The notes beneath the pieces are model-generated. The model was not told the DNA's origin. It saw only the letters and a program-made list of their open reading frames with translations, and did not search any database. A stretch of DNA of 64,000 nt from Myxococcales bacterium (lineage in GTDB: Bacteria; Myxococcota; UBA727; VGSZ01): NCBI GenBank assembly GCA_023248635.1, contig JAHFED010000021.1, forward strand, positions 1 through 64,000. The letters are read 5' to 3'. The translations under genes and the position numbers were made by a program. Below, piece after piece: positions 1 through 64,000 of the stretch; the stretch's first letter is position 1; the number at the start of each line of letters is the position of its first letter.

Positions 1-37
1 CCGCTTCGCGGCCGCCGCCTCCTCGCTGGAGGGCGTT

Positions 38-59
38 CGGAGCCATTGCATTGGCTCCG
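38..59. other. Short perfect hairpin upstream of the first gene
   Basis: CGGAGCCA and TGGCTCCG form a perfect 8-bp stem around the loop TTGCAT. No T-run follows on either strand, so it is not a textbook intrinsic terminator. It could end a transcript from the left or be an operator for the gene starting at 177. The rest of positions 1-176 shows no coding sequence that I can support. Confidence 0.35.
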
Positions 60-176
60 TAGATCACCGCCGGACGACGACGTCGATCCCCCCGTTGCCT
101 ATGCGGATCGGCTCTCTAGGCCTCGTCAACGTCGCCGTCGGGCGGCCAAAACGGGCTGCTCGCCGCTATCTCCCCC

Positions 177-3068
177 ATGGACCTCGTCCAGGCCATCCGC
201 TCCCACGCGCGCTTTCCCGCCCTGCTCAAGGAGGGCGCGCTCGACCTTCCAGTGCTCAAAGAGCTCGCCCGCGACGTCGGCACCACCGCCGGGGTCGTGC
301 GCGATGTGGCCTTGGGGGACGCCGCCGCCGTTGCTGAAGCCATCCGCAAACACGGGGAGAAGCAGCGGCAGCTGGCCCAGCGGGCGACGTCGGACTTTGG
401 TGCCGTCGCGCAGGGCGGCGGTCTCGGCGCGGGCATGGGGGCGCGCGCGCTGGCCTTGGCGCCGCGCCAGGGGGTGTTGGCGGGTCTGCGGGAGCTGGTC
501 GATGGCGTTCGCGGTGTGCAGCCCGCGCTGGCAGACGGCAAGATCGAGCTGCACGAGGTGTGGGAGCTCATCGAGCTGCAGCGCGATCTGGGTGGCATCA
601 CCAAGAAGGAGCGCGCGGCCCTGCACACTCTGCTCGGGGAGCACGGCGACAAGTTCGCTCCCCTCGCGCGTCAGACCCTGGAGCGCTTTCTCGCCCTCGC
701 CGATCCCAACGCGCCTGCGAAGACGCCGCCGACGCCCCTGGCCCTGCGCACCTTGTGGGACAGCGACCGCGCCTCCTTTCCCCTCACCACCGCTCTGGTG
801 GCGGCCCCGCCGGCCGATGCCGCGCACCAAGCCGCCCGGCTGTTTTCGACGACCACCAGCGCCGCCCAGAAGACGGCCGTCGACGTCGCTCTCTTCTACC
901 GCCAGTACCCGAGCAACGGCGGCGCCCAGATCGTGGCCTTCCACTCTCAGTGGGCCACCTGGGACACGCTGGCCAAGAACCCCCTGCAAGCCTTTCTCTA
1001 CGAGACGACCAAGCCCTTCAACGACGCGGGCCAGCCCCGGGGTCCGCGTTGGCAGGCCTATGTGACGGCCATCGAAACCGGGGCCCCCGCCGCCGTCGTC
1101 GAAGAAGCCTTCTTGCGCGCGCACATCCACGACTTTCAGACCGTGCTCGCCGAGCCCAAGTTCGAGCAGCTCTATGCCCTCTCGCAACCCCACTACCGCA
1201 AGGTCATCGACGCCTACGTCGACACTTTGCAAACCCTCGAAAAGAAGCTCGACGACGGCGTCGACCCGACCAAGGTCGCGCGCTCGCTCATGCCCCAGAC
1301 CTTCCGCTGCCTCTTGAAGCGGGGGACCATCGGCATGATGTGGACGCCGCAGGTCTTCTCCCAGACCTTCAATTTCGCCAATCCGACGACGAGAAACATG
1401 TGGCGGGGTTTCTGGGACATCGCCAAGAACGTGCTCTTTCACATCGGGGTGAAAGCGCCGCCGGCGACCAAGCTCGCGTTCACCCTCACGGCAGAGCAGG
1501 CCAAGGACCTCAAGGCGCGCACCGGCATCGACTTCAAGGCCGGGGAGCAAACGCTCGACAAAGGAGCGTTCAAGAAGGCCCACTTCGCCGAAGCCGAAAG
1601 ACGCGAGCACCCCGTGGGGCCGCCGAAGTCCTACCCACTGCGCTTCGAAGACTTCCTCGAGCAGCGCAAAATGCGCGGGGCGTCGATGGCGGGGAGGGAC
1701 GGCACCTTCTCCGCCGCCGACGTCGAGGGCGTGCTGCGGCAGGTGGAGGGCCGTCGCCGCTCCCAGCTCATCGCCGAATTCCACGCGGCTTATCCGGTAC
1801 CCCAGGGGGGTATCCTGCAGTACTCGGCCAACATGCTGGCGATGAACGGCGCCTACGTCGAAAGCGCCATGTTTGGTGACTTGCCCAACCGCATCACCCC
1901 CGTCGACAACGACGGCAAACCCAAGAACGCCCTCTGGCAGGCCTTCGTCGACGCCTCGGTCTCTCACCAAAAAACCGGCGCGCCCTCCCAGGAGCGGCTC
2001 GAGCTCTTGTGGCTGAAGGCCCACATGAAGGACTTCGAAGCCGTCGACACGCCCGTCTTTCGGGCCAAGCTCGACGAGTTCTGGATGGAGGCCGCCCTCG
2101 ATCCGGTGATGGCGCCGATGGCCATCTACACCAAGGCCATGCTCTTGGGTCGCACCGAGTTCGAGAAGTCGACGAAGCAGGGTGTGCCCGAGGAGGTCGC
2201 CTTCGCCCACAGCCTCAAGCACTTCGTGACGACGATGCTGGAGTTCCGCACCTTTCCTTTCTGGCAAAGCGACTTGCGCGAGCTCGGCCGGCTGCTCTTC
2301 GACAAAGAGACCCGCCAGCAGCCCGACGCCGATGACCGCGGCCTCGCTTCGGACAAGGCGCTGATCGAGCGCAGCATCAGCGGCATCAAGGACATGTTCG
2401 CGCTGGCTCGCATCGTCGCCGCGGGCGCTCGCATGGAGCAGGTCGGCGGCGTCGCCGGCGTCGATCGTCGGTCGGTGGACCAGATGGTCGACCTCTCTTT
2501 GGTGCTGCCGAAGGAAAAGCTCGCCCAGCTCGATCCCCGCATCGTCGCCTTCTACGCCAACCCGATGAATTTCGACGTCACCACCGGCGTCGAGATGCCC
2601 TGGTTGAACCGCATCGTGATGGGCGGCATCGGCTCCTTCGTCGCGCAGCAGGGTCAGATCCCCGATCGGCAGCGCGGCTTCGAGGGCTATCCGCTCGAGA
2701 TGGAACTCTACCAAGACCCCCAAGGCGCGGTGCATTGGGATCGCCACGTCGTCGTTGACGGCAAACGCCGCACCCTCTTCAACGCGCAGTTCGAGGTCAC
2801 TGACGTCGACGGCAAGAAGATGCTCAGGGAGACCTTCCGCGTCGCCGGCCAGCAGGTGGCCCTCTTTTTCAACGCCGACGTCAAAGACGGAAAACTGGTG
2901 CTCAGCCTCGACGAGGATCGTTCGTCGAAGATGGCCCGCACGTCGGACATCACCTTCACCACCTCGCCCAGCAAAGAGGGCCTGGTGACGACGGGGGCCT
3001 ACGTCGGTACTGGCATCGACTGCACCGGTGCCGTCACGTTCAAGATGAGGCCGAAGACGCCGTCTTGA
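177..3068 (+). CDS. Unknown 963-aa protein with an internal duplication
   Basis: I do not recognise this family. The protein has no signal peptide or clear membrane segment and looks cytoplasmic. An N-terminal helical part (about residues 1-180) is followed by two related modules. Residues about 286-325 (PRWQAYV then LRAHIHDFQ) match residues about 583-622 (ALWQAFV then LKAHMKDFE), and the similarity extends on both sides. The C-terminal 150 residues are beta-rich (repeated short D-G and V/T segments) and may be a lipocalin-like or jelly-roll-like domain; this is a guess from sequence texture. The ATG at 177 lacks a clear Shine-Dalgarno, but the frame is open and protein-like from there. The antisense strand is also open for about 1000 codons, but its translation (His/Gly/Val/Asp/Glu-rich) looks like a GC-bias shadow. 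The stop codon lies inside the repeat array that follows. Confidence 0.75.
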   Translation: MDLVQAIRSHARFPALLKEGALDLPVLKELARDVGTTAGVVRDVALGDAAAVAEAIRKHGEKQRQLAQRATSDFGAVAQGGGLGAGMGARALALAPRQGVLAGLRELVDGVRGVQPALADGKIELHEVWELIELQRDLGGITKKERAALHTLLGEHGDKFAPLARQTLERFLALADPNAPAKTPPTPLALRTLWDSDRASFPLTTALVAAPPADAAHQAARLFSTTTSAAQKTAVDVALFYRQYPSNGGAQIVAFHSQWATWDTLAKNPLQAFLYETTKPFNDAGQPRGPRWQAYVTAIETGAPAAVVEEAFLRAHIHDFQTVLAEPKFEQLYALSQPHYRKVIDAYVDTLQTLEKKLDDGVDPTKVARSLMPQTFRCLLKRGTIGMMWTPQVFSQTFNFANPTTRNMWRGFWDIAKNVLFHIGVKAPPATKLAFTLTAEQAKDLKARTGIDFKAGEQTLDKGAFKKAHFAEAERREHPVGPPKSYPLRFEDFLEQRKMRGASMAGRDGTFSAADVEGVLRQVEGRRRSQLIAEFHAAYPVPQGGILQYSANMLAMNGAYVESAMFGDLPNRITPVDNDGKPKNALWQAFVDASVSHQKTGAPSQERLELLWLKAHMKDFEAVDTPVFRAKLDEFWMEAALDPVMAPMAIYTKAMLLGRTEFEKSTKQGVPEEVAFAHSLKHFVTTMLEFRTFPFWQSDLRELGRLLFDKETRQQPDADDRGLASDKALIERSISGIKDMFALARIVAAGARMEQVGGVAGVDRRSVDQMVDLSLVLPKEKLAQLDPRIVAFYANPMNFDVTTGVEMPWLNRIVMGGIGSFVAQQGQIPDRQRGFEGYPLEMELYQDPQGAVHWDRHVVVDGKRRTLFNAQFEVTDVDGKKMLRETFRVAGQQVALFFNADVKDGKLVLSLDEDRSSKMARTSDITFTTSPSKEGLVTTGAYVGTGIDCTGAVTFKMRPKTPS

Positions 3069-3171
3069 AGTTTGGATGCTCAAGACGCTGGCGCGTCTTG
3101 AAGTTTGGATGTTCAAGACGCTGGCGCGTCTTGAAGTTTGGATGTTCAAGACGCTGGCGCGTCTTGAAGTT
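3061..3171. repeat. Repeat family A: 33-bp tandem palindromic array
   Basis: There are three full 33-bp units (3061-3093, 3094-3126, 3127-3159) plus a 12-bp partial. Only one base differs between the units. Each unit has CGTCTTGAA and TTCAAGACG arms around a 9-nt loop. The same arms also pair across unit borders as TTCAAGACGC, loop TGGC, GCGTCTTGAA, so alternative hairpins are possible. The array fills the gap between two convergent genes: the upstream stop codon (3066-3068) is inside the first unit, and the opposite gene ends 9 bp beyond it. A bidirectional terminator role would fit. The 33-bp period keeps the reading frame. A single diverged copy occurs at 35991-36022. Confidence 0.9.
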
Positions 3172-3179
3172 CCGTCGGG

Positions 3180-4178
3180 TCAGTCCGCCAAGACGTAGAG
3201 GAAGATCAAGGGCGCGACGATGGTGGCGTCGGACTCGATGATGTACTTTGGACCTTTTACTTCGAGCTTGCCCCAAGTGATTTTTTCATTGGGAGTAGCA
3301 CCAGAATAAGAGCCATAGGACGTCGTCGAATCGCTGATCTGACAGAAGTAGGCCCACTTCTTCACGTCACGCTCAAGATCTTGTACGAGCATGGGTACGA
3401 CACAGATGGGGAAATCGCCTGCGATTCCGCCGCCGATTTGAAAGAAGCCGATGTCGGTCGTCTTTTGGCGCTCCGTGTACCACTCGGCCAGCGTCTGCAT
3501 GTACTCCAGGCCGCCGCGCAAGCCGGAGTAGCCCCTGAGCACGCCCGAGATGACGGCGCCGACGTACATGTTGCCATTGGTGGAGTCTTCCCAACCTGGC
3601 ACGAACATCGGCAGGTTCTTCTCCGCCGCCGCCAGCAGCCAGGAGTGCGCCGGATCGATCTGGTAGTTGTTCTTCAACACGCCCGAGAGGAGCAATTGAT
3701 AGAAATATTCATGAGGGAAGTAGCGTCTTCCATCTTTTTCTGCGCTGCTCCACAGCTTGTGCATGTGGTCTTCGATGACTCGCAAAGCCTGATCTTCAGG
3801 AATACAGGTGTCGGTTACGCGATTGAAACCTGCTTTGTAGAGATCAACCTCATCTTCCGCCGACAACGAGCGGTAATCCGGCACCCGCTTGTAGTGCTTG
3901 TGGGCGACGAGGTTGTAGACGTCCTCCTCTAGGTTCGCCCCTGTGCAGGTGATGGCGCTGACCTTGCCCTGGCGAATCATCTCGGCGAGCGAGACCCCGA
4001 GCTCGGCTGTCGACATGGCCCCGGCCATGGTCAGAAACATCTGACCCCCGGCCTTGAGATGATCGACCCAACCCTGGGCGGCGTCGACGACGGTGGCGGC
4101 GTTGAAGTGCCGGTAGTGGTGCTTCATGAACTCGCGGATGTGAGCCGGCGAGAAGGAGGCAGCAGGCGACGTCGTCAT
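3180..4178 (-). CDS. Deoxyhypusine synthase family protein (polyamine enzyme-like)
   Basis: This 332-aa protein belongs to the NAD-dependent deoxyhypusine synthase fold family, which transfers an aminobutyl group from spermidine. The active-site lysine neighbourhood of human DHS (SWGK) is present here as TWGK at residues 301-304, in the context SGATPNEKITWGK. The glycine stretch GGG at about 249-251 is kept, but the KHH of eukaryotic DHS that follows is replaced by GIAGDF. Bacteria lack eIF5A, and bacterial relatives are linked to homospermidine or other polyamine synthesis, so a small-molecule polyamine product is more likely than protein modification. The ATG at 4178 was chosen because GAAGGATC lies just upstream and homology starts there. 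It lies 81 bp behind recF and probably in its operon. Stretches around 3265-3400 use unusually AT-ending codons. Confidence 0.88.
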   Translation of the reverse strand: MTTSPAASFSPAHIREFMKHHYRHFNAATVVDAAQGWVDHLKAGGQMFLTMAGAMSTAELGVSLAEMIRQGKVSAITCTGANLEEDVYNLVAHKHYKRVPDYRSLSAEDEVDLYKAGFNRVTDTCIPEDQALRVIEDHMHKLWSSAEKDGRRYFPHEYFYQLLLSGVLKNNYQIDPAHSWLLAAAEKNLPMFVPGWEDSTNGNMYVGAVISGVLRGYSGLRGGLEYMQTLAEWYTERQKTTDIGFFQIGGGIAGDFPICVVPMLVQDLERDVKKWAYFCQISDSTTSYGSYSGATPNEKITWGKLEVKGPKYIIESDATIVAPLIFLYVLAD

Positions 4179-4259
4179 GGGATCCTTCGTTTGTGCCGTG
4201 CCAACGGCAGAAACCATCAGCACTGAGAGACGGCGACCTGACACGCCTGCTTGACGTCG

Positions 4260-5357
4260 TCAAAGACGGCCGGCGACGACGGGGACCACCAGGCTTGCTC
4301 CCAGGTCGGGCAGGGCTTGGGCGTGGGTCGTCGTCACAAAAGCCTGGGCGCCGTGCTCGTCGATGCTCTGCAACAAGCGGGCGGCGCGGCCTGGATCGAG
4401 CTCGCCGGCGACGTCGTCGAGGAGGAGCAGGGGCCCTTGTCCCCGCTGGTGGGTGAGCAGGCGCACGCTCGCGAGCTTGAGGGCCAAAACGAGCGCGCGG
4501 GCCTCTCCCTGCGAGGCGAGGAAGCGCGCCTTCTTGCCCAGCTTCAGGAGGATGACGTCGTCGTGCTGGGGTCCACACAGGGTCGATCTCTTGCGCTTTT
4601 CGATCTCCCGTCCGCGGTGCAGGCGCAGCTCGAGCTCGGCCTCGAGATCGGCGGACGAGCGCCCCGTGACGTCGCCATCGGCCACACCCGCCGCATAGCG
4701 CAGCTCCGCGGCCAAGGCGTCACCTCCCAAGGCCCGCGCCTCGTCGACGAAGACGGGGGCCCAGCGCGCGCAGGCCTCGACCCTCAAGCGGGTGAGCTCC
4801 ACCGCAGCGCTGACGAAGGGCGGCGTGAAGGCGGCAAGGGCGTCGTCGTCGACGATGGGCTCTTTGAGCAGGCGGTTGCGCTGGGCGAGGGCTTCTTCGA
4901 AGCGTCGACTGGCAGCAGCGAAATGGGGGAAGAGGGCGAAGGCGAAGCGATCCAGGCCGGAACGTCGATCACTGGGTCCGCCGCGGATCATGGCGGCGTC
5001 GTCGGGGACGAAGCTGACCACGGCGAGGCGGCTGGACAGCACGGCGACGTCGCGCACCGCCTTGCCGCCAATGGTGGCTTTGCGACCGCGGGGCTCGACG
5101 CAGACGACGACGTCGAGGGGGCCGTCGAGATCGAAGCGGGCCTGGATGCGTCCGAGCTCGCGCCCAAAGCCCACCAGCTCGCCCGCGCGTTCGAGAGGCC
5201 GCAAGGGCCGCAGCGCCGCAGCCAGGTGGATGGCCTCGAGCAGGTTGGTCTTGCCCTGGCCGTTGTCGCCGACGAGGACGGTGAGGCGCGGGTGCGGGCG
5301 CAGCGTGACATCGAGCAGGTTGCGGACGCCGTCGACGTGGAGCTCTTGCAGGATCAC
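4260..5357 (-). CDS. recF: DNA replication and repair protein RecF
   Basis: RecF is an SMC-like ATPase that, with RecO and RecR, loads RecA at single-strand gaps. The 365-aa length is normal. The Walker A motif GDNGQGKTN is at residues 30-38, an ABC-type signature region (FLASQGEARAL) lies in the C-terminal third, and Walker B LLLLDD ends near residue 315, followed by the D-loop-like ELD. The start is a GTG whose GTGA overlaps the stop of the preceding TPR gene by 4 nt, indicating translational coupling. In many bacteria recF sits with dnaA-dnaN-gyrB; here it does not. Instead it is paired with a TPR gene and a polyamine-enzyme-like gene, and dnaE is divergent nearby. Confidence 0.95.
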   Translation of the reverse strand: MILQELHVDGVRNLLDVTLRPHPRLTVLVGDNGQGKTNLLEAIHLAAALRPLRPLERAGELVGFGRELGRIQARFDLDGPLDVVVCVEPRGRKATIGGKAVRDVAVLSSRLAVVSFVPDDAAMIRGGPSDRRSGLDRFAFALFPHFAAASRRFEEALAQRNRLLKEPIVDDDALAAFTPPFVSAAVELTRLRVEACARWAPVFVDEARALGGDALAAELRYAAGVADGDVTGRSSADLEAELELRLHRGREIEKRKRSTLCGPQHDDVILLKLGKKARFLASQGEARALVLALKLASVRLLTHQRGQGPLLLLDDVAGELDPGRAARLLQSIDEHGAQAFVTTTHAQALPDLGASLVVPVVAGRL

Positions 5358-5995
5358 CGGGGCAGGGTTTTTTGCGCCTGGCGGGCGGCCTGCACTGCGG
5401 TGTCGCCGGCCGCCGCACCCATCTTGATGACCTCGTCGTAGCGCTTGCGGGCCAAGGCCAATTCGGGCCCGGTGCCGGCGTCGACGTGGGCCGCGGCGAG
5501 CCTCAAGAGGTAGTGGGCTTTTTCGCCCTCTTTGGCGGCCATGGCCAAAGAGAGCAGATGCTGCTTGCGCTGTTCGTCGACGGCGATGATGTCTTTTTGC
5601 TGGGCGCCAGAGTCCCGCAGCAGCACCGAGAGGAAGTCGAGGGCCTGGGCGGTGTGGATGGTGGGCGCGGCTCCCTCGGGCAGCATCTTTCTGAGCTCGA
5701 AGATGGCCTGCTGCCTTTTGCCCTTGGTCGACAAGCAGAGCGCCAGGCTCACGCGGGCCTCGGGCGCGACGGGCGCACCCTTCTCGCTGGCGGCTTCCTT
5801 GAAGAGCTCGATGGCGCCGTCGGCATCGCGGTGCAGGAAGAGGCGCGAGAGCCCCAGGCGGTAGCGCATGTCGGCGGCGACGCTGCCCTTGCCGTCGACC
5901 TCGAGGTAGGCGCGACGGGCCAGGTCGAGCTTCTCGGGGTCTCCAGCGAGGGCGGCCTGGTGCACGGCCTCGAGGGCTTCGTCGACGTCGATCAT
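5354..5995 (-). CDS. TPR-like helical protein coupled to recF
   Basis: This 213-aa cytoplasmic protein is made of helix-turn-helix repeats resembling tetratricopeptide repeats. Examples are the segments around LGLSRLFLHRDADGAIELF (residues about 47-65), ARVSLALCLSTKGKRQQAI and HYLLRLAAAHVDAGTG. There is no signal peptide or enzyme motif, so it probably serves as a protein-interaction scaffold. Its stop overlaps the recF GTG by 4 nt, so the two are likely made together. The ATG at 5995 faces dnaE across a 130-bp divergent region that contains a perfect 22-bp palindrome. A specific role in recombination is suggested only by position. Confidence 0.8.
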   Translation of the reverse strand: MIDVDEALEAVHQAALAGDPEKLDLARRAYLEVDGKGSVAADMRYRLGLSRLFLHRDADGAIELFKEAASEKGAPVAPEARVSLALCLSTKGKRQQAIFELRKMLPEGAAPTIHTAQALDFLSVLLRDSGAQQKDIIAVDEQRKQHLLSLAMAAKEGEKAHYLLRLAAAHVDAGTGPELALARKRYDEVIKMGAAAGDTAVQAARQAQKTLPR

Positions 5996-6013
5996 CGCCG
6001 TCCTCTTAGCATG

Positions 6014-6035
6014 GCTGGCTCTCTAGAGAGCCAGC
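6014..6035. promoter_or_regulatory. Perfect 22-bp palindrome between recF operon and dnaE
   Basis: GCTGGCTCTCT is followed directly by its reverse complement AGAGAGCCAGC, with no mismatch and no spacer. It lies 18 bp upstream of the start codon of the leftward TPR-recF operon and 91 bp upstream of dnaE. A spacerless palindrome suits a dimeric operator better than a terminator, and there is no T-run. Which protein would bind is unknown. Confidence 0.5.
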
Positions 6036-6125
6036 AGATCCCACGGCCCAAATCCTCTGCGTCGCGGTACTAGCCCCACGTCTGACCGGGTGCTCGGCCC
6101 GCGTGGGACGTCGACGAGGCTCGCC

Positions 6126-9100
6126 ATGTCCAGCACCGATTTCGCGCACCTGCACCTGCACACCCAATACTCCTTCCTCGACGGCGCCATCCGCCTCAAG
6201 GACCTGATCAAAAAGACGACCGAGCTGGGTATGTCGTCGGTGGCCGTAACAGATCATGGAAACATGTTTGGCGCCCTTGATTTCTATCAGCAGGCCAAGG
6301 CCGCCGGCATCAAGCCGATCCTCGGTATGGAGGCCTACGTCACGGGCATCTCAGGCGAGAACAAGCACACCGACAAGGAGAAACGCGAGAATTTCCACCT
6401 CGTGCTGCTGGCCGAGAACAACGCCGGCTACGACAATCTCAAGAAGCTATCGACCCGCGCGTTCACGCACGGAAAATACTACTATCCACGCGTCGATCGC
6501 GACTTGCTCAAAAAGCACAGCGAAGGACTGATCGCCCTCACTGCTTGCCTGGGCGGCGAAGTAGGCAAGAAGGCGGCCAACGGCGACCGAGACGGCGCCC
6601 GTGACGCCGCCCGCGCCTTCAAGGACATTTTTGGTCCGGAGCACTTCTTCTTGGAGGTGCAGCCCAACGGCATCGAAAAACAGAATCAGGTAAACTCCTT
6701 CCTTGCCGAGATGGCGAAGACAGAAGGACTGTCACTTGCTGCGACTAATGACTGTCACTATGTCACGCGAGACCAGCACGAGGCGCAGAACATCCTGATG
6801 GCCATCCGCCAACAGCTGCCCTGGGGCGACCCCAAGCTGCACAAGCACGAGACCGACGCCTTCTACATCCGCTCTGGCGAGGAGATGTGGGGACTGCTGA
6901 AACAGGACCACGCTGCCGCCTTCGAGCAGAGCTGCGACATCGCCCGGCGCTGCAAGGTCGATCTGCAGCTGGGCAAGCACTATCTTCCCCCCTTCCCCAT
7001 TCCATCAGAATATCCAGATGAAGCCGGATTTCTGAGCGAGCTTTCCTACAAAGGACTCGACCGGCGCTTCACCGAGATTGCCTACCCCGTCGACCGCGAA
7101 CAGTACCGGGCCCGGCTGCAGACTGAGCTCGACTGCATCATCAAGATGGGTTTCCCCGGCTACTTCCTGATCGTGCAGGACTTCATCAATTGGTCGAAGG
7201 AGAACTTCGTCCGCGTCGGTCCCGGCCGAGGCTCTGGCGCCGGCTCCCTCGTCGCTTACGCCCTGCGCATCACCGATCTCGACCCCTTGCCCTACGACCT
7301 GCTCTTCGAGCGCTTCTTGAACCCCGACCGCGTCTCGATGCCCGACTTCGACGTCGACTTCATGCAGGAGGGCCGCGGCAAAGTCATCGATTACGTCGCC
7401 CAAAAATATGGCCGCGATCGCGTCGGACAAATCGCAACTTATTCGGGCATGAACCCCAAGAGCGCCATCAAAGATGTCGCCAGAACTCTCGGAATTTCAT
7501 TTACGGAGATCAACGAGCTCACCAAACCCATTCCACCCATCTTCGAAGGCAAGAAGCTCGACTTTGAGACCGCGCTCTCCTACGCGCCCCAGCTCAAGAA
7601 GCTGGCCGAGACCGATCCGAAATTCAAGCAGGTCATCGACGTCGCCCGCACCCTCGAGGGCCTCTTTCGCCAGGCTGGCATGCACGCCGGCGGCGTCGTC
7701 ATCGGCGAAAAAGACCTCGTCGAATACGTGCCTTGCTTCTCGGGAAACAATGGTGAGTACGTCACGCAGTTCGACAAAGACAAAGTTGAAGCCGCTGGAC
7801 TGGTAAAGTTCGATTTTCTGGGTTTGAAGACGCTGGATGTCATCGAATCCTGTGAGCGTCTGGTCAATGCGCGCATCGAGCGCGAGAACCAGTTGGCGAC
7901 CCGACCCGAGGGTATCGCCGAGCGCCAGCTCGCCGCCCTCAAGCACCCCCACGCGCTGCGCATCGCAGATCGCAAAGACGGCGACACCATTCCGCCCTTG
8001 ATCGTCGACGTGCTGCATCTCGACGAGGACAAGGTCTACAAGCTGATCGCGTCGGGAGACACGCTGGGCGTCTTCCAGGTCGAGTCCTCGGGCATGCGCG
8101 ACATGTGTCGGCGCCTCAAGCCCACCTGCTTCGAAGACGTCGTCGCCGGCGTCGCCCTCTACCGCCCCGGTCCCATGGACGCCGGGATGCTCGACGAGTT
8201 CATCGAGCGCAAGCACGGGCGGCGCAAGGTCACCTACCCCCACCCTCTCTTGGAGTCGGTGCTGCAGCCCACCTACGGCACCATCGTCTACCAAGAGCAG
8301 GTGATGAAATCGGCGCAGGTGCTGGCTGGCTACAGCCTCGGCGGCGCCGACCTGCTGCGTCGCGCGATGGGCAAGAAGGCCCAGTACGAGATGGACAAGC
8401 AGCGCGCGATCTTCGCCGCCGGCTGCGAGAAGAACGGCATTCCGACGCAGCAAGCCACGGAGATCTTTAATACCATTGATAAATTTGCTGGATACGGCTT
8501 CAACAAAAGCCACTCTGCCGCCTACGCGCTGATCACCTATCAGACTGCGTATTTGAAATGTTTTTATCCCATCGAGTTCATGGCCGCATTGCTCACCACC
8601 GAGGTCAGCTCGACCGAGAACGTGGTCAAGTACATCCAAGAAGCGCGCAGCCACGGCATCGAGGTCCTGCCCCCCGACGTCAACGTCTCGGAGATCTCCT
8701 TCAGCGTCGACTACGTCGTCGACGATGCCCTGCGGCTGCGTCGAAAGAACAAGGGCACCGTCTACGGCCGCATCCGCTTTGGTTTGTCGGCGGTGAAGGG
8801 CATGGGCGACGCGGCCCTCGAGGCCGTGCTCGAGACCCGCCGCCGCGTCGGTCGCTTCCAGTCTCTCTACCATTTTCTCGAAGAGCTTCCGGCCGGAAAA
8901 GTCAATCGCAAGGTGCTCGAAGTTCTGATTAAATCGGGATCATTGGATTCTCTGGGACGTCCCCGCAATACCCTGCACGCGAGCATCGACGACGCCCTCT
9001 CGGTGGCCGATGCCAACCGGGCCGATGCGGCGTCGGCGCAGTTCAGCCTCTTTGGCGCGGCGACCACCAAGCGCGCAGAGGTCTACAAGGACGTCGTCGA

Positions 9101-9830
9101 ATGGCCGCACAAAGAGAAGCTGCACAACGAGCGCGAGGCCGTCGGCTTCTACCTCTCGGGCCACCCCCTCGACCGCTACGTCGACGACGCCCGCAAGTTG
9201 GGAGCGGTGCCGACGTCGGAGCTGGTCACCTTGCGTCACAACAGCGAGGTCGCGGTCACCGGCATCGTTGCTGCCCTGAAGGAACGCAAGATGAAGACCG
9301 GCGACGGACGCTGGGCTGTGGTCACCATCGAAGACACCTTTGGCCAGGCCGAAGTGCTGTGCTTCTCGAAAGTCTACGAGGTCGCCGAAGCCCTCCTGAA
9401 AGACGGCGAGCCTGTGCTCGTCCGCGGCAAGGTGCTGATCGACGACGTCGACGACGATGGCAAACAGCTCATGCCCAAGATGCGCGCCGAGAGCGTGCAG
9501 TCGCTGGCCGCCGCCCAGATGCAACGCACGCGCTTTCTCGACGTCACCATCGACATCACGCCCAAAGATACCAGCCGCAAGCCCGCGCCCGCGCTGACCC
9601 CCAGCCCCGCCGACGACGTCGTCGACGACGCTGTGCTTGGCACCCTGGAGCGCATCTCGGCGGCCTGCCAGTCCTACAAGGGTGCCGTTCCCGCTCGCTT
9701 CAAGCTGGAGATGCCAGCCGGCTACGTCGTCGTCGTGCAGTCGGGCGAGACCTGTCGCGTGACCCCGAGCGAAGAGTTGGTGGCTGCTCTGCAGCGGGTG
9801 AAGGGCGTGGTGTCGGTGGTGCGCAGCTGA
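6126..9830 (+). CDS. dnaE: DNA polymerase III alpha subunit
   Basis: This is the catalytic subunit of the replicative polymerase, 1234 aa. The N-terminal PHP domain begins at residue 8 (HLHLHTQYS). The polymerase aspartates are in PDFDVDF at about residues 406-412. The conserved segments RPGPMDAGM and GYGFNKSHSAAYALITYQT follow. A C-terminal OB-fold region (VTGIVAALKERKMKTGDGRWAVVTIED) and a further tail complete the DnaE1 layout. I chose the ATG at 6126, with a GAGG element about 9 nt upstream, because the conserved PHP start follows at once; an in-frame start at 6090 would add 12 unlikely residues. Islands of AT-ending codons occur around 7735-7830, 8455-8590 and elsewhere although the rest is strongly GC-ending. 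Confidence 0.97.
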   Translation: MSSTDFAHLHLHTQYSFLDGAIRLKDLIKKTTELGMSSVAVTDHGNMFGALDFYQQAKAAGIKPILGMEAYVTGISGENKHTDKEKRENFHLVLLAENNAGYDNLKKLSTRAFTHGKYYYPRVDRDLLKKHSEGLIALTACLGGEVGKKAANGDRDGARDAARAFKDIFGPEHFFLEVQPNGIEKQNQVNSFLAEMAKTEGLSLAATNDCHYVTRDQHEAQNILMAIRQQLPWGDPKLHKHETDAFYIRSGEEMWGLLKQDHAAAFEQSCDIARRCKVDLQLGKHYLPPFPIPSEYPDEAGFLSELSYKGLDRRFTEIAYPVDREQYRARLQTELDCIIKMGFPGYFLIVQDFINWSKENFVRVGPGRGSGAGSLVAYALRITDLDPLPYDLLFERFLNPDRVSMPDFDVDFMQEGRGKVIDYVAQKYGRDRVGQIATYSGMNPKSAIKDVARTLGISFTEINELTKPIPPIFEGKKLDFETALSYAPQLKKLAETDPKFKQVIDVARTLEGLFRQAGMHAGGVVIGEKDLVEYVPCFSGNNGEYVTQFDKDKVEAAGLVKFDFLGLKTLDVIESCERLVNARIERENQLATRPEGIAERQLAALKHPHALRIADRKDGDTIPPLIVDVLHLDEDKVYKLIASGDTLGVFQVESSGMRDMCRRLKPTCFEDVVAGVALYRPGPMDAGMLDEFIERKHGRRKVTYPHPLLESVLQPTYGTIVYQEQVMKSAQVLAGYSLGGADLLRRAMGKKAQYEMDKQRAIFAAGCEKNGIPTQQATEIFNTIDKFAGYGFNKSHSAAYALITYQTAYLKCFYPIEFMAALLTTEVSSTENVVKYIQEARSHGIEVLPPDVNVSEISFSVDYVVDDALRLRRKNKGTVYGRIRFGLSAVKGMGDAALEAVLETRRRVGRFQSLYHFLEELPAGKVNRKVLEVLIKSGSLDSLGRPRNTLHASIDDALSVADANRADAASAQFSLFGAATTKRAEVYKDVVEWPHKEKLHNEREAVGFYLSGHPLDRYVDDARKLGAVPTSELVTLRHNSEVAVTGIVAALKERKMKTGDGRWAVVTIEDTFGQAEVLCFSKVYEVAEALLKDGEPVLVRGKVLIDDVDDDGKQLMPKMRAESVQSLAAAQMQRTRFLDVTIDITPKDTSRKPAPALTPSPADDVVDDAVLGTLERISAACQSYKGAVPARFKLEMPAGYVVVVQSGETCRVTPSEELVAALQRVKGVVSVVRS

Positions 9831-9998
9831 AGGCGAAAGCGGCCGCCTGACTGAGGGCAGGGAACCATCGTTTCCCCGGATGCGACTGCTCCGAGGGTGG
9901 CGACTCGGACGGTGTGCTGGGCGGCCTTGCCCCTGCCTGGCGCTGTGGCGTCGACGTCGTCGGGTCCAGGGGTGACCTGCACGTCGTCAGCGGTCTGC

Positions 9999-10027
9999 TT
10001 GCAACGCACAGGAAGCCGGGGGACAAT
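9999..10027 (+). promoter_or_regulatory. Possible sigma-70 type promoter
   Basis: TTGCAA and GACAAT are separated by exactly 17 bp, and the downstream box ends 29 bp before the lipoprotein start at 10057. The match is partial (4-5 of 6 in each box) and was found by eye in GC-rich sequence. The rest of 9831-10056 shows no gene and no clear terminator for dnaE. Confidence 0.35.
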
Positions 10028-10056
10028 CGGCCCCTGTTCGTTCATCGAGGTCGTCG

Positions 10057-13000
10057 ATGCCTGTCGTGAAAAGCCGTGTTTCTTCCCTTGTGACTCCCGT
10101 CCTCCTCCTGGTGGTGGCCGCCTGCGAGCCCCTGACGTGCCAGGGCCGCGTCGTCGACGTCGCTGGCGGGGGATTGGTGACACGGGTCGACGACATCCCC
10201 GACCTCCCGCCCAAGTGCGCGGGAGCCAACGCTCAATTCGTCGGCGACGTCGACGTCATCAACCAAGCCCAGCTCGACACCCTGCTCGGCTGCACGACCG
10301 TTCAGGGATCGATCATCATCCACGACAGCACCGACATCACCAACATGGGGGCGTTGGTCACGCTGCAGTCCATCAACAACGGCTACTTCCTGGCCTTCAA
10401 CAACGCCGCCCTGACAGACATCCAGCTGCCGGTGCTGCTCACCGTCGACGATGGCTTTGCCGCCATCGAGAACCCCGAGCTGTTGACCGTCAACCTGCCA
10501 GCCGTGACCTCGCTCGAAGGCGACCTCACCATGCGCAACAACCCCAAGCAGACCCAGATCGCGGTCCCCAACGTCGAGATCATCAAGACCGCCATCATCG
10601 TCATCGAGGGCGTCGCCAAGAACGTCTCCTTCGGCAACGTCATCCTGGGCGACCTGCCGAGCCTCACCAGCCTCGACGGCAGCTTTGAAACCTTGGAAAC
10701 CATCGAAGGGGCGCTCGAGGTCTACAACACCGGCCTCACCAACTTCGCCGGGCTCGAGAACCTGGAGCAGATCCTCAACCAGGGTGGGCTCGCGCAACCC
10801 CGCACTCAGTTCCGCTTCGACAAGCTGAATCCGGGCCTGGCCATCGGCATCGACTTCGACGACGAATTCAACATCGTCCCCGCCGGCAATCCCGCCCTGG
10901 TGAACTTCGCGGGCCTCGAGTCCCTCGACGTCATCGTCGGCGACGTCGTCGTCGGCTTCAATCCCGAGCTGGTGAATTTTACCGGCCTCGATGACATCAA
11001 GATCGTGCAGGGTCCCGTCGTCGGTGGCGTGCAACAGAAGGGCAATCTCTTCGTGATGGAGAACGCCAAGCTCACCAGCTTCTTGGGGCTCGAGGGCGAC
11101 GACAATGGCGACAACGACGACGATGGGCTGGGGGTCATCAACGGCAACGCCTTCATTGGCTTGTATTTCAACCGTTTCGGCAAGCCCATCGCCGGCGGCA
11201 ACGACGCCCTCGTCGACCTCGACGGCCTGCAGTCGCTCATCACCATCAACGGCGACCTGGTGCTGGCCTTCGCCCCCGCCATGGAGAGCCTCAATGGTCT
11301 CGACAGCCTGGTCACCCTCGCCGGCGACCTGACCTTCCTGGGCACGAACCTCGACAACCACAAGGGCGCGCTGGTCCTCACCACCATCGGCGGCGATCTG
11401 AACTTCGGCCAACTGCTCCGCCAAGACGGCCAACCCTTCAATCCCGACGAGGAGATCGACGAGAACAAGCTCACCGACGTCTTCGACAAGGCGACGACCA
11501 TTTCCACGGGGGTGATCTTCGACCCCGCCCTCGGCCAAAACGGCTTTGACCAGCTGACGACGATCAACGGCAACCTCATCGTGGCCTTCTCCAACATCAA
11601 CGATCTGCAGATGAGCGACGACGACGGCCCCGCCAACGACGGCGTCGACGCCGCCAACCTCACCACGGTGAACGGCAGCTTGATCCTCTACGGCAACGCG
11701 GCGCCCGACACCCTGCAGGGCGTCGAGACCCTGAACGCCCTGGGCGGCCTCGTCGTCAACTTCGCCATCGACGCCTTCGGTGAGCTGCAGCCCTTCGACA
11801 ACGACGGCTTCAACGACTTCAGCGACCTCGACACCGCCCTGGGCACCGGCGGGCTGATCATCGGCTTCGACGACGACATCAACGACGCCGCCTTCGCCAC
11901 GCTGCCAGACTTTGGCGACATCGCCGGCGACGTCGTCTTGGCTTCGGTGGACAACGCGGCCAACCGTGGTCCGGCGAACCTCGGCGCGCTGAACGTCACC
12001 AACATTGGCGGCGACCTGGTCGTTTGCGCCATCAAGAACGGCGACGACGCCCCCATCGAAGGCGACCTCGACAACCTCACGGCGCTCAACCTGAACGCGA
12101 CCAACAACGTGGCCGGCGACGTCATCGTGGCCTTCTGCTCTCAGCTGACCAACACCGACATGACCGTGGTGAACATCGGCGGTTCCCTCGAGCTCACCGG
12201 CTTGCCGGTGGTCGTGAACATCGCGAATCTGGATACGCTCACCACAGTGGGCGAGCTCTTGGTGCATGATTTGCCGCTGCTGACGAACATCGACCTGTCA
12301 GGATTGACCGACGTGCAAAGAAGGCTCTCAGGTGGTCAGCCCACCAGCGGCAATCTGGAGCTCGTCAACAACCCGGCCCTGGTCGACTTCGACTTCAGCC
12401 TCAACCAGGTGGCCGGCACACTGCGGTTGGTCGACCTGCCGGACCTGGTCGACGTCGACGGCCTCACCGGCATCAACGCCGTCGGCGGCGACCTCGAGAT
12501 CATCGATTGTGAGACCGTCAACAACACCGCGGGTCTCAACAACCTCAACAACGTCGACGGCAAGCTCACGCTTCGTCGGCTCAACAGCATCAGCAATGTG
12601 AACCAATTGGCCGGCGCCAATGATCTGAATTTTGACCTGCTCGCATCGGTCGGCAGCATCGAAATCACCCAGATGAACGACCTCAACGATCTGGCGGGCC
12701 TCGAAACGCTGACCACCGTCGACGACACCATCTCGATCAACGCCAACCCCAACCTCATCACCCTCTTCGGGTTGCAGGGCATCACGCGCATCGGCCGCAA
12801 GTTGACCATCGCCGACAACCCGCTGCTCACCACACCCTTCTTCGACGACGACGATCAGGATCGCGTGGTGGACTTCGACGACAACGACGGCAACGCCGGT
12901 GAGCCCGAAGACCCCGATGGCACCGATGAGTCCGGCCTGGTGTCTGAAGGACGCACGGGCGCCTTGCTCTCCATCGGCGATCCCCTGGCGCAAGACGAAG

Positions 13001-13251
13001 ACGAGCTGGGCGGTCAACGCGGGGTCATCGAGCTGCGCAACAACCCCCTCCTCGACGAGCCGGCGTTCCTCACCGCCGTGCGCGACGGCCTGCAAGACAA
13101 CTACGAAGGCCTCACGCTCACGTGCGGCAACGAGGGATCGGTCGACCTGATCGACGCCGTGGCCCGGACCTTCGCCGCCGCCTCCTGTGCCAACGTCCAA
13201 GGCGACCTCCCCTTCAGCGGCGCGGAGGGCGGCGAGGGCGAAGGCGAGTAG
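10057..13251 (+). CDS. Giant receptor-L-domain / LRR-like lipoprotein
   Basis: This 1064-aa protein is probably outer-surface anchored. Residues 1-22 are a lipoprotein signal peptide with the lipobox VAAC, so Cys23 would be lipidated. The body is a long solenoid of about 25-residue repeats of the type G-DL-(hydrophobic)-N-L-(N/D)-L-GLE-L-T-I, resembling the receptor L domain and leucine-rich repeats. Such domains bind proteins or glycans, and here the ligand is unknown. Asp-rich inserts with D-x-D-x-D spacing (for example around 11100-11130 and 12840-12900) could bind calcium. The protein ends in GAEGGEGEGE, a Gly-Glu tract that also occurs in the HExxH lipoprotein at 27745-28863. It stands alone, convergent with the next operon. 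A possible promoter lies at 9999-10027. Confidence 0.85.
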   Translation: MPVVKSRVSSLVTPVLLLVVAACEPLTCQGRVVDVAGGGLVTRVDDIPDLPPKCAGANAQFVGDVDVINQAQLDTLLGCTTVQGSIIIHDSTDITNMGALVTLQSINNGYFLAFNNAALTDIQLPVLLTVDDGFAAIENPELLTVNLPAVTSLEGDLTMRNNPKQTQIAVPNVEIIKTAIIVIEGVAKNVSFGNVILGDLPSLTSLDGSFETLETIEGALEVYNTGLTNFAGLENLEQILNQGGLAQPRTQFRFDKLNPGLAIGIDFDDEFNIVPAGNPALVNFAGLESLDVIVGDVVVGFNPELVNFTGLDDIKIVQGPVVGGVQQKGNLFVMENAKLTSFLGLEGDDNGDNDDDGLGVINGNAFIGLYFNRFGKPIAGGNDALVDLDGLQSLITINGDLVLAFAPAMESLNGLDSLVTLAGDLTFLGTNLDNHKGALVLTTIGGDLNFGQLLRQDGQPFNPDEEIDENKLTDVFDKATTISTGVIFDPALGQNGFDQLTTINGNLIVAFSNINDLQMSDDDGPANDGVDAANLTTVNGSLILYGNAAPDTLQGVETLNALGGLVVNFAIDAFGELQPFDNDGFNDFSDLDTALGTGGLIIGFDDDINDAAFATLPDFGDIAGDVVLASVDNAANRGPANLGALNVTNIGGDLVVCAIKNGDDAPIEGDLDNLTALNLNATNNVAGDVIVAFCSQLTNTDMTVVNIGGSLELTGLPVVVNIANLDTLTTVGELLVHDLPLLTNIDLSGLTDVQRRLSGGQPTSGNLELVNNPALVDFDFSLNQVAGTLRLVDLPDLVDVDGLTGINAVGGDLEIIDCETVNNTAGLNNLNNVDGKLTLRRLNSISNVNQLAGANDLNFDLLASVGSIEITQMNDLNDLAGLETLTTVDDTISINANPNLITLFGLQGITRIGRKLTIADNPLLTTPFFDDDDQDRVVDFDDNDGNAGEPEDPDGTDESGLVSEGRTGALLSIGDPLAQDEDELGGQRGVIELRNNPLLDEPAFLTAVRDGLQDNYEGLTLTCGNEGSVDLIDAVARTFAAASCANVQGDLPFSGAEGGEGEGE

Positions 13252-13562
13252 GCGCCCTCGCAAGCCGACGACCTCCAACGCTCCGGTTCTCCACCCTGAT
13301 CCCGCGTCCGCTTGATGTTCGACCGCGTTCCGAGATGGGAAAGACGCGGGATGATGCGCGTGAAGCGCGCCCGCGGAACGCGGAGTTGGTGGGGGGCCCC
13401 GCGTCCGGCTCCGCCGGCGCGGGGGTCTGCACCAGACCTCCCAGAAGAGCATCCCCGACGTCGATGAACGAGACCGCTCCGCGGTCGAAGTTCAGCGAGA
13501 TCGGGGATGAGACGTCGACGTCGGTTGGTGGGGTCATCGGGCGGGCGCGGCAGGTCAGCGCG
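13252..13562. other. Convergent intergenic region with strong hairpin
   Basis: This 311-bp gap separates two convergent genes. At 13397-13424, CCCCGCG and CGCGGGG arms enclose a second stem (CCGGC/GCCGG) with only a 3-nt loop. It is a very stable structure that may end transcripts from either side although no T-run follows. A looser inverted pair, CATCCCCG (13449-13456) and CGGGGATG (13503-13510), lies to its right. A leftward frame (about 13540 to 13214) is open but overlaps the preceding gene and matches nothing I know, so I do not call it. Confidence 0.5.
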
Positions 13563-14294
13563 TCACGCCTCGGGGCCAGCGTTGCTCTGCGGTGGCTCGA
13601 GCTTGGGCTGATCGGGGGCCGGCGGTTCCGCGCGCATGGATCGCCAGAGCTCGCGCGGCCAGGCGAAGACGCCAATGTCGCGGTTCTCGGCGGCCAGCAC
13701 CACGCGGTGCGGAATGTCGACCAACAAGGTCAAGGCGACGAGGGCGCACAAGCCAGCGCCCACCAGCGAGCCGCTGACGACGAGCAGCAGCTCGGCGGCG
13801 ACGACGAGGAGGAGCAGCATCCACTCAAAGACCAGGGAGCTCATCTGGCTGCCGCCGGGGAGCAGCCCGTGTTCTTTCAGCTGCTTCTTGGTGTCCTCAG
13901 GCAACAGGCCCAAGACGGGTACGGCCGGCAAGAGCACGAGCAACACCAGGGCGCGGACGAAGAGATGCAGGCGCTCGACCCGATGGTGGTGCACGCGATC
14001 TGGGTCGTAGTCGACGACGGCGCCTTCGCGTTCGTAGGGCCCCGGCTGCCAGGGCTCGCAGCGATACACGTGCTGCCGCCCCTCGAGCGTGTAGGTGCGG
14101 ATCACGAAGCGCACGCCGTCGACGACGAGCAAACAGGGGCGGTGCTGGCTGACCAGCACGCCGTCGATGGCGGTCGCGGAGTAGACCACCAGCCCGCCGT
14201 CGTCGCCGTAGACGAGCTGATCGCCCTTGTCGCCGATCAAGCGGCCGGCCGCGTTGCTGCGCTTGGCGCCGACGATGACCGGAAGCTCGCTCAC
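13563..14294 (-). CDS. Unknown membrane protein, third gene of coupled operon
   Basis: This 243-aa protein of unknown function has a hydrophilic N-terminal half of about 130 residues with beta-rich texture (LVYGDDGGLVVYS, RFVIRTYTLEGRQHVYRCE). Two hydrophobic regions follow, at about residues 130-155 (ALVLLVLLPAVPVLGLL) and 175-215 (MLLLLVVAAELLLVVSG and beyond). The start is a GTG that overlaps the stop of the upstream methyltransferase by 4 nt (GTGA). This fits the identical overlap one gene earlier and the protein-like sequence from that point. An in-frame upstream start would run inside the methyltransferase gene and is rejected. Confidence 0.75.
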   Translation of the reverse strand: MSELPVIVGAKRSNAAGRLIGDKGDQLVYGDDGGLVVYSATAIDGVLVSQHRPCLLVVDGVRFVIRTYTLEGRQHVYRCEPWQPGPYEREGAVVDYDPDRVHHHRVERLHLFVRALVLLVLLPAVPVLGLLPEDTKKQLKEHGLLPGGSQMSSLVFEWMLLLLVVAAELLLVVSGSLVGAGLCALVALTLLVDIPHRVVLAAENRDIGVFAWPRELWRSMRAEPPAPDQPKLEPPQSNAGPEA

Positions 14295-15103
14295 GCTTTT
14301 GACCCCTGGGCGGCATGGGCCGCCGAATCCATCGGCGCTCCGGCCCCCGGCCCCAAAGCTGCATCCTGCGGCCTGCGCGCTGAGCGAAGCGCGTGACCCT
14401 GCCACATGCCCTGCCGGGTCGGCAGCTGTCCCATCTTGAGGGTGAAGCCTTTGCCCAACCCCACCGGCCCGACGCCCTCGCTCGCCTGCAGTGACAGGCC
14501 GTTGACGTCGAGGATCTGCTTCAGACGCCCGGGGGACAGGAAGGTCGCCGGGTCGTGGGTCCCCTTGTGGATGAAACCCAAGAGGTCCTCGCCGAGGGTG
14601 ATCAAGATCAGGCGGGCGAGCCAGGTGTCGTTGATGGTGGAGAACCACAGCACGCCACCTGGTCGCAGCACCCGGGCCATCTCTCGCACCGCCGCAGCCG
14701 CTCCGCCCACCGCGAGCGGGAGGTGCACCAGCACATCGGTGCAGACGGCGACGTCGACGCTGGCATCGCGCAGGGGGAGTTGCAGGGCCGACGCCTGGGC
14801 CAAGGCGGTCCTGGCCATCCCATGCGCGCGTCCGGCCAACAGAGCCTGACGGGCAACGTCAACGCCGATGACCTCGGCCCCGCGCTCGCCCAGCAGCTCG
14901 GCCACGTAGCCGCCGCCGACGCCGACGTCGACGACGACCTTGGCGCGGACGTCGATGCCATGTCGATCGAGATAGGCCGCCCGCGCCGGCACCATGGCGT
15001 GCAGCGGCTGGAAGAAGGGATCGCGCGCATCCCACCAGGCGCTCGCCCGTTCGTCATAGATGTCGATGACGTTGGTTCGAGCCGGCGCGCGAAAGCGGAT
15101 CAC
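14291..15103 (-). CDS. SAM-dependent methyltransferase, UbiG-like
   Basis: This 270-aa class I methyltransferase has motif I VVVDVGVGGGYVAE at about residues 57-69. An acidic residue follows the next strand (VIGVDVA), a motif II-like segment is ASVDVAVCTDVLVHLP, and motif III is LRPGGVLWFSTI. Order and wording resemble UbiG/Coq3-type O-methyltransferases, which use S-adenosylmethionine to methylate polyprenyl-quinone precursors, but the substrate cannot be read from sequence. The GTG start at 15103 overlaps the upstream membrane-protein stop by 4 nt, and the stop overlaps the downstream GTG in the same way. Its two partners are membrane proteins, which fits a lipid-soluble substrate; this is inference. 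Confidence 0.85.
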   Translation of the reverse strand: MIRFRAPARTNVIDIYDERASAWWDARDPFFQPLHAMVPARAAYLDRHGIDVRAKVVVDVGVGGGYVAELLGERGAEVIGVDVARQALLAGRAHGMARTALAQASALQLPLRDASVDVAVCTDVLVHLPLAVGGAAAAVREMARVLRPGGVLWFSTINDTWLARLILITLGEDLLGFIHKGTHDPATFLSPGRLKQILDVNGLSLQASEGVGPVGLGKGFTLKMGQLPTRQGMWQGHALRSARRPQDAALGPGAGAPMDSAAHAAQGSKA

Positions 15104-15576
15104 GGAGACGACGTCGGCGGCGTGCGCAGCCGATCGAGCAGCCGTCCCAGCGCGTCCACGAGCGCGTTGCCCACCAGCGGCGTGGGGCTCACGAGCAACA
15201 CCATCGCCAGCGTGAAATTGTGGGGGCCGACGACGGCGGCGATGACGTTGTCGGGGGCGATCACGCTGGTCCCGATGGCGTAGCCCACCAGCTCGAGGGG
15301 AATGAAGGCCAGCACCGACCAACGCCAACGCTCCAAGAAGGGCACGGGGCGCAAGAGCAGGGCGAGCGGCAGGACATAGCCCAGGTAACAAGGCACCACC
15401 TGCCACCAGTTCTTGAACCAGGCGATCGAGAGCGCGTGCCCCGTGGCGTTCATCGCCACGCCCAAGCCCAAAAACACCAGCAACGACAGGCCCCAAGTGC
15501 GTCGGGGCAGGAGCGCGAGCTGCGCACGGCAGAGGGTCAGCAGGCGTTCGACGGCGCTGTCATTTGAGCGGGGCAT
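15100..15576 (-). CDS. Small polytopic membrane protein, first gene of operon
   Basis: This 158-aa protein has about four transmembrane segments: LSLLVFLGLGVAMNATG, VPCYLGYVLPLALLL, WSVLAFIPLELVGYAIG and FTLAMVLLVSPTPLVGN. I do not recognise the family. It starts at an ATG at 15576, is divergent from lon, and heads a three-gene operon joined by two GTGA overlaps. The conserved-looking AxPDNVIAAVVGPHNF-type loop could be functional. A role in transport or as a lipid-enzyme partner would be guesswork. Confidence 0.78.
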   Translation of the reverse strand: MPRSNDSAVERLLTLCRAQLALLPRRTWGLSLLVFLGLGVAMNATGHALSIAWFKNWWQVVPCYLGYVLPLALLLRPVPFLERWRWSVLAFIPLELVGYAIGTSVIAPDNVIAAVVGPHNFTLAMVLLVSPTPLVGNALVDALGRLLDRLRTPPTSSP

Positions 15577-15756
15577 GGGCAGACGGTACGACCCCTTTGT
15601 CGCGTTGTGTGCTGCTTGTCTGAAAACGGACTGCGGTTAGGTTTCGAAAATCAGCCTCGAGCTGCCCGGAACCAACCGACCGCGCTGTCCGCCGGTCGCG
15701 ACGACGTCGACGCTCTCCAGGCTCTCTGGCGGCGGCGGCAGTCAGGAGTGAATGTC

Positions 15757-18132
15757 ATGTCCGAAAAGACCAGCCCCGAGCTCCAGCCGCTGCCTCTCCT
15801 CCCGCTCCGAGACGGCGTGCTCTTGCCGGGCACCATCGCGACCATCCCCGTCGGGCGTCCCGCATCCGTGGCTCTCGTCAACGCCACGACCATCGGTGGC
15901 CTCGTTGCCGTCGGTGTGCAGCGTGATGCGAGCGTCACCGATCCTGGCCTCGCCGACCTCCACGAGATCGCAGTGCTCGCGCGCATCGCCAAGGTCCAGC
16001 GCATGCCCCGCGGCTACCAGGTCACCCTCGAGGGCATGGCCCGCATCCAGCTCCGAGAGCTGCAACAGACGGTCCCTCATCTGGTGGCGACGACGCAGGG
16101 TTTGCTCGAGCGCGCCGACGACGATCTCGCGGCCCGCGAGCTGCTCGAAGCCCTGCGCAGCGAGCTCGCCGAGGTAAAGGAAAACGCCAGCGGCGTCTTC
16201 GCGCGCGCCATCGATTCCATCCTCGAAGAGAAAGACCCCGGTCGCCTCGCCGACCGCGTGGCCGCCGCCATGGGCCTGCCCGTCGCCCGCGAGGTGCAGG
16301 TGCTCCTCGCCGTCGATGTCGGCGCCCGCATCGAAGAAGTGCTCAAGCTCGTCGTCGAGCAACGCACCGCCGGCGAAGTGCGCCAGAAGATCGACACCGA
16401 GGTGCGCAAGGAATTCCAGAAGGGACAAAAAGAAGCGATCCTGCGCGAGCAGATGAAGGCCATCAAGCGCGAGCTGGGCGACGACGACAAGAACGACGTC
16501 GACAAGCTCAAGGAGCGCCTCGAAAAGGCCGACCTGCCCGACGAAGTCAGAAAGGTCGCCGACCGCGAGCTCTCGCGTCTGCAAGGACAGGCCAGCGGTC
16601 CCGAGCAGGGCGTCATCCGCAATTACCTGGAGTGGATCGTCGATCTCCCTTGGAAGGTGAAGGTTGAGCAGACGGCCACCATCGATGACGTCGAAAAGAA
16701 GCTCGACGAAGACCACACCGGCCTCGACGATGTGAAGAAGCGCATCCTCGAGCAGCTGGCGGTCATTCAGATGACGGGCACCGCCAAGGCCACGATCCTG
16801 TGCCTCGCCGGCCCTCCAGGTGTAGGCAAGACCAGCCTCGGCCAATCCGTTGCCGACGCCCTCGGCCGCCCCTTTGTGCGGGTGTCGCTGGGTGGGGTGC
16901 GCGACGAAGCGGAAATCCGCGGGCACCGCCGCACCTACGTAGGCGCCATGCCCGGACGCATCGTGCATGCATTGAAGAAAGCCGGCGCAAAGAACCCTGT
17001 CTTTTTGCTGGATGAGATCGACAAGCTCGGCAAAGGTTGGGCAGGCGATCCCGAGGCGGCGTTGCTCGAGGTCCTCGATCCCGAGCAGAACAGCACTTTC
17101 ACCGACCACTACATGGAGCTGCCTTTCGATCTCTCTGAGGTGCTGTTCATTTGTACTGTGAACGACCTCTCACAGTTGGCCCCGCCGCTGCGTGATCGGC
17201 TCGAGATCATCGACATCGAGGGGTACACGCTGCGCGAGAAGCTCGCGATCGCCAAAGACCACCTCATCCCGCGCAAGCTGAAAGAACATGGGCTCTTGGA
17301 AGATCAGCTCGCCGTCAGCGACGACGTCTTGGAGGCCATCATCGCCGGTTGGACCCGCGAGGCCGGCGTGCGTCAGCTGCACAGAGAGATCACCAGGCTC
17401 TGCCGTCAGGTCGCGCTGCAGGTGGCCCGATCGACGGACAAGAAGGCCGCCAGCCTCGTCGTCGACAGCGTCGACAAGCTGAAGGACCTCATCGGCAAGC
17501 AGAAGCACTTCGACGAACGCAGCGAGCGCACCACCCTCCCCGGCGTCGCCGTGGGTCTGGCCTGGACGCCCGTCGGCGGCGACATCCTCTTCATCGAGTC
17601 GAGCCGCATGCCGGGCAAGGGGGCGGTGACGCTCACCGGACAGCTTGGCGACGTGATGAAGGAGTCGGCGACGGCGGCCATGACCTACGTGCGCAGCAAC
17701 GCCGTCGAGCTCGGGGTCGATCCCCGCTTCCTCGCCGAGAGTGACGTGCACGTGCACATTCCGGCCGGAGGGACGCCCAAAGACGGGCCGTCGGCGGGTG
17801 TCACCATGTTCACGGCGTTGGTTTCCCTGCTCACGGGTCGCAAGGTGAAGCCCGATCTGGCGATGACCGGCGAGGCGACGTTGCGCGGCAAGGTGCTGCC
17901 TGTCGGCGGCATCAAGTCGAAGCTCCTCGCCGCCCATCGCGCAGGCATCACCACAGTGCTGCTGCCCGCGCAGAACGCCCGGGACCTCGACGATTTGCCC
18001 GGCGACGTGCGCGCCAAGCTTACCATCCACCTCGTCACCGACATGCGCGAGGTACTCGAATTGGCGTTGGAAAAAGACGTGGCCACCCTCGCCACCACGG
18101 CCACACCAGCCGCAGGGGGCGCGCACGCGTAG
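15757..18132 (+). CDS. lon: ATP-dependent protease Lon
   Basis: This 791-aa Lon family protease unfolds and degrades misfolded and regulatory proteins in the cytoplasm. Its order is the N-terminal LAN domain (LPLLPLRDGVLLPG near residue 10), a coiled middle region, the AAA+ domain with Walker A GPPGVGKT at about 351-358 and Walker B FLLDEID at about 414-420, and the protease domain. The Ser-Lys dyad is in PKDGPSAG (Ser about 679) and GGIKSK (Lys about 720). The ATG at 15757 was chosen because AGGAG lies 8 nt upstream; an in-frame start at 15607 would add 50 residues unlike Lon. In the 180-bp divergent leader, TTGTCT and TAGGTT spaced 16 bp apart (15616-15643) are a weak promoter candidate, with no clear heat-shock box. 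Confidence 0.96.
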   Translation: MSEKTSPELQPLPLLPLRDGVLLPGTIATIPVGRPASVALVNATTIGGLVAVGVQRDASVTDPGLADLHEIAVLARIAKVQRMPRGYQVTLEGMARIQLRELQQTVPHLVATTQGLLERADDDLAARELLEALRSELAEVKENASGVFARAIDSILEEKDPGRLADRVAAAMGLPVAREVQVLLAVDVGARIEEVLKLVVEQRTAGEVRQKIDTEVRKEFQKGQKEAILREQMKAIKRELGDDDKNDVDKLKERLEKADLPDEVRKVADRELSRLQGQASGPEQGVIRNYLEWIVDLPWKVKVEQTATIDDVEKKLDEDHTGLDDVKKRILEQLAVIQMTGTAKATILCLAGPPGVGKTSLGQSVADALGRPFVRVSLGGVRDEAEIRGHRRTYVGAMPGRIVHALKKAGAKNPVFLLDEIDKLGKGWAGDPEAALLEVLDPEQNSTFTDHYMELPFDLSEVLFICTVNDLSQLAPPLRDRLEIIDIEGYTLREKLAIAKDHLIPRKLKEHGLLEDQLAVSDDVLEAIIAGWTREAGVRQLHREITRLCRQVALQVARSTDKKAASLVVDSVDKLKDLIGKQKHFDERSERTTLPGVAVGLAWTPVGGDILFIESSRMPGKGAVTLTGQLGDVMKESATAAMTYVRSNAVELGVDPRFLAESDVHVHIPAGGTPKDGPSAGVTMFTALVSLLTGRKVKPDLAMTGEATLRGKVLPVGGIKSKLLAAHRAGITTVLLPAQNARDLDDLPGDVRAKLTIHLVTDMREVLELALEKDVATLATTATPAAGGAHA

Positions 18133-18252
18133 GGCGGGTCCGAGCTGCCGTGCCCGGCGCTGGTCGTCGGTTGCGTTGGGCGCGATCCACCGGTCGCTTG
18201 TTCTTGGTGACGCGGAAGCGGGCAGTCACAAAGAAGCAACCCTGCGCACGGA

Positions 18253-18966
18253 TCAGTCGACGTCGACGGTGGCTGCGGCGCTGCAGGTCAACGTGGCTCC
18301 AAACACGGATTCCGATCCCGCCAAAGTGGCGGCGAAGACGTAGTCGCCGTCGACGTCGAAGGCGAAGGCGAACTGGGCGCTGCCGCCGCTCATGTTGACC
18401 ATGCGGGTGCGGGCGTTGGCGTCGTCGTTGGCCGGTGCCGTGCGCAGGGCGATGACCCCACCGTTCAGCAGGGTCTGGGCGTCGCCGTCTGCGGGATCGC
18501 CGCCAGAGCAGGTGACGACGGCGTCGCCGACGACGTCGACGACGACGGCACACACGCCAGGGATGGGCGGGGGCGCTTCGCGTTCGTCGAGCCCAAGGAC
18601 GGAGCGTTGCACCGACAGCGCGCCAGCACTGGCGGTGAGTAGGTTGTTCGCGCCCGTGGGTGGCAGCCCGACGTCGATGGTCACTTGCGCGCTGGCCTGT
18701 CCATCGACGACGTCGGCGGCGGTGGTGCTGGTGGCGCTCTGCAGGGTGACGCTGCCGATGGTGTCGTCGTTTTCGATGCGCAACACGACGGCGACCTGCA
18801 GGCCCACGGTGGTCTCGTCGACGTCGTCAGCGGGGAGTACGAAGGCGTCGGGCAGGCCAGCGAAGAGCAGCGCGGGACCCGCAGGATCGGCGGGCTCTTC
18901 GACCGGGGGCGCGCAGGCCACACCCGCGCTCAGGACCAAGGCAACCCATGTGAGGCGGCGGATCAT
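18253..18966 (-). CDS. Small secreted lipoprotein of unknown function
   Basis: This 237-aa protein has a lipoprotein signal peptide ending in GVAC, with lipidation at Cys18, then a Pro/Glu-rich linker. The remainder is beta-rich, with alternating hydrophobic residues as in Ig-like folds. Four cysteines in the last 110 residues (PGVCAV, VTCSGG, LTCSAA and others) could form disulfides. Its ATG overlaps the stop of the thioredoxin-fusion gene (ATGA), so it is the last gene of the thiD-tadA operon. A substrate or partner for the upstream exported thioredoxin domain is an attractive but unproven idea. Confidence 0.75.
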   Translation of the reverse strand: MIRRLTWVALVLSAGVACAPPVEEPADPAGPALLFAGLPDAFVLPADDVDETTVGLQVAVVLRIENDDTIGSVTLQSATSTTAADVVDGQASAQVTIDVGLPPTGANNLLTASAGALSVQRSVLGLDEREAPPPIPGVCAVVVDVVGDAVVTCSGGDPADGDAQTLLNGGVIALRTAPANDDANARTRMVNMSGGSAQFAFAFDVDGDYVFAATLAGSESVFGATLTCSAAATVDVD

Positions 18967-20108
18967 GGGGACTCCAACAAGAGCGCTTCGACTTCGGCGG
19001 CGACGACGGTGGGGTCCGTGTAACCCAAGTGCAAATGACGGATCTGGCCCTTGCTGTCGAGCACGTAGGACGAGGGCAAGCTGGTGAGACCGACGCGTTC
19101 GCCGAGCCCCCTGTCGTCGACGAGGCTGTCAAAGGACGGGGCGATTTCGGCCCACGCTTTGCGGGCGGCCTCGATCTCCTGGGGCTCGCGGTTGACGCCG
19201 ACGACGACGACATTCTTGTCTTTGAGCCGGGCAGCCAGTTTGGACAGCTCGGGCAGTGAGCGCCGGCAGGGCCCGCACCACGAAGCCCAGAAGTCGACGA
19301 CGACGACGCGGGTTCCTGGGCTGCGGGCCAGGGCTGCGACGTCGACGCGGCCGCGTCCTTCGAGCTTTTTCAAGCTCACAGAGGGAAAAGCGTCGCCGCG
19401 CAGGCGAGGCCGCAGCTGCTCCGATCGGCCCACGACATCGACCAGCGATCCGAGGCCGAGCAGGCCCATCACCGCGACGACGACGAAAAAGCCGATACGC
19501 GCTCGCCGCGGGGTCGGCGCTGCTCCTTTCACGGCATGCACGGAAGCCCTGAGCCAAGCCAAGAGCACCGCGACCCCCGGTCCCCAGGCGACCACGCATT
19601 TCACGACGAAGCGCGCGACATCAACCTTGCCGTTGACGACGACGGCGAAGGAATCGACCGCCCGGTGGGGCAACCACCACAGCTCGAGGCCGGCGATCGC
19701 GAGCAAGCCGCCGACCCCCTTGGCCAGTGCCAGCAAGACGAGCAAATAGGCGGTGGCGATGGCCGCGCCGACGACGCGTCTCTTCAGCGCCCACGCCACG
19801 CAGCCCACCACGGCGGCGGCGCCGACGATGACAGCGAAGTCCGTGCGTCCGGCCCGCAACACCACGTCGAGCAGGCGCTTGACGATGATGAGCGGCGCCT
19901 CCGACGCCAGAGTGAGCAAACGGTAGACCTCGACACCCGCGATGGCGCAGACGACGAAGGCGTAAACGAGCACGGGCTCGATGGGATGAGCGCGCCGGTC
20001 GTCGATGAGCGCGTTGAAGGCGCGCCAGGGTGATGCGACCACGCCGCCGATGCGGGCCGCCGCCGACGTCGCTGGGCCCGCCGCTTTTTCGCTGGGGACC
20101 TGGGTCAT
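18963..20108 (-). CDS. Membrane-anchored thioredoxin (Yip1-like plus TlpA/ResA-like)
   Basis: This 381-aa protein fuses a four-to-five-helix membrane domain (about residues 30-210, beginning ASPWRAFNALIDDRR, which resembles the Yip1 domain family) to a C-terminal redoxin domain. The redoxin active site is WCGPC at about residues 276-280 in the context FWASWCGPC, with a later cis-Pro segment (TSLPSSYVLD). ResA/TlpA-type proteins reduce or oxidise cysteine pairs outside the membrane, for example in c-type cytochrome maturation. The ATG at 20108 overlaps the tadA stop by 4 nt. The frame is open far upstream through tadA, but that part is a shadow. The fusion of Yip1-like and TlpA-like domains is unusual to me. 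Confidence 0.82.
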   Translation of the reverse strand: MTQVPSEKAAGPATSAAARIGGVVASPWRAFNALIDDRRAHPIEPVLVYAFVVCAIAGVEVYRLLTLASEAPLIIVKRLLDVVLRAGRTDFAVIVGAAAVVGCVAWALKRRVVGAAIATAYLLVLLALAKGVGGLLAIAGLELWWLPHRAVDSFAVVVNGKVDVARFVVKCVVAWGPGVAVLLAWLRASVHAVKGAAPTPRRARIGFFVVVAVMGLLGLGSLVDVVGRSEQLRPRLRGDAFPSVSLKKLEGRGRVDVAALARSPGTRVVVVDFWASWCGPCRRSLPELSKLAARLKDKNVVVVGVNREPQEIEAARKAWAEIAPSFDSLVDDRGLGERVGLTSLPSSYVLDSKGQIRHLHLGYTDPTVVAAEVEALLLESP

Positions 20109-20593
20109 GGCGAACCTGTCTTGGTCTTGGCGTTGGCGATCCGGCGCGCGCTGAAGAAGCGCTTCAGCACCGCGCTGCATTCGTCCTGCAAGAGTCCGCT
20201 CTCGACGACAAGACGGTGGTTGAGGCGGGGATCGCGAACCACATCGGCGAGGGATCCGCAGGCGCCGGCTTTGGGATCGAGAGCGCCAAAGACCAGTCGA
20301 TCGATGCGCGCGTTCACCAGCGCGCCGGCGCACATGAAACAGGGTTCCAAAGTCACGTAGAGGGTGCAGCCCGTGAGGCGCCAGCGCGACAACGACGACG
20401 ACGCCACTGCGATGGCCACCAGCTCGGCATGGGCCAGCGGATCCTGATCGCTTTCGCGGCGGTTGCGACCGACGCCGACGACGACGCCTTCGTGCACGAT
20501 CACGCAGCCCACGGGCACTTCGCCCTCGGCGGCGGCCTGATCGGCGAGCAGCAGCGCCTGGCGCAGAAAGACGTCGTCGTCGGCGCTGCTCAT
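20105..20593 (-). CDS. tadA: tRNA-specific adenosine deaminase
   Basis: This 162-aa zinc-dependent deaminase converts A34 of tRNA-Arg to inosine. The zinc and catalytic motifs are AHAELVAI (His ligand and catalytic Glu) and PCFMCAGAL (two Cys ligands), in normal positions. The N-terminal helix and GEVPVGCVIV strand are typical of TadA. It overlaps thiD upstream and the thioredoxin fusion downstream, each by ATGA. A guanine or other nucleoside deaminase is possible, but the TadA reading fits length and motifs best. Confidence 0.93.
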   Translation of the reverse strand: MSSADDDVFLRQALLLADQAAAEGEVPVGCVIVHEGVVVGVGRNRRESDQDPLAHAELVAIAVASSSLSRWRLTGCTLYVTLEPCFMCAGALVNARIDRLVFGALDPKAGACGSLADVVRDPRLNHRLVVESGLLQDECSAVLKRFFSARRIANAKTKTGSP

Positions 20594-21393
20594 GAGGGCG
20601 GATCGAAGGGGTGCAAGTGATGCAGCGGACCGTCGCCAGCCCCAAGGCCGGGCGCGCGGGCGATGGCGGTGTGCACGTAGGCGATGGCGCCTTCGACGGC
20701 GTCGTCGAGGCCTTGTCCAAGGGCCAGGCGGGCGGCGATGGCCGCCGACAAGGTGCAGCCAGTGCCGTGGGTGTGCCGGCTGCGCAAGCGCGGGCTCTCA
20801 AAGCGTCGACTGCCATCGGGTGTGACCAGAAGGTCGACGACGACGTCGCTGGTGCCATGTCCCCCTTTCACCAACACGGCGCGAGCACCGCGTTTCAGCA
20901 AGAGGCGAGCAGCGCGCAATCCGCCGTCGTCGACGTCACAGCCTGCCAGGCGTGCGGCCTCGGGCAGGTTGGGGGTGAGCAGGCTTGCAAGTGGCAGCAA
21001 GCGATCGAGCAGCAGGTCGACGGCGTCGTCCTCCAAAAGGGCCCGGCCGCTGGAGCTCGTCAACACGGGATCGATGACCAGGGAACGAGCGCTTCCCCAC
21101 AGGGCATCAGCGACGACGTCGACGGCGGCGCGGTCGCCGAGCATGCCGGTCTTGATGGCCCGCACCGGCAGGTCGTCGAGCACGGCCGCGATCTGGGCGC
21201 TGATGATCGCCGGCGGACAGCAGTGCACCGCGCGCACGGCCAGTGTGTTCTGGGCGGTGATGGCCGTGATCGCCGAGGCGCCGTAGCAGCCATGGGCAGC
21301 GAAGGTCTTGAGATCGGCCTGGATGCCCGCGCCGCCGGAGGAGTCCGAGCCGGCAATGGTGAGGACCACGGGGACGTCGACGACGGCAGCCAT
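20590..21393 (-). CDS. thiD: Hydroxymethylpyrimidine/phosphomethylpyrimidine kinase
   Basis: ThiD phosphorylates HMP and HMP-P in thiamine synthesis or salvage. This 267-aa ribokinase-like protein has [20 protein letters not shown] near the N-terminus, IKTGMLG, and the anion-hole motif HTHGTGCT in the C-terminal half. I prefer the ATG at 21393, with AGGA about 9 nt upstream; an in-frame ATG at 21420 would add nine residues before the usual family start. It is the first gene of the tadA-thioredoxin-lipoprotein chain, and a small membrane-protein gene ends 52 bp before it. No other thiamine gene or riboswitch is visible here. Confidence 0.94.
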
Positions 21394-21445
21394 TCCCCCC
21401 GTTCCTAACACCTTGTCCATCGTGCGTCCCGGCGTCGTCTTGACG

Positions 21446-21751
21446 CTATTGGACCACGGGCACGCGGGCCTTGGCGTTCAACTTGTTCACCAGGGACGTG
21501 CGAGCCACGCGGGTGATCACGGCTCCGATCAACAGCGCGGCCCACACCACCGTCGTCGCCGTCGTGCGCCCGCCGGTCTGGTTGTACACCAGCAGCAACA
21601 TGCTGCCGACGAAGAGCACGCCGTACTGGACGTTGAGCTGACGGACGCGCTTGGTCCACGCGAGGATCTGCAGGTCGGGCGCAGGCGGCGGTGGGGGCGG
21701 CGTGGGGCCGGCGGCCGGCGTCGAAGGGCTCGAGACGTTGGAGTCGGTCAT
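21446..21751 (-). CDS. Small two-helix membrane protein
   Basis: This 101-aa protein has a Pro-rich N-terminal tail (a run of P residues at about 18-25). Two hydrophobic segments follow, [16 protein letters not shown] and [16 protein letters not shown], with a short basic C-terminus. No function is evident. The ATG at 21751 has no strong ribosome-binding site. It is divergent from the histidine kinase and upstream of thiD, possibly in the same transcript. Confidence 0.65.
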
Positions 21752-21881
21752 GGCCCCATGCTCACACTGGACGTGCACACCGCAAGACAGGTGGGGCCCA
21801 AGCTGTGCGCCCGCGCACCCGCGCGCGGCGGACGACGTCGTCGAGGACAGCGGGCCGGTGGCGCAGTAACACTCAGACGTG

Positions 21882-23381
21882 ATGCGTCCTGCCAGCTCAC
21901 AGCCCTCGCGCATCGTGGCCCGGCTCTTTCTCGCCGTGGGCCTGCCCGCCGCCGTCGTCGTTGTCGTGCTCGGGGCGCTGTCGTGGCGCACCACGCGCGG
22001 GGCCGTCGAAGCCTCGCTGCAGCGGGAGCTGGCCGCCGCCACCGCCGTCGCCGCCGCCACCATCAACGCCGCCAACGCGCGCCAGGTGCTGCCTGAAGAG
22101 CAGGAGGAGTCGCGCACCTACAAGCGGGTCGTGGCCCGGCTGAAGGCGCTGGCGTCGTCGACTGGCTCGGTGCGCATCATGTTGGTCGACGCCGCCGAAC
22201 GGGTGCGGGCCGACAGCGACGGCGTGCTGCGCATCGGGGATCCGGCGCCGCGGGTGGCTCTCGATCGGCTCGAAATCCGCCGCGCTCTGGCCGGCAAAGC
22301 CGCCGTCAGCGTGCCTTTCACGGGCCCCGATGGGCATCGCTACATGGCGGCCTACGCGCTCGTCCCCGAGCAGAGCGGCAGCATCGACGGCGAAGCGGTT
22401 GCCGCGGTGCGCGATGACCAGCGCCTGGTGTTGGCCATGGAGGCCCCCGCCGCAGCCCTCGACGCCACCTTCGCCGTCGCCCGCACCATCACCATCCTCG
22501 TCGTCGCCGCGGTGTTGCTGGTGCTCTTGCTCGCCGTCGTCGTCGCCCGCACCATCACCCGGCCGCTCTTGTCGCTGTCGAACTCCGCTGAACGCCTCGC
22601 CGCTGGCGACCTGCGCGAGCCTCTGCGTGTGCCAAACGGCGATGACGAGGTGTCGCGCCTGGGCACCACGCTCGAGGCCATGCGCAAAGCCCTCGTCGAC
22701 CGCGACGCCGATCGGCAGATGATGCTCGCCGGCATCGCCCACGAGATCAGAAATCCCCTCGGCGGCATGGAGCTTTTCTCGGGCCTGCTCGAGGAGGGCG
22801 TCGCCGAGCTCGACGACGACAACGTGGGCCCTGGCGTGAAGCAGGAGCTGCTCGAGCAAACCCGTCGAGTGAAAAAAGAGCTGCGCTATCTGACGGGCGT
22901 GGTGAACGACTTCTTGGCCTTCGCGAAAGATGCCCCCGCCGACCGCGCCGACGTGGGCGAGGTGGATCTGCGGGCTTTGCTCGAAGACGTGCGCTCGCTG
23001 ACCGCCAGGCCAGACCGCGCCGCCATCGTCGTCGTCGTCGAAGACGTCGTCGCCTTCGCGCTCGATCGCAACCGCATCAAGCAGGCCCTCTTGAATCTCG
23101 TCGAAAACGCCCTGCAGGCCACGCCCACAGAAGGAAGCGTGACCCTGCGCGCCAGCGTCGACGACGGCGCCCTGCTCTTGGTCGTCGAAGACACAGGCAA
23201 AGGCATGGACGAGACGACGGCGAAGCATGCTTTCACGCCCTTTTTCACCACCAAGGAAAAGGGCTCGGGTCTGGGTCTGGCGCTGGTGCGCAAGCTCGCC
23301 CGCGATCAAGGCGGTGACGCCCGCATCGAGAGCACACCCGGTCGGGGAACGCGCGTCCTGCTGCGCCTCGCTCGGCTCTGA
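21882..23381 (+). CDS. Membrane sensor histidine kinase
   Basis: This 499-aa protein has one transmembrane helix at about residues 12-35 and a second at about 195-220 around a periplasmic sensor domain that I cannot name. Next come a HAMP domain ([23 protein letters not shown]), HisKA with phospho-acceptor His about 287 in [10 protein letters not shown], and HATPase_c with N box [12 protein letters not shown]1 DTGKGM and G2 GSGLGLALV. All catalytic elements are intact. A GTG at 21879 directly before the ATG is an equal start choice. No response regulator is adjacent, so its partner must be elsewhere. Confidence 0.93.
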
Positions 23382-23543
23382 TCCCCCAAAGATCCGATGG
23401 CGCGGGCCCTTCGGCGTCACCGAGCAGCCCCCCCAAGCGACCCAGGATCCGGTGTGCGTTCCCCGCACGCTTTTCGAGGCATATGCCTTGCTGTGTCTGT
23501 GCCACGAGCCAGTTCTGCAGTTTCTGAGAGGGAGGGGAGTCTG

Positions 23544-25292
23544 ATGCGTCCACACAGCAAACGAGCTCTCGTCGTCGCAGCCGGCTTCTGCGTCGTCTTC
23601 ACCGCCGCTTGTCCCGGCCGACCGGCTCTCGATGCGGGTGTCGAGGAGCCCACCGTGCCCCCCGCCCTCGTCTGCGAGGCCTGCGATCTCAACCATCCCA
23701 TCAACGCGGTGCTGGCGTCGTCGTTCGTCGCGCTCGGGCTCACGCCGCACTTGGCCACCAACGATGAGGTGTGTCGGCGCGCGGGCTTCGATCTGCTCGG
23801 ACGGCCCTTGACGACGACGGAGCTGAGCGACTGCGCGGGCGCTGCCGATCTCGACACGGCCTTGCTCGCGCTGCAGGGCAGCGATGACTACCTGCTGCAA
23901 TCCCAGCGACACTGGGCCGATCGCTTCGGCACCGACGACGTCGTCGTCGACTTCCGCGCCACCGTTGCGCTGTATCAGCGGGTCGACGCCCTGCATCGGG
24001 GCGAGCTCCGCTACGACGATTTCGTCGTCGACGTGCTGCGCCAGTCGGGCTTGATCAACGCCGACTTCACGGGCCGCGAACGCGTGCGTCGGGTGTTCCG
24101 GGCGTTGCTGCAGCGAAAGCCGAACGAGGCCGAAGAAAACGCGCTGGCCGGATTGTGGCGGGCCTGGGTCATCGACTTCGGCGGCCTCACCGACCCCGAC
24201 CTGCCCATCCCCCGCAACTACGGCTACGTGATGGCGGGCCTGTGCGAGCCCCTCGCACGCTGCTCGACGGAGCTCTGGGGCGGCGCCGTCGTCGACCTCT
24301 CGATGATCGCCGAGGCCGATCGCTTCACGCCCCTGTATGAAGACCAGTTGGGCAATCCCGAAAACGCCGAGATCAACGCTGCGCTCGGGGCCCCCGGCGA
24401 GCTCTTTGCCCGCCAGCCCGAGACCTATGAAGCGCAGGCCGACGCCATCCTCGATCGCTTCTTGGATTGGGACGAAGGCGAACGCGACATCCGCACGCCG
24501 GGCTTCCTCTTCCCCGCGGTGCGCGCCGTCGTCGCTGACCAGCTGAGAGAGACGGGTGACGTTCCCGCTGCCGAGCGCCTGGTGCTCACCTCATTGCTCT
24601 ACATCCAGACCAGCGTCGTCGACGACGGCGTCACCCTCGATGGCGACGAAAGCAACCGTCCGCACCCGCTCTCGGTGGGACCCACCAAGCCGATCATCGG
24701 CGAGGCCTGGATCGCCAGCCTGCAAAACACCAGCTCCTACGACTACGGCACCTGCGACCCGCGCTTCTCCGACGGGTTCAGCTTTTCGATGCTCTACCAG
24801 AGCTACAGCGACGGCCTCATCAACGCAGTTCAATACAACGAGCTCATGACGGTGTTGCTCCAAGCCCGTGGCGATCGCGGACGTCTGCAACCCACCGGCG
24901 AAATTGGCGAAGATGGCGTCACCGAGCTGGTCGGCTACGACTACGGCTACACCTTCGTGGCCCGACAGCTCGGTGGATGCCCCGGATTCGGCGCGGTGCG
25001 CAGCCGCCCCGCCGGCGTCGCCTTCGCCTCGGTGCAAGACGGCATGGCGGAAGCGTTGTGTGCGCCCGAGCTGCTCGATCGCGTGATCCCGCCCGGACGC
25101 CCCTCCGTCGATGACGTCACCAGCGCTGTGTTTCAGGCATTGCTGCAGCGCGCGCCGAGCGCCGAAGAGCGGGAGCTCGTGACGAGCGGCTCGGGCTGCG
25201 CCGTCCTCGACGACGGCGACTGCGCAGCTCCCTTGCTCGCCTCGCGCTTGTGCGTCGGCATCGCAGGGACCAGCGAGAGCTTGTTCCGATGA
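23544..25292 (+). CDS. DUF1549-like lipoprotein of the DUF1501 cluster
   Basis: This 582-aa protein has a lipoprotein signal peptide with Cys23 (FTAAC). Residues about 50-130 (GLTPHLATNDEVCRRAGFDLLGRPLTTTELSD, then SQRHWADRF; quoted in parts) follow the pattern of the DUF1549 domain of planctomycete-type secreted proteins. That pattern is right-handed RR-FDL-G-P-T-E and then a W-D after a Tyr-rich stretch. Segments FRALLQRKPNEAEE and FQALLQRAPSAEERE recall the DUF1553-type C-terminal repeats. The biochemical function of these domains is unknown. The ATG at 23544 is preceded by an ideal GGAGGGGAG. It is followed by a DUF1501 gene, the usual partner, across a 184-bp gap carrying one family B repeat. 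Confidence 0.72.
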   Translation: MRPHSKRALVVAAGFCVVFTAACPGRPALDAGVEEPTVPPALVCEACDLNHPINAVLASSFVALGLTPHLATNDEVCRRAGFDLLGRPLTTTELSDCAGAADLDTALLALQGSDDYLLQSQRHWADRFGTDDVVVDFRATVALYQRVDALHRGELRYDDFVVDVLRQSGLINADFTGRERVRRVFRALLQRKPNEAEENALAGLWRAWVIDFGGLTDPDLPIPRNYGYVMAGLCEPLARCSTELWGGAVVDLSMIAEADRFTPLYEDQLGNPENAEINAALGAPGELFARQPETYEAQADAILDRFLDWDEGERDIRTPGFLFPAVRAVVADQLRETGDVPAAERLVLTSLLYIQTSVVDDGVTLDGDESNRPHPLSVGPTKPIIGEAWIASLQNTSSYDYGTCDPRFSDGFSFSMLYQSYSDGLINAVQYNELMTVLLQARGDRGRLQPTGEIGEDGVTELVGYDYGYTFVARQLGGCPGFGAVRSRPAGVAFASVQDGMAEALCAPELLDRVIPPGRPSVDDVTSAVFQALLQRAPSAEERELVTSGSGCAVLDDGDCAAPLLASRLCVGIAGTSESLFR

Positions 25293-25366
25293 TGCGCCGC
25301 TTGAACCATCTCCTCGCCGGGCGCGGCCCCTGCTCCGTGGGGTCCCCCCGGAGCGCCGAGCTGCGG

Positions 25367-25440
25367 GAATTCACCGACAGCGCTTCGCGTGTCGGTGAAT
25401 TGTCTACAGGTTCATCGCCTGGCGGCGATGAATTGTCTAC
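25367..25440 (+). repeat. Repeat family B, single copy inside an operon
   Basis: One copy carries hairpin B1 (TTCACCGACA and TGTCGGTGAA arms) followed by TGTCTACAGG and hairpin B2 (TTCATCGC and GCGATGAA arms), then a second TTGTCTAC. It lies 75 bp after the DUF1549-like stop and 37 bp before the DUF1501 start. A hairpin here could reduce read-through or stabilise an mRNA end. Confidence 0.85.
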
Positions 25441-25476
25441 GTGCGCTGCCTTCCTCCGTTGTGCGCAGGAGCTCTC

Positions 25477-26850
25477 ATGATGTCCATCTCTCGTCGTCAC
25501 CTGCTGAAGGTGGCCGGTCTGGCGGCGGTGGCTCCGACGCTCTTGCTCGGCCGTCGCGCCCGCGCCAACGCTGCCACCGGACAAGTGAAGCACGTGCTGG
25601 TGTTGAACCTGCGCGGTGGCTTTCGCAGCCACTGCACCTTCAACGCCGTGGGCAGCTTTCAACACAACCCCTTCGGCTCGCAGAGCAGCGTCGCCGGTAC
25701 CGAGTGGACACTCGGGGCCGCCTGCGGCGCGCGCTCCTATGCCTCGAGTTTGGGACAGGTTCCAGCCTTCGCCGACGTCACCGATCAGGTTTGCGTCCTG
25801 GGCTCGGTCGATCAGAACCCGGGCGGCCCCGCGGAAATCGATCACGTCGCCGGCCAGCGTCGCGTCGGCACCGGTTTCCCCGACGGCGAAAACGGCCTCC
25901 TCTCCATCGTCGGCGCCCACCATCCGCTGTACCGAGATGGCTTCAACGCCGACGTGTTGCCCCCCGTCGAGATCGGACCCTCGGAGTTCGGCATCGGCGT
26001 CGGCGACTACGGCGAACGCCGACCCCTCACCTTGTTCGGCGTGCAGTTCGGTGGCGGCACCGGCGCGGGTACGACGGCGGGCTGGCACACCGAGCTGCGC
26101 AAGAAGCTCGACGAGCGTTTTCTGGCCAAGCGCTCCCGCGCCTACCAGCGCAGGCTCAAGGCCTTTCGTCTGGCCAAGGAAAACGCCGCGCTCTTTTCGG
26201 GCATGCTGCAGGACCCCCGCCTCGACATCGTCCGCAGCCCCGACGCCGTCGACGCCGGCGTCAGCAACGCCGCTCTCCTCGAGGTGTTGGGCAACCACGA
26301 CCTCACAGAGATTGGCGATCCCCAGCCGAGCATTTCCTGGGGTGCCGACATCGCCCTCGCCCTGCGCTGCTTCTCCTTGGGCTCGCCGATGGTGACCGTG
26401 GCTCGCGATGTCTACGACATGCACGACATCGAGGCCGACGCCTACGCGCCGCGCAGCGAGGACTTGGTGCGGCAGCTCACGGGCCTGCACTTCTTGCTGA
26501 AACGCATGCCCTACCCCGAGGGAGGCACCTATTGGGACAAGACCCTCGTCGTCACCACCAGCGAGTTCAGCCGCAACAACACGCAGCTGCTCACGGGCTT
26601 CAACACCGGCAACGGCTCGGATCACGTGGGCGACGCCGACGACCCCGCGCGCAACCAGGCCATCGTCATGATGGGGGGCGTCGTCGCCGCAGCCGGCAAG
26701 CTGATTGGCGCCACCGACGACGCCATCAAGGCAACCGGCGACGTCATTGCCAGCCGCGATGTGTTGGCCACTGTGCTCGACGTGTTGGGGCTCGATCCCA
26801 CCGAGCACCTCGGCAGCAAAGCCAAGGCGATCGCGCAGGTGTTCTCATGA
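25477..26850 (+). CDS. Tat-exported DUF1501 family protein
   Basis: This 457-aa protein starts with a twin-arginine signal (SRRHLLKVAGLAAVAPTLLL) ending near residue 33, so it is exported folded. The following sequence (KHVLVLNLRGGFRSH, the His/Asp-rich middle, VVTTSEFSRNN, NGSDHVGD) matches the DUF1501 family, which has an alkaline-phosphatase/sulfatase-like fold. Its substrate is unknown. The ATG at 25477 follows AGGAG by 5 nt; a second ATG is at 25480. The stop overlaps the next start (ATGA), so it is coupled with a small c-type-like lipoprotein. Together with the DUF1549-like gene this forms a PSD1/DUF1501-type cluster. Confidence 0.88.
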   Translation: MMSISRRHLLKVAGLAAVAPTLLLGRRARANAATGQVKHVLVLNLRGGFRSHCTFNAVGSFQHNPFGSQSSVAGTEWTLGAACGARSYASSLGQVPAFADVTDQVCVLGSVDQNPGGPAEIDHVAGQRRVGTGFPDGENGLLSIVGAHHPLYRDGFNADVLPPVEIGPSEFGIGVGDYGERRPLTLFGVQFGGGTGAGTTAGWHTELRKKLDERFLAKRSRAYQRRLKAFRLAKENAALFSGMLQDPRLDIVRSPDAVDAGVSNAALLEVLGNHDLTEIGDPQPSISWGADIALALRCFSLGSPMVTVARDVYDMHDIEADAYAPRSEDLVRQLTGLHFLLKRMPYPEGGTYWDKTLVVTTSEFSRNNTQLLTGFNTGNGSDHVGDADDPARNQAIVMMGGVVAAAGKLIGATDDAIKATGDVIASRDVLATVLDVLGLDPTEHLGSKAKAIAQVFS

Positions 26851-27755
26851 GTCGCGTCTTGGCTTCGCTCTCCCTTTTGGCGGCGCTCAGCGCTTGCCCG
26901 GTCGATCCCGTGGTCACCGACATCGACGAAGCCCGGGCGCTGACGGCGACGGCCAAGTCGAAGTTCCCTCGCGTGGTCGATCTGCACCAGAAGATCGTCG
27001 CCCGCTCCTGCGCCCCCAACACCGGGGTCTGTCACAACACCAACAACTATCCCGAGCTCGCGACGCCGGCGTCGTTCCTGGCTTCGATCAACGCTTGGTG
27101 CAACCTCGCGAGTCCCGACCCCGCCCAGGGCTTCGACCTCTGCGAGCGCGCCGGCGACGTCCTCGTCAGCGGCAGCTTTCAGTCCGAGGTCGCTCACACC
27201 GAACGTCAGCCCGACGGGGGTTGGCAGCTGACCCTCCGCGACCCCGCCCCCCGCACCGACGACGTCGCCCCCGTCCGGTTCAAGTCCGCGCTCAACGAGC
27301 TGGTGTTTCAGCCCTTGCCCGAGTGGGGCGTGACCATCGCCATGGTCGAAGGCTCCACCCAGATCTCGTTGAGCATCGCCATCGAAGAGCCCTTCTTCGC
27401 CGAGCCCTACATCGACGAAGCCCTCACCGCGCTCGTGCAGGGCGATCAGAACGGCAACGGGGTCTTCGGCGCCGCCGACGTCGACGACGGCGTCAGCGAA
27501 GCGCGGGTCGGGGCTACGGTCATCGCTCCCCAGTCCCTGCTGCGCAGCTATCTGTGGGGACGCATCACCGGCACGGTGCCAGGCTCGCGCATGCCCCTGG
27601 CCAACCAGGCTCTCAGCGACGACGAATACCTGGCCTTGGCCTGCTTCATCGAAGGCTTACCCGCCAACGGATCCTTGCCCGCCACCGACGCCGCCATTGA
27701 CTACGACGCCTGCGCCTTCGCCAAAGAGCCGATCCTTTTTGCGATCAAGGACTGA
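26847..27755 (+). CDS. Lipoprotein with cytochrome-c-like CH motif
   Basis: This 302-aa protein has a lipobox LSAC with Cys17. Residues 55-63 hold Cys, six residues, then Cys-His. It is a widened form of the haem-attachment motif CxxCH, seen in the cytochrome-like domains that accompany DUF1549/DUF1501 proteins. Whether haem binds is uncertain. The middle is beta-rich, and a D-x-N-x-D-like loop (GDQNGNGVFGAADVDDG) may bind calcium. The protein ends in a helical part with LACFIEGLP, typical of cytochrome c C-termini. It overlaps the DUF1501 stop by ATGA. Its last 11 bases overlap the convergent HExxH gene. Confidence 0.78.
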   Translation: MSRVLASLSLLAALSACPVDPVVTDIDEARALTATAKSKFPRVVDLHQKIVARSCAPNTGVCHNTNNYPELATPASFLASINAWCNLASPDPAQGFDLCERAGDVLVSGSFQSEVAHTERQPDGGWQLTLRDPAPRTDDVAPVRFKSALNELVFQPLPEWGVTIAMVEGSTQISLSIAIEEPFFAEPYIDEALTALVQGDQNGNGVFGAADVDDGVSEARVGATVIAPQSLLRSYLWGRITGTVPGSRMPLANQALSDDEYLALACFIEGLPANGSLPATDAAIDYDACAFAKEPILFAIKD

Positions 27756-28863
27756 GCAAGTCGGCGCAGCCATGGCGCTCGCGCACCCGATCGATCTCAC
27801 CGGTGAGGTCAGGGGAGCGCATGCGGGATTCGATGTCGTCGTCGTTGATGCCCAAAAACTCCATGCCCGCGGTGCGCGAGAGCGCGAGTTCCGCGCGGCC
27901 CCAGACCGTCAGGAGGAACTCGCGCCACTCGGCGTTGCTCAGGATGCGCTCGTAGGTGGCTCCGTCGTGCACGCGCGCGTGCTGGAGGTAGACCTCGAGA
28001 TAGAGCATGAAGGTCAAGATGCCGTCGCGCTCGGACACTCCGCCGTCGCGATCGTATTGGTCGTTCATCGCCGCAGCGACCATCAGCGAGTTCACATACT
28101 GCGTGAACTCCTCCATCAGCGAATCGAAGAATTGATCGCCGATGGCACCGGCGAGGTAGGTGTCAGCGTAGAAGTCGTCGTCGTTGGTGTATTGGTGGAT
28201 CTCGCGCAAGGGGAAAGTGTCGAGCACCGGCAGGTCGAAGACCAGGTCGGCGCGCAGCACGTAGAGCGCTCGATCGAAACCACCGCGTTCAAAGTCGAGC
28301 CCATGGCCACACTCGTGCACTGAGGTGCTCAGCGAGCGCGCGAGGGCGGAGAAGTCGGCGCGGTCCTCCGCCGACGTGAAGTCCTCCAGGCAGTCGAAGC
28401 CGCCACTGCGTGTTTCGTCGATGATGTAGCGGCCCACCGGATAACGCGCTTGGAGCAGCGCGAGAGCGGTCGAGTCCCAGGCCGAGGGTGCGTAGCTGCG
28501 TTCGAGGGCGTCGACGTCGGCATCAGCGGCGGAGAGATCCTCGACGTAGCTCGCGTCAGGGCATCGTGGCTCGACGTCGTCGCCCTCGCCCTCGCCCTCG
28601 CCGCGATCCTCACCTTCGCCTTCGCCTTCGCTGCGATCCTCACCTTCGCCTTCGCCCTGCGATGCTGGTGGGCCATCGGCCCCACTGCCGGCAGCGGAGG
28701 GGTTTCCACGACCGCACGCCACCAGAACCAAGGTCGGCACGAGCCAGAGGGCCTTGGCCGCCCGGCCTGAGGGCAGAGACTGGTGGCCTGAGGGCAGAGA
28801 CTGGGCCGCCCGGCCTGAGGGCAGAGACTGGGCCGCCTGGCCTGAGGGTAGAGAATTTCGCAT
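27745..28863 (-). CDS. HExxH metallopeptidase-like lipoprotein with repeat-derived N-terminus
   Basis: This 372-aa protein has the zincin motif HECGH at residues 183-187, and acidic and Tyr-rich helices follow (EEFTQYVNSL at about 240). It is therefore a putative zinc protease of unknown family and target. The first 36 residues are four copies of SLPSG(R/H/Q)-type peptide encoded by family C repeats, and only then comes a lipoprotein signal core (ALWLVPTLVLVAC, Cys50). The ATG at 28863 is the only usable start, and it touches the last repeat. The repeat may have replaced the original start and lengthened the signal n-region. A Glu-Gly linker (about residues 70-94) separates the anchor from the enzyme domain. 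The 3' end overlaps the opposite gene by 11 nt. Confidence 0.75.
   Translation of the reverse strand: MRNSLPSGQAAQSLPSGRAAQSLPSGHQSLPSGRAAKALWLVPTLVLVACGRGNPSAAGSGADGPPASQGEGEGEDRSEGEGEGEDRGEGEGEGDDVEPRCPDASYVEDLSAADADVDALERSYAPSAWDSTALALLQARYPVGRYIIDETRSGGFDCLEDFTSAEDRADFSALARSLSTSVHECGHGLDFERGGFDRALYVLRADLVFDLPVLDTFPLREIHQYTNDDDFYADTYLAGAIGDQFFDSLMEEFTQYVNSLMVAAAMNDQYDRDGGVSERDGILTFMLYLEVYLQHARVHDGATYERILSNAEWREFLLTVWGRAELALSRTAGMEFLGINDDDIESRMRSPDLTGEIDRVRERHGCADLLSP
28760..28856 (-). repeat. Repeat family C: four copies, 21/27-bp spacing
   Basis: CCTGAGGGCAGAGA (plus strand) occurs at 28766, 28787, 28814 and, with one change, 28841. Spacings are 21, 27 and 27 bp, all multiples of three. 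On the minus strand the copies are read in frame as SLPSGRAAQ-type peptides at the N-terminus of the HExxH lipoprotein. A single copy occurs inside another gene at 43174-43187. No strong hairpin is seen. Confidence 0.85.
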
Positions 28864-28976
28864 GCTTCGCACTAACGCGCGCGCCTTGCCCAGCTCATCC
28901 GTCGCTCGCGCCCCCAGGCTCGGTCGGTTGCCGGTCACGGGTGTCGCTTCGTCACCGAGAAACCCTGCGCGATGGG

Positions 28977-31900
28977 TCAGTCGCTTCGGAGCAGCACGCG
29001 CCGCGAGCTGACCTGCGTGTTGCCGTCGACGTCGCTGGCTGAAACGCGCAGCACCACGAAGGTGTCGCGCGGCACGTCCCCCAGCTCGGCGGTGTAGACG
29101 CCGTCGCCGTTTTGTGCCCCGATGGGGATCGCGGTGAGCGTGCGGGTGGCGTCGCTGGCGAGGTACCACTCGGCCGCCACCGAGCTGCGATCGACGCCGG
29201 ACTCGACGTCGATGACGCCGAAGCGCAGCTGGTTGCAAGCCGTCAGGTTCTCGCCCCGCCTCGGCGTCGAGATCTGGATGACCGGCAAGAGGTTGTCGTC
29301 TTGGTAGCGAAAGCCGGTCTCGCTGGGAAAATCCACGGGCGAGCCAAGATCGACCCAGCGCGCGATGCGCAAGCGTTCTTCGTCGGTGAGGCCCGGGATC
29401 TCAGGATGAACGGGCAGGTCGACGTCGTCGTCGCGGGCTGCATTGGTTCGACCGTCGAGGCGCTCGTTGTAGGCGACCCACACCAGCAACGACTGCCGCG
29501 CCTGGGGTACGCGGATGTATTTGCTCAGCTGCGGCGCCTCGAACATCAGCGCGTCGCCGACGACGAAGTTCTCGGTGAGGCGGGCGTAGGCGTCGTCGTC
29601 GCCGCTGCCGTTGAGCACCAAGCCTCCGCCGGGATCGGCGCCGGCGCTGTGGCAGGCCACGCAGCGCGCCTGCAGAATGGGTTGCACGTCGCGGTAGAAT
29701 TCGACGTCGAGGGGAGCGCCGCCGTTGTCCTCCACAGAGAGCGAGCCAGCGGCACCGGGTCGGAGCAGGGGCCGATGTGACACCAGATCCCACACGCCGC
29801 CCGCGACGACGTCGTCGGCAGCGTTGACTCCGGCGGCGGTGGCGTAGTCGACGGGCTCGCGGCGTCCGGCGGCGGTGGAGGCGAAGTCGACGGGGGCGAT
29901 GGAGTGGGCGTGGCAGCCGCCGCAATCGGCTCGCTTTTCACCAGGGCGCAGCGCGCGCCAGGTCAGCTCGCTCACCACCGTCATGCCGCGGCTGTCGAGA
30001 GACTGGATGATCATGGGTGTGTCGGCGGGCACCCGCGCCAGCCACGAGGTATCGACGTCGCCGGCGGGATCGTTGGTGCCGGGCTTGCGCACCGGGAACT
30101 CCCCGAGGATCTCCCAGCGCTCGCCCATGCCGCTGGCGTAGCGCTCGACGACGGAGGTGAGCCGCTGATCGATGCCGCCATGGTTTTGGTCGCGCAGGTA
30201 GCGACGGATGGCGTCGAAGTCGTCGGCGGTGTCTTCGCTTTCGGCGTCGATGAGCTTGGTGAAGGGTCGCGGCACGATCATGACCACGCGCACGGCTTGG
30301 ATGTCGTCGTCGTCCATGACCCCGGCTTCGGCGCCGTAGACGCCCCAATTGCCATCGCCCTGCGGACGCTCTGCGCCTCGCTGTCCCCGGAAGGAATCGA
30401 AGGGAAGGGCGCCCTTTGATTCGACTTCGGCGTTGTTGTGCGTCTCTCGCGTCAACATCGAGCTGGTGCCCATGAGAGCCACCGGCAAGCTGGGATCGAG
30501 GCGGTCGTCTTCGGGTGCGGTCTCGGGGACGCTGACGCGGTGGATGGGGCGATCGACGCCGTACATGCGCCGATAGGAGGCGACGGCGCGGGGCCAGATC
30601 TCGTTGAAGCGTTCGTCGTCGACGATCTGTGTCAGGTCCGAAGGTTTCTCGACGGGGGCGCCGGTGGGACGCAAGCAGGCCCGCGGGATCTCGGGGTCTT
30701 CGAAGTCCTCACAGGTAAAGCCGGAGTCGCAGTCGCCGTCGTCTTCGCAGGCGGGCCCGCGGTCACAGCCGTTGCCCTTCTCGCCGTCGACGGGGGCGTT
30801 CAGCTCCTTGCTGGGGTTGTCGATCAGGTACACGCCCGAGGCGAGGGGAGCGAAGCCGTTGTGGCTCTCGAAGAAGTTGACGTCGCCGGTGGAGTAGGCG
30901 GTGAGGAGTGCGCCGCCGGGCGCGACCGAGGGCATGGAGTATTTGCCCGAGCTGCCGGGTGCGGGGGAGTCGTCGGGGAAGGTGTGCGTCGTGATGATCT
31001 CGAGGCCGACGCGCTCGAAGTGGCGCGCGCTGACGTCGAAGCCGTTGTAGGGGTAGCACTGCTCCGAGTGTCCAAAGGTGAAGGCCGGCACGCCCGGGGC
31101 GATGGGAAAGCGCGCGAGCACGCCGAAGCCGTAGTCGAAGCTGGGGTAGTAAAAGCCCGTCACCACGTCGTCGTCGGGGAGCTGCGTGGCGAAGTGATCG
31201 ATCTCGGTGTTGCGATCGTGGGGCTCGGTGACCTGGGCGTAGCCGGTGCCATCGGGGTTCATCGAGAAGAGGGAGGTCATCGAGTAGATGTCCTTGGTGG
31301 CGGCGTCATGCCACGACGAGAACATCAGGCGTCCGTCTTTGAGCACCACCGGATGCTGCGCGAGGTGGAGGTTCGAAAAGTCGATGCGCTGCAGGTTCGA
31401 CAGCTCGCTCGTGTTCAGGTTGCCGTCGTGGTCGTCGACGACGAAGAGCTGCTGCAGGGCCGAGTGCACGGCGGGCTGGCTCACGTCGGTGAAGATTTCT
31501 GGATGAAAAGCGATCAGCCCCGCTCGGTTCGACAGGAAGGCGATGCGTCCGTCGGTGAGCTGAACGGGAGCCATGTCTCTGACGCCGGCGAAGGTGCCGA
31601 GGTCCGCGGCGTCACTGTCGTTGCCTGCGTAGCGACGGCTCTCGAAGCCGTCGTCGAAGGTGAGGCGGATGGGCTGAAACAGGGGATCGTCGCCGGCGAT
31701 CTTCATCTTGAAAATGAAGCTGGCCGTGGCGCGGGTGCGCGCGTCTTCGAGGCGGGAGTAGTAGACGAACTGTCCGTCGAAGGAGATCGAGGGATCCATC
31801 ACGCTGCAATTCGCGTCGGCGCAGTCGACGAGCACGCGCTCCTCGCCGTCGGGTTGGCGCAGCATCAGGGATGCCCCAGGAGCGATGTTGTAGGCGTCTT

Positions 31901-32243
31901 CGCCTTGGGGAATGGCGACGAAGCGCGCGACGGCAGGATCTTCGACGTTGGCCGTGGTCAGCGGATAGCGCACGTAGACCAGGGCAAAGGTGCCGGTGTC
32001 GGCGTTGGCATCGAAGCCGGCGATGGGGTTGGGTGCGGCGGTCTCCGACCTCGCATCCACGTCGCCGCAGCGCCCCGGTGCAACCAGCACGTCGCCGGGA
32101 TCGTCGACGGGCGGCGGTTCAACGGGTGGGGGATCGTCGATGGGATCGTCTCCGCCGCCGCCTCCGCCGGGGGGTGGGGGCGGGGCGCAGGCCAGGACGA
32201 GTAAAACGGCGAAGAGCGAACGAGATCGCACGGAGCGCTCCAT
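28977..32243 (-). CDS. Large di-haem TolB-like lipoprotein (HZS-alpha-related)
   Basis: This 1088-aa protein has a lipobox ending at Cys19, then a Pro/Gly linker. Residues about 65-480 form a TolB/PD40-like beta-propeller (SISFDGQFVYYSR, GRIAFLSNR, GRLMFSSW). Two c-type haem sites follow: CGGCH near residue 773 and CVACH near residue 861. The layout resembles the middle part of the hydrazine synthase alpha subunit family, but an oxidoreductase role is only likely, and hydrazine chemistry is not implied. The last 100 residues look like an Ig/cadherin-type domain. A Cys-rich EGF-like insert lies around residue 490. It is close to, but divergent in direction from, the DUF1501 cluster. The ATG at 32243 lacks a good ribosome-binding site. 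Confidence 0.82.
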   Translation of the reverse strand: MERSVRSRSLFAVLLVLACAPPPPPGGGGGGDDPIDDPPPVEPPPVDDPGDVLVAPGRCGDVDARSETAAPNPIAGFDANADTGTFALVYVRYPLTTANVEDPAVARFVAIPQGEDAYNIAPGASLMLRQPDGEERVLVDCADANCSVMDPSISFDGQFVYYSRLEDARTRATASFIFKMKIAGDDPLFQPIRLTFDDGFESRRYAGNDSDAADLGTFAGVRDMAPVQLTDGRIAFLSNRAGLIAFHPEIFTDVSQPAVHSALQQLFVVDDHDGNLNTSELSNLQRIDFSNLHLAQHPVVLKDGRLMFSSWHDAATKDIYSMTSLFSMNPDGTGYAQVTEPHDRNTEIDHFATQLPDDDVVTGFYYPSFDYGFGVLARFPIAPGVPAFTFGHSEQCYPYNGFDVSARHFERVGLEIITTHTFPDDSPAPGSSGKYSMPSVAPGGALLTAYSTGDVNFFESHNGFAPLASGVYLIDNPSKELNAPVDGEKGNGCDRGPACEDDGDCDSGFTCEDFEDPEIPRACLRPTGAPVEKPSDLTQIVDDERFNEIWPRAVASYRRMYGVDRPIHRVSVPETAPEDDRLDPSLPVALMGTSSMLTRETHNNAEVESKGALPFDSFRGQRGAERPQGDGNWGVYGAEAGVMDDDDIQAVRVVMIVPRPFTKLIDAESEDTADDFDAIRRYLRDQNHGGIDQRLTSVVERYASGMGERWEILGEFPVRKPGTNDPAGDVDTSWLARVPADTPMIIQSLDSRGMTVVSELTWRALRPGEKRADCGGCHAHSIAPVDFASTAAGRREPVDYATAAGVNAADDVVAGGVWDLVSHRPLLRPGAAGSLSVEDNGGAPLDVEFYRDVQPILQARCVACHSAGADPGGGLVLNGSGDDDAYARLTENFVVGDALMFEAPQLSKYIRVPQARQSLLVWVAYNERLDGRTNAARDDDVDLPVHPEIPGLTDEERLRIARWVDLGSPVDFPSETGFRYQDDNLLPVIQISTPRRGENLTACNQLRFGVIDVESGVDRSSVAAEWYLASDATRTLTAIPIGAQNGDGVYTAELGDVPRDTFVVLRVSASDVDGNTQVSSRRVLLRSD

Positions 32244-32336
32244 CTGTGCCGCTCGACTTCGGCCGACGGGGCCGCGGCAGCGGACGAAACGAAGCTACCA
32301 GACCGCCGTCGTCGTCGCCGCGGTGGCCTTGTGACC

Positions 32337-33401
32337 TCAAGGGCGAAGCAACTCAGCGTTGTGCTGGCCAAGGGTCGGGGCGCGCACGGTGCACCCTGGG
32401 GCATCCACGCCGAGCCCAACGAAAGCAAAGATGCGGCCGCCGATGTCGACGTCGACGCGGCGGGCTTCGGCCAGGGCTTCGGCGGGGGAGAGTACGGGTT
32501 CGACGCAAGCATCGACGGCGGAGAAGATGGTGGTCCAGGCGGCGGTGGTTTTTTGCGCAATCAGCTCGACCAGCAGAGATCGAATGTCGGCGTCGAAGTT
32601 GCGCGTGGCTAGCTCGGGTTGTCCGAGCGCTGCACAAAACGCGGCCCAAAATTTCGGCTCCAGCGCGCCCACCGAAAGGAAGCCGTCGCTGGTCGGGTAG
32701 ATCCCGTAGCAGGGCACGGCCCCCACCAGCAGGTCGCGGCCGCCGCCGACGTCTTCGCCGACGAGGGTGCGCGCCAAGACCATCGAGAGCAGCCCGGTGA
32801 CGCCGTCTTTCATGCTGACGTCGACGACGGCGCCCACACCCGTGCGAGCCCGGCCCACGAGAGCGGCACAAATCTGCATGGCGGCCGGCCAGGCCCCAGC
32901 GGCGAGGTCGGCGACTTGCACGGGCAGCACGACGGGAGCCGCCATCAGCGCGTAGGCCCCCGAGCGGGCGACGTAGTTGATGTCGTGGCCAGCCCGCAGC
33001 CGAAGAGGACCTGCCTGGCCGTAGCCCGAGATGGAGCACACAACGAGTCGCGGGAATTCACCCAACATCGAAGCCGGCGAAAATCCGAGCTTTTCCATGA
33101 CACCGGGCCGGAAGCTCTCGACGACGACGTCGGCGGAGCTCAACAGTTTTCGGAATTTTGCAGCGCCGTCTTCGCTCTTCAAATCCAGGGTCACGCTCTT
33201 CTTGCCGCGGTTGAGGGCGTGAAAGAGCACTGAGGTGCCGTCGTCGAGCAGGGGTGGGGTCCAGCGCAGGTAGTCGCCGCCCTGGGGGTCTTCGACCTTG
33301 ATGACTTCGGCGCCGAGGTCTGTGAGCAGCTGCGTGCAAAAGGGACCTGGCAAAAGGCGGGAGAGATCGAGGACGCGGACGCCGTCGAGGGGACCAGGCA
33401 T
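32337..33401 (-). CDS. Alpha-methylacyl-CoA racemase-like CoA-transferase family III
   Basis: This 354-aa protein of the CaiB/BaiF family resembles alpha-methylacyl-CoA racemase, which inverts 2-methyl branched acyl-CoAs before beta-oxidation. The racemase catalytic residues can be placed: His139 in GHDINY, Asp165 in VADLAAGA, and Glu248 in VGALEPKFW. Their spacing and wording match mycobacterial MCR, which favours racemase over CoA-transferase. The ATG at 33401 follows GGAGAG by 3-4 nt. An SCP2-domain gene lies just upstream on the same strand, separated by an intrinsic terminator. Both could serve branched-lipid or sterol-type acyl metabolism. Confidence 0.88.
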   Translation of the reverse strand: MPGPLDGVRVLDLSRLLPGPFCTQLLTDLGAEVIKVEDPQGGDYLRWTPPLLDDGTSVLFHALNRGKKSVTLDLKSEDGAAKFRKLLSSADVVVESFRPGVMEKLGFSPASMLGEFPRLVVCSISGYGQAGPLRLRAGHDINYVARSGAYALMAAPVVLPVQVADLAAGAWPAAMQICAALVGRARTGVGAVVDVSMKDGVTGLLSMVLARTLVGEDVGGGRDLLVGAVPCYGIYPTSDGFLSVGALEPKFWAAFCAALGQPELATRNFDADIRSLLVELIAQKTTAAWTTIFSAVDACVEPVLSPAEALAEARRVDVDIGGRIFAFVGLGVDAPGCTVRAPTLGQHNAELLRP

Positions 33402-33417
33402 GGGCTCTCCGGGGCAG

Positions 33418-33454
33418 AAAAAAAAAGAGGCGCCCGGTTCGACCTGGGCGCCTC
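33418..33454 (-). terminator. Intrinsic terminator after the SCP2 gene
   Basis: Read leftwards, GAGGCGCCC and GGGCGCCTC form a perfect 9-bp GC-rich stem, extended inside the loop by GGT/ACC, followed by nine T residues. It starts 21 bp after the SCP2 stop and lies just before the racemase-like gene, so that gene probably has its own promoter or depends on partial read-through. Confidence 0.9.
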
Positions 33455-33474
33455 TCGTGCATCTCAACGCCGAC

Positions 33475-33795
33475 TCAAGCGAGGAGGGTCTGCAACTTCA
33501 TTGCGAGGGACATGTCGCCTTTGACCTTGATCTTGCCCTGCATGAACGCCGACGTCGGGTTCATCTTGCCGGTGGCGATGGCCACCCAATCTTCGGGCTT
33601 GGCGACGGTGATCGTGCACTTGGCCTCGCCGTCTTTCTTCTCGATGTAGGGACCGGCTTCCTTGGTGAGGTCGGCGAACCACTTGCCGCCGTCGTCGCCG
33701 CCGATGTCGAAGAGGTAGGTGCTATTGATCTTCTTCGCCTTTTCGTTGGTGATGCGGGCGTTCATTTCTTCAAAGACCGTGGTGATCGCGGACAT
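33475..33795 (-). CDS. SCP2 sterol-binding domain protein
   Basis: This 106-aa stand-alone SCP2 domain belongs to a fold with a hydrophobic cavity for acyl-CoA or sterol-like lipids. Typical features are the helix SAITTVFEEMNARI, the alternating strand TYLFDIGGDDGGKWFADL, KCTITVAKPEDWVAIATGKMNP and the final IKVKGDMSLAMKLQTLL. The ATG at 33795 follows GGAGGACC, which settles the start. An upstream open frame only reads through family B repeats. It is probably monocistronic because of the terminator at 33418-33454. Confidence 0.93.
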   Translation of the reverse strand: MSAITTVFEEMNARITNEKAKKINSTYLFDIGGDDGGKWFADLTKEAGPYIEKKDGEAKCTITVAKPEDWVAIATGKMNPTSAFMQGKIKVKGDMSLAMKLQTLLA

Positions 33796-33834
33796 CGGGT
33801 CCTCCAGTGCGTTGTCGTCGTCAAAGACCGAGAG

Positions 33835-33931
33835 TTCATCGCCGCCAGGCGATGAACCTGCAAACAATTCATCGCCTAGGCGATGAACCTGTAGACAATT
33901 CACCGACACGCTCAGCGCTGTGGGTGAATTC
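33835..33931 (-). repeat. Repeat family B, degenerate copy upstream of SCP2
   Basis: Two B2 hairpins (TTCATCGC with GCGATGAA, one around TAG only) are followed by a B1 hairpin with changes in one arm (GTGGGTGAA instead of GTCGGTGAA). The array lies 40-136 bp upstream of the SCP2 start and would be in its leader or promoter. The imperfect arms suggest an older insertion than at 36098 or 51032. Confidence 0.8.
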
Positions 33932-33995
33932 GTGTTTGGGCGCCATGATTGACAAAAATGTCAAGCGCACCGTCAGACCGTAGGAGGAAGGCTCT

Positions 33996-34382
33996 GTGGT
34001 GTCAACCAGACGGCAGAAGGCTATCCCCCCCTCCATGCCCACGCCTTTGCTCGCCGCTTCTGCCCTCGTGTTCGTCGCCGTCGTCGGAGGCTGCGATCCT
34101 GTGCTGATGCCCCACCAAATGCCGGGGCCGCCGGGGTGCGGCAAGCGCGATCCAACGGTGGCGGGTCCGTCGACCCTGAGCGTCGCGCAAAACACCACGC
34201 TGAAGAACCAGGGGACACCGGGTCTCGTCGTCGACAACGAGCACGGTGGGAAGGATTGGACCTTCGTGCGTCAGGCCGGCAGCGTCTTTGGCGAGACCGA
34301 GACCGCCGAGATCTTCAGCTTCGACGCCGAGGGCTTGCTGGTCGGTCAGCGCACCGAGGTGCGCAAGCACGTCGGCAAGTAG
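33996..34382 (+). CDS. Small lipoprotein of unknown function
   Basis: This 128-aa protein has a signal peptide with the lipobox VVGGC (Cys33 from this start). The mature part is about 95 residues, beta-rich, with a GKDWTFVRQAG segment; I do not recognise it. AGGAGGAAGG at 33982-33991 supports a GTG start at 33996 (or 33999) rather than the ATG at 34035, which has no ribosome-binding site. It is followed 15 bp later by the AcpH-like gene and may lead that operon. Confidence 0.7.
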   Translation: MVSTRRQKAIPPSMPTPLLAASALVFVAVVGGCDPVLMPHQMPGPPGCGKRDPTVAGPSTLSVAQNTTLKNQGTPGLVVDNEHGGKDWTFVRQAGSVFGETETAEIFSFDAEGLLVGQRTEVRKHVGK

Positions 34383-34397
34383 GCAACGTCGGCCGCG

Positions 34398-35051
34398 GTG
34401 AACTACCTCGCCCACAGCTTCCCCTACGTGTTTCACGACGACCAGCTCGCCTGCTGGCGGGTGGCGGGGACGTCGTTGCCCGACTGGCTGCGCGTCATCG
34501 ACAAACAGGCGCGCTTGCGCCCCGAGGTGCTCGCGCGGGCCCCTCGCAACGACCCCCGTTTCCTGGCGATGACCCAGGGGGCGCAGCGTCACCACGACGA
34601 CGATCTGCGCTTTCACCAGCACGACGCCTTCGATGCCCTGTCCCACGACGTCGCCGCCGGCATTCGCCTGCGCTTCTTGGGGCTCAGAGCCAGCACACTC
34701 GGACATGTGCTGGTGGAGATGCTGCTCGACGCGGCGTTGCTGCAGCAGCACCCCGCGCTGCTTCACCGCTTCTACGCCCACATCGACGCCCTCGACGACG
34801 TCGTGGTCGCTGCTTTCGTGCGCCAGACCACGGGGCGCCCCCTGCCTTTGGCCGAGCTCTTCCTCGCGCGCTTTCGCACCAGCAGGTTCCTCGCGCTCTA
34901 CACCACCGACGAAGGCCTCTTTGATTGCCTACGCGGCGTGTGGAGGCGCGCAGACATCGGCGAGCTCCCAGACGAATTCGTCGACGTCGTCGCTGCCACC
35001 CGTGGCCGCGTCTCTTCACTGGTCGGGCACTTCTTTGGCAGCGTAGGTTGA
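34398..35051 (+). CDS. AcpH-like (ACP phosphodiesterase-like) helical protein
   Basis: This 217-aa protein begins MNYLAHSF, as do acyl-carrier-protein phosphodiesterase (DUF479) proteins, and has a similar His/Asp-rich helical build. Examples are the Asp in GTSLPDWLRVIDK, HHDDDLRFHQHDAF at about residues 75-88, and GHVLVEMLLD. Canonical AcpH keeps a GNFLGDFVKG motif that is not recognisable here, so catalytic identity is uncertain and a distinct HD-like hydrolase branch is possible. The start is a GTG at 34398. It ends 3 bp before the first CheW-like gene. Confidence 0.65.
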   Translation: MNYLAHSFPYVFHDDQLACWRVAGTSLPDWLRVIDKQARLRPEVLARAPRNDPRFLAMTQGAQRHHDDDLRFHQHDAFDALSHDVAAGIRLRFLGLRASTLGHVLVEMLLDAALLQQHPALLHRFYAHIDALDDVVVAAFVRQTTGRPLPLAELFLARFRTSRFLALYTTDEGLFDCLRGVWRRADIGELPDEFVDVVAATRGRVSSLVGHFFGSVG

Positions 35052-35054
35052 AGG

Positions 35055-35447
35055 ATGCAGCGTTACTTCGGCGTCGACGCGGGTCCCTTTCGGCTGGCGC
35101 TGCCCCTGGCATCGGTGCGGCAAATCCTCGACGTCGGCGCCGGCGACGCCGTGCTGGATCCGCGGGCCCTCGGGGTCATGCCCCACAGCCTGGCTGAGTT
35201 GTTGGGGGAGGCCCCGACGTCGACGCGGCCAGCGGTCTTGCTCTTTGACGGCACCGATGACCCGGTGGTGCTGACCTGCTGTCGCTTGCGGGGCGTCATC
35301 GATTCGGCGCCACCCCGTCCCCTGCCCGAGACCGTCGTCTGCGCCTGGCCTGGACTGCTGCAGGGCACCCTCGACGTCGACGGCGGCCTGGTGCTGGTGC
35401 TCGACGCCCGGGTCCTGATGGGCCTGGTCGAGGCGCGCGCATCATGA
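35055..35447 (+). CDS. CheW-like domain protein 1
   Basis: This 130-aa protein matches the CheW fold at low similarity: RYFGVDAGPFRLALPLASVRQIL, a hydrophobic central strand, and a C-terminal LVLVLDARVLM. CheW proteins couple chemoreceptors to CheA kinases, but single-domain relatives without CheA are also used as scaffolds. It is shorter than CheW (usually about 150-165 aa). It follows the AcpH-like gene by 3 bp and precedes a second CheW-like gene. No CheA or receptor gene is in the window. Confidence 0.7.
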   Translation: MQRYFGVDAGPFRLALPLASVRQILDVGAGDAVLDPRALGVMPHSLAELLGEAPTSTRPAVLLFDGTDDPVVLTCCRLRGVIDSAPPRPLPETVVCAWPGLLQGTLDVDGGLVLVLDARVLMGLVEARAS

Positions 35448-35505
35448 TTTTCTCCTCGCCACGCGTTGCTCCTCCGCGTGTACCCCCCAGAATGCTGGGC
35501 TCGTC

Positions 35506-35970
35506 ATGATGATGCGCGGTGTGCTGGTGTTCTCCGCGGGGGGGCTGCGGCTCGGGGTCGCCATCGCCGACGTCTCCCGGCTCGTCGTCGAGGGCGACAT
35601 TGCCCCGGTTCCCTTTGGACATCCCGGTCTCGCGGGGATCATGAAGGTCGACGACGTCGACGTCGCCATCGTCCCCGTCTTCGATCTGAACTGCTTGGCG
35701 CCCGAGGCCCAGCGCCCACCGCGCCAAAAACCCGGGGCCACCGTCGCCGTCATCCCCACGGCGCGCGGACCCGTGGGGCTGCGCCTCGACCGCCTCTTGG
35801 GCACCGCCAGCGACTACGACGCCGCAGACACCGAGCCCACCGCCATCCCCGACGCCTTGCGACGCACCCTGGCAGGGGCAGGCCGACCCCGAACGGCCAG
35901 CGTCGCCGTCGGCGCTGAGGTCTTCTTCTTTTTCAGCCCCGAAGCCTTCATCGCTGCCGTGGGCCTGTGA
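35506..35970 (+). CDS. CheW-like domain protein 2
   Basis: This 154-aa CheW-like protein reads FSAGGLRLGVAIADVSRLV, then GIMKVDDVDVAIVPVFDLN, and RGPVGLRLDRLLGT, closer to the family pattern than its neighbour. Three consecutive ATG codons (35506, 35509, 35512) leave the exact start open. It is the last gene of the run from 33996. A family A repeat starts 20 bp after the stop and may end the transcript. Confidence 0.78.
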   Translation: MMMRGVLVFSAGGLRLGVAIADVSRLVVEGDIAPVPFGHPGLAGIMKVDDVDVAIVPVFDLNCLAPEAQRPPRQKPGATVAVIPTARGPVGLRLDRLLGTASDYDAADTEPTAIPDALRRTLAGAGRPRTASVAVGAEVFFFFSPEAFIAAVGL

Positions 35971-35990
35971 TCCCGGGTCCGGATGATGTT

Positions 35991-36022
35991 TTGATGTTCA
36001 AGACGCTGGCGCGTCTTGATGT
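35991..36022. repeat. Repeat family A, single diverged copy
   Basis: TTCAAGACGC and GCGTCTTGA arms around TGGC are as in the 3061-3171 array, but the flank reads TTGATG instead of TTGAAG. It lies directly after the CheW-like operon. It is followed 75 bp later by a family B array, the only place where two families meet. No gene is seen in 35971-36273. Confidence 0.8.
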
Positions 36023-36097
36023 TGTCGGCTTCGGCATACCCAGTGTCCTCGCGGGCGGCACTTCTTCCGCCGCGCCTCGCTGGCGATGAAGCCACGA

Positions 36098-36225
36098 ATT
36101 CATCGCCGCCAGGCGATGAACCTGTAGACAATTCACCGACACGCGAAGCGCTGTCGGTGAATTTCATCGCCGCCAGCCGATGAACCTGTAGACAATTCAC
36201 CGACACGCGAAGCGCTGTCGGTGAA
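36098..36225 (-). repeat. Repeat family B: two tandem 63/64-bp copies
   Basis: Two copies in leftward orientation each carry hairpins B2 and B1 and the linker ACCTGTAGACAA. The second copy has one extra T and one arm change (CAGCCGATGAA). They lie 49 bp beyond the stop of the leftward PilX-like gene, so they are in its 3' region, and also behind the rightward CheW genes. The remaining bases to 36273 hold only a short palindrome, CAAGATCATCTTG at 36228-36240. Confidence 0.88.
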
Positions 36226-36273
36226 ATCAAGATCATCTTGGGATGAACGGCTCGCGTCTTCTCCCACCCGTCG

Positions 36274-39255
36274 TCAACGCGTCCAGTCTTTGATCGCAAA
36301 GACGTCGAAGTGGGGGCTGCCGGGTGGCTGGTTCGCCGGGAAATCCAGGTGGTTGTCGTAGGACCAGGGCCGGTTGGGCGCGACCTTTTGTCCGTTGTGT
36401 TTGCCGCGCAGGTAGACCGGGGCAAAGCCGACGACGAAGGAGCCGTTGACCGTGGCGTCGAGGCCGCCCCAATCCTCGAGGAAGCCCGGGAAATTCTCGA
36501 AGCCGCCGTTGAATTCACTGCCAAAGGCCTGGGGGTGTCCGGCGAAGAGCTCCAGTGTGTAGACGGTGGCTGTGGCCTGCCGATCCCATTTGTCGCCGCG
36601 GGTGCCGTTGTTGTCCGAGACGCTGGGCCGCCCCCACGGCGTCGTGGCGTCGTCCCAATTGCGCGAGAGGAAGCGCACCTGGTCGCCGGTGATCAGGAAG
36701 GGGACCCAGGGGCTCGGCAGCTCCGACACCGGCGTCAGAGAGGGCAGCGAGCTGTCGTTGATGTCGCCCCAAACGTAGGCCGGGATGTTGGTGGAGACGG
36801 TGAGGCCCTCCTTCAACGGATCGGTGCTGACGGTCTCGTTGCCGATGAAGCCGGCGTGGACCACACGCACCACGTTGGCCCTGGCGCCGCCTTCGAGCCC
36901 GTCGGCGCCGAGGTTCCAATCGGAGCAGGGCACATGCTTGAAGGGCACGAAGGGCAACGCCGCGTTGGTGGGGGGGCGCACCATCTCGGCCTGCCACACG
37001 TTGAAGGTGCCCCGCTCCACCGCGGGCGGCGTCGTCGCGCCATCCCGAACCAACGCGAGGTCCGTGGTGCACAGCTCGTAGGGCAGCGAGGGGCGCGCCA
37101 CCGCACTCGCCAATCGACTGGCCTGTCGGGGTTGGGTGATGACGCTGCCGGCCACGATGGGGGGGGCGGGGACAGAGGGCGGCAGCGACGCTGCGGCGTT
37201 TTCGTGTTTGCCCTGCTTCGGCCACACGTTGTCGCCGCCCGCGTAGGTGCTGCTGGTGCCAAATCCATCCAGGCTCCCCACCCAGGTGTTGGAGATGAAG
37301 ACGACGCCATTGAAGGCGCGACCGCTGGCACCACTACAGGTGCTTGGAAAATAAGATCCAAGCTCACCTTTTGTGCAGGTTTTTAGCGCTGAACGAAAGG
37401 CCCGCACATTGAAGTTGATCGGCAAAACCCGCGAGCGCGGATAGCGCAGCGTCATCTGGCTGTCATACACCGGCTGGATCATGATCTGGGGATCGATGAA
37501 GCCGCTGCGGGTAGAGTCGAGGATCTTGTGGCGGATGGGTTCGACGGCGGTGGGCAACACGCCGCCGCAGGTCGTGTCAAAGACCGAAAGCAACACGCCT
37601 TTGTCGTTGCCAGCCCCCGCCGTTCCCGCCGAAGGTTTGCTGGCCCCACAGATCTCGGCCGGCACCGAGTCAGCGAGCAGATCTTCGTTGCTGGCTGCGG
37701 CGGCGGCGTTGGCGTCGTCGGCCCAGACCCCCGGCACCACCTCGGCGTCGGCCAAGGCGTCGGTGTCATCAGGGCTGTCGGTCTTCAGGTTCTTCATTGC
37801 GCCGTAGGAGACCACGGGTTTGTTGGCCTGAGTTGTATCATAGATCATTTCTCCGTAATACGAATCAGCCAGCACTCCAAATCGATAATAGGAGAAGAAT
37901 TTAGGGATCTCCTCGGCGTTGGTGGAGGAGTCCCAACCCCGAGCGGTCTTGAGATCGGCCTGGCCGACGGCGAGCTCGGTGGTGAGCAGGCGCTCGGTGG
38001 GCTGGGCAGAGCTGGTGATGGTGTAGTGCCCGGGGTGATCGGACCAAATGGGCGTCCCCGGCCAGCCACAAGGATCCGCCGACGACGTCGTTCCCTTCAA
38101 GAACCACACGCCGTTGAGGATGCGCAAGTCCGCTTTGCAAGAGAGCTTCTCGCTGGCGACGGCGCCGTCGTCGTCGGGCATGACGGGATCCGTGAAAAGG
38201 CGCGAGGTCCCGGTGTTGGCGAAGCCAGTGGCGTTGGTGGCAGCGTCGGCGGCCAAGCGCCCGGGCTGCACGGCCGCACTGGCCTGGATGGGCAGTCGCA
38301 GGGGCCTCACTTTGTGGTCGACGTCGAGCAGGTGGCGGGTCCAGGTCGACGCCGCGTAGTCGGCCCAGGTCGCAAAGCCGTGCGCCGAAGCGGGGATGCT
38401 CCCGTGATCGTTTTTGCCGGCGCCGGTGCCCGCGAGCTCGACGAAACAGCTGTCGACGGCGTTGTTGGCGGGCGGCGGCGTCGTCGGCCCGGCGGCCGTG
38501 GGCTGTTTGCTCGCGTTGGTCCCAGGATAGTTGGAGTCGGGGCAAGAGGTGCCCCCCTTCCACACCCAGACCTTGGCGTCGCCGTCGTCGACGAAGAGGC
38601 AATCCGGATTCTTTCCGCTCATCGCTCGCCCAGAGGTCGTGAGGTTTTGCAGGTACAGGCCGCCATCGGTGCTCGACACGCACACGTCGCCGTTGACATG
38701 GATGCGGCCGCGCACGACGGACTCGGGCGAGGGAAGCCACGTCAGCTTCAGATCAGAAAAGACAAAGAACTGGAACATTGCGACGGAACCAAGGGTCAGT
38801 GTTTGCAGGGTATCGCACCGAATTTTGGTGCCATTTTTCTGGGCTGACACTTGCAAACCAATGTCGCCTTGCAGGGCACTGATGCCGGCGAAGGGGCCGT
38901 TGGGCAGCGGGCGCGGCGCCGGCGTGTTCGTCAGCTCCACCGAGAAGCCATCGGTGGTGAAGCCCGGCGGCGTGAGCTTCGGGAGCCCGCTGGTGCAGCC
39001 GGTCGCTGAGCCGGCGGCGACGCACACGTAGTTCTGCATCCCCGTCGACGTCGGGTTGGTGGTGTTGCCCAGATATTCTTGGGCGATGTGGATGACGCTG
39101 CGGGCGAGACCGTCGCAGGCGTAGAAAGCCTTGCGCCGCCCGATCATGTCGTTGGTGACCACCACCGACGAATGCAAGGCCGCGAGGGCGGTGGCGAAGG
39201 AGATGCCGAGCAGCACCACGAGCACCAGGATGAGCGGCAGGGAATAGCCGCGCAC
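36274..39255 (-). CDS. Oversized PilX-like pseudopilin protein
   Basis: This 993-aa protein has a prepilin-like N-terminus, GYSLPLILVLVVLLGISFATALAALH, with the basic-Gly cleavage context of PilX minor pilins. Its soluble region is about five times larger than usual PilX and contains Cys pairs (CVAAGSATGC, CGWPG, CGAS, CKADL and others) and many Asn/Ser/Gly loops. It is the last gene of a GspH-PilV-PilW-like operon and probably forms the pilus-tip subunit, perhaps acting as adhesin. I chose the GTG at 39255 (GGAG 4 nt upstream), which gives a normal short leader; a GTG at 39336 is an in-frame alternative without ribosome-binding site. Islands of AT-ending codons occur near 37340-37400 and 37830-37920. 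Confidence 0.78.
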   Translation of the reverse strand: MRGYSLPLILVLVVLLGISFATALAALHSSVVVTNDMIGRRKAFYACDGLARSVIHIAQEYLGNTTNPTSTGMQNYVCVAAGSATGCTSGLPKLTPPGFTTDGFSVELTNTPAPRPLPNGPFAGISALQGDIGLQVSAQKNGTKIRCDTLQTLTLGSVAMFQFFVFSDLKLTWLPSPESVVRGRIHVNGDVCVSSTDGGLYLQNLTTSGRAMSGKNPDCLFVDDGDAKVWVWKGGTSCPDSNYPGTNASKQPTAAGPTTPPPANNAVDSCFVELAGTGAGKNDHGSIPASAHGFATWADYAASTWTRHLLDVDHKVRPLRLPIQASAAVQPGRLAADAATNATGFANTGTSRLFTDPVMPDDDGAVASEKLSCKADLRILNGVWFLKGTTSSADPCGWPGTPIWSDHPGHYTITSSAQPTERLLTTELAVGQADLKTARGWDSSTNAEEIPKFFSYYRFGVLADSYYGEMIYDTTQANKPVVSYGAMKNLKTDSPDDTDALADAEVVPGVWADDANAAAAASNEDLLADSVPAEICGASKPSAGTAGAGNDKGVLLSVFDTTCGGVLPTAVEPIRHKILDSTRSGFIDPQIMIQPVYDSQMTLRYPRSRVLPINFNVRAFRSALKTCTKGELGSYFPSTCSGASGRAFNGVVFISNTWVGSLDGFGTSSTYAGGDNVWPKQGKHENAAASLPPSVPAPPIVAGSVITQPRQASRLASAVARPSLPYELCTTDLALVRDGATTPPAVERGTFNVWQAEMVRPPTNAALPFVPFKHVPCSDWNLGADGLEGGARANVVRVVHAGFIGNETVSTDPLKEGLTVSTNIPAYVWGDINDSSLPSLTPVSELPSPWVPFLITGDQVRFLSRNWDDATTPWGRPSVSDNNGTRGDKWDRQATATVYTLELFAGHPQAFGSEFNGGFENFPGFLEDWGGLDATVNGSFVVGFAPVYLRGKHNGQKVAPNRPWSYDNHLDFPANQPPGSPHFDVFAIKDWTR

Positions 39256-39406
39256 AGCGCTCCGGCCGGGCGCCTCATCAGGCGGGGAGGGACTTCGGTG
39301 GCAATGCAAGTGCGAGCGCCTCGAGGTGGAAATCACTCAGTGGTACATCGTGAACTGTTCGTCGAGAGACCGGCTTTCGGACGTGCAACGCCCAAAGCAA
39401 TGAACA

Positions 39407-40477
39407 CTAGAGAAACGTCAGTAGATTTCGCAGGAACGCGCGACCGATGGTCGGCCGCAACACGGTCTTGGTCGCGCTGCGCGAAGGACCGTCGAGCAGA
39501 CGCCGGGTGGAGGTGCCAACGGCGTCGTTGTCGACGCCGCCGACGATGATGCCGATCTGCAACATGCGCAGGGTGTCGACGGGAACATCTTCCAGGCGGC
39601 CTGAGTCTTTGGTGTCACCGACGGCGTTGCCAAACCACTCGTCGTCGTTGCTGTTGTCGTCGAAGATGATGCCGTCGCCGTCGGCGTCGTAGCCCTGCGC
39701 GACCTGGAAGTCGAAGACCTCCTCGGCAGCGACGATGCGCTCCGAGGCGGCGATGACGCCGTCGTCGTTGGTGTCGAGCTCGCGGATCAAGCGATTGTCG
39801 GAGTCGCGGTACCAGCGCTCCACCGTCGCCGCTACCACGAGCCCACCGACGAAATTGTCCTGGTTGCCGGGCATCCTCGACAAGCTGTCGTCGACGGCCA
39901 TGCCACCGCCGCCGGGTGGAAAGGTCACGCGACAGTTCGAGGTGTTCGAGTTGTTGGACACCGCGACGCCCCACTCGTTGCCATCGGGCGTGATGATCGT
40001 GAGCTTCTTGTTTTCAAACGCGGCGGTGTTGCAGCACACCGTATGGGTGGCGGCGTCTTTGGCGAGCTCGAGGACGGAGCCAGCGCCGGGGCGCCCGACG
40101 ATGGCGCACTCGTCGACCTCCGGCTTCGAGCGAATGATGATCAACGTGTCCGAGTCGGTGGTGGAGTTGACCGCCTGCACGCTGGCCCAAGGCCGAATCC
40201 CCTTGCCGCCCGCACCCTGGGTGCTCGACACGAAGAAATCGATCAGATGCTTGGCCTGGTCGTCGACGATGGCGACTTCGCGCGTCTGGGCCAAGGTTCG
40301 CGACACGCTCAAGACGCTGCTGATCGACGCCGTCGTAACGATCACGGCGATGGCGCTGGCGACGACCAGCTCAATCAGAGAAAAAGCGCGCGCGGCGGTG
40401 CGGTGATCGCTTCGGGTCGCTTCTCGCCGAGGCGAAAGCGCGCACTCACCGAGCAGCGACTCTGCGCGACTGATCAA
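39407..40477 (-). CDS. PilW-like minor pilin
   Basis: This 356-aa protein has a prepilin motif ARAFSLIELVVASAIAVIVT (Glu at the +5 position) about 30 residues in. A hydrophobic helix and a large C-terminal domain follow, with a DxDGDG-type loop (YDADGDGIIFDD) and one (TNDDGVIAASE) that may bind calcium. It resembles PilW/PilJ minor pseudopilins of type IV pili. The TTG at 40477 overlaps the stop of the preceding gene by 4 nt (TTGA) and is the most likely start; the leader is longish. The downstream PilX-like gene follows after about 150 bp. Confidence 0.82.
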   Translation of the reverse strand: MISRAESLLGECALSPRREATRSDHRTAARAFSLIELVVASAIAVIVTTASISSVLSVSRTLAQTREVAIVDDQAKHLIDFFVSSTQGAGGKGIRPWASVQAVNSTTDSDTLIIIRSKPEVDECAIVGRPGAGSVLELAKDAATHTVCCNTAAFENKKLTIITPDGNEWGVAVSNNSNTSNCRVTFPPGGGGMAVDDSLSRMPGNQDNFVGGLVVAATVERWYRDSDNRLIRELDTNDDGVIAASERIVAAEEVFDFQVAQGYDADGDGIIFDDNSNDDEWFGNAVGDTKDSGRLEDVPVDTLRMLQIGIIVGGVDNDAVGTSTRRLLDGPSRSATKTVLRPTIGRAFLRNLLTFL

Positions 40478-40896
40478 GTGCGATCCGTGGTGAGAGAGAA
40501 CTTCCGCGCCCGACCTTGGCCATCGGTCCAGCGCACGACGACGTTGATGCGGCGCAGCCCAGTGACGGGTGTATCCGCCTGAACCACCCACGCCGTGGTG
40601 AAGATCCCGCCCGCCGGCACCACCGCGCCGTCGATGTCGTAGCGAGAGCCGGCCACCTCGACGTCGCTCGTGAGCTGGGCGGCCCCATTTGGCAGCACCA
40701 AGAGCTGCTCGATCTGGCCTTCGGCGAGATGGAGAGCTTGGGTCAACATGCGGTGATCCTCTTTGATCTGGCGCGAGGTGCCGATGGCCGAGACCACACC
40801 GGTCAACGCGGTGATGAAGATCGTCGACGAGAAAATCACCTCGAGGAGGCTGAAGCCCCGGCCCTCCCCCCGGTGAGGCCCCGCGGCGCCCATCAC
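40474..40896 (-). CDS. PilV-like prepilin
   Basis: This 140-aa type IV prepilin-like protein has the cleavage motif RGFSLLEVIFSSTIFITALTG near residue 13, with the conserved Phe and Glu. It corresponds to PilV/GspI-type minor pilins, which form the tip initiation complex. The start is either GTG at 40896 (4-nt overlap with the GspH-like stop) or ATG at 40893 (1-nt overlap). Its stop overlaps the TTG of the PilW-like gene. Confidence 0.85.
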   Translation of the reverse strand: MMGAAGPHRGEGRGFSLLEVIFSSTIFITALTGVVSAIGTSRQIKEDHRMLTQALHLAEGQIEQLLVLPNGAAQLTSDVEVAGSRYDIDGAVVPAGGIFTTAWVVQADTPVTGLRRINVVVRWTDGQGRARKFSLTTDRT

Positions 40897-41369
40897 CCAG
40901 CACCCTTCACGCGACGGGTGACGCCGGTGATCGGCAAGACGCGCAAGGTCCCGAGGCTCGCGCCCGTCGAGCAGTTGTTTTCGACGGTGCGGATCTTGGC
41001 CGCCGTCGTCGCGTTGATGCTGCCATCGGGCTGAAACACCAGCTTGCCATCACCGGTGTCGAAGGCGCAGGGCTTCGCGCGTTTCAAGGTCAGCGACGTC
41101 GACGAGACGAGGGTCGTGAGCGCGCAGGTGTCATAGGCCGTAAACGTGATCTGTTGGCCGGCGACAGCGACTTCGACGCAGCGACGCGAGGTGCGCGCGA
41201 GATTGCGAGCGCGCTTGAGGGCGTCTTCGACGACGATGAGGTCCCCTTGGCGTTCGAGCCTCGTGGTGATCCCCTCGAGGCGCGGCAATGCCAGGCTCGC
41301 GAGCACGCCGACCATCGCGACGACGACGATGAGTTCGAGGAGCGACACAGCGCGGAGTTGACGGGGCAT
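40893..41369 (-). CDS. GspH/FimT-like pseudopilin
   Basis: This 158-aa protein has a leader MPRQLRA before VSLLELIVVVAMVGVLASLALP, a type IV pilin N-terminal helix with Glu at the fifth position of the mature part. The soluble part, with four cysteines, follows the GspH/FimT pattern. It is the first gene of the pseudopilin operon. The 192-bp region upstream (41370-41561) holds a TTGACT at about 41450 on the minus strand but no convincing partner box. Confidence 0.85.
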   Translation of the reverse strand: MPRQLRAVSLLELIVVVAMVGVLASLALPRLEGITTRLERQGDLIVVEDALKRARNLARTSRRCVEVAVAGQQITFTAYDTCALTTLVSSTSLTLKRAKPCAFDTGDGKLVFQPDGSINATTAAKIRTVENNCSTGASLGTLRVLPITGVTRRVKGAG

Positions 41370-41561
41370 CGGTCAACGTTAGCGGAGCCCTTCGCATGTG
41401 TTGCAAGTTGTACGGATCCGTTCTGAGGGGAGGGCAGAAAGTCAAGCTGAGACAGAAATGGTGGAGGGGACGCCACCGCGTTGGACGGGGTGACTGAGGG
41501 CGACGCGCCACGGGAGAGAGCGTGGTGCGAAGACGCCAGAGAGACCATCGGCAGCCAGGGC

Positions 41562-43787
41562 TCAGAACTTGACGGGTCGCATCTTCTTGATCTCGACCTT
41601 CTGCTCGTCGCCTTGGCCGCGTTTCAGCCGGGCCTTCGGGTCTTTCTCCAGCACCGACTCGAGCAAGCCGGTGACCTTGGAAAAGTTGTTCATGTAGACA
41701 ATCGACCCCGGCTCGAGCTCGATGGCTCTCTTCAAATGGGCCAGCGCTTCGTCGTGGCGCTTCAGACGGATGGAGAGCACGACGCCCAGGCGGTTGTAGA
41801 GGGCCGCCGCTTTGGGGTTCACCCCAATGGCCTCTTCCAGCAACTTGGCGGCCCGGGCGTAGTCGCCCCTCCCTTCGGCTTCGCTGGCCTGCTCAAAGAG
41901 CACCAGCTCGCGCGCCTGCGGGCCCTTCACCGGTTTTCCCTTTTGGGCCGTCCCCAAGCCCTGAAAGAGCTCCTTGTAGGCCGGGACCGTGGGATCGAAG
42001 TTCATGGCCAGCTTCGCGTTCATCAGCGCTGACGCAGTGCGGCCCTCGGCCTGGTCCTTCAGCGCCTGTTCGTAGATGCGCTCGGCCTTCTTGCGCAGCT
42101 CGAAAGGAACCGAAGACGACGACGACGGCCTGGGCTTGGCGGGCTGGGGGGGCGCGGTGGGAGACAGCAGGCCCTGCCCTGGCAGGGGCATGGGTGGAGG
42201 CAGCGTGGCTTTGACCTCGAGTGCCTGACCAGGGAGCGGCATCGGGCGCGGGGGTGGTGCGGGCTCGGCTCTGGGGGGCTCGGTTTTGACGACGACGGGC
42301 CGCAGTTCTTTGCCCTCAGACCGGGCGGGCAACTCCTGTGCAGGTTCGGGCAGGGGGCTCAGGGCGTCCGAGGGCAAGGTGAAGGGGCGTGGAATGGCTT
42401 CGGTGCGCGGCGCGGGCTCTTCTTCTTCGATCTCAGGGGCGGGGGGCAGGGCGGCGTCCGCCGGACCGGGAAAAGCGCCGGTGACTTCGTCGTAGATCCC
42501 CTTCGAGCCACCCAGAGGATCGTTGCTGACGCTCTCATCCTCATCGCCGAACGAGGCGCTCGCGCCTTCGTCGCCTTCGATGGGCCGCGCTTTGTTGCCT
42601 TCGTCCAGGTCGTCCAGGGGGGCGCCGTCGGCGGCGTCGGCGGCCTGGGATCTGGCGTCACCGAGCCCGGTGGGATCCTTCAGGGCTGAGGCGAGCGAGC
42701 TGTGGGCCTCGGTGGGATCGTCGAAGCCGACGTCGGCTGCGGGGGCGGCTCCGGCTGTGGCCGCGATCACACGAGGCGCGCCCCCGTCACCGGCGACGCT
42801 GGGGACGCTCTCGGCAAACACCGAGGATGCGTTGTCAGCCTTGCCCCAGTCGTCATCGTTGCCGCCTTCGCCCGCCTGCAAAGACGCGAAGCGAACATCG
42901 TCGAGGATGCCGGCGTTGCTCCTGGGGAGCAGGGAGATGGGGGCAGGAGCCGGGCCGCGGGCTGGAGCGCCGTCGGCGGCGTCGACGATGGGTGTCGCCG
43001 CCGGTCGCCGACGGGCTCCCGAGGCCAGCTCGATGTCGCCTTCACTGCGGGAGCGAACGAGCGAGGGCTGGGCCTGGGGGGCGCCCGCGAGGGCCTCGAT
43101 GTGCTCCATGCTGGCAACCATGGTGGCATCGCCCTCGGGCGGGCCGCGGCGGGACCCAGGCGCCCGGGCCCGGCCTGAGGGCAGAGAGTTCTTGGCGGCC
43201 TTGGGGGTGCGAAGGGCCGGGGCCGCTGCGGCGGAGGCCTGGCGCGGGGCCGCCCCGTCTTTCTGCTTCTTGTAGCCCTTGAGGCGAACAAAGCCTTTGT
43301 CGGCGAGCAAGGCCAGCGCGGTCTTGAATTCGCTGTCCTCCATCGCGGCTTTTTTCTGGATGCGACCGACGCTGCGCTTGCCATTGACGAAGCCGAGCAC
43401 GTGCCGCTCGAAGGGCGTGATGCGCATGCTCTGGCCCGAACCTGCAGCGACCTCGGGGATGGCATCGGCGTTCATCAGCTGGGCGACGGCGCCGCCGACG
43501 TAGAAGCGGGCCTGAGTGACCTCGCGTTGGCTGACGCCAGCATCGTTGCTTTGAAAGGAGCGCACCTCGTCGCCTTCTTCGTGGCTGACCTTGCCGAGGA
43601 TCATCGCGTCTTCGCCGAAGTCGACCTTGGGGCGGTTCTTGCCAAAAGCGCGGCTGGGGGGCGGGCGCTGTTCGCGTTCGTCGTCGGTGATGTCGTCGCC
43701 CAGAAAGCTCGCGTCGAGAATGAAGTCGCAGCCGGGGCAGATGAACGCCCCGTCCTCGACGACCCGGCCACACTTGGGACACTCCAC
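41562..43787 (-). CDS. Zinc-ribbon / TPR protein with disordered middle
   Basis: This 741-aa cytoplasmic protein has an N-terminal zinc ribbon (CPKC and CPGC within the first 22 residues). A winged-helix-like segment at about 120-175 (MRITPFERHVLGFVNGKRSVGRIQKKAAM) recalls the PatA-like DUF4388 tail in myxobacterial regulators. A long Pro/Ala/Asp-rich disordered stretch (about 185-560) follows, then C-terminal TPR repeats (EEAIGVNPKAAALYNRLGVVL, AHLKRAIELEPGSIVYMNN). The GTG at 43787, 9 nt after GGAG, is preferred to a TTG at 43793. A family C repeat encodes NSLPSGRAR at about residues 200-208. Function is unknown; it may be a regulatory scaffold. Confidence 0.75.
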   Translation of the reverse strand: MECPKCGRVVEDGAFICPGCDFILDASFLGDDITDDEREQRPPPSRAFGKNRPKVDFGEDAMILGKVSHEEGDEVRSFQSNDAGVSQREVTQARFYVGGAVAQLMNADAIPEVAAGSGQSMRITPFERHVLGFVNGKRSVGRIQKKAAMEDSEFKTALALLADKGFVRLKGYKKQKDGAAPRQASAAAAPALRTPKAAKNSLPSGRARAPGSRRGPPEGDATMVASMEHIEALAGAPQAQPSLVRSRSEGDIELASGARRRPAATPIVDAADGAPARGPAPAPISLLPRSNAGILDDVRFASLQAGEGGNDDDWGKADNASSVFAESVPSVAGDGGAPRVIAATAGAAPAADVGFDDPTEAHSSLASALKDPTGLGDARSQAADAADGAPLDDLDEGNKARPIEGDEGASASFGDEDESVSNDPLGGSKGIYDEVTGAFPGPADAALPPAPEIEEEEPAPRTEAIPRPFTLPSDALSPLPEPAQELPARSEGKELRPVVVKTEPPRAEPAPPPRPMPLPGQALEVKATLPPPMPLPGQGLLSPTAPPQPAKPRPSSSSSVPFELRKKAERIYEQALKDQAEGRTASALMNAKLAMNFDPTVPAYKELFQGLGTAQKGKPVKGPQARELVLFEQASEAEGRGDYARAAKLLEEAIGVNPKAAALYNRLGVVLSIRLKRHDEALAHLKRAIELEPGSIVYMNNFSKVTGLLESVLEKDPKARLKRGQGDEQKVEIKKMRPVKF
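43170..43189 (-). repeat. Repeat family C, single copy within a coding sequence
   Basis: CCTGAGGGCAGAGA (43174-43187) with its GGCCCGG flank is the same core as at 28766-28854. It is read in frame as SLPSGRA in the disordered part of the zinc-ribbon/TPR protein, the same frame as in the HExxH lipoprotein. Confidence 0.75.
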
Positions 43788-43971
43788 CGACAACCACTCC
43801 GACTGGGCTCAGACACCGGATGCACCAGGCCCAAGACGTCAGCGCGCCAACTTACACGAGCAGGTTCACCGCGTGTTCAACCAACATCGCCGGCCGTCTG
43901 CTGCTCCGGGGTCGCCAAGCTTGAGCGCGGGGGGAAACAGCGCTAACCGGGCGCATCTCGACGGAGCGTCC

Positions 43972-45369
43972 ATGCGATCGAACTCGGTGTCGTGCTTGTT
44001 TGTCGCCGGGGGCCTGACCCTGGCCTCCCTGGTCCACGCGCAGGGGGCGCCACCAGCAGACAGCGCCACCGAGCCGGTGGATGCTCCGCCGCCCGTCGTT
44101 GCCGCACCGCCGGTGGTGGAGGCGCCACCGCCCCCCGTCGAGGCGCCTCCTGCTGTGCCGGCGCCGCCTGTCGATGTACCGCCGCCCCCGCTCGCTGCCA
44201 CCCCTGCCGTGGCCGCGGGCCCGGCGCGTTCCCCCACCGCTGGTCCGCAGCTCGAAGGACCCCGCGACGGCTTGCCCGATTGCCGCGCGAGCGCCGCGGC
44301 GTGCGCGAAGAACGAGCTCTTTGCTCTGTGGCCGCGTCTGCGGCTGCGCACCGGCTACGAGCTCGTGCAGCCCGACAGCCAGATCCTCACCGTCGGACAA
44401 AACGACGGCTTCTTCATCGACGAAGCCCAAGTTGGCGTCGACGGAGCCTTCAAGGACGACCTGCGCTTTCGCTTGTTGATCGACGTCATCACGCTGGTTC
44501 CCGGTGGGGCGCCCAACGATCCAGTGCAGTCCGTCAACGCCGCCGTGCGGGATGCCTGGGTGGCCTGGATTCCCTCGGATTGGTTCTTCGTCTCCGCCGG
44601 GCAACAGTTCATGCCCGAGGATTTGGAGGGCGCGACGTCGCTGGCCAACTTGCCCTTCGCGCGCCGCTCGGTGGCCAGCGCCGGCGTCCGCCCGGGGCAC
44701 GGCTTCGCGGTCTCGGGTCTGTCGCCGTCGCGGCAGCTCGGCGTGGTGGCCGGCTCGACGGAAAACGCCCGCTTGGGCCCGGTCGGTCTCGAGTACCTGT
44801 TCGGCATCGGCAACGGCAACGGCCAGAACATCGCGGGCAACGACAACAAGCTGCCCGCCGTCTACGCGCGTCTGGGCGTCGCCTACGAAGACGTTGCCCG
44901 CGTCGGCGTCGGCGGCCGGAACAACCCGCGCACCGTGGGGACCCTGCCCAACCTCTTCAACGAGGTCGACAACGTCGGCTTCGTCGACGCCAGCGTCAAG
45001 CTGTTTGGCATCAGCGCGGCGGGGCAGGGCATCTTCAAACAGACCGCGTTTGGCACTTTGTTTCCCGAGGCTGGCGACGGATCCACCGACGTCGGCATGG
45101 GCGTCTCTGCTTGGATCTTCGCCGACGCACCCTTTGGGGTTTCCTTGTGCGGGGTCATCCCGGCCTACCGCTTCAGCTACTACGATCCGAGCTCCACCTT
45201 CCTCGACGATCAGCTCATCGAAAACAGCCTCGGCGTGCGCTGGAACGTTCCCGTCGAGCACCTGCCGCTCTCGCTCTTCGTCGACGGCACCCTGTTGACC
45301 GAGTTCGGCGACAACGTGCGCGACCTCGACAACGCCCGTCTCACCGCCCTGCTGCAACTGGAGCTCTGA
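43972..45369 (+). CDS. OprP/OprO-like outer-membrane porin
   Basis: This 465-aa protein has a signal peptide cleaved near VHA-QG (residues 23-24), then a Pro/Ala-rich segment (about 25-85). A 16- or 18-strand-type barrel follows, matching the phosphate-selective porin O/P pattern (DAWVAWIPSDWFFVSAGQQFMPEDLEG, GVAYEDVARVGVGG, a final aromatic-poor strand LTALLQLEL). It would form a channel for anions or other small solutes. The ATG at 43972 follows GGAG by 5 nt. Its stop shares one base with the start of the Cys-rich gene (TGATG), so they are co-translated. Confidence 0.82.
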   Translation: MRSNSVSCLFVAGGLTLASLVHAQGAPPADSATEPVDAPPPVVAAPPVVEAPPPPVEAPPAVPAPPVDVPPPPLAATPAVAAGPARSPTAGPQLEGPRDGLPDCRASAAACAKNELFALWPRLRLRTGYELVQPDSQILTVGQNDGFFIDEAQVGVDGAFKDDLRFRLLIDVITLVPGGAPNDPVQSVNAAVRDAWVAWIPSDWFFVSAGQQFMPEDLEGATSLANLPFARRSVASAGVRPGHGFAVSGLSPSRQLGVVAGSTENARLGPVGLEYLFGIGNGNGQNIAGNDNKLPAVYARLGVAYEDVARVGVGGRNNPRTVGTLPNLFNEVDNVGFVDASVKLFGISAAGQGIFKQTAFGTLFPEAGDGSTDVGMGVSAWIFADAPFGVSLCGVIPAYRFSYYDPSSTFLDDQLIENSLGVRWNVPVEHLPLSLFVDGTLLTEFGDNVRDLDNARLTALLQLEL

Positions 45370-45815
45370 TGTCGTCGACGACGCCGGCTGTGGGGCCGCC
45401 GCCCCTGGATCTGCGGGAATTCGAGAGAGCTTTTCAGGCGCTCAGGGCCGGCTACCAGGGCGCCGCCGACAACCCGCAGGGCTTCGAGCTCAAGGACTGC
45501 CGGCATTGCAGCAGCTGCATGTTCTGCGTCGGCTGCGAATCTTGCTATCGCTGCACGCACTGCAACAACTGCAACCAATGCAGCAATTGTACGCATTGTG
45601 CGGAGTGCGAGGGTTGCCACCAGAGCGCCTACTGCAGCAAGTCAAAGCGCTGCGTCGGCTGCAAGTACCTCGAACACTGCGACTCCTGCGCAGATTGCAC
45701 CTATTGTTTCGCGTGTGTCGGATTGTCGAAAAAAGATTTCCATATCCTCAATCAGCAATACGATAAGAGGACCTACTTCGATCTGGTCGCCAAGCTTCGA
45801 AAAATCTATCGTTGA
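45369..45815 (+). CDS. Strictly periodic C-x-x protein (22 Cys)
   Basis: This 148-aa protein carries cysteine at every third residue from 44 to 83 (14 in a row). Eight further cysteines at 89, 95, 98, 104, 107, 110, 113 and 116 fall in the same phase: 22 of 25 positions in one three-residue register. There is no signal peptide, so the thiols are probably reduced and metal-binding (Zn or Fe-S), or they form one face of a beta-solenoid. The tail LSKKDFHILNQQYDKRTYF resembles the tail of Cys-rich proteins I recall from other uncultured bacteria, of unknown function. It overlaps the porin stop by one base. Codons after about 45715 become AT-rich. Confidence 0.85.
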   Translation: MSSTTPAVGPPPLDLREFERAFQALRAGYQGAADNPQGFELKDCRHCSSCMFCVGCESCYRCTHCNNCNQCSNCTHCAECEGCHQSAYCSKSKRCVGCKYLEHCDSCADCTYCFACVGLSKKDFHILNQQYDKRTYFDLVAKLRKIYR

Positions 45816-45817
45816 GC

Positions 45818-47089
45818 ATGGTTCGCGAACGGCATGTGGGCCGGCGGTTGTGGCGGCGACGCAAACGCCGGGCTGCCACTGATCCCCAGCCCGATGAGGG
45901 TGCAGCGAGCGCCTCCCCCCTCCCCGGACAGGCCATGGCCGACGACGACGACGACGCCTCTGTGCCCGTCACGGTGGCGGTGCCCAAACGCGGCTTCTTC
46001 GCTCGCCTCTTTGGCGCTCCACCGGTGCCTCCGTCCGATGCCTTCGTCACCGACCCGGTGCAAGAGATCCTGGCCCTGCCGCGGGGGCCGGCCCGGCTGG
46101 ATGCCTTCGAGAAGAAGCTGCAGCAGCTCGCCGTCGGCAGCGCCGAGCACAAGAAGGTCGCGCTGGGCTTCCACCGCGAGCTCACCCTCTTGGTGAGAGA
46201 CGCCGGCGTCGACCTCGGCCTGTACGAGTCGCGGGTCACCGCTTGTGCACGGGCGTTGATCGAAGCCGGCGAAGACGAGCGCGCCGGCACCCTCTTTGCG
46301 AAGATCGGACGTCGTCACCAGGCCGCCGAGCTCTTCGTCAAAGCTGGCGCCATCGACGCCCTCGAAGAAGCCCACGCCGAGCTCTCCTTCGCCGAGGGGG
46401 GCCCCAAATTCGACGCGCGCTTGAGCTTCGAACGCTTCGAGGCCTTGTTCCTCGTCGGGCTGCGCGACGATGCGCTCTTGGCCTTGCGTCAAGCTGTGAA
46501 GCTCTGGGACCACCCCGTCTACGCCGAGGTGCTGCAGGGCTTCTTGGGCCGTTTGCCTCCCCCCCGTCGCCTGACGCTGCAAGCTGGTGACGACGTCGTG
46601 CGGGTGTTTGGCCGCTTTCCGCTGGTGCTGGGGCGGGGCGAGGACAGCGCTGTGCGCATCGACAGCCCCCTGGTCTCGCGCGCTCACGTGCAGATCGAGA
46701 GGGCGACCAACGACGCGCTGATGATCAAAGACATGGTGTCGTCGGGAGGCACCAAGGTGTGCGGCGTCGTCATCCACGGCGCCGGGCTCTTGCCAGCTGC
46801 GGGACACATCGACCTGGCCGGCGTCGTCGTCGATGTCGAACGCAGCAGCGAGCGCCTCTTGTTGCGCCCCCAGGCGCGCCCACGGCAGGTCACGCTGGCG
46901 CCCTTTGGCGAGGTCCTCGACGACGACGTGGTCGGATTCCGCCTCACCCTCAGCGACGATCGGGTGCGGGTGGGCATCGATGCACGGGTGCGCTTGAACG
47001 GCGAGGTGCTGCGCCGAGAGACCCTCCTGCTGGCGGGGGACCGGCTGCAGGTCGGCGGACGCACCTTCTCCGTCGTGGGAAGTTCGTGA
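45818..47089 (+). CDS. FHA domain protein with helical-repeat N-terminus
   Basis: This 423-aa protein has a basic N-terminus (RRLWRRRKRR) and an Asp-rich stretch, then helical-repeat sequence at about 90-250 (RALIEAGEDERAGTLFAKIGRR). An FHA domain at about 265-350 has GRGEDSAVRI and SRAHVQIE and should read phosphothreonine. A further beta-rich region, possibly a second, degenerate FHA, ends the protein. Alternative starts are TTG at 45812, overlapping the previous stop, and ATG at 45935. FHA proteins usually act with Ser/Thr kinases, but none is in the window. Confidence 0.8.
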   Translation: MVRERHVGRRLWRRRKRRAATDPQPDEGAASASPLPGQAMADDDDDASVPVTVAVPKRGFFARLFGAPPVPPSDAFVTDPVQEILALPRGPARLDAFEKKLQQLAVGSAEHKKVALGFHRELTLLVRDAGVDLGLYESRVTACARALIEAGEDERAGTLFAKIGRRHQAAELFVKAGAIDALEEAHAELSFAEGGPKFDARLSFERFEALFLVGLRDDALLALRQAVKLWDHPVYAEVLQGFLGRLPPPRRLTLQAGDDVVRVFGRFPLVLGRGEDSAVRIDSPLVSRAHVQIERATNDALMIKDMVSSGGTKVCGVVIHGAGLLPAAGHIDLAGVVVDVERSSERLLLRPQARPRQVTLAPFGEVLDDDVVGFRLTLSDDRVRVGIDARVRLNGEVLRRETLLLAGDRLQVGGRTFSVVGSS

Positions 47090-47203
47090 GCCTCGCCTTG
47101 CCTTCGACGACGTCAATGCGTATGACCCGTCGCGTCAGGCCCTGTTGACTCGGCAATCAATGGGGCGGCAGCAACGACAGACAGACGCAAGTCGAGGTGC
47201 GCG

Positions 47204-49462
47204 GTGGTGTTCCCGATCCTGTTCTCACTGGTCACCGTCGTCGTCGTCGGCGCCGCCTTCTCCTTCATGGGCTTGGCGCTGGGGCGCATCGCCTCGATGA
47301 TCAACACCGGCACCCGCGACGAGTCACACACCGATTTGATCCGCAGCCGCATCAACATGGTGATCCAGATTGTCTTTGGTCATAAGAAGACACTCGAAGA
47401 TCGCACCTCTGGATTGCTTCACATCGCATTCATCTATGGCTTTTTCATCCTTGGCATCGGCCATACCGAAATCGTGCTCGAGGGCCTTACCTATTTCATG
47501 AAGGCCTTCGGTAAGGAACCATTTCTCTATGAGAGAATTCCGGGGCTGGCTCATCATCATGCTTTGATTCAATTCTATCACATCACCCAGGACTCGATGG
47601 CCTTCCTGGTGTTGACGGCAGTGGTGATCGCGTTGTGGCGACGTTGGAGCGGCGCCGTTCCCCGCCTGCAACCTCGCTCCGCCGACGCCGAAGCCATTTT
47701 GTACTTCATCGGCATGTTGTATGTGACATTTTTCATGCTCAACGGCACCGGTCACCTGATGCACGATGACTTTATCTGGCACTTCGACTGGTCCCAACCC
47801 TTTAGCTCGATCGCGGCCTATCCTTGGACTATCGTGACGACGATGACAGTGAAGTCCTGGAATTTCTTTGCCTGGTGGATGCACGTCTTCACCTTCCTGT
47901 TGTTCGGCTGTTACATCCCACTTTCCAAGCACATGCATCTGGTCTTCGCCGGACCGAACACCTATTTCTTTCAAAAGGGTGCCTACGCCTGGCGCCAACC
48001 CGCCGTCGTCGCCGTCGAAAAGCAAAAGCCCCCCCAAGAGCGCGCCCGCCCCATGGGCCTGCCGCCCAAGATCAACTTCGACATCGCCGAGAAGTTCGGC
48101 ATCGACCGCGTCAACGAGCTCCCCTGGAAGACCCTGCTCGATGGCTTTGCCTGCACCGAATGCGGCCGCTGCAACGACGTCTGCCCGGCGCACCTGACCC
48201 ACAAGCCGCTCAAGCCCAAGAAGGTGCTGCACGACCTCAAGGTCAACTTGAAGCACAACGGTCCAACCCTCTTGCAGACGCGGGATCTCTTTGGCCGCCC
48301 CGTCGAGGCTCTCAAGGACCAAGAGGCTGCTCTCGAGCTCTTCCCCCTCATCACCAAAGAGCCCCAGGACCAAAGCGACCCCCTCGCCGTGCGCCCCCTC
48401 GATGGCCTCTACAAGCACGTCGACGGCCAGATCCACGTCGACGAAGCCTGGGCCTGCACCACCTGCGGCGCCTGCTTCGAGGCCTGCCCCGTGCTCATCG
48501 ACTCGGTGCCCGGCGCGCTCATTGGCATCCGTCAGTCGCTGGTGATGATGGAGAGCGACATGTCTCCCGAGGTGCAAAACACGCTCAAGAACATCGAGCG
48601 GCGCGGCAACCCCTGGGGCCTGGGTCAAGACAAGCGCATGGACTGGGCAGAAGGGCTCGATGTGCCGGTGTTCGCCGACCTCGTCGCCGAGCAGCCCGAT
48701 CGCCAGGTCGAGTACCTCTTCTGGGTCGGTTGCGCGGGCAGCACCGACGACAGCGCCAAGAAGGTGCAGCAGGCCCTCGTGCGCATCTTGAAGGCCGCCA
48801 AGGTCGACTACGCCGTCTTGGGCTGCGAGGAAAAATGCACCGGCGATCCGGCGCGCCGCCTCGGCAACGAAGCGCTGTTCAACCAGCTCGCCCAAGAGAA
48901 CATCGAGACGCTAAAACAGTATAAATTTAAGAAGATCTTCACGACATGTCCACACTGTTTCAACAGCCTGAAACAAGAATACGGCGAATTCGGCGTCGAC
49001 TACTCGGTGCAGCACCACACCGAGCTCCTCGCCGAGCTCCTCAAAGACAAGCGCGTCCCTCTCGACACCAAGTCCAAGCTCGAGGAGCACGTCACCTTCC
49101 ACGATCCCTGCTATCTGGGAAGATACAATAAACAATACGACGCACCGCGCGAAGTTCTCTATGCAATCGGCGACAAAGCCAAAATCAAAGAGATGAAGCG
49201 CAGCAAGGAGTCCAGCTTCTGCTGCGGCGCGGGCGGCGGGCGCATGTTCATGGAAGAGCACATCGGCGAGCGCGTGAACGTCAAGCGCACCGAGCAAGCC
49301 ATGGACACGGGTGCGACGACGGTGGCGGTGGGTTGTCCCTTCTGCAAGGTGATGATCACCGATGGCACCAAGACCAAGGACGTCGAAGAAAAAATCAAGG
49401 TCAGGGACATCGCCGAGCTCTTGGCCGATCGCCTGCTCGCGCCGGCGCCCGCGCCCCGCTGA
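47204..49462 (+). CDS. Membrane Fe-S oxidoreductase (ETF:menaquinone oxidoreductase-like)
   Basis: This 752-aa protein fuses a five-helix NarI-like b-type membrane domain (residues about 1-250, several His in helices: GHTEIVLEG, FYHITQDS, GHLMHDDF) to two 4Fe-4S sites. These are CTECGRCNDVCP near 317 and CTTCGACFEACP near 417. Two CCG domains of the heterodisulfide reductase type follow (TCPHCFNSLK, HDPCYLGRYN, FCCGAGGGRMF, CPFC). This is the layout of the ETF:menaquinone oxidoreductase proteins that pass electrons from beta-oxidation via ETF to quinone. No etfAB is adjacent. The start is a GTG at 47204 with GAGG upstream. Islands of AT-ending codons lie at 47375-47600 and 48905-48990. Confidence 0.88.
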   Translation: MVFPILFSLVTVVVVGAAFSFMGLALGRIASMINTGTRDESHTDLIRSRINMVIQIVFGHKKTLEDRTSGLLHIAFIYGFFILGIGHTEIVLEGLTYFMKAFGKEPFLYERIPGLAHHHALIQFYHITQDSMAFLVLTAVVIALWRRWSGAVPRLQPRSADAEAILYFIGMLYVTFFMLNGTGHLMHDDFIWHFDWSQPFSSIAAYPWTIVTTMTVKSWNFFAWWMHVFTFLLFGCYIPLSKHMHLVFAGPNTYFFQKGAYAWRQPAVVAVEKQKPPQERARPMGLPPKINFDIAEKFGIDRVNELPWKTLLDGFACTECGRCNDVCPAHLTHKPLKPKKVLHDLKVNLKHNGPTLLQTRDLFGRPVEALKDQEAALELFPLITKEPQDQSDPLAVRPLDGLYKHVDGQIHVDEAWACTTCGACFEACPVLIDSVPGALIGIRQSLVMMESDMSPEVQNTLKNIERRGNPWGLGQDKRMDWAEGLDVPVFADLVAEQPDRQVEYLFWVGCAGSTDDSAKKVQQALVRILKAAKVDYAVLGCEEKCTGDPARRLGNEALFNQLAQENIETLKQYKFKKIFTTCPHCFNSLKQEYGEFGVDYSVQHHTELLAELLKDKRVPLDTKSKLEEHVTFHDPCYLGRYNKQYDAPREVLYAIGDKAKIKEMKRSKESSFCCGAGGGRMFMEEHIGERVNVKRTEQAMDTGATTVAVGCPFCKVMITDGTKTKDVEEKIKVRDIAELLADRLLAPAPAPR

Positions 49463-49545
49463 ATATGCGCACGCCTCGCGTCGAGAAGGCCTCCGGCCGG
49501 GCCAAGGGGGGCACCCCTGGACCCCTGCCCTTTGTGTAGACGCGT

Positions 49546-50940
49546 CTAAGGCGAGGAGATCTTGAGCAGCGGCGCCCCGTCGCGCACGACGTCGCCGACC
49601 TTCACCAGCACTTCGACGACGACGGCCGCTTTGCCCGCCCGCTGCGCCTGGGGTCGCAAGCGCGCTTCGAGGGTGCGGATCTCGGCGCGGACGTTGTCGA
49701 GATCGGCCTTGGCGGATGGCACTTTGTCGACGACGGCGGCGAATTCCTTTTCTTCACCGCGCAGGGTCTCGAGCTTGCGGTGCAGGTTGGCGTTGTCGCC
49801 CTCGACGATGACGACGACGGTGTCGGGCTTGAGGACGTCACCAGGTGCCACCGGTACTTTCTGGGCGCGGCCGCTGACCGTGGCCCGCAGGATCTGCACC
49901 GCGACTGCTGCGCCGGGCAGGCCGGCATCGACGACGACAGCGGCGGGGATGCCGGCATCAGCTTGCACGGCGGCGCCGGCGTCGACGGCCGCTGGGGCGG
50001 CCCCGGCGTCGACGATCGGGGGAAGGGCAACGAGGGCGCCGGCGTCGGTGGAAGCGATCCCCGCATCGACGGCTGGGGGGGCGCCAGCGTCGACGAGGAC
50101 GACGGGTTCGGGGGCGCCCAAAAACGCGCGGTAGATCCCAAGGACGGCGCCGCCGACGACGACGACCGCGACGAGGCCGGCGACGAAGAAGGCGAGGCTG
50201 CCCCTTTTGTCGGGGGCGGGGGACGGGGTGGGGCCTGGAGCCGAGGAGAGCACCAAGGGCTCGATGGCGACGTCGGGGGGGATGGTGTTGCCGAGGTCGT
50301 AGGGCAGGGGCGGAGCTGCCACCGGCAGAGGAGGCACCTCGAGATCGCTGGCCACGACCATCGACGGGGCGCCCACGGCCATCGTGGGGGCAGCTTCTTC
50401 GACGTCGCTGGGGCCCGCAGCAGCGGGCCTGCCACCGGCCGCATGGACCACGAAAGTCAGGATCTCGTCGCCGACCTCGATGCGATCGCCGTGCTCCAGC
50501 ACTTTGCGCTCGACGGAGAGGCCGTTCACGATGGTGCCGTTGCGGCTCTCGAGATCCATGATCACGAATTGGTTGCCGAGGTACTGCACCTTGCAGTGCC
50601 GGCGCGAGACCCCCGACGCCGCCCGCAGGACCAGGTCGCACTCCGAGGAGCGGCCGATGGAGACGGTGCCAGCGCCGAGCTTGATGGTCTTGCCCTTGAA
50701 CTCGCCCTGCACGACGACGAGCTCGCTCTCTTTCTCCAGATTGCCAGAGAAGAGCAGCGTGTTGCCGTCGTCGTAGACGGGCTGCACCGCCGGTGCAGGC
50801 ACGGACGAGGGTCGGCGCGGCAGCGGAGGCGCCGGCGGCGACGACTGACGCGGCGCGGTGGCTTCGGGGACAGGAGGGGCACTCGGCCGCGGACGGGGCG
50901 GCGGGCGCGGAGGAGGACGGGGCGGCGGCTTCTCCGTCAT
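49546..50940 (-). CDS. FHA domain - membrane - split lipoyl-domain protein
   Basis: This 464-aa protein starts with a Pro-rich tail. A canonical FHA domain follows at about 70-150 (GRSSECDLVL, SRRHCKV, SRNGTIVNG). After a linker comes one transmembrane helix at about 245-268 (SLAFFVAGLVAVVVVGGAVLG) and a stretch of repeated VDAG units. The last 110 residues read as two biotinyl/lipoyl-like halves (RATVSGRAQKVPVAPGDVL, then VLVKVGDVVRDGAPLLKI) around a coiled coil, as in HlyD-type adaptor proteins. It could link a cytoplasmic phospho-signal to an envelope complex. The ATG at 50940 is chosen because upstream frame runs into family B repeats. Confidence 0.82.
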   Translation of the reverse strand: MTEKPPPRPPPRPPPRPRPSAPPVPEATAPRQSSPPAPPLPRRPSSVPAPAVQPVYDDGNTLLFSGNLEKESELVVVQGEFKGKTIKLGAGTVSIGRSSECDLVLRAASGVSRRHCKVQYLGNQFVIMDLESRNGTIVNGLSVERKVLEHGDRIEVGDEILTFVVHAAGGRPAAAGPSDVEEAAPTMAVGAPSMVVASDLEVPPLPVAAPPLPYDLGNTIPPDVAIEPLVLSSAPGPTPSPAPDKRGSLAFFVAGLVAVVVVGGAVLGIYRAFLGAPEPVVLVDAGAPPAVDAGIASTDAGALVALPPIVDAGAAPAAVDAGAAVQADAGIPAAVVVDAGLPGAAVAVQILRATVSGRAQKVPVAPGDVLKPDTVVVIVEGDNANLHRKLETLRGEEKEFAAVVDKVPSAKADLDNVRAEIRTLEARLRPQAQRAGKAAVVVEVLVKVGDVVRDGAPLLKISSP

Positions 50941-51031
50941 GCCCAGCGAGGATAGGCGCCGGCCCACCGGGGGGCCAGAAAACAAGCGGGGCGCCGACGT
51001 CGACGACATTGCGCCCGGGTCCTCAGTCGGC

Positions 51032-51157
51032 GAATTCACCGACAGCGCTTCGCGTGTCGGTGAATTGTCTACAGGTTCATCGCCAAGCGGCGATGAATTC
51101 ACCGACAGCGCTTCGCGTGTCGGTGAATTGTCTACAGGTTCATCGCCAAGCGGCGAT
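51032..51157 (+). repeat. Repeat family B: two tandem 63-bp copies
   Basis: Two identical 63-bp units (51032-51094, 51095-51157) contain hairpins B1 (TTCACCGACA/TGTCGGTGAA) and B2 (TTCATCGC/GCGATGAA). They fill most of the 269-bp divergent region between the FHA-lipoyl gene and the 981-aa lipoprotein gene, so any promoter must overlap or flank them. Identity of the copies suggests recent duplication. Two forward frames and at least one reverse frame are open through the unit. Confidence 0.9.
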
Positions 51158-51209
51158 GAAATGCCCAGGGGCACAAGGCCTGCAAAGCCGACGGCGGACA
51201 GGAGCACGC

Positions 51210-54155
51210 GTGCGCCAATGGATCACCCTGCTGTGCGTCGGCCTCTGGAGCGGGTGCTCCTGCGATGACGCATCCCTCGGGCAGCTGGTGCCGCTGCTGG
51301 CCCGCGACGTCGATCGCCTCGCCTTCGCCGACACCTTCGTCGGCGGCTCGCGCTCCCTCGACCTCACCCTCACCAACGTCGGCACCGCCAACGTTTCTCT
51401 CGATGCTGCGCGGCTGCAACCCGCGGCCTTCGACGTCGATGACGTGGCGGTCGATTTCCTCGAGCCGGGGCAGAGCCTCATCCTCAGCGTCACCTTCACA
51501 CCCTCCCAGCCCGTGGACTTCGCCGGGGCCCTGAGCCTGGACAGCGATGGCGGCGACGTCGTCGTCGTCGTCGACGGCACCGGTCTCGCTCCGCTGCTGT
51601 GTGACGACGGGCAGGAGTGCACCAACGAGTTCTTCGACCCTGTGCTCGGGGCCTGCGTGCGCAGCGACCGCGAGGGATCCTGCGACGACCGCAGCGCCTG
51701 CACCGAGGGCGACCGCTGCTTCGCCGGCGCCTGCGTGGGAGACGCCCTCACCTGTGTCGACGACGTCGATTGCACCCTCGATGTCTGCGATCCCGCGCGC
51801 GGCTGCGTCTTCGTCGGCGACGACGCGGGTTGTGTCGACAACGACCCGTGCACCCTCGATCTCTGCGACGCCTCCTCGGCGGGCAGCGGCTGCACGAACC
51901 CGCCCGCGCCCGACTTCACCCCCTGTGGCGACGTCGAGGAGTGCGTGAGCGTGTCGCTGTGCATCGTGCAGCAATGCACGGCGGTGCCCATCCCCGAGGG
52001 AACGCCCTGCTCCGACGGCGACCTCTGCACCGCCGACGATCGCTGCACGGCGGGCGCGTGTGGGGGCACGCCCTTTGACCGACCGCCTGAGGTGCTCAGC
52101 GAGACCTTCCGCATCCTCCGCCAGGGGCCAGCGGTCCTGGTCGGCGACGCGCTGATCATCGGCGCGCCGACGAAGAAGATCGTGCGCCTCACCCCCGAGG
52201 GCGGGGCGCCGTCGACGTCGATCCCGGCTTTGGCCCGCAGCGAGCGTCTGGTGCGGGGCGGGACCCACGTCGCCGGGCTCGGTCGGGTGCCCGGCAGCGG
52301 CACCAACGGCGTCGGCAGCGCCGGTTTCGTCACCGTGGTCGACGTCGCAGACCTGGCGCACCCCGCCCTCGTCGGCTCGGTCGCCGTCAGCGGCAGCGAG
52401 CTCGTCCTCTTTGGGGCGTCGGAGAGCCAGGTGCTGCTGTGCAACAACTCGAGCCTGCTCGCCATCGACCTCGTCACCCTGGCGACGACGGCGCCCGAGG
52501 ATGACGGGCTGTGTGCCTTGGCAGCGCGCGGACCCCCATCGAGCGTGGTCTTTGAGGGCACGCACGCCGTTATCGGTCCGGGACCCGATGACATCACAGT
52601 CACGGTCGCCTTCGTCGACGTCGACACGGTCATCCTCCGTGATGTGGTGCCGCCGCCGGAATACCTTCGCGCGCCGCGGGAGCAGCTGCTCGATGGCAAC
52701 CGCGCCGCCGGCTTCAACGGCGACGCGCGCGGCCAGGTGCTCTTGATTGACCTCGACGACGTCGGCGCTCCCGTCTCTGCGATCTTCGACGCCGCTGTGC
52801 TGGGGTCCCAGGCCTTCGCGGTGGCGCTTCAGGAGCCCTGGCTTTATTTCGCGACCGCCGAGGGCTTGCGGCGCGTCGATGTCAGCCACATCGACGCGCC
52901 CGTCGTCGATGGTTGGGGCGTCGACGTCCCCCCACCGGGGCTGACGACGTTGTCGGTCCCCGTCCTGGCCGTCGACGACGATCACTTGGTTTTCATTGAC
53001 AGCGCCGGCACGGTGCAGGCGGCCAGCGCGCTCGGATCGGCGCTGGTCGAGGCCTTTGTGCTCAGCGCCCAGCGTCCCTTGGGCTTGCTCGTCGACGGCG
53101 ATCGCACCCTGTTGAGCACCACCAATTCCGCGATGGCCTACATCGACGACGACACCGACGACGCCCTCGTCGACAGCGCGGTGCTCGTTCGTGGGCTGTT
53201 GGCCTCCACGCCCGTGCTGGTGAGCCGCCTGCAGGTCGCTCACGCCCTGTTCACGCCCGTGCTGCACCCCGACGACGGCGCCTTCGCCGACAGCGGGATC
53301 CTCGGGGTGGACGTCGCGGGGCGTCGCGACCTGCGTGCTCCGCTCGAGCCCAACGATGGCCGGACCCTGGGCCGCGTGGGCCTGTTCGAGAACTTCGCGG
53401 CCTTCGGCTTTGGGCTCAGCGTGGTCTGGCCCGAGCGCGTCTCGTCGCTGGCGGCGCCCGTGGCGAAGGGCTGTCTGGGCGCGGCCCTCGCTCAACCGGC
53501 AGAGGCCGAGGGCGTCGACGGTGAGCCGGCGGTCTTTGCCTTCTCGCTGTCGATCTGCGTCGGCAGCGGCGTTGACGTCGTGCCGCTCGGCAGCGTCGCG
53601 ACCCCCTTTGACCGCAATGACGTCGCGGTGGCGTCATCGGTGCAACACGGCGAACGCGTGTCCTTCATTGGCGCCGACGAAGCCGTTCTCGTCGACCTGA
53701 GTGATCCCCTCGTGCCCGTGATCGTCGCTGCTGTCGAGCTCCCCGAGCTGGAGGGGGCGCAGTTTGCCAGTGCCGGCGCCGACGCCGACGCGTGGATGCT
53801 GGCTTTCACCTACCTCGACGGCGGCCCCCCGCGGGTGGTGCTCTACGACGTCGCTGCCGGCGCCGTGCTGCGGGAGTCCTTCGACGATGGCGCTGCCGAG
53901 GCGCTGAACCAGACGGTGCGCAAGCGCGTGCTCGGCGTGCGCTGGCCGCGGGCCTTCTTGAGCTCCCACGACGTCAACGAGGCCGCCGAACGGGGTTGGT
54001 CCATCGCGGCCTGGGACATCGAGAGCGATCCCCCCGTCGTCGTCGACACCTTCGCGATCAGCGGCGAGCCCGTCGACATGGTCATCGACGAGGAGCGGTT
54101 GATCGTGTCGCGCGCCGACGGCCTCACGGTGATATCGCCCCCCTGCGGTCCCTGA
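51210..54155 (+). CDS. Large Cys-rich / LVIVD-type lipoprotein
   Basis: This 981-aa protein has a GTG start at 51210, 5 nt after AGGAG, and a short signal peptide with lipobox WSGC. Residues about 20-130 look like a choice-of-anchor/ASPM-type Ig domain (FVGGSRSLDLTLTNVG, SVTFTPSQPVDFAG). Residues 130-290 are a Cys-rich region of C-D-D-G-x-x-C-T type repeats common in myxobacterial surface proteins, such as DRSACTEGDRCFAGACVGD. The remaining 700 residues resemble LVIVD-type beta-propeller repeats (VTVVDVADLAHPALVGSVAV, RRVDVSHIDAPVVDGWG, VLVDLSDPLVPVIVAAV). A surface binding role is likely, and no enzyme motif is seen. Confidence 0.8.
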   Translation: MRQWITLLCVGLWSGCSCDDASLGQLVPLLARDVDRLAFADTFVGGSRSLDLTLTNVGTANVSLDAARLQPAAFDVDDVAVDFLEPGQSLILSVTFTPSQPVDFAGALSLDSDGGDVVVVVDGTGLAPLLCDDGQECTNEFFDPVLGACVRSDREGSCDDRSACTEGDRCFAGACVGDALTCVDDVDCTLDVCDPARGCVFVGDDAGCVDNDPCTLDLCDASSAGSGCTNPPAPDFTPCGDVEECVSVSLCIVQQCTAVPIPEGTPCSDGDLCTADDRCTAGACGGTPFDRPPEVLSETFRILRQGPAVLVGDALIIGAPTKKIVRLTPEGGAPSTSIPALARSERLVRGGTHVAGLGRVPGSGTNGVGSAGFVTVVDVADLAHPALVGSVAVSGSELVLFGASESQVLLCNNSSLLAIDLVTLATTAPEDDGLCALAARGPPSSVVFEGTHAVIGPGPDDITVTVAFVDVDTVILRDVVPPPEYLRAPREQLLDGNRAAGFNGDARGQVLLIDLDDVGAPVSAIFDAAVLGSQAFAVALQEPWLYFATAEGLRRVDVSHIDAPVVDGWGVDVPPPGLTTLSVPVLAVDDDHLVFIDSAGTVQAASALGSALVEAFVLSAQRPLGLLVDGDRTLLSTTNSAMAYIDDDTDDALVDSAVLVRGLLASTPVLVSRLQVAHALFTPVLHPDDGAFADSGILGVDVAGRRDLRAPLEPNDGRTLGRVGLFENFAAFGFGLSVVWPERVSSLAAPVAKGCLGAALAQPAEAEGVDGEPAVFAFSLSICVGSGVDVVPLGSVATPFDRNDVAVASSVQHGERVSFIGADEAVLVDLSDPLVPVIVAAVELPELEGAQFASAGADADAWMLAFTYLDGGPPRVVLYDVAAGAVLRESFDDGAAEALNQTVRKRVLGVRWPRAFLSSHDVNEAAERGWSIAAWDIESDPPVVVDTFAISGEPVDMVIDEERLIVSRADGLTVISPPCGP

Positions 54156-54159
54156 AAAA

Positions 54160-54885
54160 ATGAAGCTCGCCATGGTGTGTCCAGCGCTCGACGAAGAAGG
54201 CAGCGTCGCCAACGTCGTCGCGGCCTTCTTGCTGCAGTCCGAGCGGCTGGGACACTCCGCGCGCTTCATCGTGGCCGACAACGGCTCGATCGACGCAACC
54301 AAAGAGAGGGCCAAGGACGCCGGCGCCGTCGTCGTCGTCGAACCGCTGCGGGGCTATGGGGCCGCCTGCCTGCGGGGCTTGCGCGAGCTGCAAGACGAAG
54401 ACGCCGTCGTCTTCGTCGACGCCGACGGCGCTTGCGATCCCGCCGATCTGCAGGCCCTGTTGGCGCCCCTGGCTTGGGCCGACCTCGTCATCGGCTCGCG
54501 CATCACGGGCGCGCAGGTCGGCCGCGTCGATGTCGGGGCCCTGACCGCGGGGCAAAGGGTCGGCAGCGTCGTCGCCGGCGTAGCCCTGCGCCTGCTCTAC
54601 GGCAGCACCAGCAGCGATCTCGGACCCTTTCGGGCGGTGCGGGCCAGGGCTCTGCGGGAGCTCGCCCTTGACGATCGGGGCTTTGGCTGGACGGTGCAGA
54701 TGCAGGCCCGCGCCGCCCGCCAGGGACTGCGCGTCGTCGAGGTTCCCGTGGCCTGGCGACGACGACGAAGCGGGCGCTCCAAGATTTCTGGCGACCTGCG
54801 CGCCTCCTTCTCGGCCGGGCGCATCATCCTGCGCACCCTCGCCCACGAGCTCTGGCGGCCGGGGCAGGCGCGCCCGCCGGAGTGA
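54160..54885 (+). CDS. Family 2 glycosyltransferase
   Basis: This 241-aa GT-A fold enzyme has N-terminal VCPALDEEGSVANVV, then VADNGSIDATKERA, and the metal-binding DADGACDP. The acceptor region FGWTVQMQARAARQGLRVVEVPV is typical of dolichyl-phosphate-mannose-synthase-like GT2. It lacks C-terminal membrane helices. The ATG at 54160 follows the previous stop by 4 bp. The next gene encodes a DUF2064 transferase-like protein; such pairs are known as rSAM/selenodomain-associated transferases 1 and 2. No selenoprotein or rSAM gene is present here. Confidence 0.88.
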   Translation: MKLAMVCPALDEEGSVANVVAAFLLQSERLGHSARFIVADNGSIDATKERAKDAGAVVVVEPLRGYGAACLRGLRELQDEDAVVFVDADGACDPADLQALLAPLAWADLVIGSRITGAQVGRVDVGALTAGQRVGSVVAGVALRLLYGSTSSDLGPFRAVRARALRELALDDRGFGWTVQMQARAARQGLRVVEVPVAWRRRRSGRSKISGDLRASFSAGRIILRTLAHELWRPGQARPPE

Positions 54886-54937
54886 CTGGGTGGGCGCTGG
54901 CGCGCCGGCAGGACTTCTGAGGTAGGGTCGCGGCGTC

Positions 54938-55723
54938 GTGGAAACGTTGATTTTGTTCACCAAGGCGCCCCTCGCCGGCAAGACCAAAACGCGCCTCGCC
55001 AAGGAGCGCGGTGACGACGCCGCGCTGCGCTTGGCCACGGCCTTTCTCAGCGATACGGCGGCCCTGTGCGGGCGCTGGCGGGCGGCCAAGAGCGCCGTCG
55101 ACGCCAACCGGCGCCTGGTGTTCTACGTCGACCCCCTGATCGAAGATCCCATCTTGGTCGACCTCGCCTGGAAAGCCGGGGCGCGGTTGGAAGAGCAGCG
55201 GGGCAAAGACCTCGGAGAGCGGCTGCGCCACGCCTTCGACGCCGAGCTCGCGCGCGGATCTCGCGCCGTCTGCGCCATCGGATCGGACTCGCCGACGCTG
55301 CCCCTGCACCTGCTCGATCATGCCTTCCGGGCGCTGCTGTGGGAGCGGGTGATCATCGGTCCCACCTTCGATGGCGGCTATTGGCTCGTGGGAGCACAGC
55401 GCCCCGCACCCAACCTCTTCGACAACATTCCCTGGTCCACCGCCGCCGTGGTGGCCCGCACCACCAGCTTGCTGCGCACGCAAGGGCTCGCCGCCCACCT
55501 GCTGCCCTTTTGGTACGACGTCGACGAAGCGAGTGATCTCGAGAGGCTCGTCTGGCACCTCAAGGCCCTGCGTGCCGATCTCGGCAGCCACGGCGACAGC
55601 ATCCAAGGCCCCGATGGGCCCGTCGCCCCGGCGACCTTCCAGGCCCTCGTCGACATCGGCCTCGTTCATTCCACCCACCTCCCGACCCCCGCCCCCGGCG
55701 GAACGCCTCTGGAACCACGATGA
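54938..55723 (+). CDS. DUF2064 / TIGR04282-type transferase
   Basis: This 261-aa GT-A-like nucleotidyl or glycosyl transferase has ILFTKAPLAGKTKTRLAKE at the N-terminus. GSDSPTLP (Asp for metal) and GPTFDGGYWLVG follow, the hallmark segments of the family. Substrate is unknown. The start is a GTG at 54938, 52 bp after the GT2 gene. Its stop overlaps the cyclase start (ATGA), so GT2, DUF2064, cyclase and Crp-like genes may form one transcript. Confidence 0.9.
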   Translation: METLILFTKAPLAGKTKTRLAKERGDDAALRLATAFLSDTAALCGRWRAAKSAVDANRRLVFYVDPLIEDPILVDLAWKAGARLEEQRGKDLGERLRHAFDAELARGSRAVCAIGSDSPTLPLHLLDHAFRALLWERVIIGPTFDGGYWLVGAQRPAPNLFDNIPWSTAAVVARTTSLLRTQGLAAHLLPFWYDVDEASDLERLVWHLKALRADLGSHGDSIQGPDGPVAPATFQALVDIGLVHSTHLPTPAPGGTPLEPR

Positions 55724-58251
55724 TCAAACACGTTCCGCTGCTCTTTGCCCTCGTCGTCGCTGGCGGCCTGGCGGCGTACACCTACCTCGAGCCCACACTG
55801 AACTGGGACGACTCCCCCTTGCTCAGCGTCGAGCGCAAGCTGCTCGACCTCAAGTTCAAGTGGCGCGGGCGCCTCGAGATCGACCCCAAGATCGTGATCG
55901 CCGCTGGCGACGAAAAGACCATCGCCCACTTCGGCCTGTGGGGATCGTGGGACCGCGAGCGCTATGGTGTCATCATCAAGAACCTCGTCGACGCCGGCGC
56001 CGACGTCGTCGCCTTCGATATGGTCTTTGCCGATCCGATCGGCATCGATCACGAGCACACGAAGAAGATCGGCGCGCTTTTGTCGTCGTCGAAGCTGTCC
56101 GATACCGCTGGCGGCATGGCGGTGGCGGCGTCTGAGGGTCACGCGCCGGGTGCTGCCGAGCTCGCCCAGGTGGCCATCAACGCCAAGACCATCGAAGACC
56201 AGTTCACCAGCGCCACCGACGGCGACCAGCTGCTCACGGCGGCCTACGAGGAGTACTCGACCCGCGTCGTGCAAGGCGCGGTGATCAACACCGATGCCGA
56301 AGACGGCATCAGCCGCAACGCCGACAGCTACGGCAAAGAGCTCGAAGCACTCGATGTCTTCTTGCTGCGGCAGTACGGCTACAGCCTGACCGTCACCGAG
56401 ATGTCGGAGAAGTCCAAGGCGGGCGGCTCCGAGGCGGTGGTGGCCACTCTCGACGTCCAACCCGGTGGCAAGGCCTCGGATCTCGACGCCATCATCGAGG
56501 TCAAGGGCGAGCTGGTCCTGCCCAAACCCGAATTCCTCGCAGCGGCCGGCAACGTCGGCTTCTTCTCCGCCTACGTCGACCCCGATGGCGTCTTGCGCCG
56601 CTTGCCGCTCGTCTACCGCATCGGCGACGTCTTTTTGCCCACACTCTCGGTCTCGGCGGCCGCGGCCTACTTTGGCGGCAATCCCCTGCTCCTGGCCGAG
56701 CCTCTGTACAAGCGCGGTCTCGCAAAGGTCGGATTCCCACGCGAAGACGGCACCGTCGTCGAGGTCCCGGTCGATCTGCAGGGCCGGCTGATGATCAACT
56801 ACTACGGACCTTCGGGACCCAACGACGCCGCTCTCCCCGACGACAAGCGCGGCGCTTTTCCCCGGGTCTCGCTCTCCGACGTCTTCTGCGCTGGCGATCG
56901 CACGCACACCGATTGCCCCCCCGAGCGCACCATGGACCTCGAGGGGCTCAAGAGGATCGTCGGCAAGAGGGTGGTGCTCGTGGCCGTCACCGCCAACGGC
57001 ACCTTCGATCAACGGGTCACACCCTTTTCGCCCAACGTGCCCGGGACCGAAGTCCACGCTGCGGCCATCCAGAACATGATTGATGGCCGGGCGCTGAAAC
57101 GGCCCGCGCTCTACGTGCAGAGCGAGATCATCCTCATCTTGGTGATCGGGCTGCTCTTTGGACTGATCCTGCCGCGCATTCCCGTTGCCGGCGGCGTCGT
57201 CTTCCTCGGTGCTGGGCTTGCCTTGTGGTGGGGCATCGACTGGAATCTGCTCTTCCCCAAGAACGCCTGGTTCTACGACACACCCATCTTCCTGCAGATG
57301 TTGACGACGTGGTCGGGGGTCACCGTCTGGGGTTATCTGACCACGGGCCGCGAGAAAGCGGCGCTCAAGCGTGAGTTCTCCACGGTGCTCTCGCCCACGG
57401 TCGTCGACCAACTGCTGAGCAATCCGGCGCTGGCCGGCCTCGGCGGCTCGGAGCGCGAGCTTACGGTGATGTTCTCGGATATTCGCGGTTTCACGACCAT
57501 GTCAGAGAAGCTCTCTCCAGAGGGACTGACGCAGTTCTTGAACGAATACCTCACGCCGATGACGGAGATCTTGATCGAGCACGAGGGAACCCTCGATAAA
57601 TACATGGGTGACGCCATCATGTGCTTCTGGGGAGCGCCCATCGCCCAGAAAGACCACGCCGCCCGCGCCGCCGTCACCGCCGTCGAAATGCTCGAGAAGC
57701 TCGAGGAGCTCAAAGCCAAGTGGCACTCCGAAGGCAAGCCCACGATCGACATCGGCATCGGCCTCAACTCCGGTCTCATGCGGGTCGGCTTCATGGGTTC
57801 AGCCCGCATGCGCAACTACACCTTGTTGGGCGACAATGTGAACCTCGGATCACGATTGGAAGGAACCAATAAGAACTACGGTACTCACATTATTGTGAGT
57901 GAGGTGACTTACGAGCAATGCAAAGAGGTCGTCCACGGCCGGCTGCTGGATGCCGTGCGCGTGAAGGGCAAGAAGGAGCCCGTCAACATCTACGAGATCA
58001 TCGGCAAGGGACCTATGCCCCCCGACGTCGCCGCCTTCGTCGCTCCCTTCGAAGCCGGCCTCAAGCTCTACAAGCAAAAGAAGTTCACCGAGGCCATCGA
58101 GCAGTTCAACGCCGCCGTCGCCGCCCGCCAGCCCACCGTCGGTCCCAAGGGCGATCCGCCCAGCGACGTCTATCTGGAGCGCTGCCAGCACTTCATCGAA
58201 GAGGCCCCACCCGCTGAATGGGACGGCGTCTACGACTTCAAGACGAAGTAG
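55720..58251 (+). CDS. CHASE2-domain class III adenylate cyclase
   Basis: This 843-aa protein has one N-terminal helix (PLLFALVVAGGLAAYTYL), an extracytoplasmic CHASE2 sensor (about 30-460), and three helices at about 465-545 (IILILVIGLLFGLIL and following). A class III cyclase domain lies at about 580-765. Metal aspartates are in SDIRGF (about 587) and GDAIM, the purine-selecting Lys is in LDKYMGD with LLGDNV, and the transition-state Asn/Arg are in NLGSRLEG, so cAMP is the expected product. The last 70 residues resemble TPR. The ATG overlaps the DUF2064 stop. A cNMP-binding regulator starts 5 bp after the stop. AT-ending codons cluster on SDIRGF and NLGSRLEG. Confidence 0.93.
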   Translation: MIKHVPLLFALVVAGGLAAYTYLEPTLNWDDSPLLSVERKLLDLKFKWRGRLEIDPKIVIAAGDEKTIAHFGLWGSWDRERYGVIIKNLVDAGADVVAFDMVFADPIGIDHEHTKKIGALLSSSKLSDTAGGMAVAASEGHAPGAAELAQVAINAKTIEDQFTSATDGDQLLTAAYEEYSTRVVQGAVINTDAEDGISRNADSYGKELEALDVFLLRQYGYSLTVTEMSEKSKAGGSEAVVATLDVQPGGKASDLDAIIEVKGELVLPKPEFLAAAGNVGFFSAYVDPDGVLRRLPLVYRIGDVFLPTLSVSAAAAYFGGNPLLLAEPLYKRGLAKVGFPREDGTVVEVPVDLQGRLMINYYGPSGPNDAALPDDKRGAFPRVSLSDVFCAGDRTHTDCPPERTMDLEGLKRIVGKRVVLVAVTANGTFDQRVTPFSPNVPGTEVHAAAIQNMIDGRALKRPALYVQSEIILILVIGLLFGLILPRIPVAGGVVFLGAGLALWWGIDWNLLFPKNAWFYDTPIFLQMLTTWSGVTVWGYLTTGREKAALKREFSTVLSPTVVDQLLSNPALAGLGGSERELTVMFSDIRGFTTMSEKLSPEGLTQFLNEYLTPMTEILIEHEGTLDKYMGDAIMCFWGAPIAQKDHAARAAVTAVEMLEKLEELKAKWHSEGKPTIDIGIGLNSGLMRVGFMGSARMRNYTLLGDNVNLGSRLEGTNKNYGTHIIVSEVTYEQCKEVVHGRLLDAVRVKGKKEPVNIYEIIGKGPMPPDVAAFVAPFEAGLKLYKQKKFTEAIEQFNAAVAARQPTVGPKGDPPSDVYLERCQHFIEEAPPAEWDGVYDFKTK

Positions 58252-58256
58252 CCGCG

Positions 58257-58901
58257 ATGAGCTTGCTCGATCGATTTGGCAGGATGGCGGTGGTCGGGAC
58301 CGTGCTCTTTCGCGAAGGCGATCCCGGCACCGAGCTCTACGTGATCCAGAGGGGGCGGATTCGCCTCTCACGCTCCATTCGCGGCGTCGACAAGACCATG
58401 GTCGAGCTGCCAGCGGGCGAGTTCTTCGGCGAGATGAGCATCATCAACGACAAGCCGCGCGCCGCCACCGCCACCGTCGTCGAAGATGCCCAGCTGCTCG
58501 TGCTCGATCCCCGCACCTTCGAAGCCATGATCAAGGCCAACACCGAGATCGCGGTGCGCATGATCAAGAAGCTGACCGGGCGCCTCGACGTCGCCAACCA
58601 GCAGATCGAGAGCCTGCTGCTCGGCGACGCCAACAGCCGCGTGGTCAATGCTCTGCTGCAGCTGGCAGAGAGCGGTGTTCGTGCCGATGATGGATCCATC
58701 CGCATCTCCGTCGACGCCGCCGCCTTGGCCGAAAAGACCAACGTCGACGACTCCAAGGTCGCCGAGCTCTTGGCCCGCCTCGGGCGCTCCCGCTTGGTCA
58801 TCGGAAGCGGGGGAGCCCTGGTGGTGCCCGACGCGCGCAAGCTCGCCGAGTTCCTCGAATTCCTCGAGATGCGCGAGCGCTTCGGCGACGTCGGCGGCTG
58901 A
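58257..58901 (+). CDS. Crp/Fnr family regulator with cNMP-binding site
   Basis: This 214-aa protein has a cNMP-binding beta-roll at residues 15-110 and a phosphate-binding cassette FFGEMS...KPRAAT, with Glu59 and Arg68 conserved as in Crp. A long dimer helix and a C-terminal winged helix (ALAEKTNVDDSKVAELLARLGRSRLV) follow. It should therefore bind cAMP, unlike Fnr-type members. It directly follows the cyclase gene and ends 17 bp before the convergent fmt gene. The recognition helix differs from E. coli Crp (RQEIG), so DNA targets will differ. Confidence 0.92.
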   Translation: MSLLDRFGRMAVVGTVLFREGDPGTELYVIQRGRIRLSRSIRGVDKTMVELPAGEFFGEMSIINDKPRAATATVVEDAQLLVLDPRTFEAMIKANTEIAVRMIKKLTGRLDVANQQIESLLLGDANSRVVNALLQLAESGVRADDGSIRISVDAAALAEKTNVDDSKVAELLARLGRSRLVIGSGGALVVPDARKLAEFLEFLEMRERFGDVGG

Positions 58902-58918
58902 CCCGAGGGCCAGCGAGC

Positions 58919-59887
58919 TCAGCGCGCGCGGGTCTGGCCCCACTGCCACGCCGACGTTCGACCCTTGTTGGGGCGCTGCACCTGCGCGAAGGCGATGCCC
59001 CGATCGATGCAGGCGAAGACGGCGCCGCGGTCCTGGTCGACGTCGACAAGGGTGCCCGGCACCACCGACGAGGTATCGAGCTCCGTCAGGCGCGGGCCAA
59101 AGAGCTTGAGCACTTCAGGCGCACAAGCGCCTGAAGCTGCCGGTCCTGTGCCGTCGATCTCGACCACGGTGCCGGGCCACGGTTGCATGGCGCGCGCATG
59201 ATTGAAGACCTTGCGCGCCGGCTCGGTGAAATCGAGCCGCGCCTCCTCTTTCTTCAGCATCTCCGCATAGGTCACGCCTTCGTCGGACTGGGGCACACGC
59301 GGCAACGCTCCTTCGGCCAGGGCGTCCACATGCTCGCGCAGCATCGAGCCCCCGAGCGCCGCCATCTTTTTGGTGAGGGAGGCGGCGTCGTCGTCGTCGT
59401 CGATGGCCAGGCGTCCCGTGGCGTAGATGTCGCCGGCGTCGAGGGCTGCCACCATGTGCATCAAGCAAACGCCTGTCTCTGGGTCACCGGCTTCCAGGGC
59501 GCGCTGGATGGGAGCGGCACCCCGCCACCGCGGCAGCAGAGAACCATGCACATTGACGAACTCGCGCGGGGGCAGGGCGAGCACGCGCTTGGGAATGATC
59601 CGCCCGTAGGCAGCGACGACGGCCAGATCGACACGAAGGTCTGAGAAGGCGGCGAAGAAGGCGTCGCCGTCGACGCTGTCCTTTTTCAGGGTCTGTGGTT
59701 GCAGGATCGGGATGCCGCGATCGAGCGCGAGCTTCTTGACCGGCGGCGCTTCGAGCTTGTGTCCGCGCCCCTGGGGACGATCGGGCTGGCACACAGCGAC
59801 GACGACGTCATGGCGGCTCTGTTCGAGCAACGAAGCCAGGCAGGTGGCGGCGAGCTCGGGGGTACCGAAAAAAGCGAGTCGGGCCAA
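58919..59887 (-). CDS. fmt: Methionyl-tRNA formyltransferase
   Basis: Fmt formylates initiator Met-tRNA using 10-formyl-tetrahydrofolate. This 322-aa protein has FFGTPELA at the N-terminus, the folate/catalytic segment VNVHGSLLPRWRGAAPIQRA at about residues 115-135 (SLLPRWRGAAPI is diagnostic), and a C-terminal domain with FNHARAMQPWPGT. The start is a TTG at 59887 with GGGAG 7 nt upstream. The frequent partner def is not adjacent. Confidence 0.95.
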   Translation of the reverse strand: MARLAFFGTPELAATCLASLLEQSRHDVVVAVCQPDRPQGRGHKLEAPPVKKLALDRGIPILQPQTLKKDSVDGDAFFAAFSDLRVDLAVVAAYGRIIPKRVLALPPREFVNVHGSLLPRWRGAAPIQRALEAGDPETGVCLMHMVAALDAGDIYATGRLAIDDDDDAASLTKKMAALGGSMLREHVDALAEGALPRVPQSDEGVTYAEMLKKEEARLDFTEPARKVFNHARAMQPWPGTVVEIDGTGPAASGACAPEVLKLFGPRLTELDTSSVVPGTLVDVDQDRGAVFACIDRGIAFAQVQRPNKGRTSAWQWGQTRAR

Positions 59888-59956
59888 GGCAGGCTCCCAG
59901 TGGAAGGAGCCGCGACCTTGCCCGACGCCGCCGTCGCTGTCTTCGGGCTGCGTTCG

Positions 59957-61054
59957 CTACTTCTGGGCCGCCGCCGATGGCTTCTCTTTTTTCAATGCCA
60001 GCTGCTGGTCGATGCTCTTGAGCAGGGCGTCGGCGCGGACCTCGCCCTGCGCGCGGGCCTGGGTGGCTTGCTCATGGGCGGCTTCGAGGTCGCCGGTGCT
60101 CAGCAGGGCGACCGCCAGACCGAAACGGGCAGCCACGAACTGAGAATCGATGGCCAGCGCATGTTGAAAAGCATCGCCAGCGGCGACGTGGTTGGCGAGG
60201 CGGCCTTCCGCGCGACCGAGCTGGGTCCAGGCAAAGGGATTCTGGCCGTCGAGCTCTGCCGATCTTTTCAGGTGCTCGCGCGAGGTGACGAGGGTCTGGC
60301 GGGATCGGGTCGGATCCAGCTTCTGTTGGTCCTCAGCGAGGCGCAGCTCACCGTGGCCGAGCGCCAGATAGGCGCGGGCGCTCTTGGGATCGCGCAACAC
60401 GGCCTTGTTGTAGGCGGTGAGGGCCTTGGACAAGTCCTTGGCCACGCCAGCCACCGGCGGAAAGGCGGGGTCGAAGCTCTTGCCGTCGTCGATGAGCTGG
60501 GAGACAGCGACGGAGTCGGCGGATGCGCCTTCGGTGCGCTGGGCCAGATGGTTGGTCATCTTGGTCACCAGGCGGGCGCCGATCTCTTCGTATTGCTGAA
60601 AGGCGGCGGCGATGGGCCCAAATACGCTCTCGCTGACCAGCAGCTGGCGGGTCTCGACCTCGAGCACTCGGGCGTTGACCTTGATCTGACCGCTCTTGTC
60701 GTCGCCGACCAATTGCACAGAACCGATGACGATATAGCGCGCGTCGACCATCTGGCCGATGGCGAGAGCCGAGTCCTCTTCGAAGAGGCCGGTCTGGTTG
60801 CGGGCCAGCGCGTTGACCGCCTTGTCGAGCTGCGATTCCTCGACGACCTTGAGCGCCTTGTCGTTGACGATCTTGTTGATGATCGTGTCCGACGCCCCTT
60901 CGCCATAGTGGTTCAGGTTCTCTTCTTTGTTGAGCACCTTGAAGGGAAGGACGGCGACGACGGGGGCGCGCTTGGGGTCCTTCGGCGCGGCCTCGGCGCC
61001 ACGAGAGACGGTGCAAAGGAGGGCGGTGGCGACGAAGGCCATGAGACGCAGCAT
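59957..61054 (-). CDS. CsgG/TolB-N-like exported TPR protein
   Basis: This 365-aa protein has a signal peptide (LMAFVATALLCTVSRGAEA) cleaved near residue 22. The mature N-terminal domain (VVAVLPFKVLNKEENLNHYGEGASD, KVVEESQLDKAV, ARYIVIGSVQLVG, VNARVLEVETRQLL) matches the CsgG/FlgO/TolB-N-like fold used in outer-membrane assembly. Residues about 215-350 are TPR repeats (ARAYLALGHGELRLAE, PFAWTQLGRAEGRLANHVAAGDAFQHALAID). The exact role is unknown. The ATG at 61054 follows GAGGTCCC. It lies 70 bp upstream of fmt on the same strand. Confidence 0.83.
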   Translation of the reverse strand: MLRLMAFVATALLCTVSRGAEAAPKDPKRAPVVAVLPFKVLNKEENLNHYGEGASDTIINKIVNDKALKVVEESQLDKAVNALARNQTGLFEEDSALAIGQMVDARYIVIGSVQLVGDDKSGQIKVNARVLEVETRQLLVSESVFGPIAAAFQQYEEIGARLVTKMTNHLAQRTEGASADSVAVSQLIDDGKSFDPAFPPVAGVAKDLSKALTAYNKAVLRDPKSARAYLALGHGELRLAEDQQKLDPTRSRQTLVTSREHLKRSAELDGQNPFAWTQLGRAEGRLANHVAAGDAFQHALAIDSQFVAARFGLAVALLSTGDLEAAHEQATQARAQGEVRADALLKSIDQQLALKKEKPSAAAQK

Positions 61055-61128
61055 CGGGACCTCGAGGGACGATGGACCGCGGGAGGATAGCCGGACGCCA
61101 ATGCCGGCGCACCAAGGCACCTCGGGCG

Positions 61129-61584
61129 TCAGCGAGACGGCGCCCAGCCTCGGGAAGCGGGCACCAGCCAAAGCCACGCGGCGATGAAGGCGAGCCCCCC
61201 AAAGGGCGTCACAGCGCCGAGCGCCTTCAGGTTGGTGAGGGTCATGACGTACAGACTGCCCGAAAAGAGCAGGACGCCGACGCAGCAAAGCACCAACCCG
61301 ACCCCGGCCTTCGTCGTCCTCGTCGACAGCAGAGCAAAGGCCGTCGCCAGGAGGGCATGAACAAGGTGGTAGTGGGCCGCCGTGTTCCACCACTGCAAGC
61401 GCAGCGGGCCGTCGACGGCGGTCTCGAGAAACCCCTTCAGCCCATGGGCACCAAAAGCGCCCAGGACCACCGCCAGCGCGCCCAAAAGGGCGACGACGGC
61501 GAACATTCTGGCTGCACTTTTTGCTGTTGGGGCCGACGGCGCGGCTTGATCTGAGGGATCAACAATCTGCACGGCTTCACCCAT
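61129..61584 (-). CDS. DUF423 family membrane protein
   Basis: This 151-aa protein has four transmembrane segments and the DUF423 signature ([16 protein letters not shown], then [20 protein letters not shown] and [15 protein letters not shown]). The function of the family is unknown. The ATG at 61584 has a weak ribosome-binding site, and a shorter start at MFAVVAL is possible. It is divergent from a small membrane protein gene 17 bp away and not overlapping. Confidence 0.9.
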
Positions 61585-61601
61585 CAAGCTATGCTGGCGG
61601 C

Positions 61602-61814
61602 GTGTCTTTTCCGCAGCTTGTTTTTCTGGCTTACCTGCTGTTGGGCATGGGCACCACCACGGCTTTGTGGTCGAGCAACCAAGACGAGCTCGATCTCGCG
61701 ATCTCCATGGAGCTCGACGACGACGCCGACCATCCCCTGTTTCGGATGTTGCTGACGGTGTTCTTCGTGCTCGCGTGGCCGATGGTGTTTTGGGACGCCT
61801 TCTCCAAACGCTGA
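61602..61814 (+). CDS. Small two-helix membrane protein
   Basis: This 70-aa protein starts with a GTG at 61602. Two hydrophobic stretches, [20 protein letters not shown] and [18 protein letters not shown], flank an acidic loop ([18 protein letters not shown]). It has no known family and no ribosome-binding site of note. The divergent start is only 17 bp from the DUF423 start, so both promoters must lie inside the neighbouring genes or overlap. Confidence 0.55.
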
Positions 61815-61893
61815 GCGGCGATCGCGTTCGCCGTCCTGAGGCGCGCCCTCCCATTGACCGATGACCTCTCCGCAAGGGGCCTTTTTCGTCTCT

Positions 61894-61907
61894 GGGCCTT
61901 TCGGCCC
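61894..61907 (+). terminator. Weak hairpin, possible terminator
   Basis: GGGCC, loop TTTC, GGCCC forms a 5-bp stem. A wider pairing of GGGGCC (about 61876) with GGCCCC (about 61907) encloses it. A run of five Ts at 61882-61886 lies inside the larger loop, not after it, so termination is uncertain. It sits between the small membrane-protein gene and the PHP lipoprotein gene. Confidence 0.3.
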
Positions 61908-61955
61908 GGCCCCCGGCGGTCTAACCAGCTCCTACCTCTGGACCCGGGTGCAGCC

Positions 61956-64000
61956 ATGCGCGTCGTCGTCGTCGTCGGCCTTGTCATTGCCCTCTCGTCC
62001 TGCCCCGCCAGCAAGCCCATCGCTCGCGCCCACCGCGTCGCCAGCCGCGCCGAGCTCATCGGCGGACCGCGGGCCCTCGGCGAGATCGGCGATTGGATGA
62101 TCGAAAACGGCAAAGTGCGCTTCATCGTCCAAGACGCGGGCTTCTCCCGAGGCTTCGGCGTCTTCGGCGGCGCGTTGCTCGACGCCGACTTGGTGCGCGA
62201 GAGCACCGGCCGCGGCAACTCCGAAGGCGGCGCCGGCAAAGACAACTTCGGCGAAATGTTCCCGGCTTTCTTCCTCGAGGCGCTCGAACCCCGCGAGGTC
62301 GCCGACCCCAACAACCCCGGCCAGCTGCTGCCTCCCATCGCCATCGAAAACGACGGCAGCGACGGCCAGCCTGCGGTCCTCGTCATCCGCGGGAACGGCG
62401 GCGACTTCATCGCCCTGACCCAGCGGGTCAACGAGCTCCTGCTCGACGACAGCCGACAGACGCCCAACCTCTTCCTCGAGAGCCGCTACATCCTCGAACC
62501 CGACGCGGGTTTCCTCAAGATGACCACGCGCGTGGTGAACGTGAAGGCTCCGGCGGCCTCCATCGAGCTGCCCAATTTCAAGTTCGGCGACGCCCAAGTC
62601 CCGACCCCCTTCGGCGACGTCGTCCTCTTCGGCGGCGGCAACAAGGTCTTCACCCCTCATCCGGCTGGCTTCGACGTGCGCTTCACCCTCGAAGACATCT
62701 ACGCCGACAACGACATCCAGCTGCCTGCGCTGCCCGGCATCACCGCCGAGTTCGTCGCCTCCGCCGGCAAAGACGTTTCCTACGGCCTGCTCGCCGAAGC
62801 CCCGACGGCGCCGACGACGAATTTCGTGCAGAGCAACAGCGACCAGTTTCCGGGCGCAACCGATCACTCCATCCACATCCCCTTCATCGCCAGCGCCTTC
62901 ACGGGCGTGTTCCAGGTGTTGCCGCCGCCGGTGCTGACACCCAACGACGGCGTCGACGGCGGCAGCGATGAGATGACCTACACGCGCTACTTCATGGTTG
63001 GCGACGGCGACGTCGCCAGCATCACGGACACGGTCTACGCCATCCTCGGCGACGAGACCGGCAGCCTGACGGGGCGGCTGCGCATGGACGGCTCGGGCGA
63101 AGGCATGGTTGGAGCCTCGATCATGGTCGTTGGTGCCGACGGCGCGAAGGTCACGCAGATGAAGACCGACGAAGGCGGCCGCTTCTCGGCCAACCTGCGC
63201 CCGGGGACCTACACCTTGCGCACCGTGATGGAGGGCTTCGCGACGCAGACGACGGAGGGCGTGGCCATCAAGGCGGCCGCCGACACGCGCGCGGAGCTCA
63301 CGCTGCCGCAGCCAGCCACGCTCGTGGTGACCGTGGTCGAAGGCGGCGTCGCTGGCGGCCGCGTCCCCGCCAAAGTGAGCCTCATCGGACAGGTGCCGCC
63401 GGAGCACATCGGCGAGCGTCCGCGCGACTGGCTGTTTGACCTCAGCGTCGGCGAAGAATTTAGATACACCGATCTCGTCGACGACGTCGCCGGCGATCCC
63501 AGCACCCTGCAATACATCGAGCATTTTCAATACACGACCGACGGCACACTCACGATGAAGGTGCGCCCCGGCACCTACAAGGTGGTCGCTGGTCGCGGTC
63601 CCGAATACGACCGGGTCGAGCAGGACGTCATACTCGACAGCGGCACCACCAAGACGCTCACGATGGAGATCAACCGCGTGGTCAACACCGACGGCTACGT
63701 CGGCGCCGACTTCCATCTTCACACCGTCTTCTCGCTCGACAGCAACGCGGGCCTGAAGGACCGCATCGCGAGCTACGCCGGCGAAGGCGTCGAATACGCC
63801 GTCAGCACCGACCACAACTTCATCGTCGACTACCGCGCGACCATCGAGAAGCTGGGGCTCGAGCGCTTCATCAATTCGTCGGTGGGCCTGGAGCTCACGA
63901 CCATCGATCGCGGGCACTTCAACGGCTTCCCCCTCGATCGGGGCGACGGGTCGCTCCTCGCCGACGACGACGAAGACATCGCCAACACCATCAAGAGCCG
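61956..64000 (+). CDS. PHP-domain lipoprotein, cut by window end
   Basis: At least 681 codons are present, open to the last base. It has a short signal peptide with lipobox LSSC (Cys16). A long beta-rich domain follows (about 30-360). A carboxypeptidase-regulatory-like/SpaA-type domain is at about 368-450 (GSLTGRLRMDGSGEGMVGA, GRFSANLRPGTYTLRTVMEGF), with a second such unit near 540. A PHP-type metal-dependent phosphoesterase domain starts near residue 582 (YVGADFHLHTVFSLDS), with STDHNF at about 617. An exported PHP hydrolase attached to carbohydrate-binding-like domains is the best reading; substrate is unknown. The ATG at 61956 has no clear ribosome-binding site. Confidence 0.82.
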   Translation, partial: MRVVVVVGLVIALSSCPASKPIARAHRVASRAELIGGPRALGEIGDWMIENGKVRFIVQDAGFSRGFGVFGGALLDADLVRESTGRGNSEGGAGKDNFGEMFPAFFLEALEPREVADPNNPGQLLPPIAIENDGSDGQPAVLVIRGNGGDFIALTQRVNELLLDDSRQTPNLFLESRYILEPDAGFLKMTTRVVNVKAPAASIELPNFKFGDAQVPTPFGDVVLFGGGNKVFTPHPAGFDVRFTLEDIYADNDIQLPALPGITAEFVASAGKDVSYGLLAEAPTAPTTNFVQSNSDQFPGATDHSIHIPFIASAFTGVFQVLPPPVLTPNDGVDGGSDEMTYTRYFMVGDGDVASITDTVYAILGDETGSLTGRLRMDGSGEGMVGASIMVVGADGAKVTQMKTDEGGRFSANLRPGTYTLRTVMEGFATQTTEGVAIKAAADTRAELTLPQPATLVVTVVEGGVAGGRVPAKVSLIGQVPPEHIGERPRDWLFDLSVGEEFRYTDLVDDVAGDPSTLQYIEHFQYTTDGTLTMKVRPGTYKVVAGRGPEYDRVEQDVILDSGTTKTLTMEINRVVNTDGYVGADFHLHTVFSLDSNAGLKDRIASYAGEGVEYAVSTDHNFIVDYRATIEKLGLERFINSSVGLELTTIDRGHFNGFPLDRGDGSLLADDDEDIANTIKS

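Follow-up and report, generated by a model that had tools for sequence, protein, structure and literature searches.

One gene in the 64,000-nucleotide stretch of Myxococcales DNA analysed here (the window) raises the question of what kind of protein carries a cysteine at almost every third residue. The ORF begins with an ATG at 45369 and ends with a stop at 45813–45815, and its translation confirmed the predicted register: cysteine occupies 22 of the 25 third positions between residues 44 and 116, with an unbroken run of 14 from residue 44 to residue 83 (44, 47, 50 ... 83) and further cysteines at 89, 95, 98, 104, 107, 110, 113 and 116. The three exceptions are S86, S92 and L101. In line with the original prediction, no signal peptide was seen, no hydrophobic stretch being visible at the N-terminus. 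A pattern of eight in-frame Cys codons in a row, spaced at period 9, matched 7 times in the window, compared to a mean of 0.00 in 100 dinucleotide shuffles of it, and six-TGY runs at period 9 elsewhere in the 6.5 Mb genome were mostly simple DNA repeats. Searches of Pfam and NCBIfam with the array protein matched no family.

Features of the array gene and its immediate neighbours in the window
Feature	Position	Strand	Basis
Porin-like gene, upstream	43972..45369	+	Porin_O_P PF07396, E = 5e-4, just below curated cut-off
Array gene (148 aa + stop)	45369..45815	+	Translation, single-copy homologues, pN/pS
N-terminal helix, residues 15-30, presumed solenoid cap	45411..45458	+	AF2, pLDDT about 80
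C-x-x array, residues 44-116	45498..45716	+	AF2 strands, period-12 conservation and covariation
Aromatic/His ladder, one residue per coil	45522..45704	+	Conservation, permutation p = 1.5e-4 for period 12
Invariant junction and C-terminal tail, residues 112-148	45702..45812	+	Conservation in 44 sequences
FHA-domain gene, downstream	45818..47089	+	FHA PF00498, E = 1.9e-8

The original prediction would have failed if the frame were not translated. Among relatives pN/pS is 0.11, as determined from 48 disjoint close pairs, and differences are concentrated at third codon positions (629, vs 268 and 243 at the other two). Judged from these comparisons, the array ORF is a real gene under protein-level selection. 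A whole-genome profile search of the window's own phylum, Myxococcota, found single-copy relatives in 128 of 195 genomes, with one full copy each; a single-sequence search found them in 58 of 97. In named assemblies we counted 70 loci with relatives, nearly all in Myxococcota. The hosts take in ordinary soil Myxococcota, Myxococcus xanthus is among the carriers, and the structural reading developed below is open to test in an organism amenable to genetics. In two congeneric species the array gene is missing or gives a weak match only. A record titled Comamonas sp. KCTC 72670 bears a Myxococcus-like copy; this assembly may be mislabelled. Residues 38–128 span exactly 91 residues, without indels in the array, in all of 115 distinct sequences bar one (L167), which we dropped from the family as it aligned through Arg/Cys low complexity alone. 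Viral contigs yielded no relatives by the family profile or by DNA patterns for the C-terminal motif. Pfam and NCBIfam gave no useful match for 44 relatives, including no antifreeze model and no Fe-S or metallothionein family, and our literature search on C-x-x arrays and on 'baif family protein' found no study of such proteins. Together, the relatives make up an unnamed family, single-copy and without a Pfam or NCBIfam model, that two thirds of the sampled genomes of the phylum carry.

The relatives show what is conserved in the array. In 61 relatives below 85% identity, the slots of the Cys phase hold C (72%), S (17%), L (8%), V (1.2%) and A (0.6%). Charged residues make up 0.00% of this phase, compared to 22% and 26% of the other two, and the Cys phase is therefore buried. 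Homologues with cysteines out of phase, which would have spoken against the original prediction, were not seen: relatives keep the phase but not the identity of the residue. Each relative has 12 to 23 cysteines in 26 slots (median 20), most slots exchange Cys for Ser, Leu or Val, and the C–S exchange is by far the commonest inferred change (111 of about 170). Only C113 is invariant; C47, C95 and C116 are near-invariant, so that these four are 97–100% conserved. Slot 41 is also Cys in relatives and slot 38 in some, making the array slightly longer there, and slot 86 is mostly Cys and slot 98 mostly Ser, the window's protein having S86 and C98. On the evidence of this alignment, Cys as such is not required in the core phase.

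Structure prediction had been proposed as a check, and AF2, run with an input alignment of 44 relatives, placed strands 12 residues apart (40–42, 52–54, 64–66, 76–78, 88–90, 100–102 and 112–114). Confidence was highest in the array (pLDDT 91–97 over residues 41–110; mean 80, pTM 0.62), and the five models spread from 80 to 56 in pLDDT. The strand spacing agrees with periods in the sequence, which are independent of AF2. Among outward positions, conservation is correlated between residues 12, 24 or 36 apart (r = 0.72, 0.70 and 0.61; 61 relatives) and at none of the other lags tested (other multiples of three). Outward covariation, measured by APC-corrected mutual information, has a lag-12 peak level with that at lag 1, reached in 0 of 2000 permutations, and rises also at lags 11 and 13 and again at 23–25.

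The protein very probably folds as a narrow beta-solenoid of about seven coils (counting residues 38–43), each 12 residues long and with Cys, Ser and Leu predicted to point inward. Sequence statistics together with one AF2 model argue for the coil length, the inward phase and the conserved face; by analogy, we assume that the solenoid is right-handed. Since every third residue of a 12-residue coil points inward, Cys would recur at period three and fill the whole four-slot core, and the puzzling sequence pattern would be accounted for by geometry, as period three within a twelve-residue coil. The original prediction of a single Cys-lined face on a triangular beta-solenoid is thus supported as regards the solenoid but not as regards the triangle or the single face, because a 12-residue coil has four inward slots.

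Outside the Cys phase, the positions of the aromatic/His ladder are Phe, His or Tyr in nearly all sequences and, together with F114, are the most conserved. In the window the ladder reads F52 (codon at 45522), H64 (45558), H76 (45594), Y88 (45630), Y100 (45666) and Y112 (45702), and beside it runs a Thr/Ser/Ala ladder at 63, 75, 87, 99 and 111. In the N-terminal helix, F18 and L25 are invariant across 44 sequences. In the same sequences Y112, C113, F114, V117–L119, K122–N128, F137 and L143 do not vary. The tail follows the pattern YCF-CVGLSKKDFHILN ... Y.K/R..YF ... L, with the invariant segment GLSKKDFHILN and the motif CFGCVGLSKKDFHILN; AF2 confidence in the tail is only 50–63.

A profile search of the PDB returned as its top match the Tenebrio molitor antifreeze protein (TmAFP, 1EZG, consensus TCTxSxNCxxAx), a weak match at E = 0.0017 with 34 bits of composition bias. 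Foldseek comparison of the AF2 model with 1EZG gave no significant match (E = 1.4, TM 0.45 by target). In TmAFP-type coils every third residue faces inward (PMC8038014). The array protein resembles TmAFP in its 12 residues per coil, its narrow core, and its inward residues of Cys/Ser/Ala type. However, TmAFP is secreted, has disulfides between positions 2 and 8 and displays ranks of Thr. The array protein instead has up to four Cys per coil, showing no coupling at lag 6, together with a rank of aromatic residues and His, and its coils lie between an N-terminal helix and a C-terminal tail. The residue that precedes each inward strand Cys corresponds in strand position to the first Thr of the TmAFP ice face, but is Phe, His or Tyr in the array protein. 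The original prediction knew no such fold for this sequence; the fold type is in fact a known one, that of TmAFP, while the family, which is unnamed, and its core chemistry are undescribed. Pentapeptide-repeat proteins, some of which are cytosolic binding scaffolds, also resemble the array protein. They are four-sided solenoids built from short repeats (PMC8145042). Their repeat is five residues long, however, and four of them make up a coil, in place of periods of three and twelve. The five-residue repeat A(D/N)LxX was not found in the array, which has period three within twelve and no Pfam match.

On balance we favour an account in which the protein is a cytosolic, helix-capped solenoid of 12-residue coils with an invariant tail, acting as a rigid adaptor. 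The inward residues of each coil (i, i+3, i+6 and i+9) would be small side chains, Cys or Ser/Leu/Val/Ala. The flat outer strand face would bear the Phe/His/Tyr ladder, with the Thr/Ser/Ala ladder beside it. This face and the tail segment GLSKKDFHILN would bind a partner (a protein, a nucleic acid or a second copy), and such binding would make the array protein a rigid adaptor. We infer the cytosolic location, the reduced core and the binding of a partner; the role as a cytosolic rigid adaptor or binding scaffold, taken by itself, is the likeliest one considered but a tentative proposal, with a chance somewhat short of even. The account suggests that coils of the beetle-antifreeze type are also found within bacterial cells, where thiols fill the core and another face is conserved.

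The cysteines might instead form a redox device, in which inward neighbours (i, i+3; i, i+9) are reversibly disulfide-bonded and sense or buffer oxidants. Many thiols are available for this in a protein that is probably cytosolic, at a median of 20 Cys in 26 slots, and the presence of Cys is positively associated between slots at lag 3 (p = 0.003), lag 9 (p = 0.0006) and lag 12 (p = 0.027), a modest effect in a slot permutation that leaves the common ancestry of the sequences in place. However, slots at lags 3, 9 and 12 are spatial neighbours in a four-slot coil, so packing too explains the association. Exchange of Cys for Ser is the prevailing change, and little access to thiols is to be expected in a narrow buried core. 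We therefore regard the redox device as unlikely. At lag 6, where TmAFP-type i/i+6 partners would lie, this indirect test detected no association of Cys presence (phi -0.01, p = 0.89), which makes TmAFP-like disulfides less likely. Reduced thiols in a packed core would be the simplest reading of the alignment, and a plausible one.

Less likely again is that the stacked inward thiols form four columns along the axis that do chemistry, as a metal or persulfide store or a redox-switched core. To our knowledge, such thiol-column chemistry has been described for no beta-solenoid; if true, it would be a thiol-column function kept across a bacterial phylum. It is also improbable, at slightly longer odds, that the core thiols serve as ligands for Zn, Cu(I) or Fe-S clusters. 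Such binding would fit the very high density of Cys and the strong conservation of C47, C95, C113 and C116, but these four lie in different coils, the C113/C116 pair excepted, the remaining slots vary among C, S, L and V, and no Fe-S or metallothionein family was matched. The linear metal-cluster wire considered in the original prediction fares poorly for a similar reason: Ser, Leu and Val replace Cys in most slots, and relatives keep anything from 12 to 23 of 26.

We also considered whether the array protein regulates or helps to assemble the porin with which it appears co-translated. In the window the stop of the porin-like gene and the array gene's start codon overlap (TGATG), and two further genomes of the window's order have porin-like genes directly upstream; the porin association noted originally therefore recurs within the order, but it was not seen elsewhere in the phylum. 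Other genes adjoin most relatives. In Myxococcaceae one neighbour is helicase-like and divergent, followed further out by pilT-, rpsI- and rplM-like genes, and another is rRNA methyltransferase-like and convergent; in Polyangia a D-aminoacyl-tRNA deacylase lies directly downstream; and in another group the neighbours are TPR-like and ATPase-like genes, all of these having been named by reading sequences and not by Pfam. The FHA-domain gene, which starts two bases after the array stop, is not conserved beside homologues. Since neighbours differ between lineages, no partner can be inferred from context; the porin operon was rejected as the key to function, as this context does not recur beyond the order, and a porin partner is very unlikely. 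Just downstream, at 47204–49462 (+), the window encodes a membrane protein with Fer4 and CCG domains, of heterodisulfide reductase type. At 39407–41369 (-) there is a pseudopilin cluster of three adjacent genes with the prepilin-type N-termini FSLIELVVA, FSLLEVIFS and SLLELIVVVAMVGVLASL.

An ice-binding protein of the beetle type can hardly be meant here: the 12-residue coil with inward third residues that belongs to IPR016133 is indeed present by AF2, conservation and covariation, and one relative, from a phage, bears the annotation 'insect antifreeze protein' (IPR016133), but the two Thr ranks (TxT) of the strand face are missing from the alignment, where Phe/His/Tyr and variable residues stand instead, no signal peptide was seen, and ordinary soil bacteria are among the hosts.

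Long in-phase C-x-x arrays like that of the Myxococcota protein also occur in proteins of Campylobacter, Vibrio and Flavobacterium phages and of one Campylobacter fetus plasmid. Named examples are the 'Caib/baif family protein' H6SUK4 of Campylobacter virus IBB35 and the 'insect antifreeze protein' of Vibrio phage 1.238. Although Cys-rich composition may inflate these scores, the array protein matched the PHROG 15341 profile at E = 1e-10 over residues 39–121, Foldseek against BFVD matched H6SUK4 with probability 1.00, and hhalign against the CP220, CP21 and Vibrio phage proteins gave 98.2%, with CFGCVGLSKK aligned to CFGCYGILKQ. Patescibacteria may have 'Caib/baif family' proteins with a similar CFGC-GL...NKQY motif. 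AF2 on a Campylobacter phage relative, given a three-sequence alignment, produced no confident fold (array pLDDT 36–43). The phage proteins, as read, have other N-termini and no DFHILN tail, and the length of their arrays varies widely, unlike in Myxococcota. Based on these sequence comparisons, common descent of the phage and Myxococcota proteins is possible. In Campylobacter phage CP21 a 284-residue protein (L175, 3001–3852) is almost wholly C-x-x array; because this array is much longer than the window's, the latter is not extreme. Related Campylobacter phages have arrays shorter than that of CP21. In Flavobacterium phage FL-1 (KY421186.2, about 26488–26911; L092, 2480–2903) the CDS APZ82901.1 seems misframed, reading as Ala-Pro repeats, and an alternative frame gives a long C-x-x array preceded by the N-terminus that the Vibrio phage 1.238 protein also has. 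An IMG/VR contig (3300024325_000004; L179, 3001–3633) encodes a phage-type N-terminus and a short C-x-x array fused to an unrelated domain.
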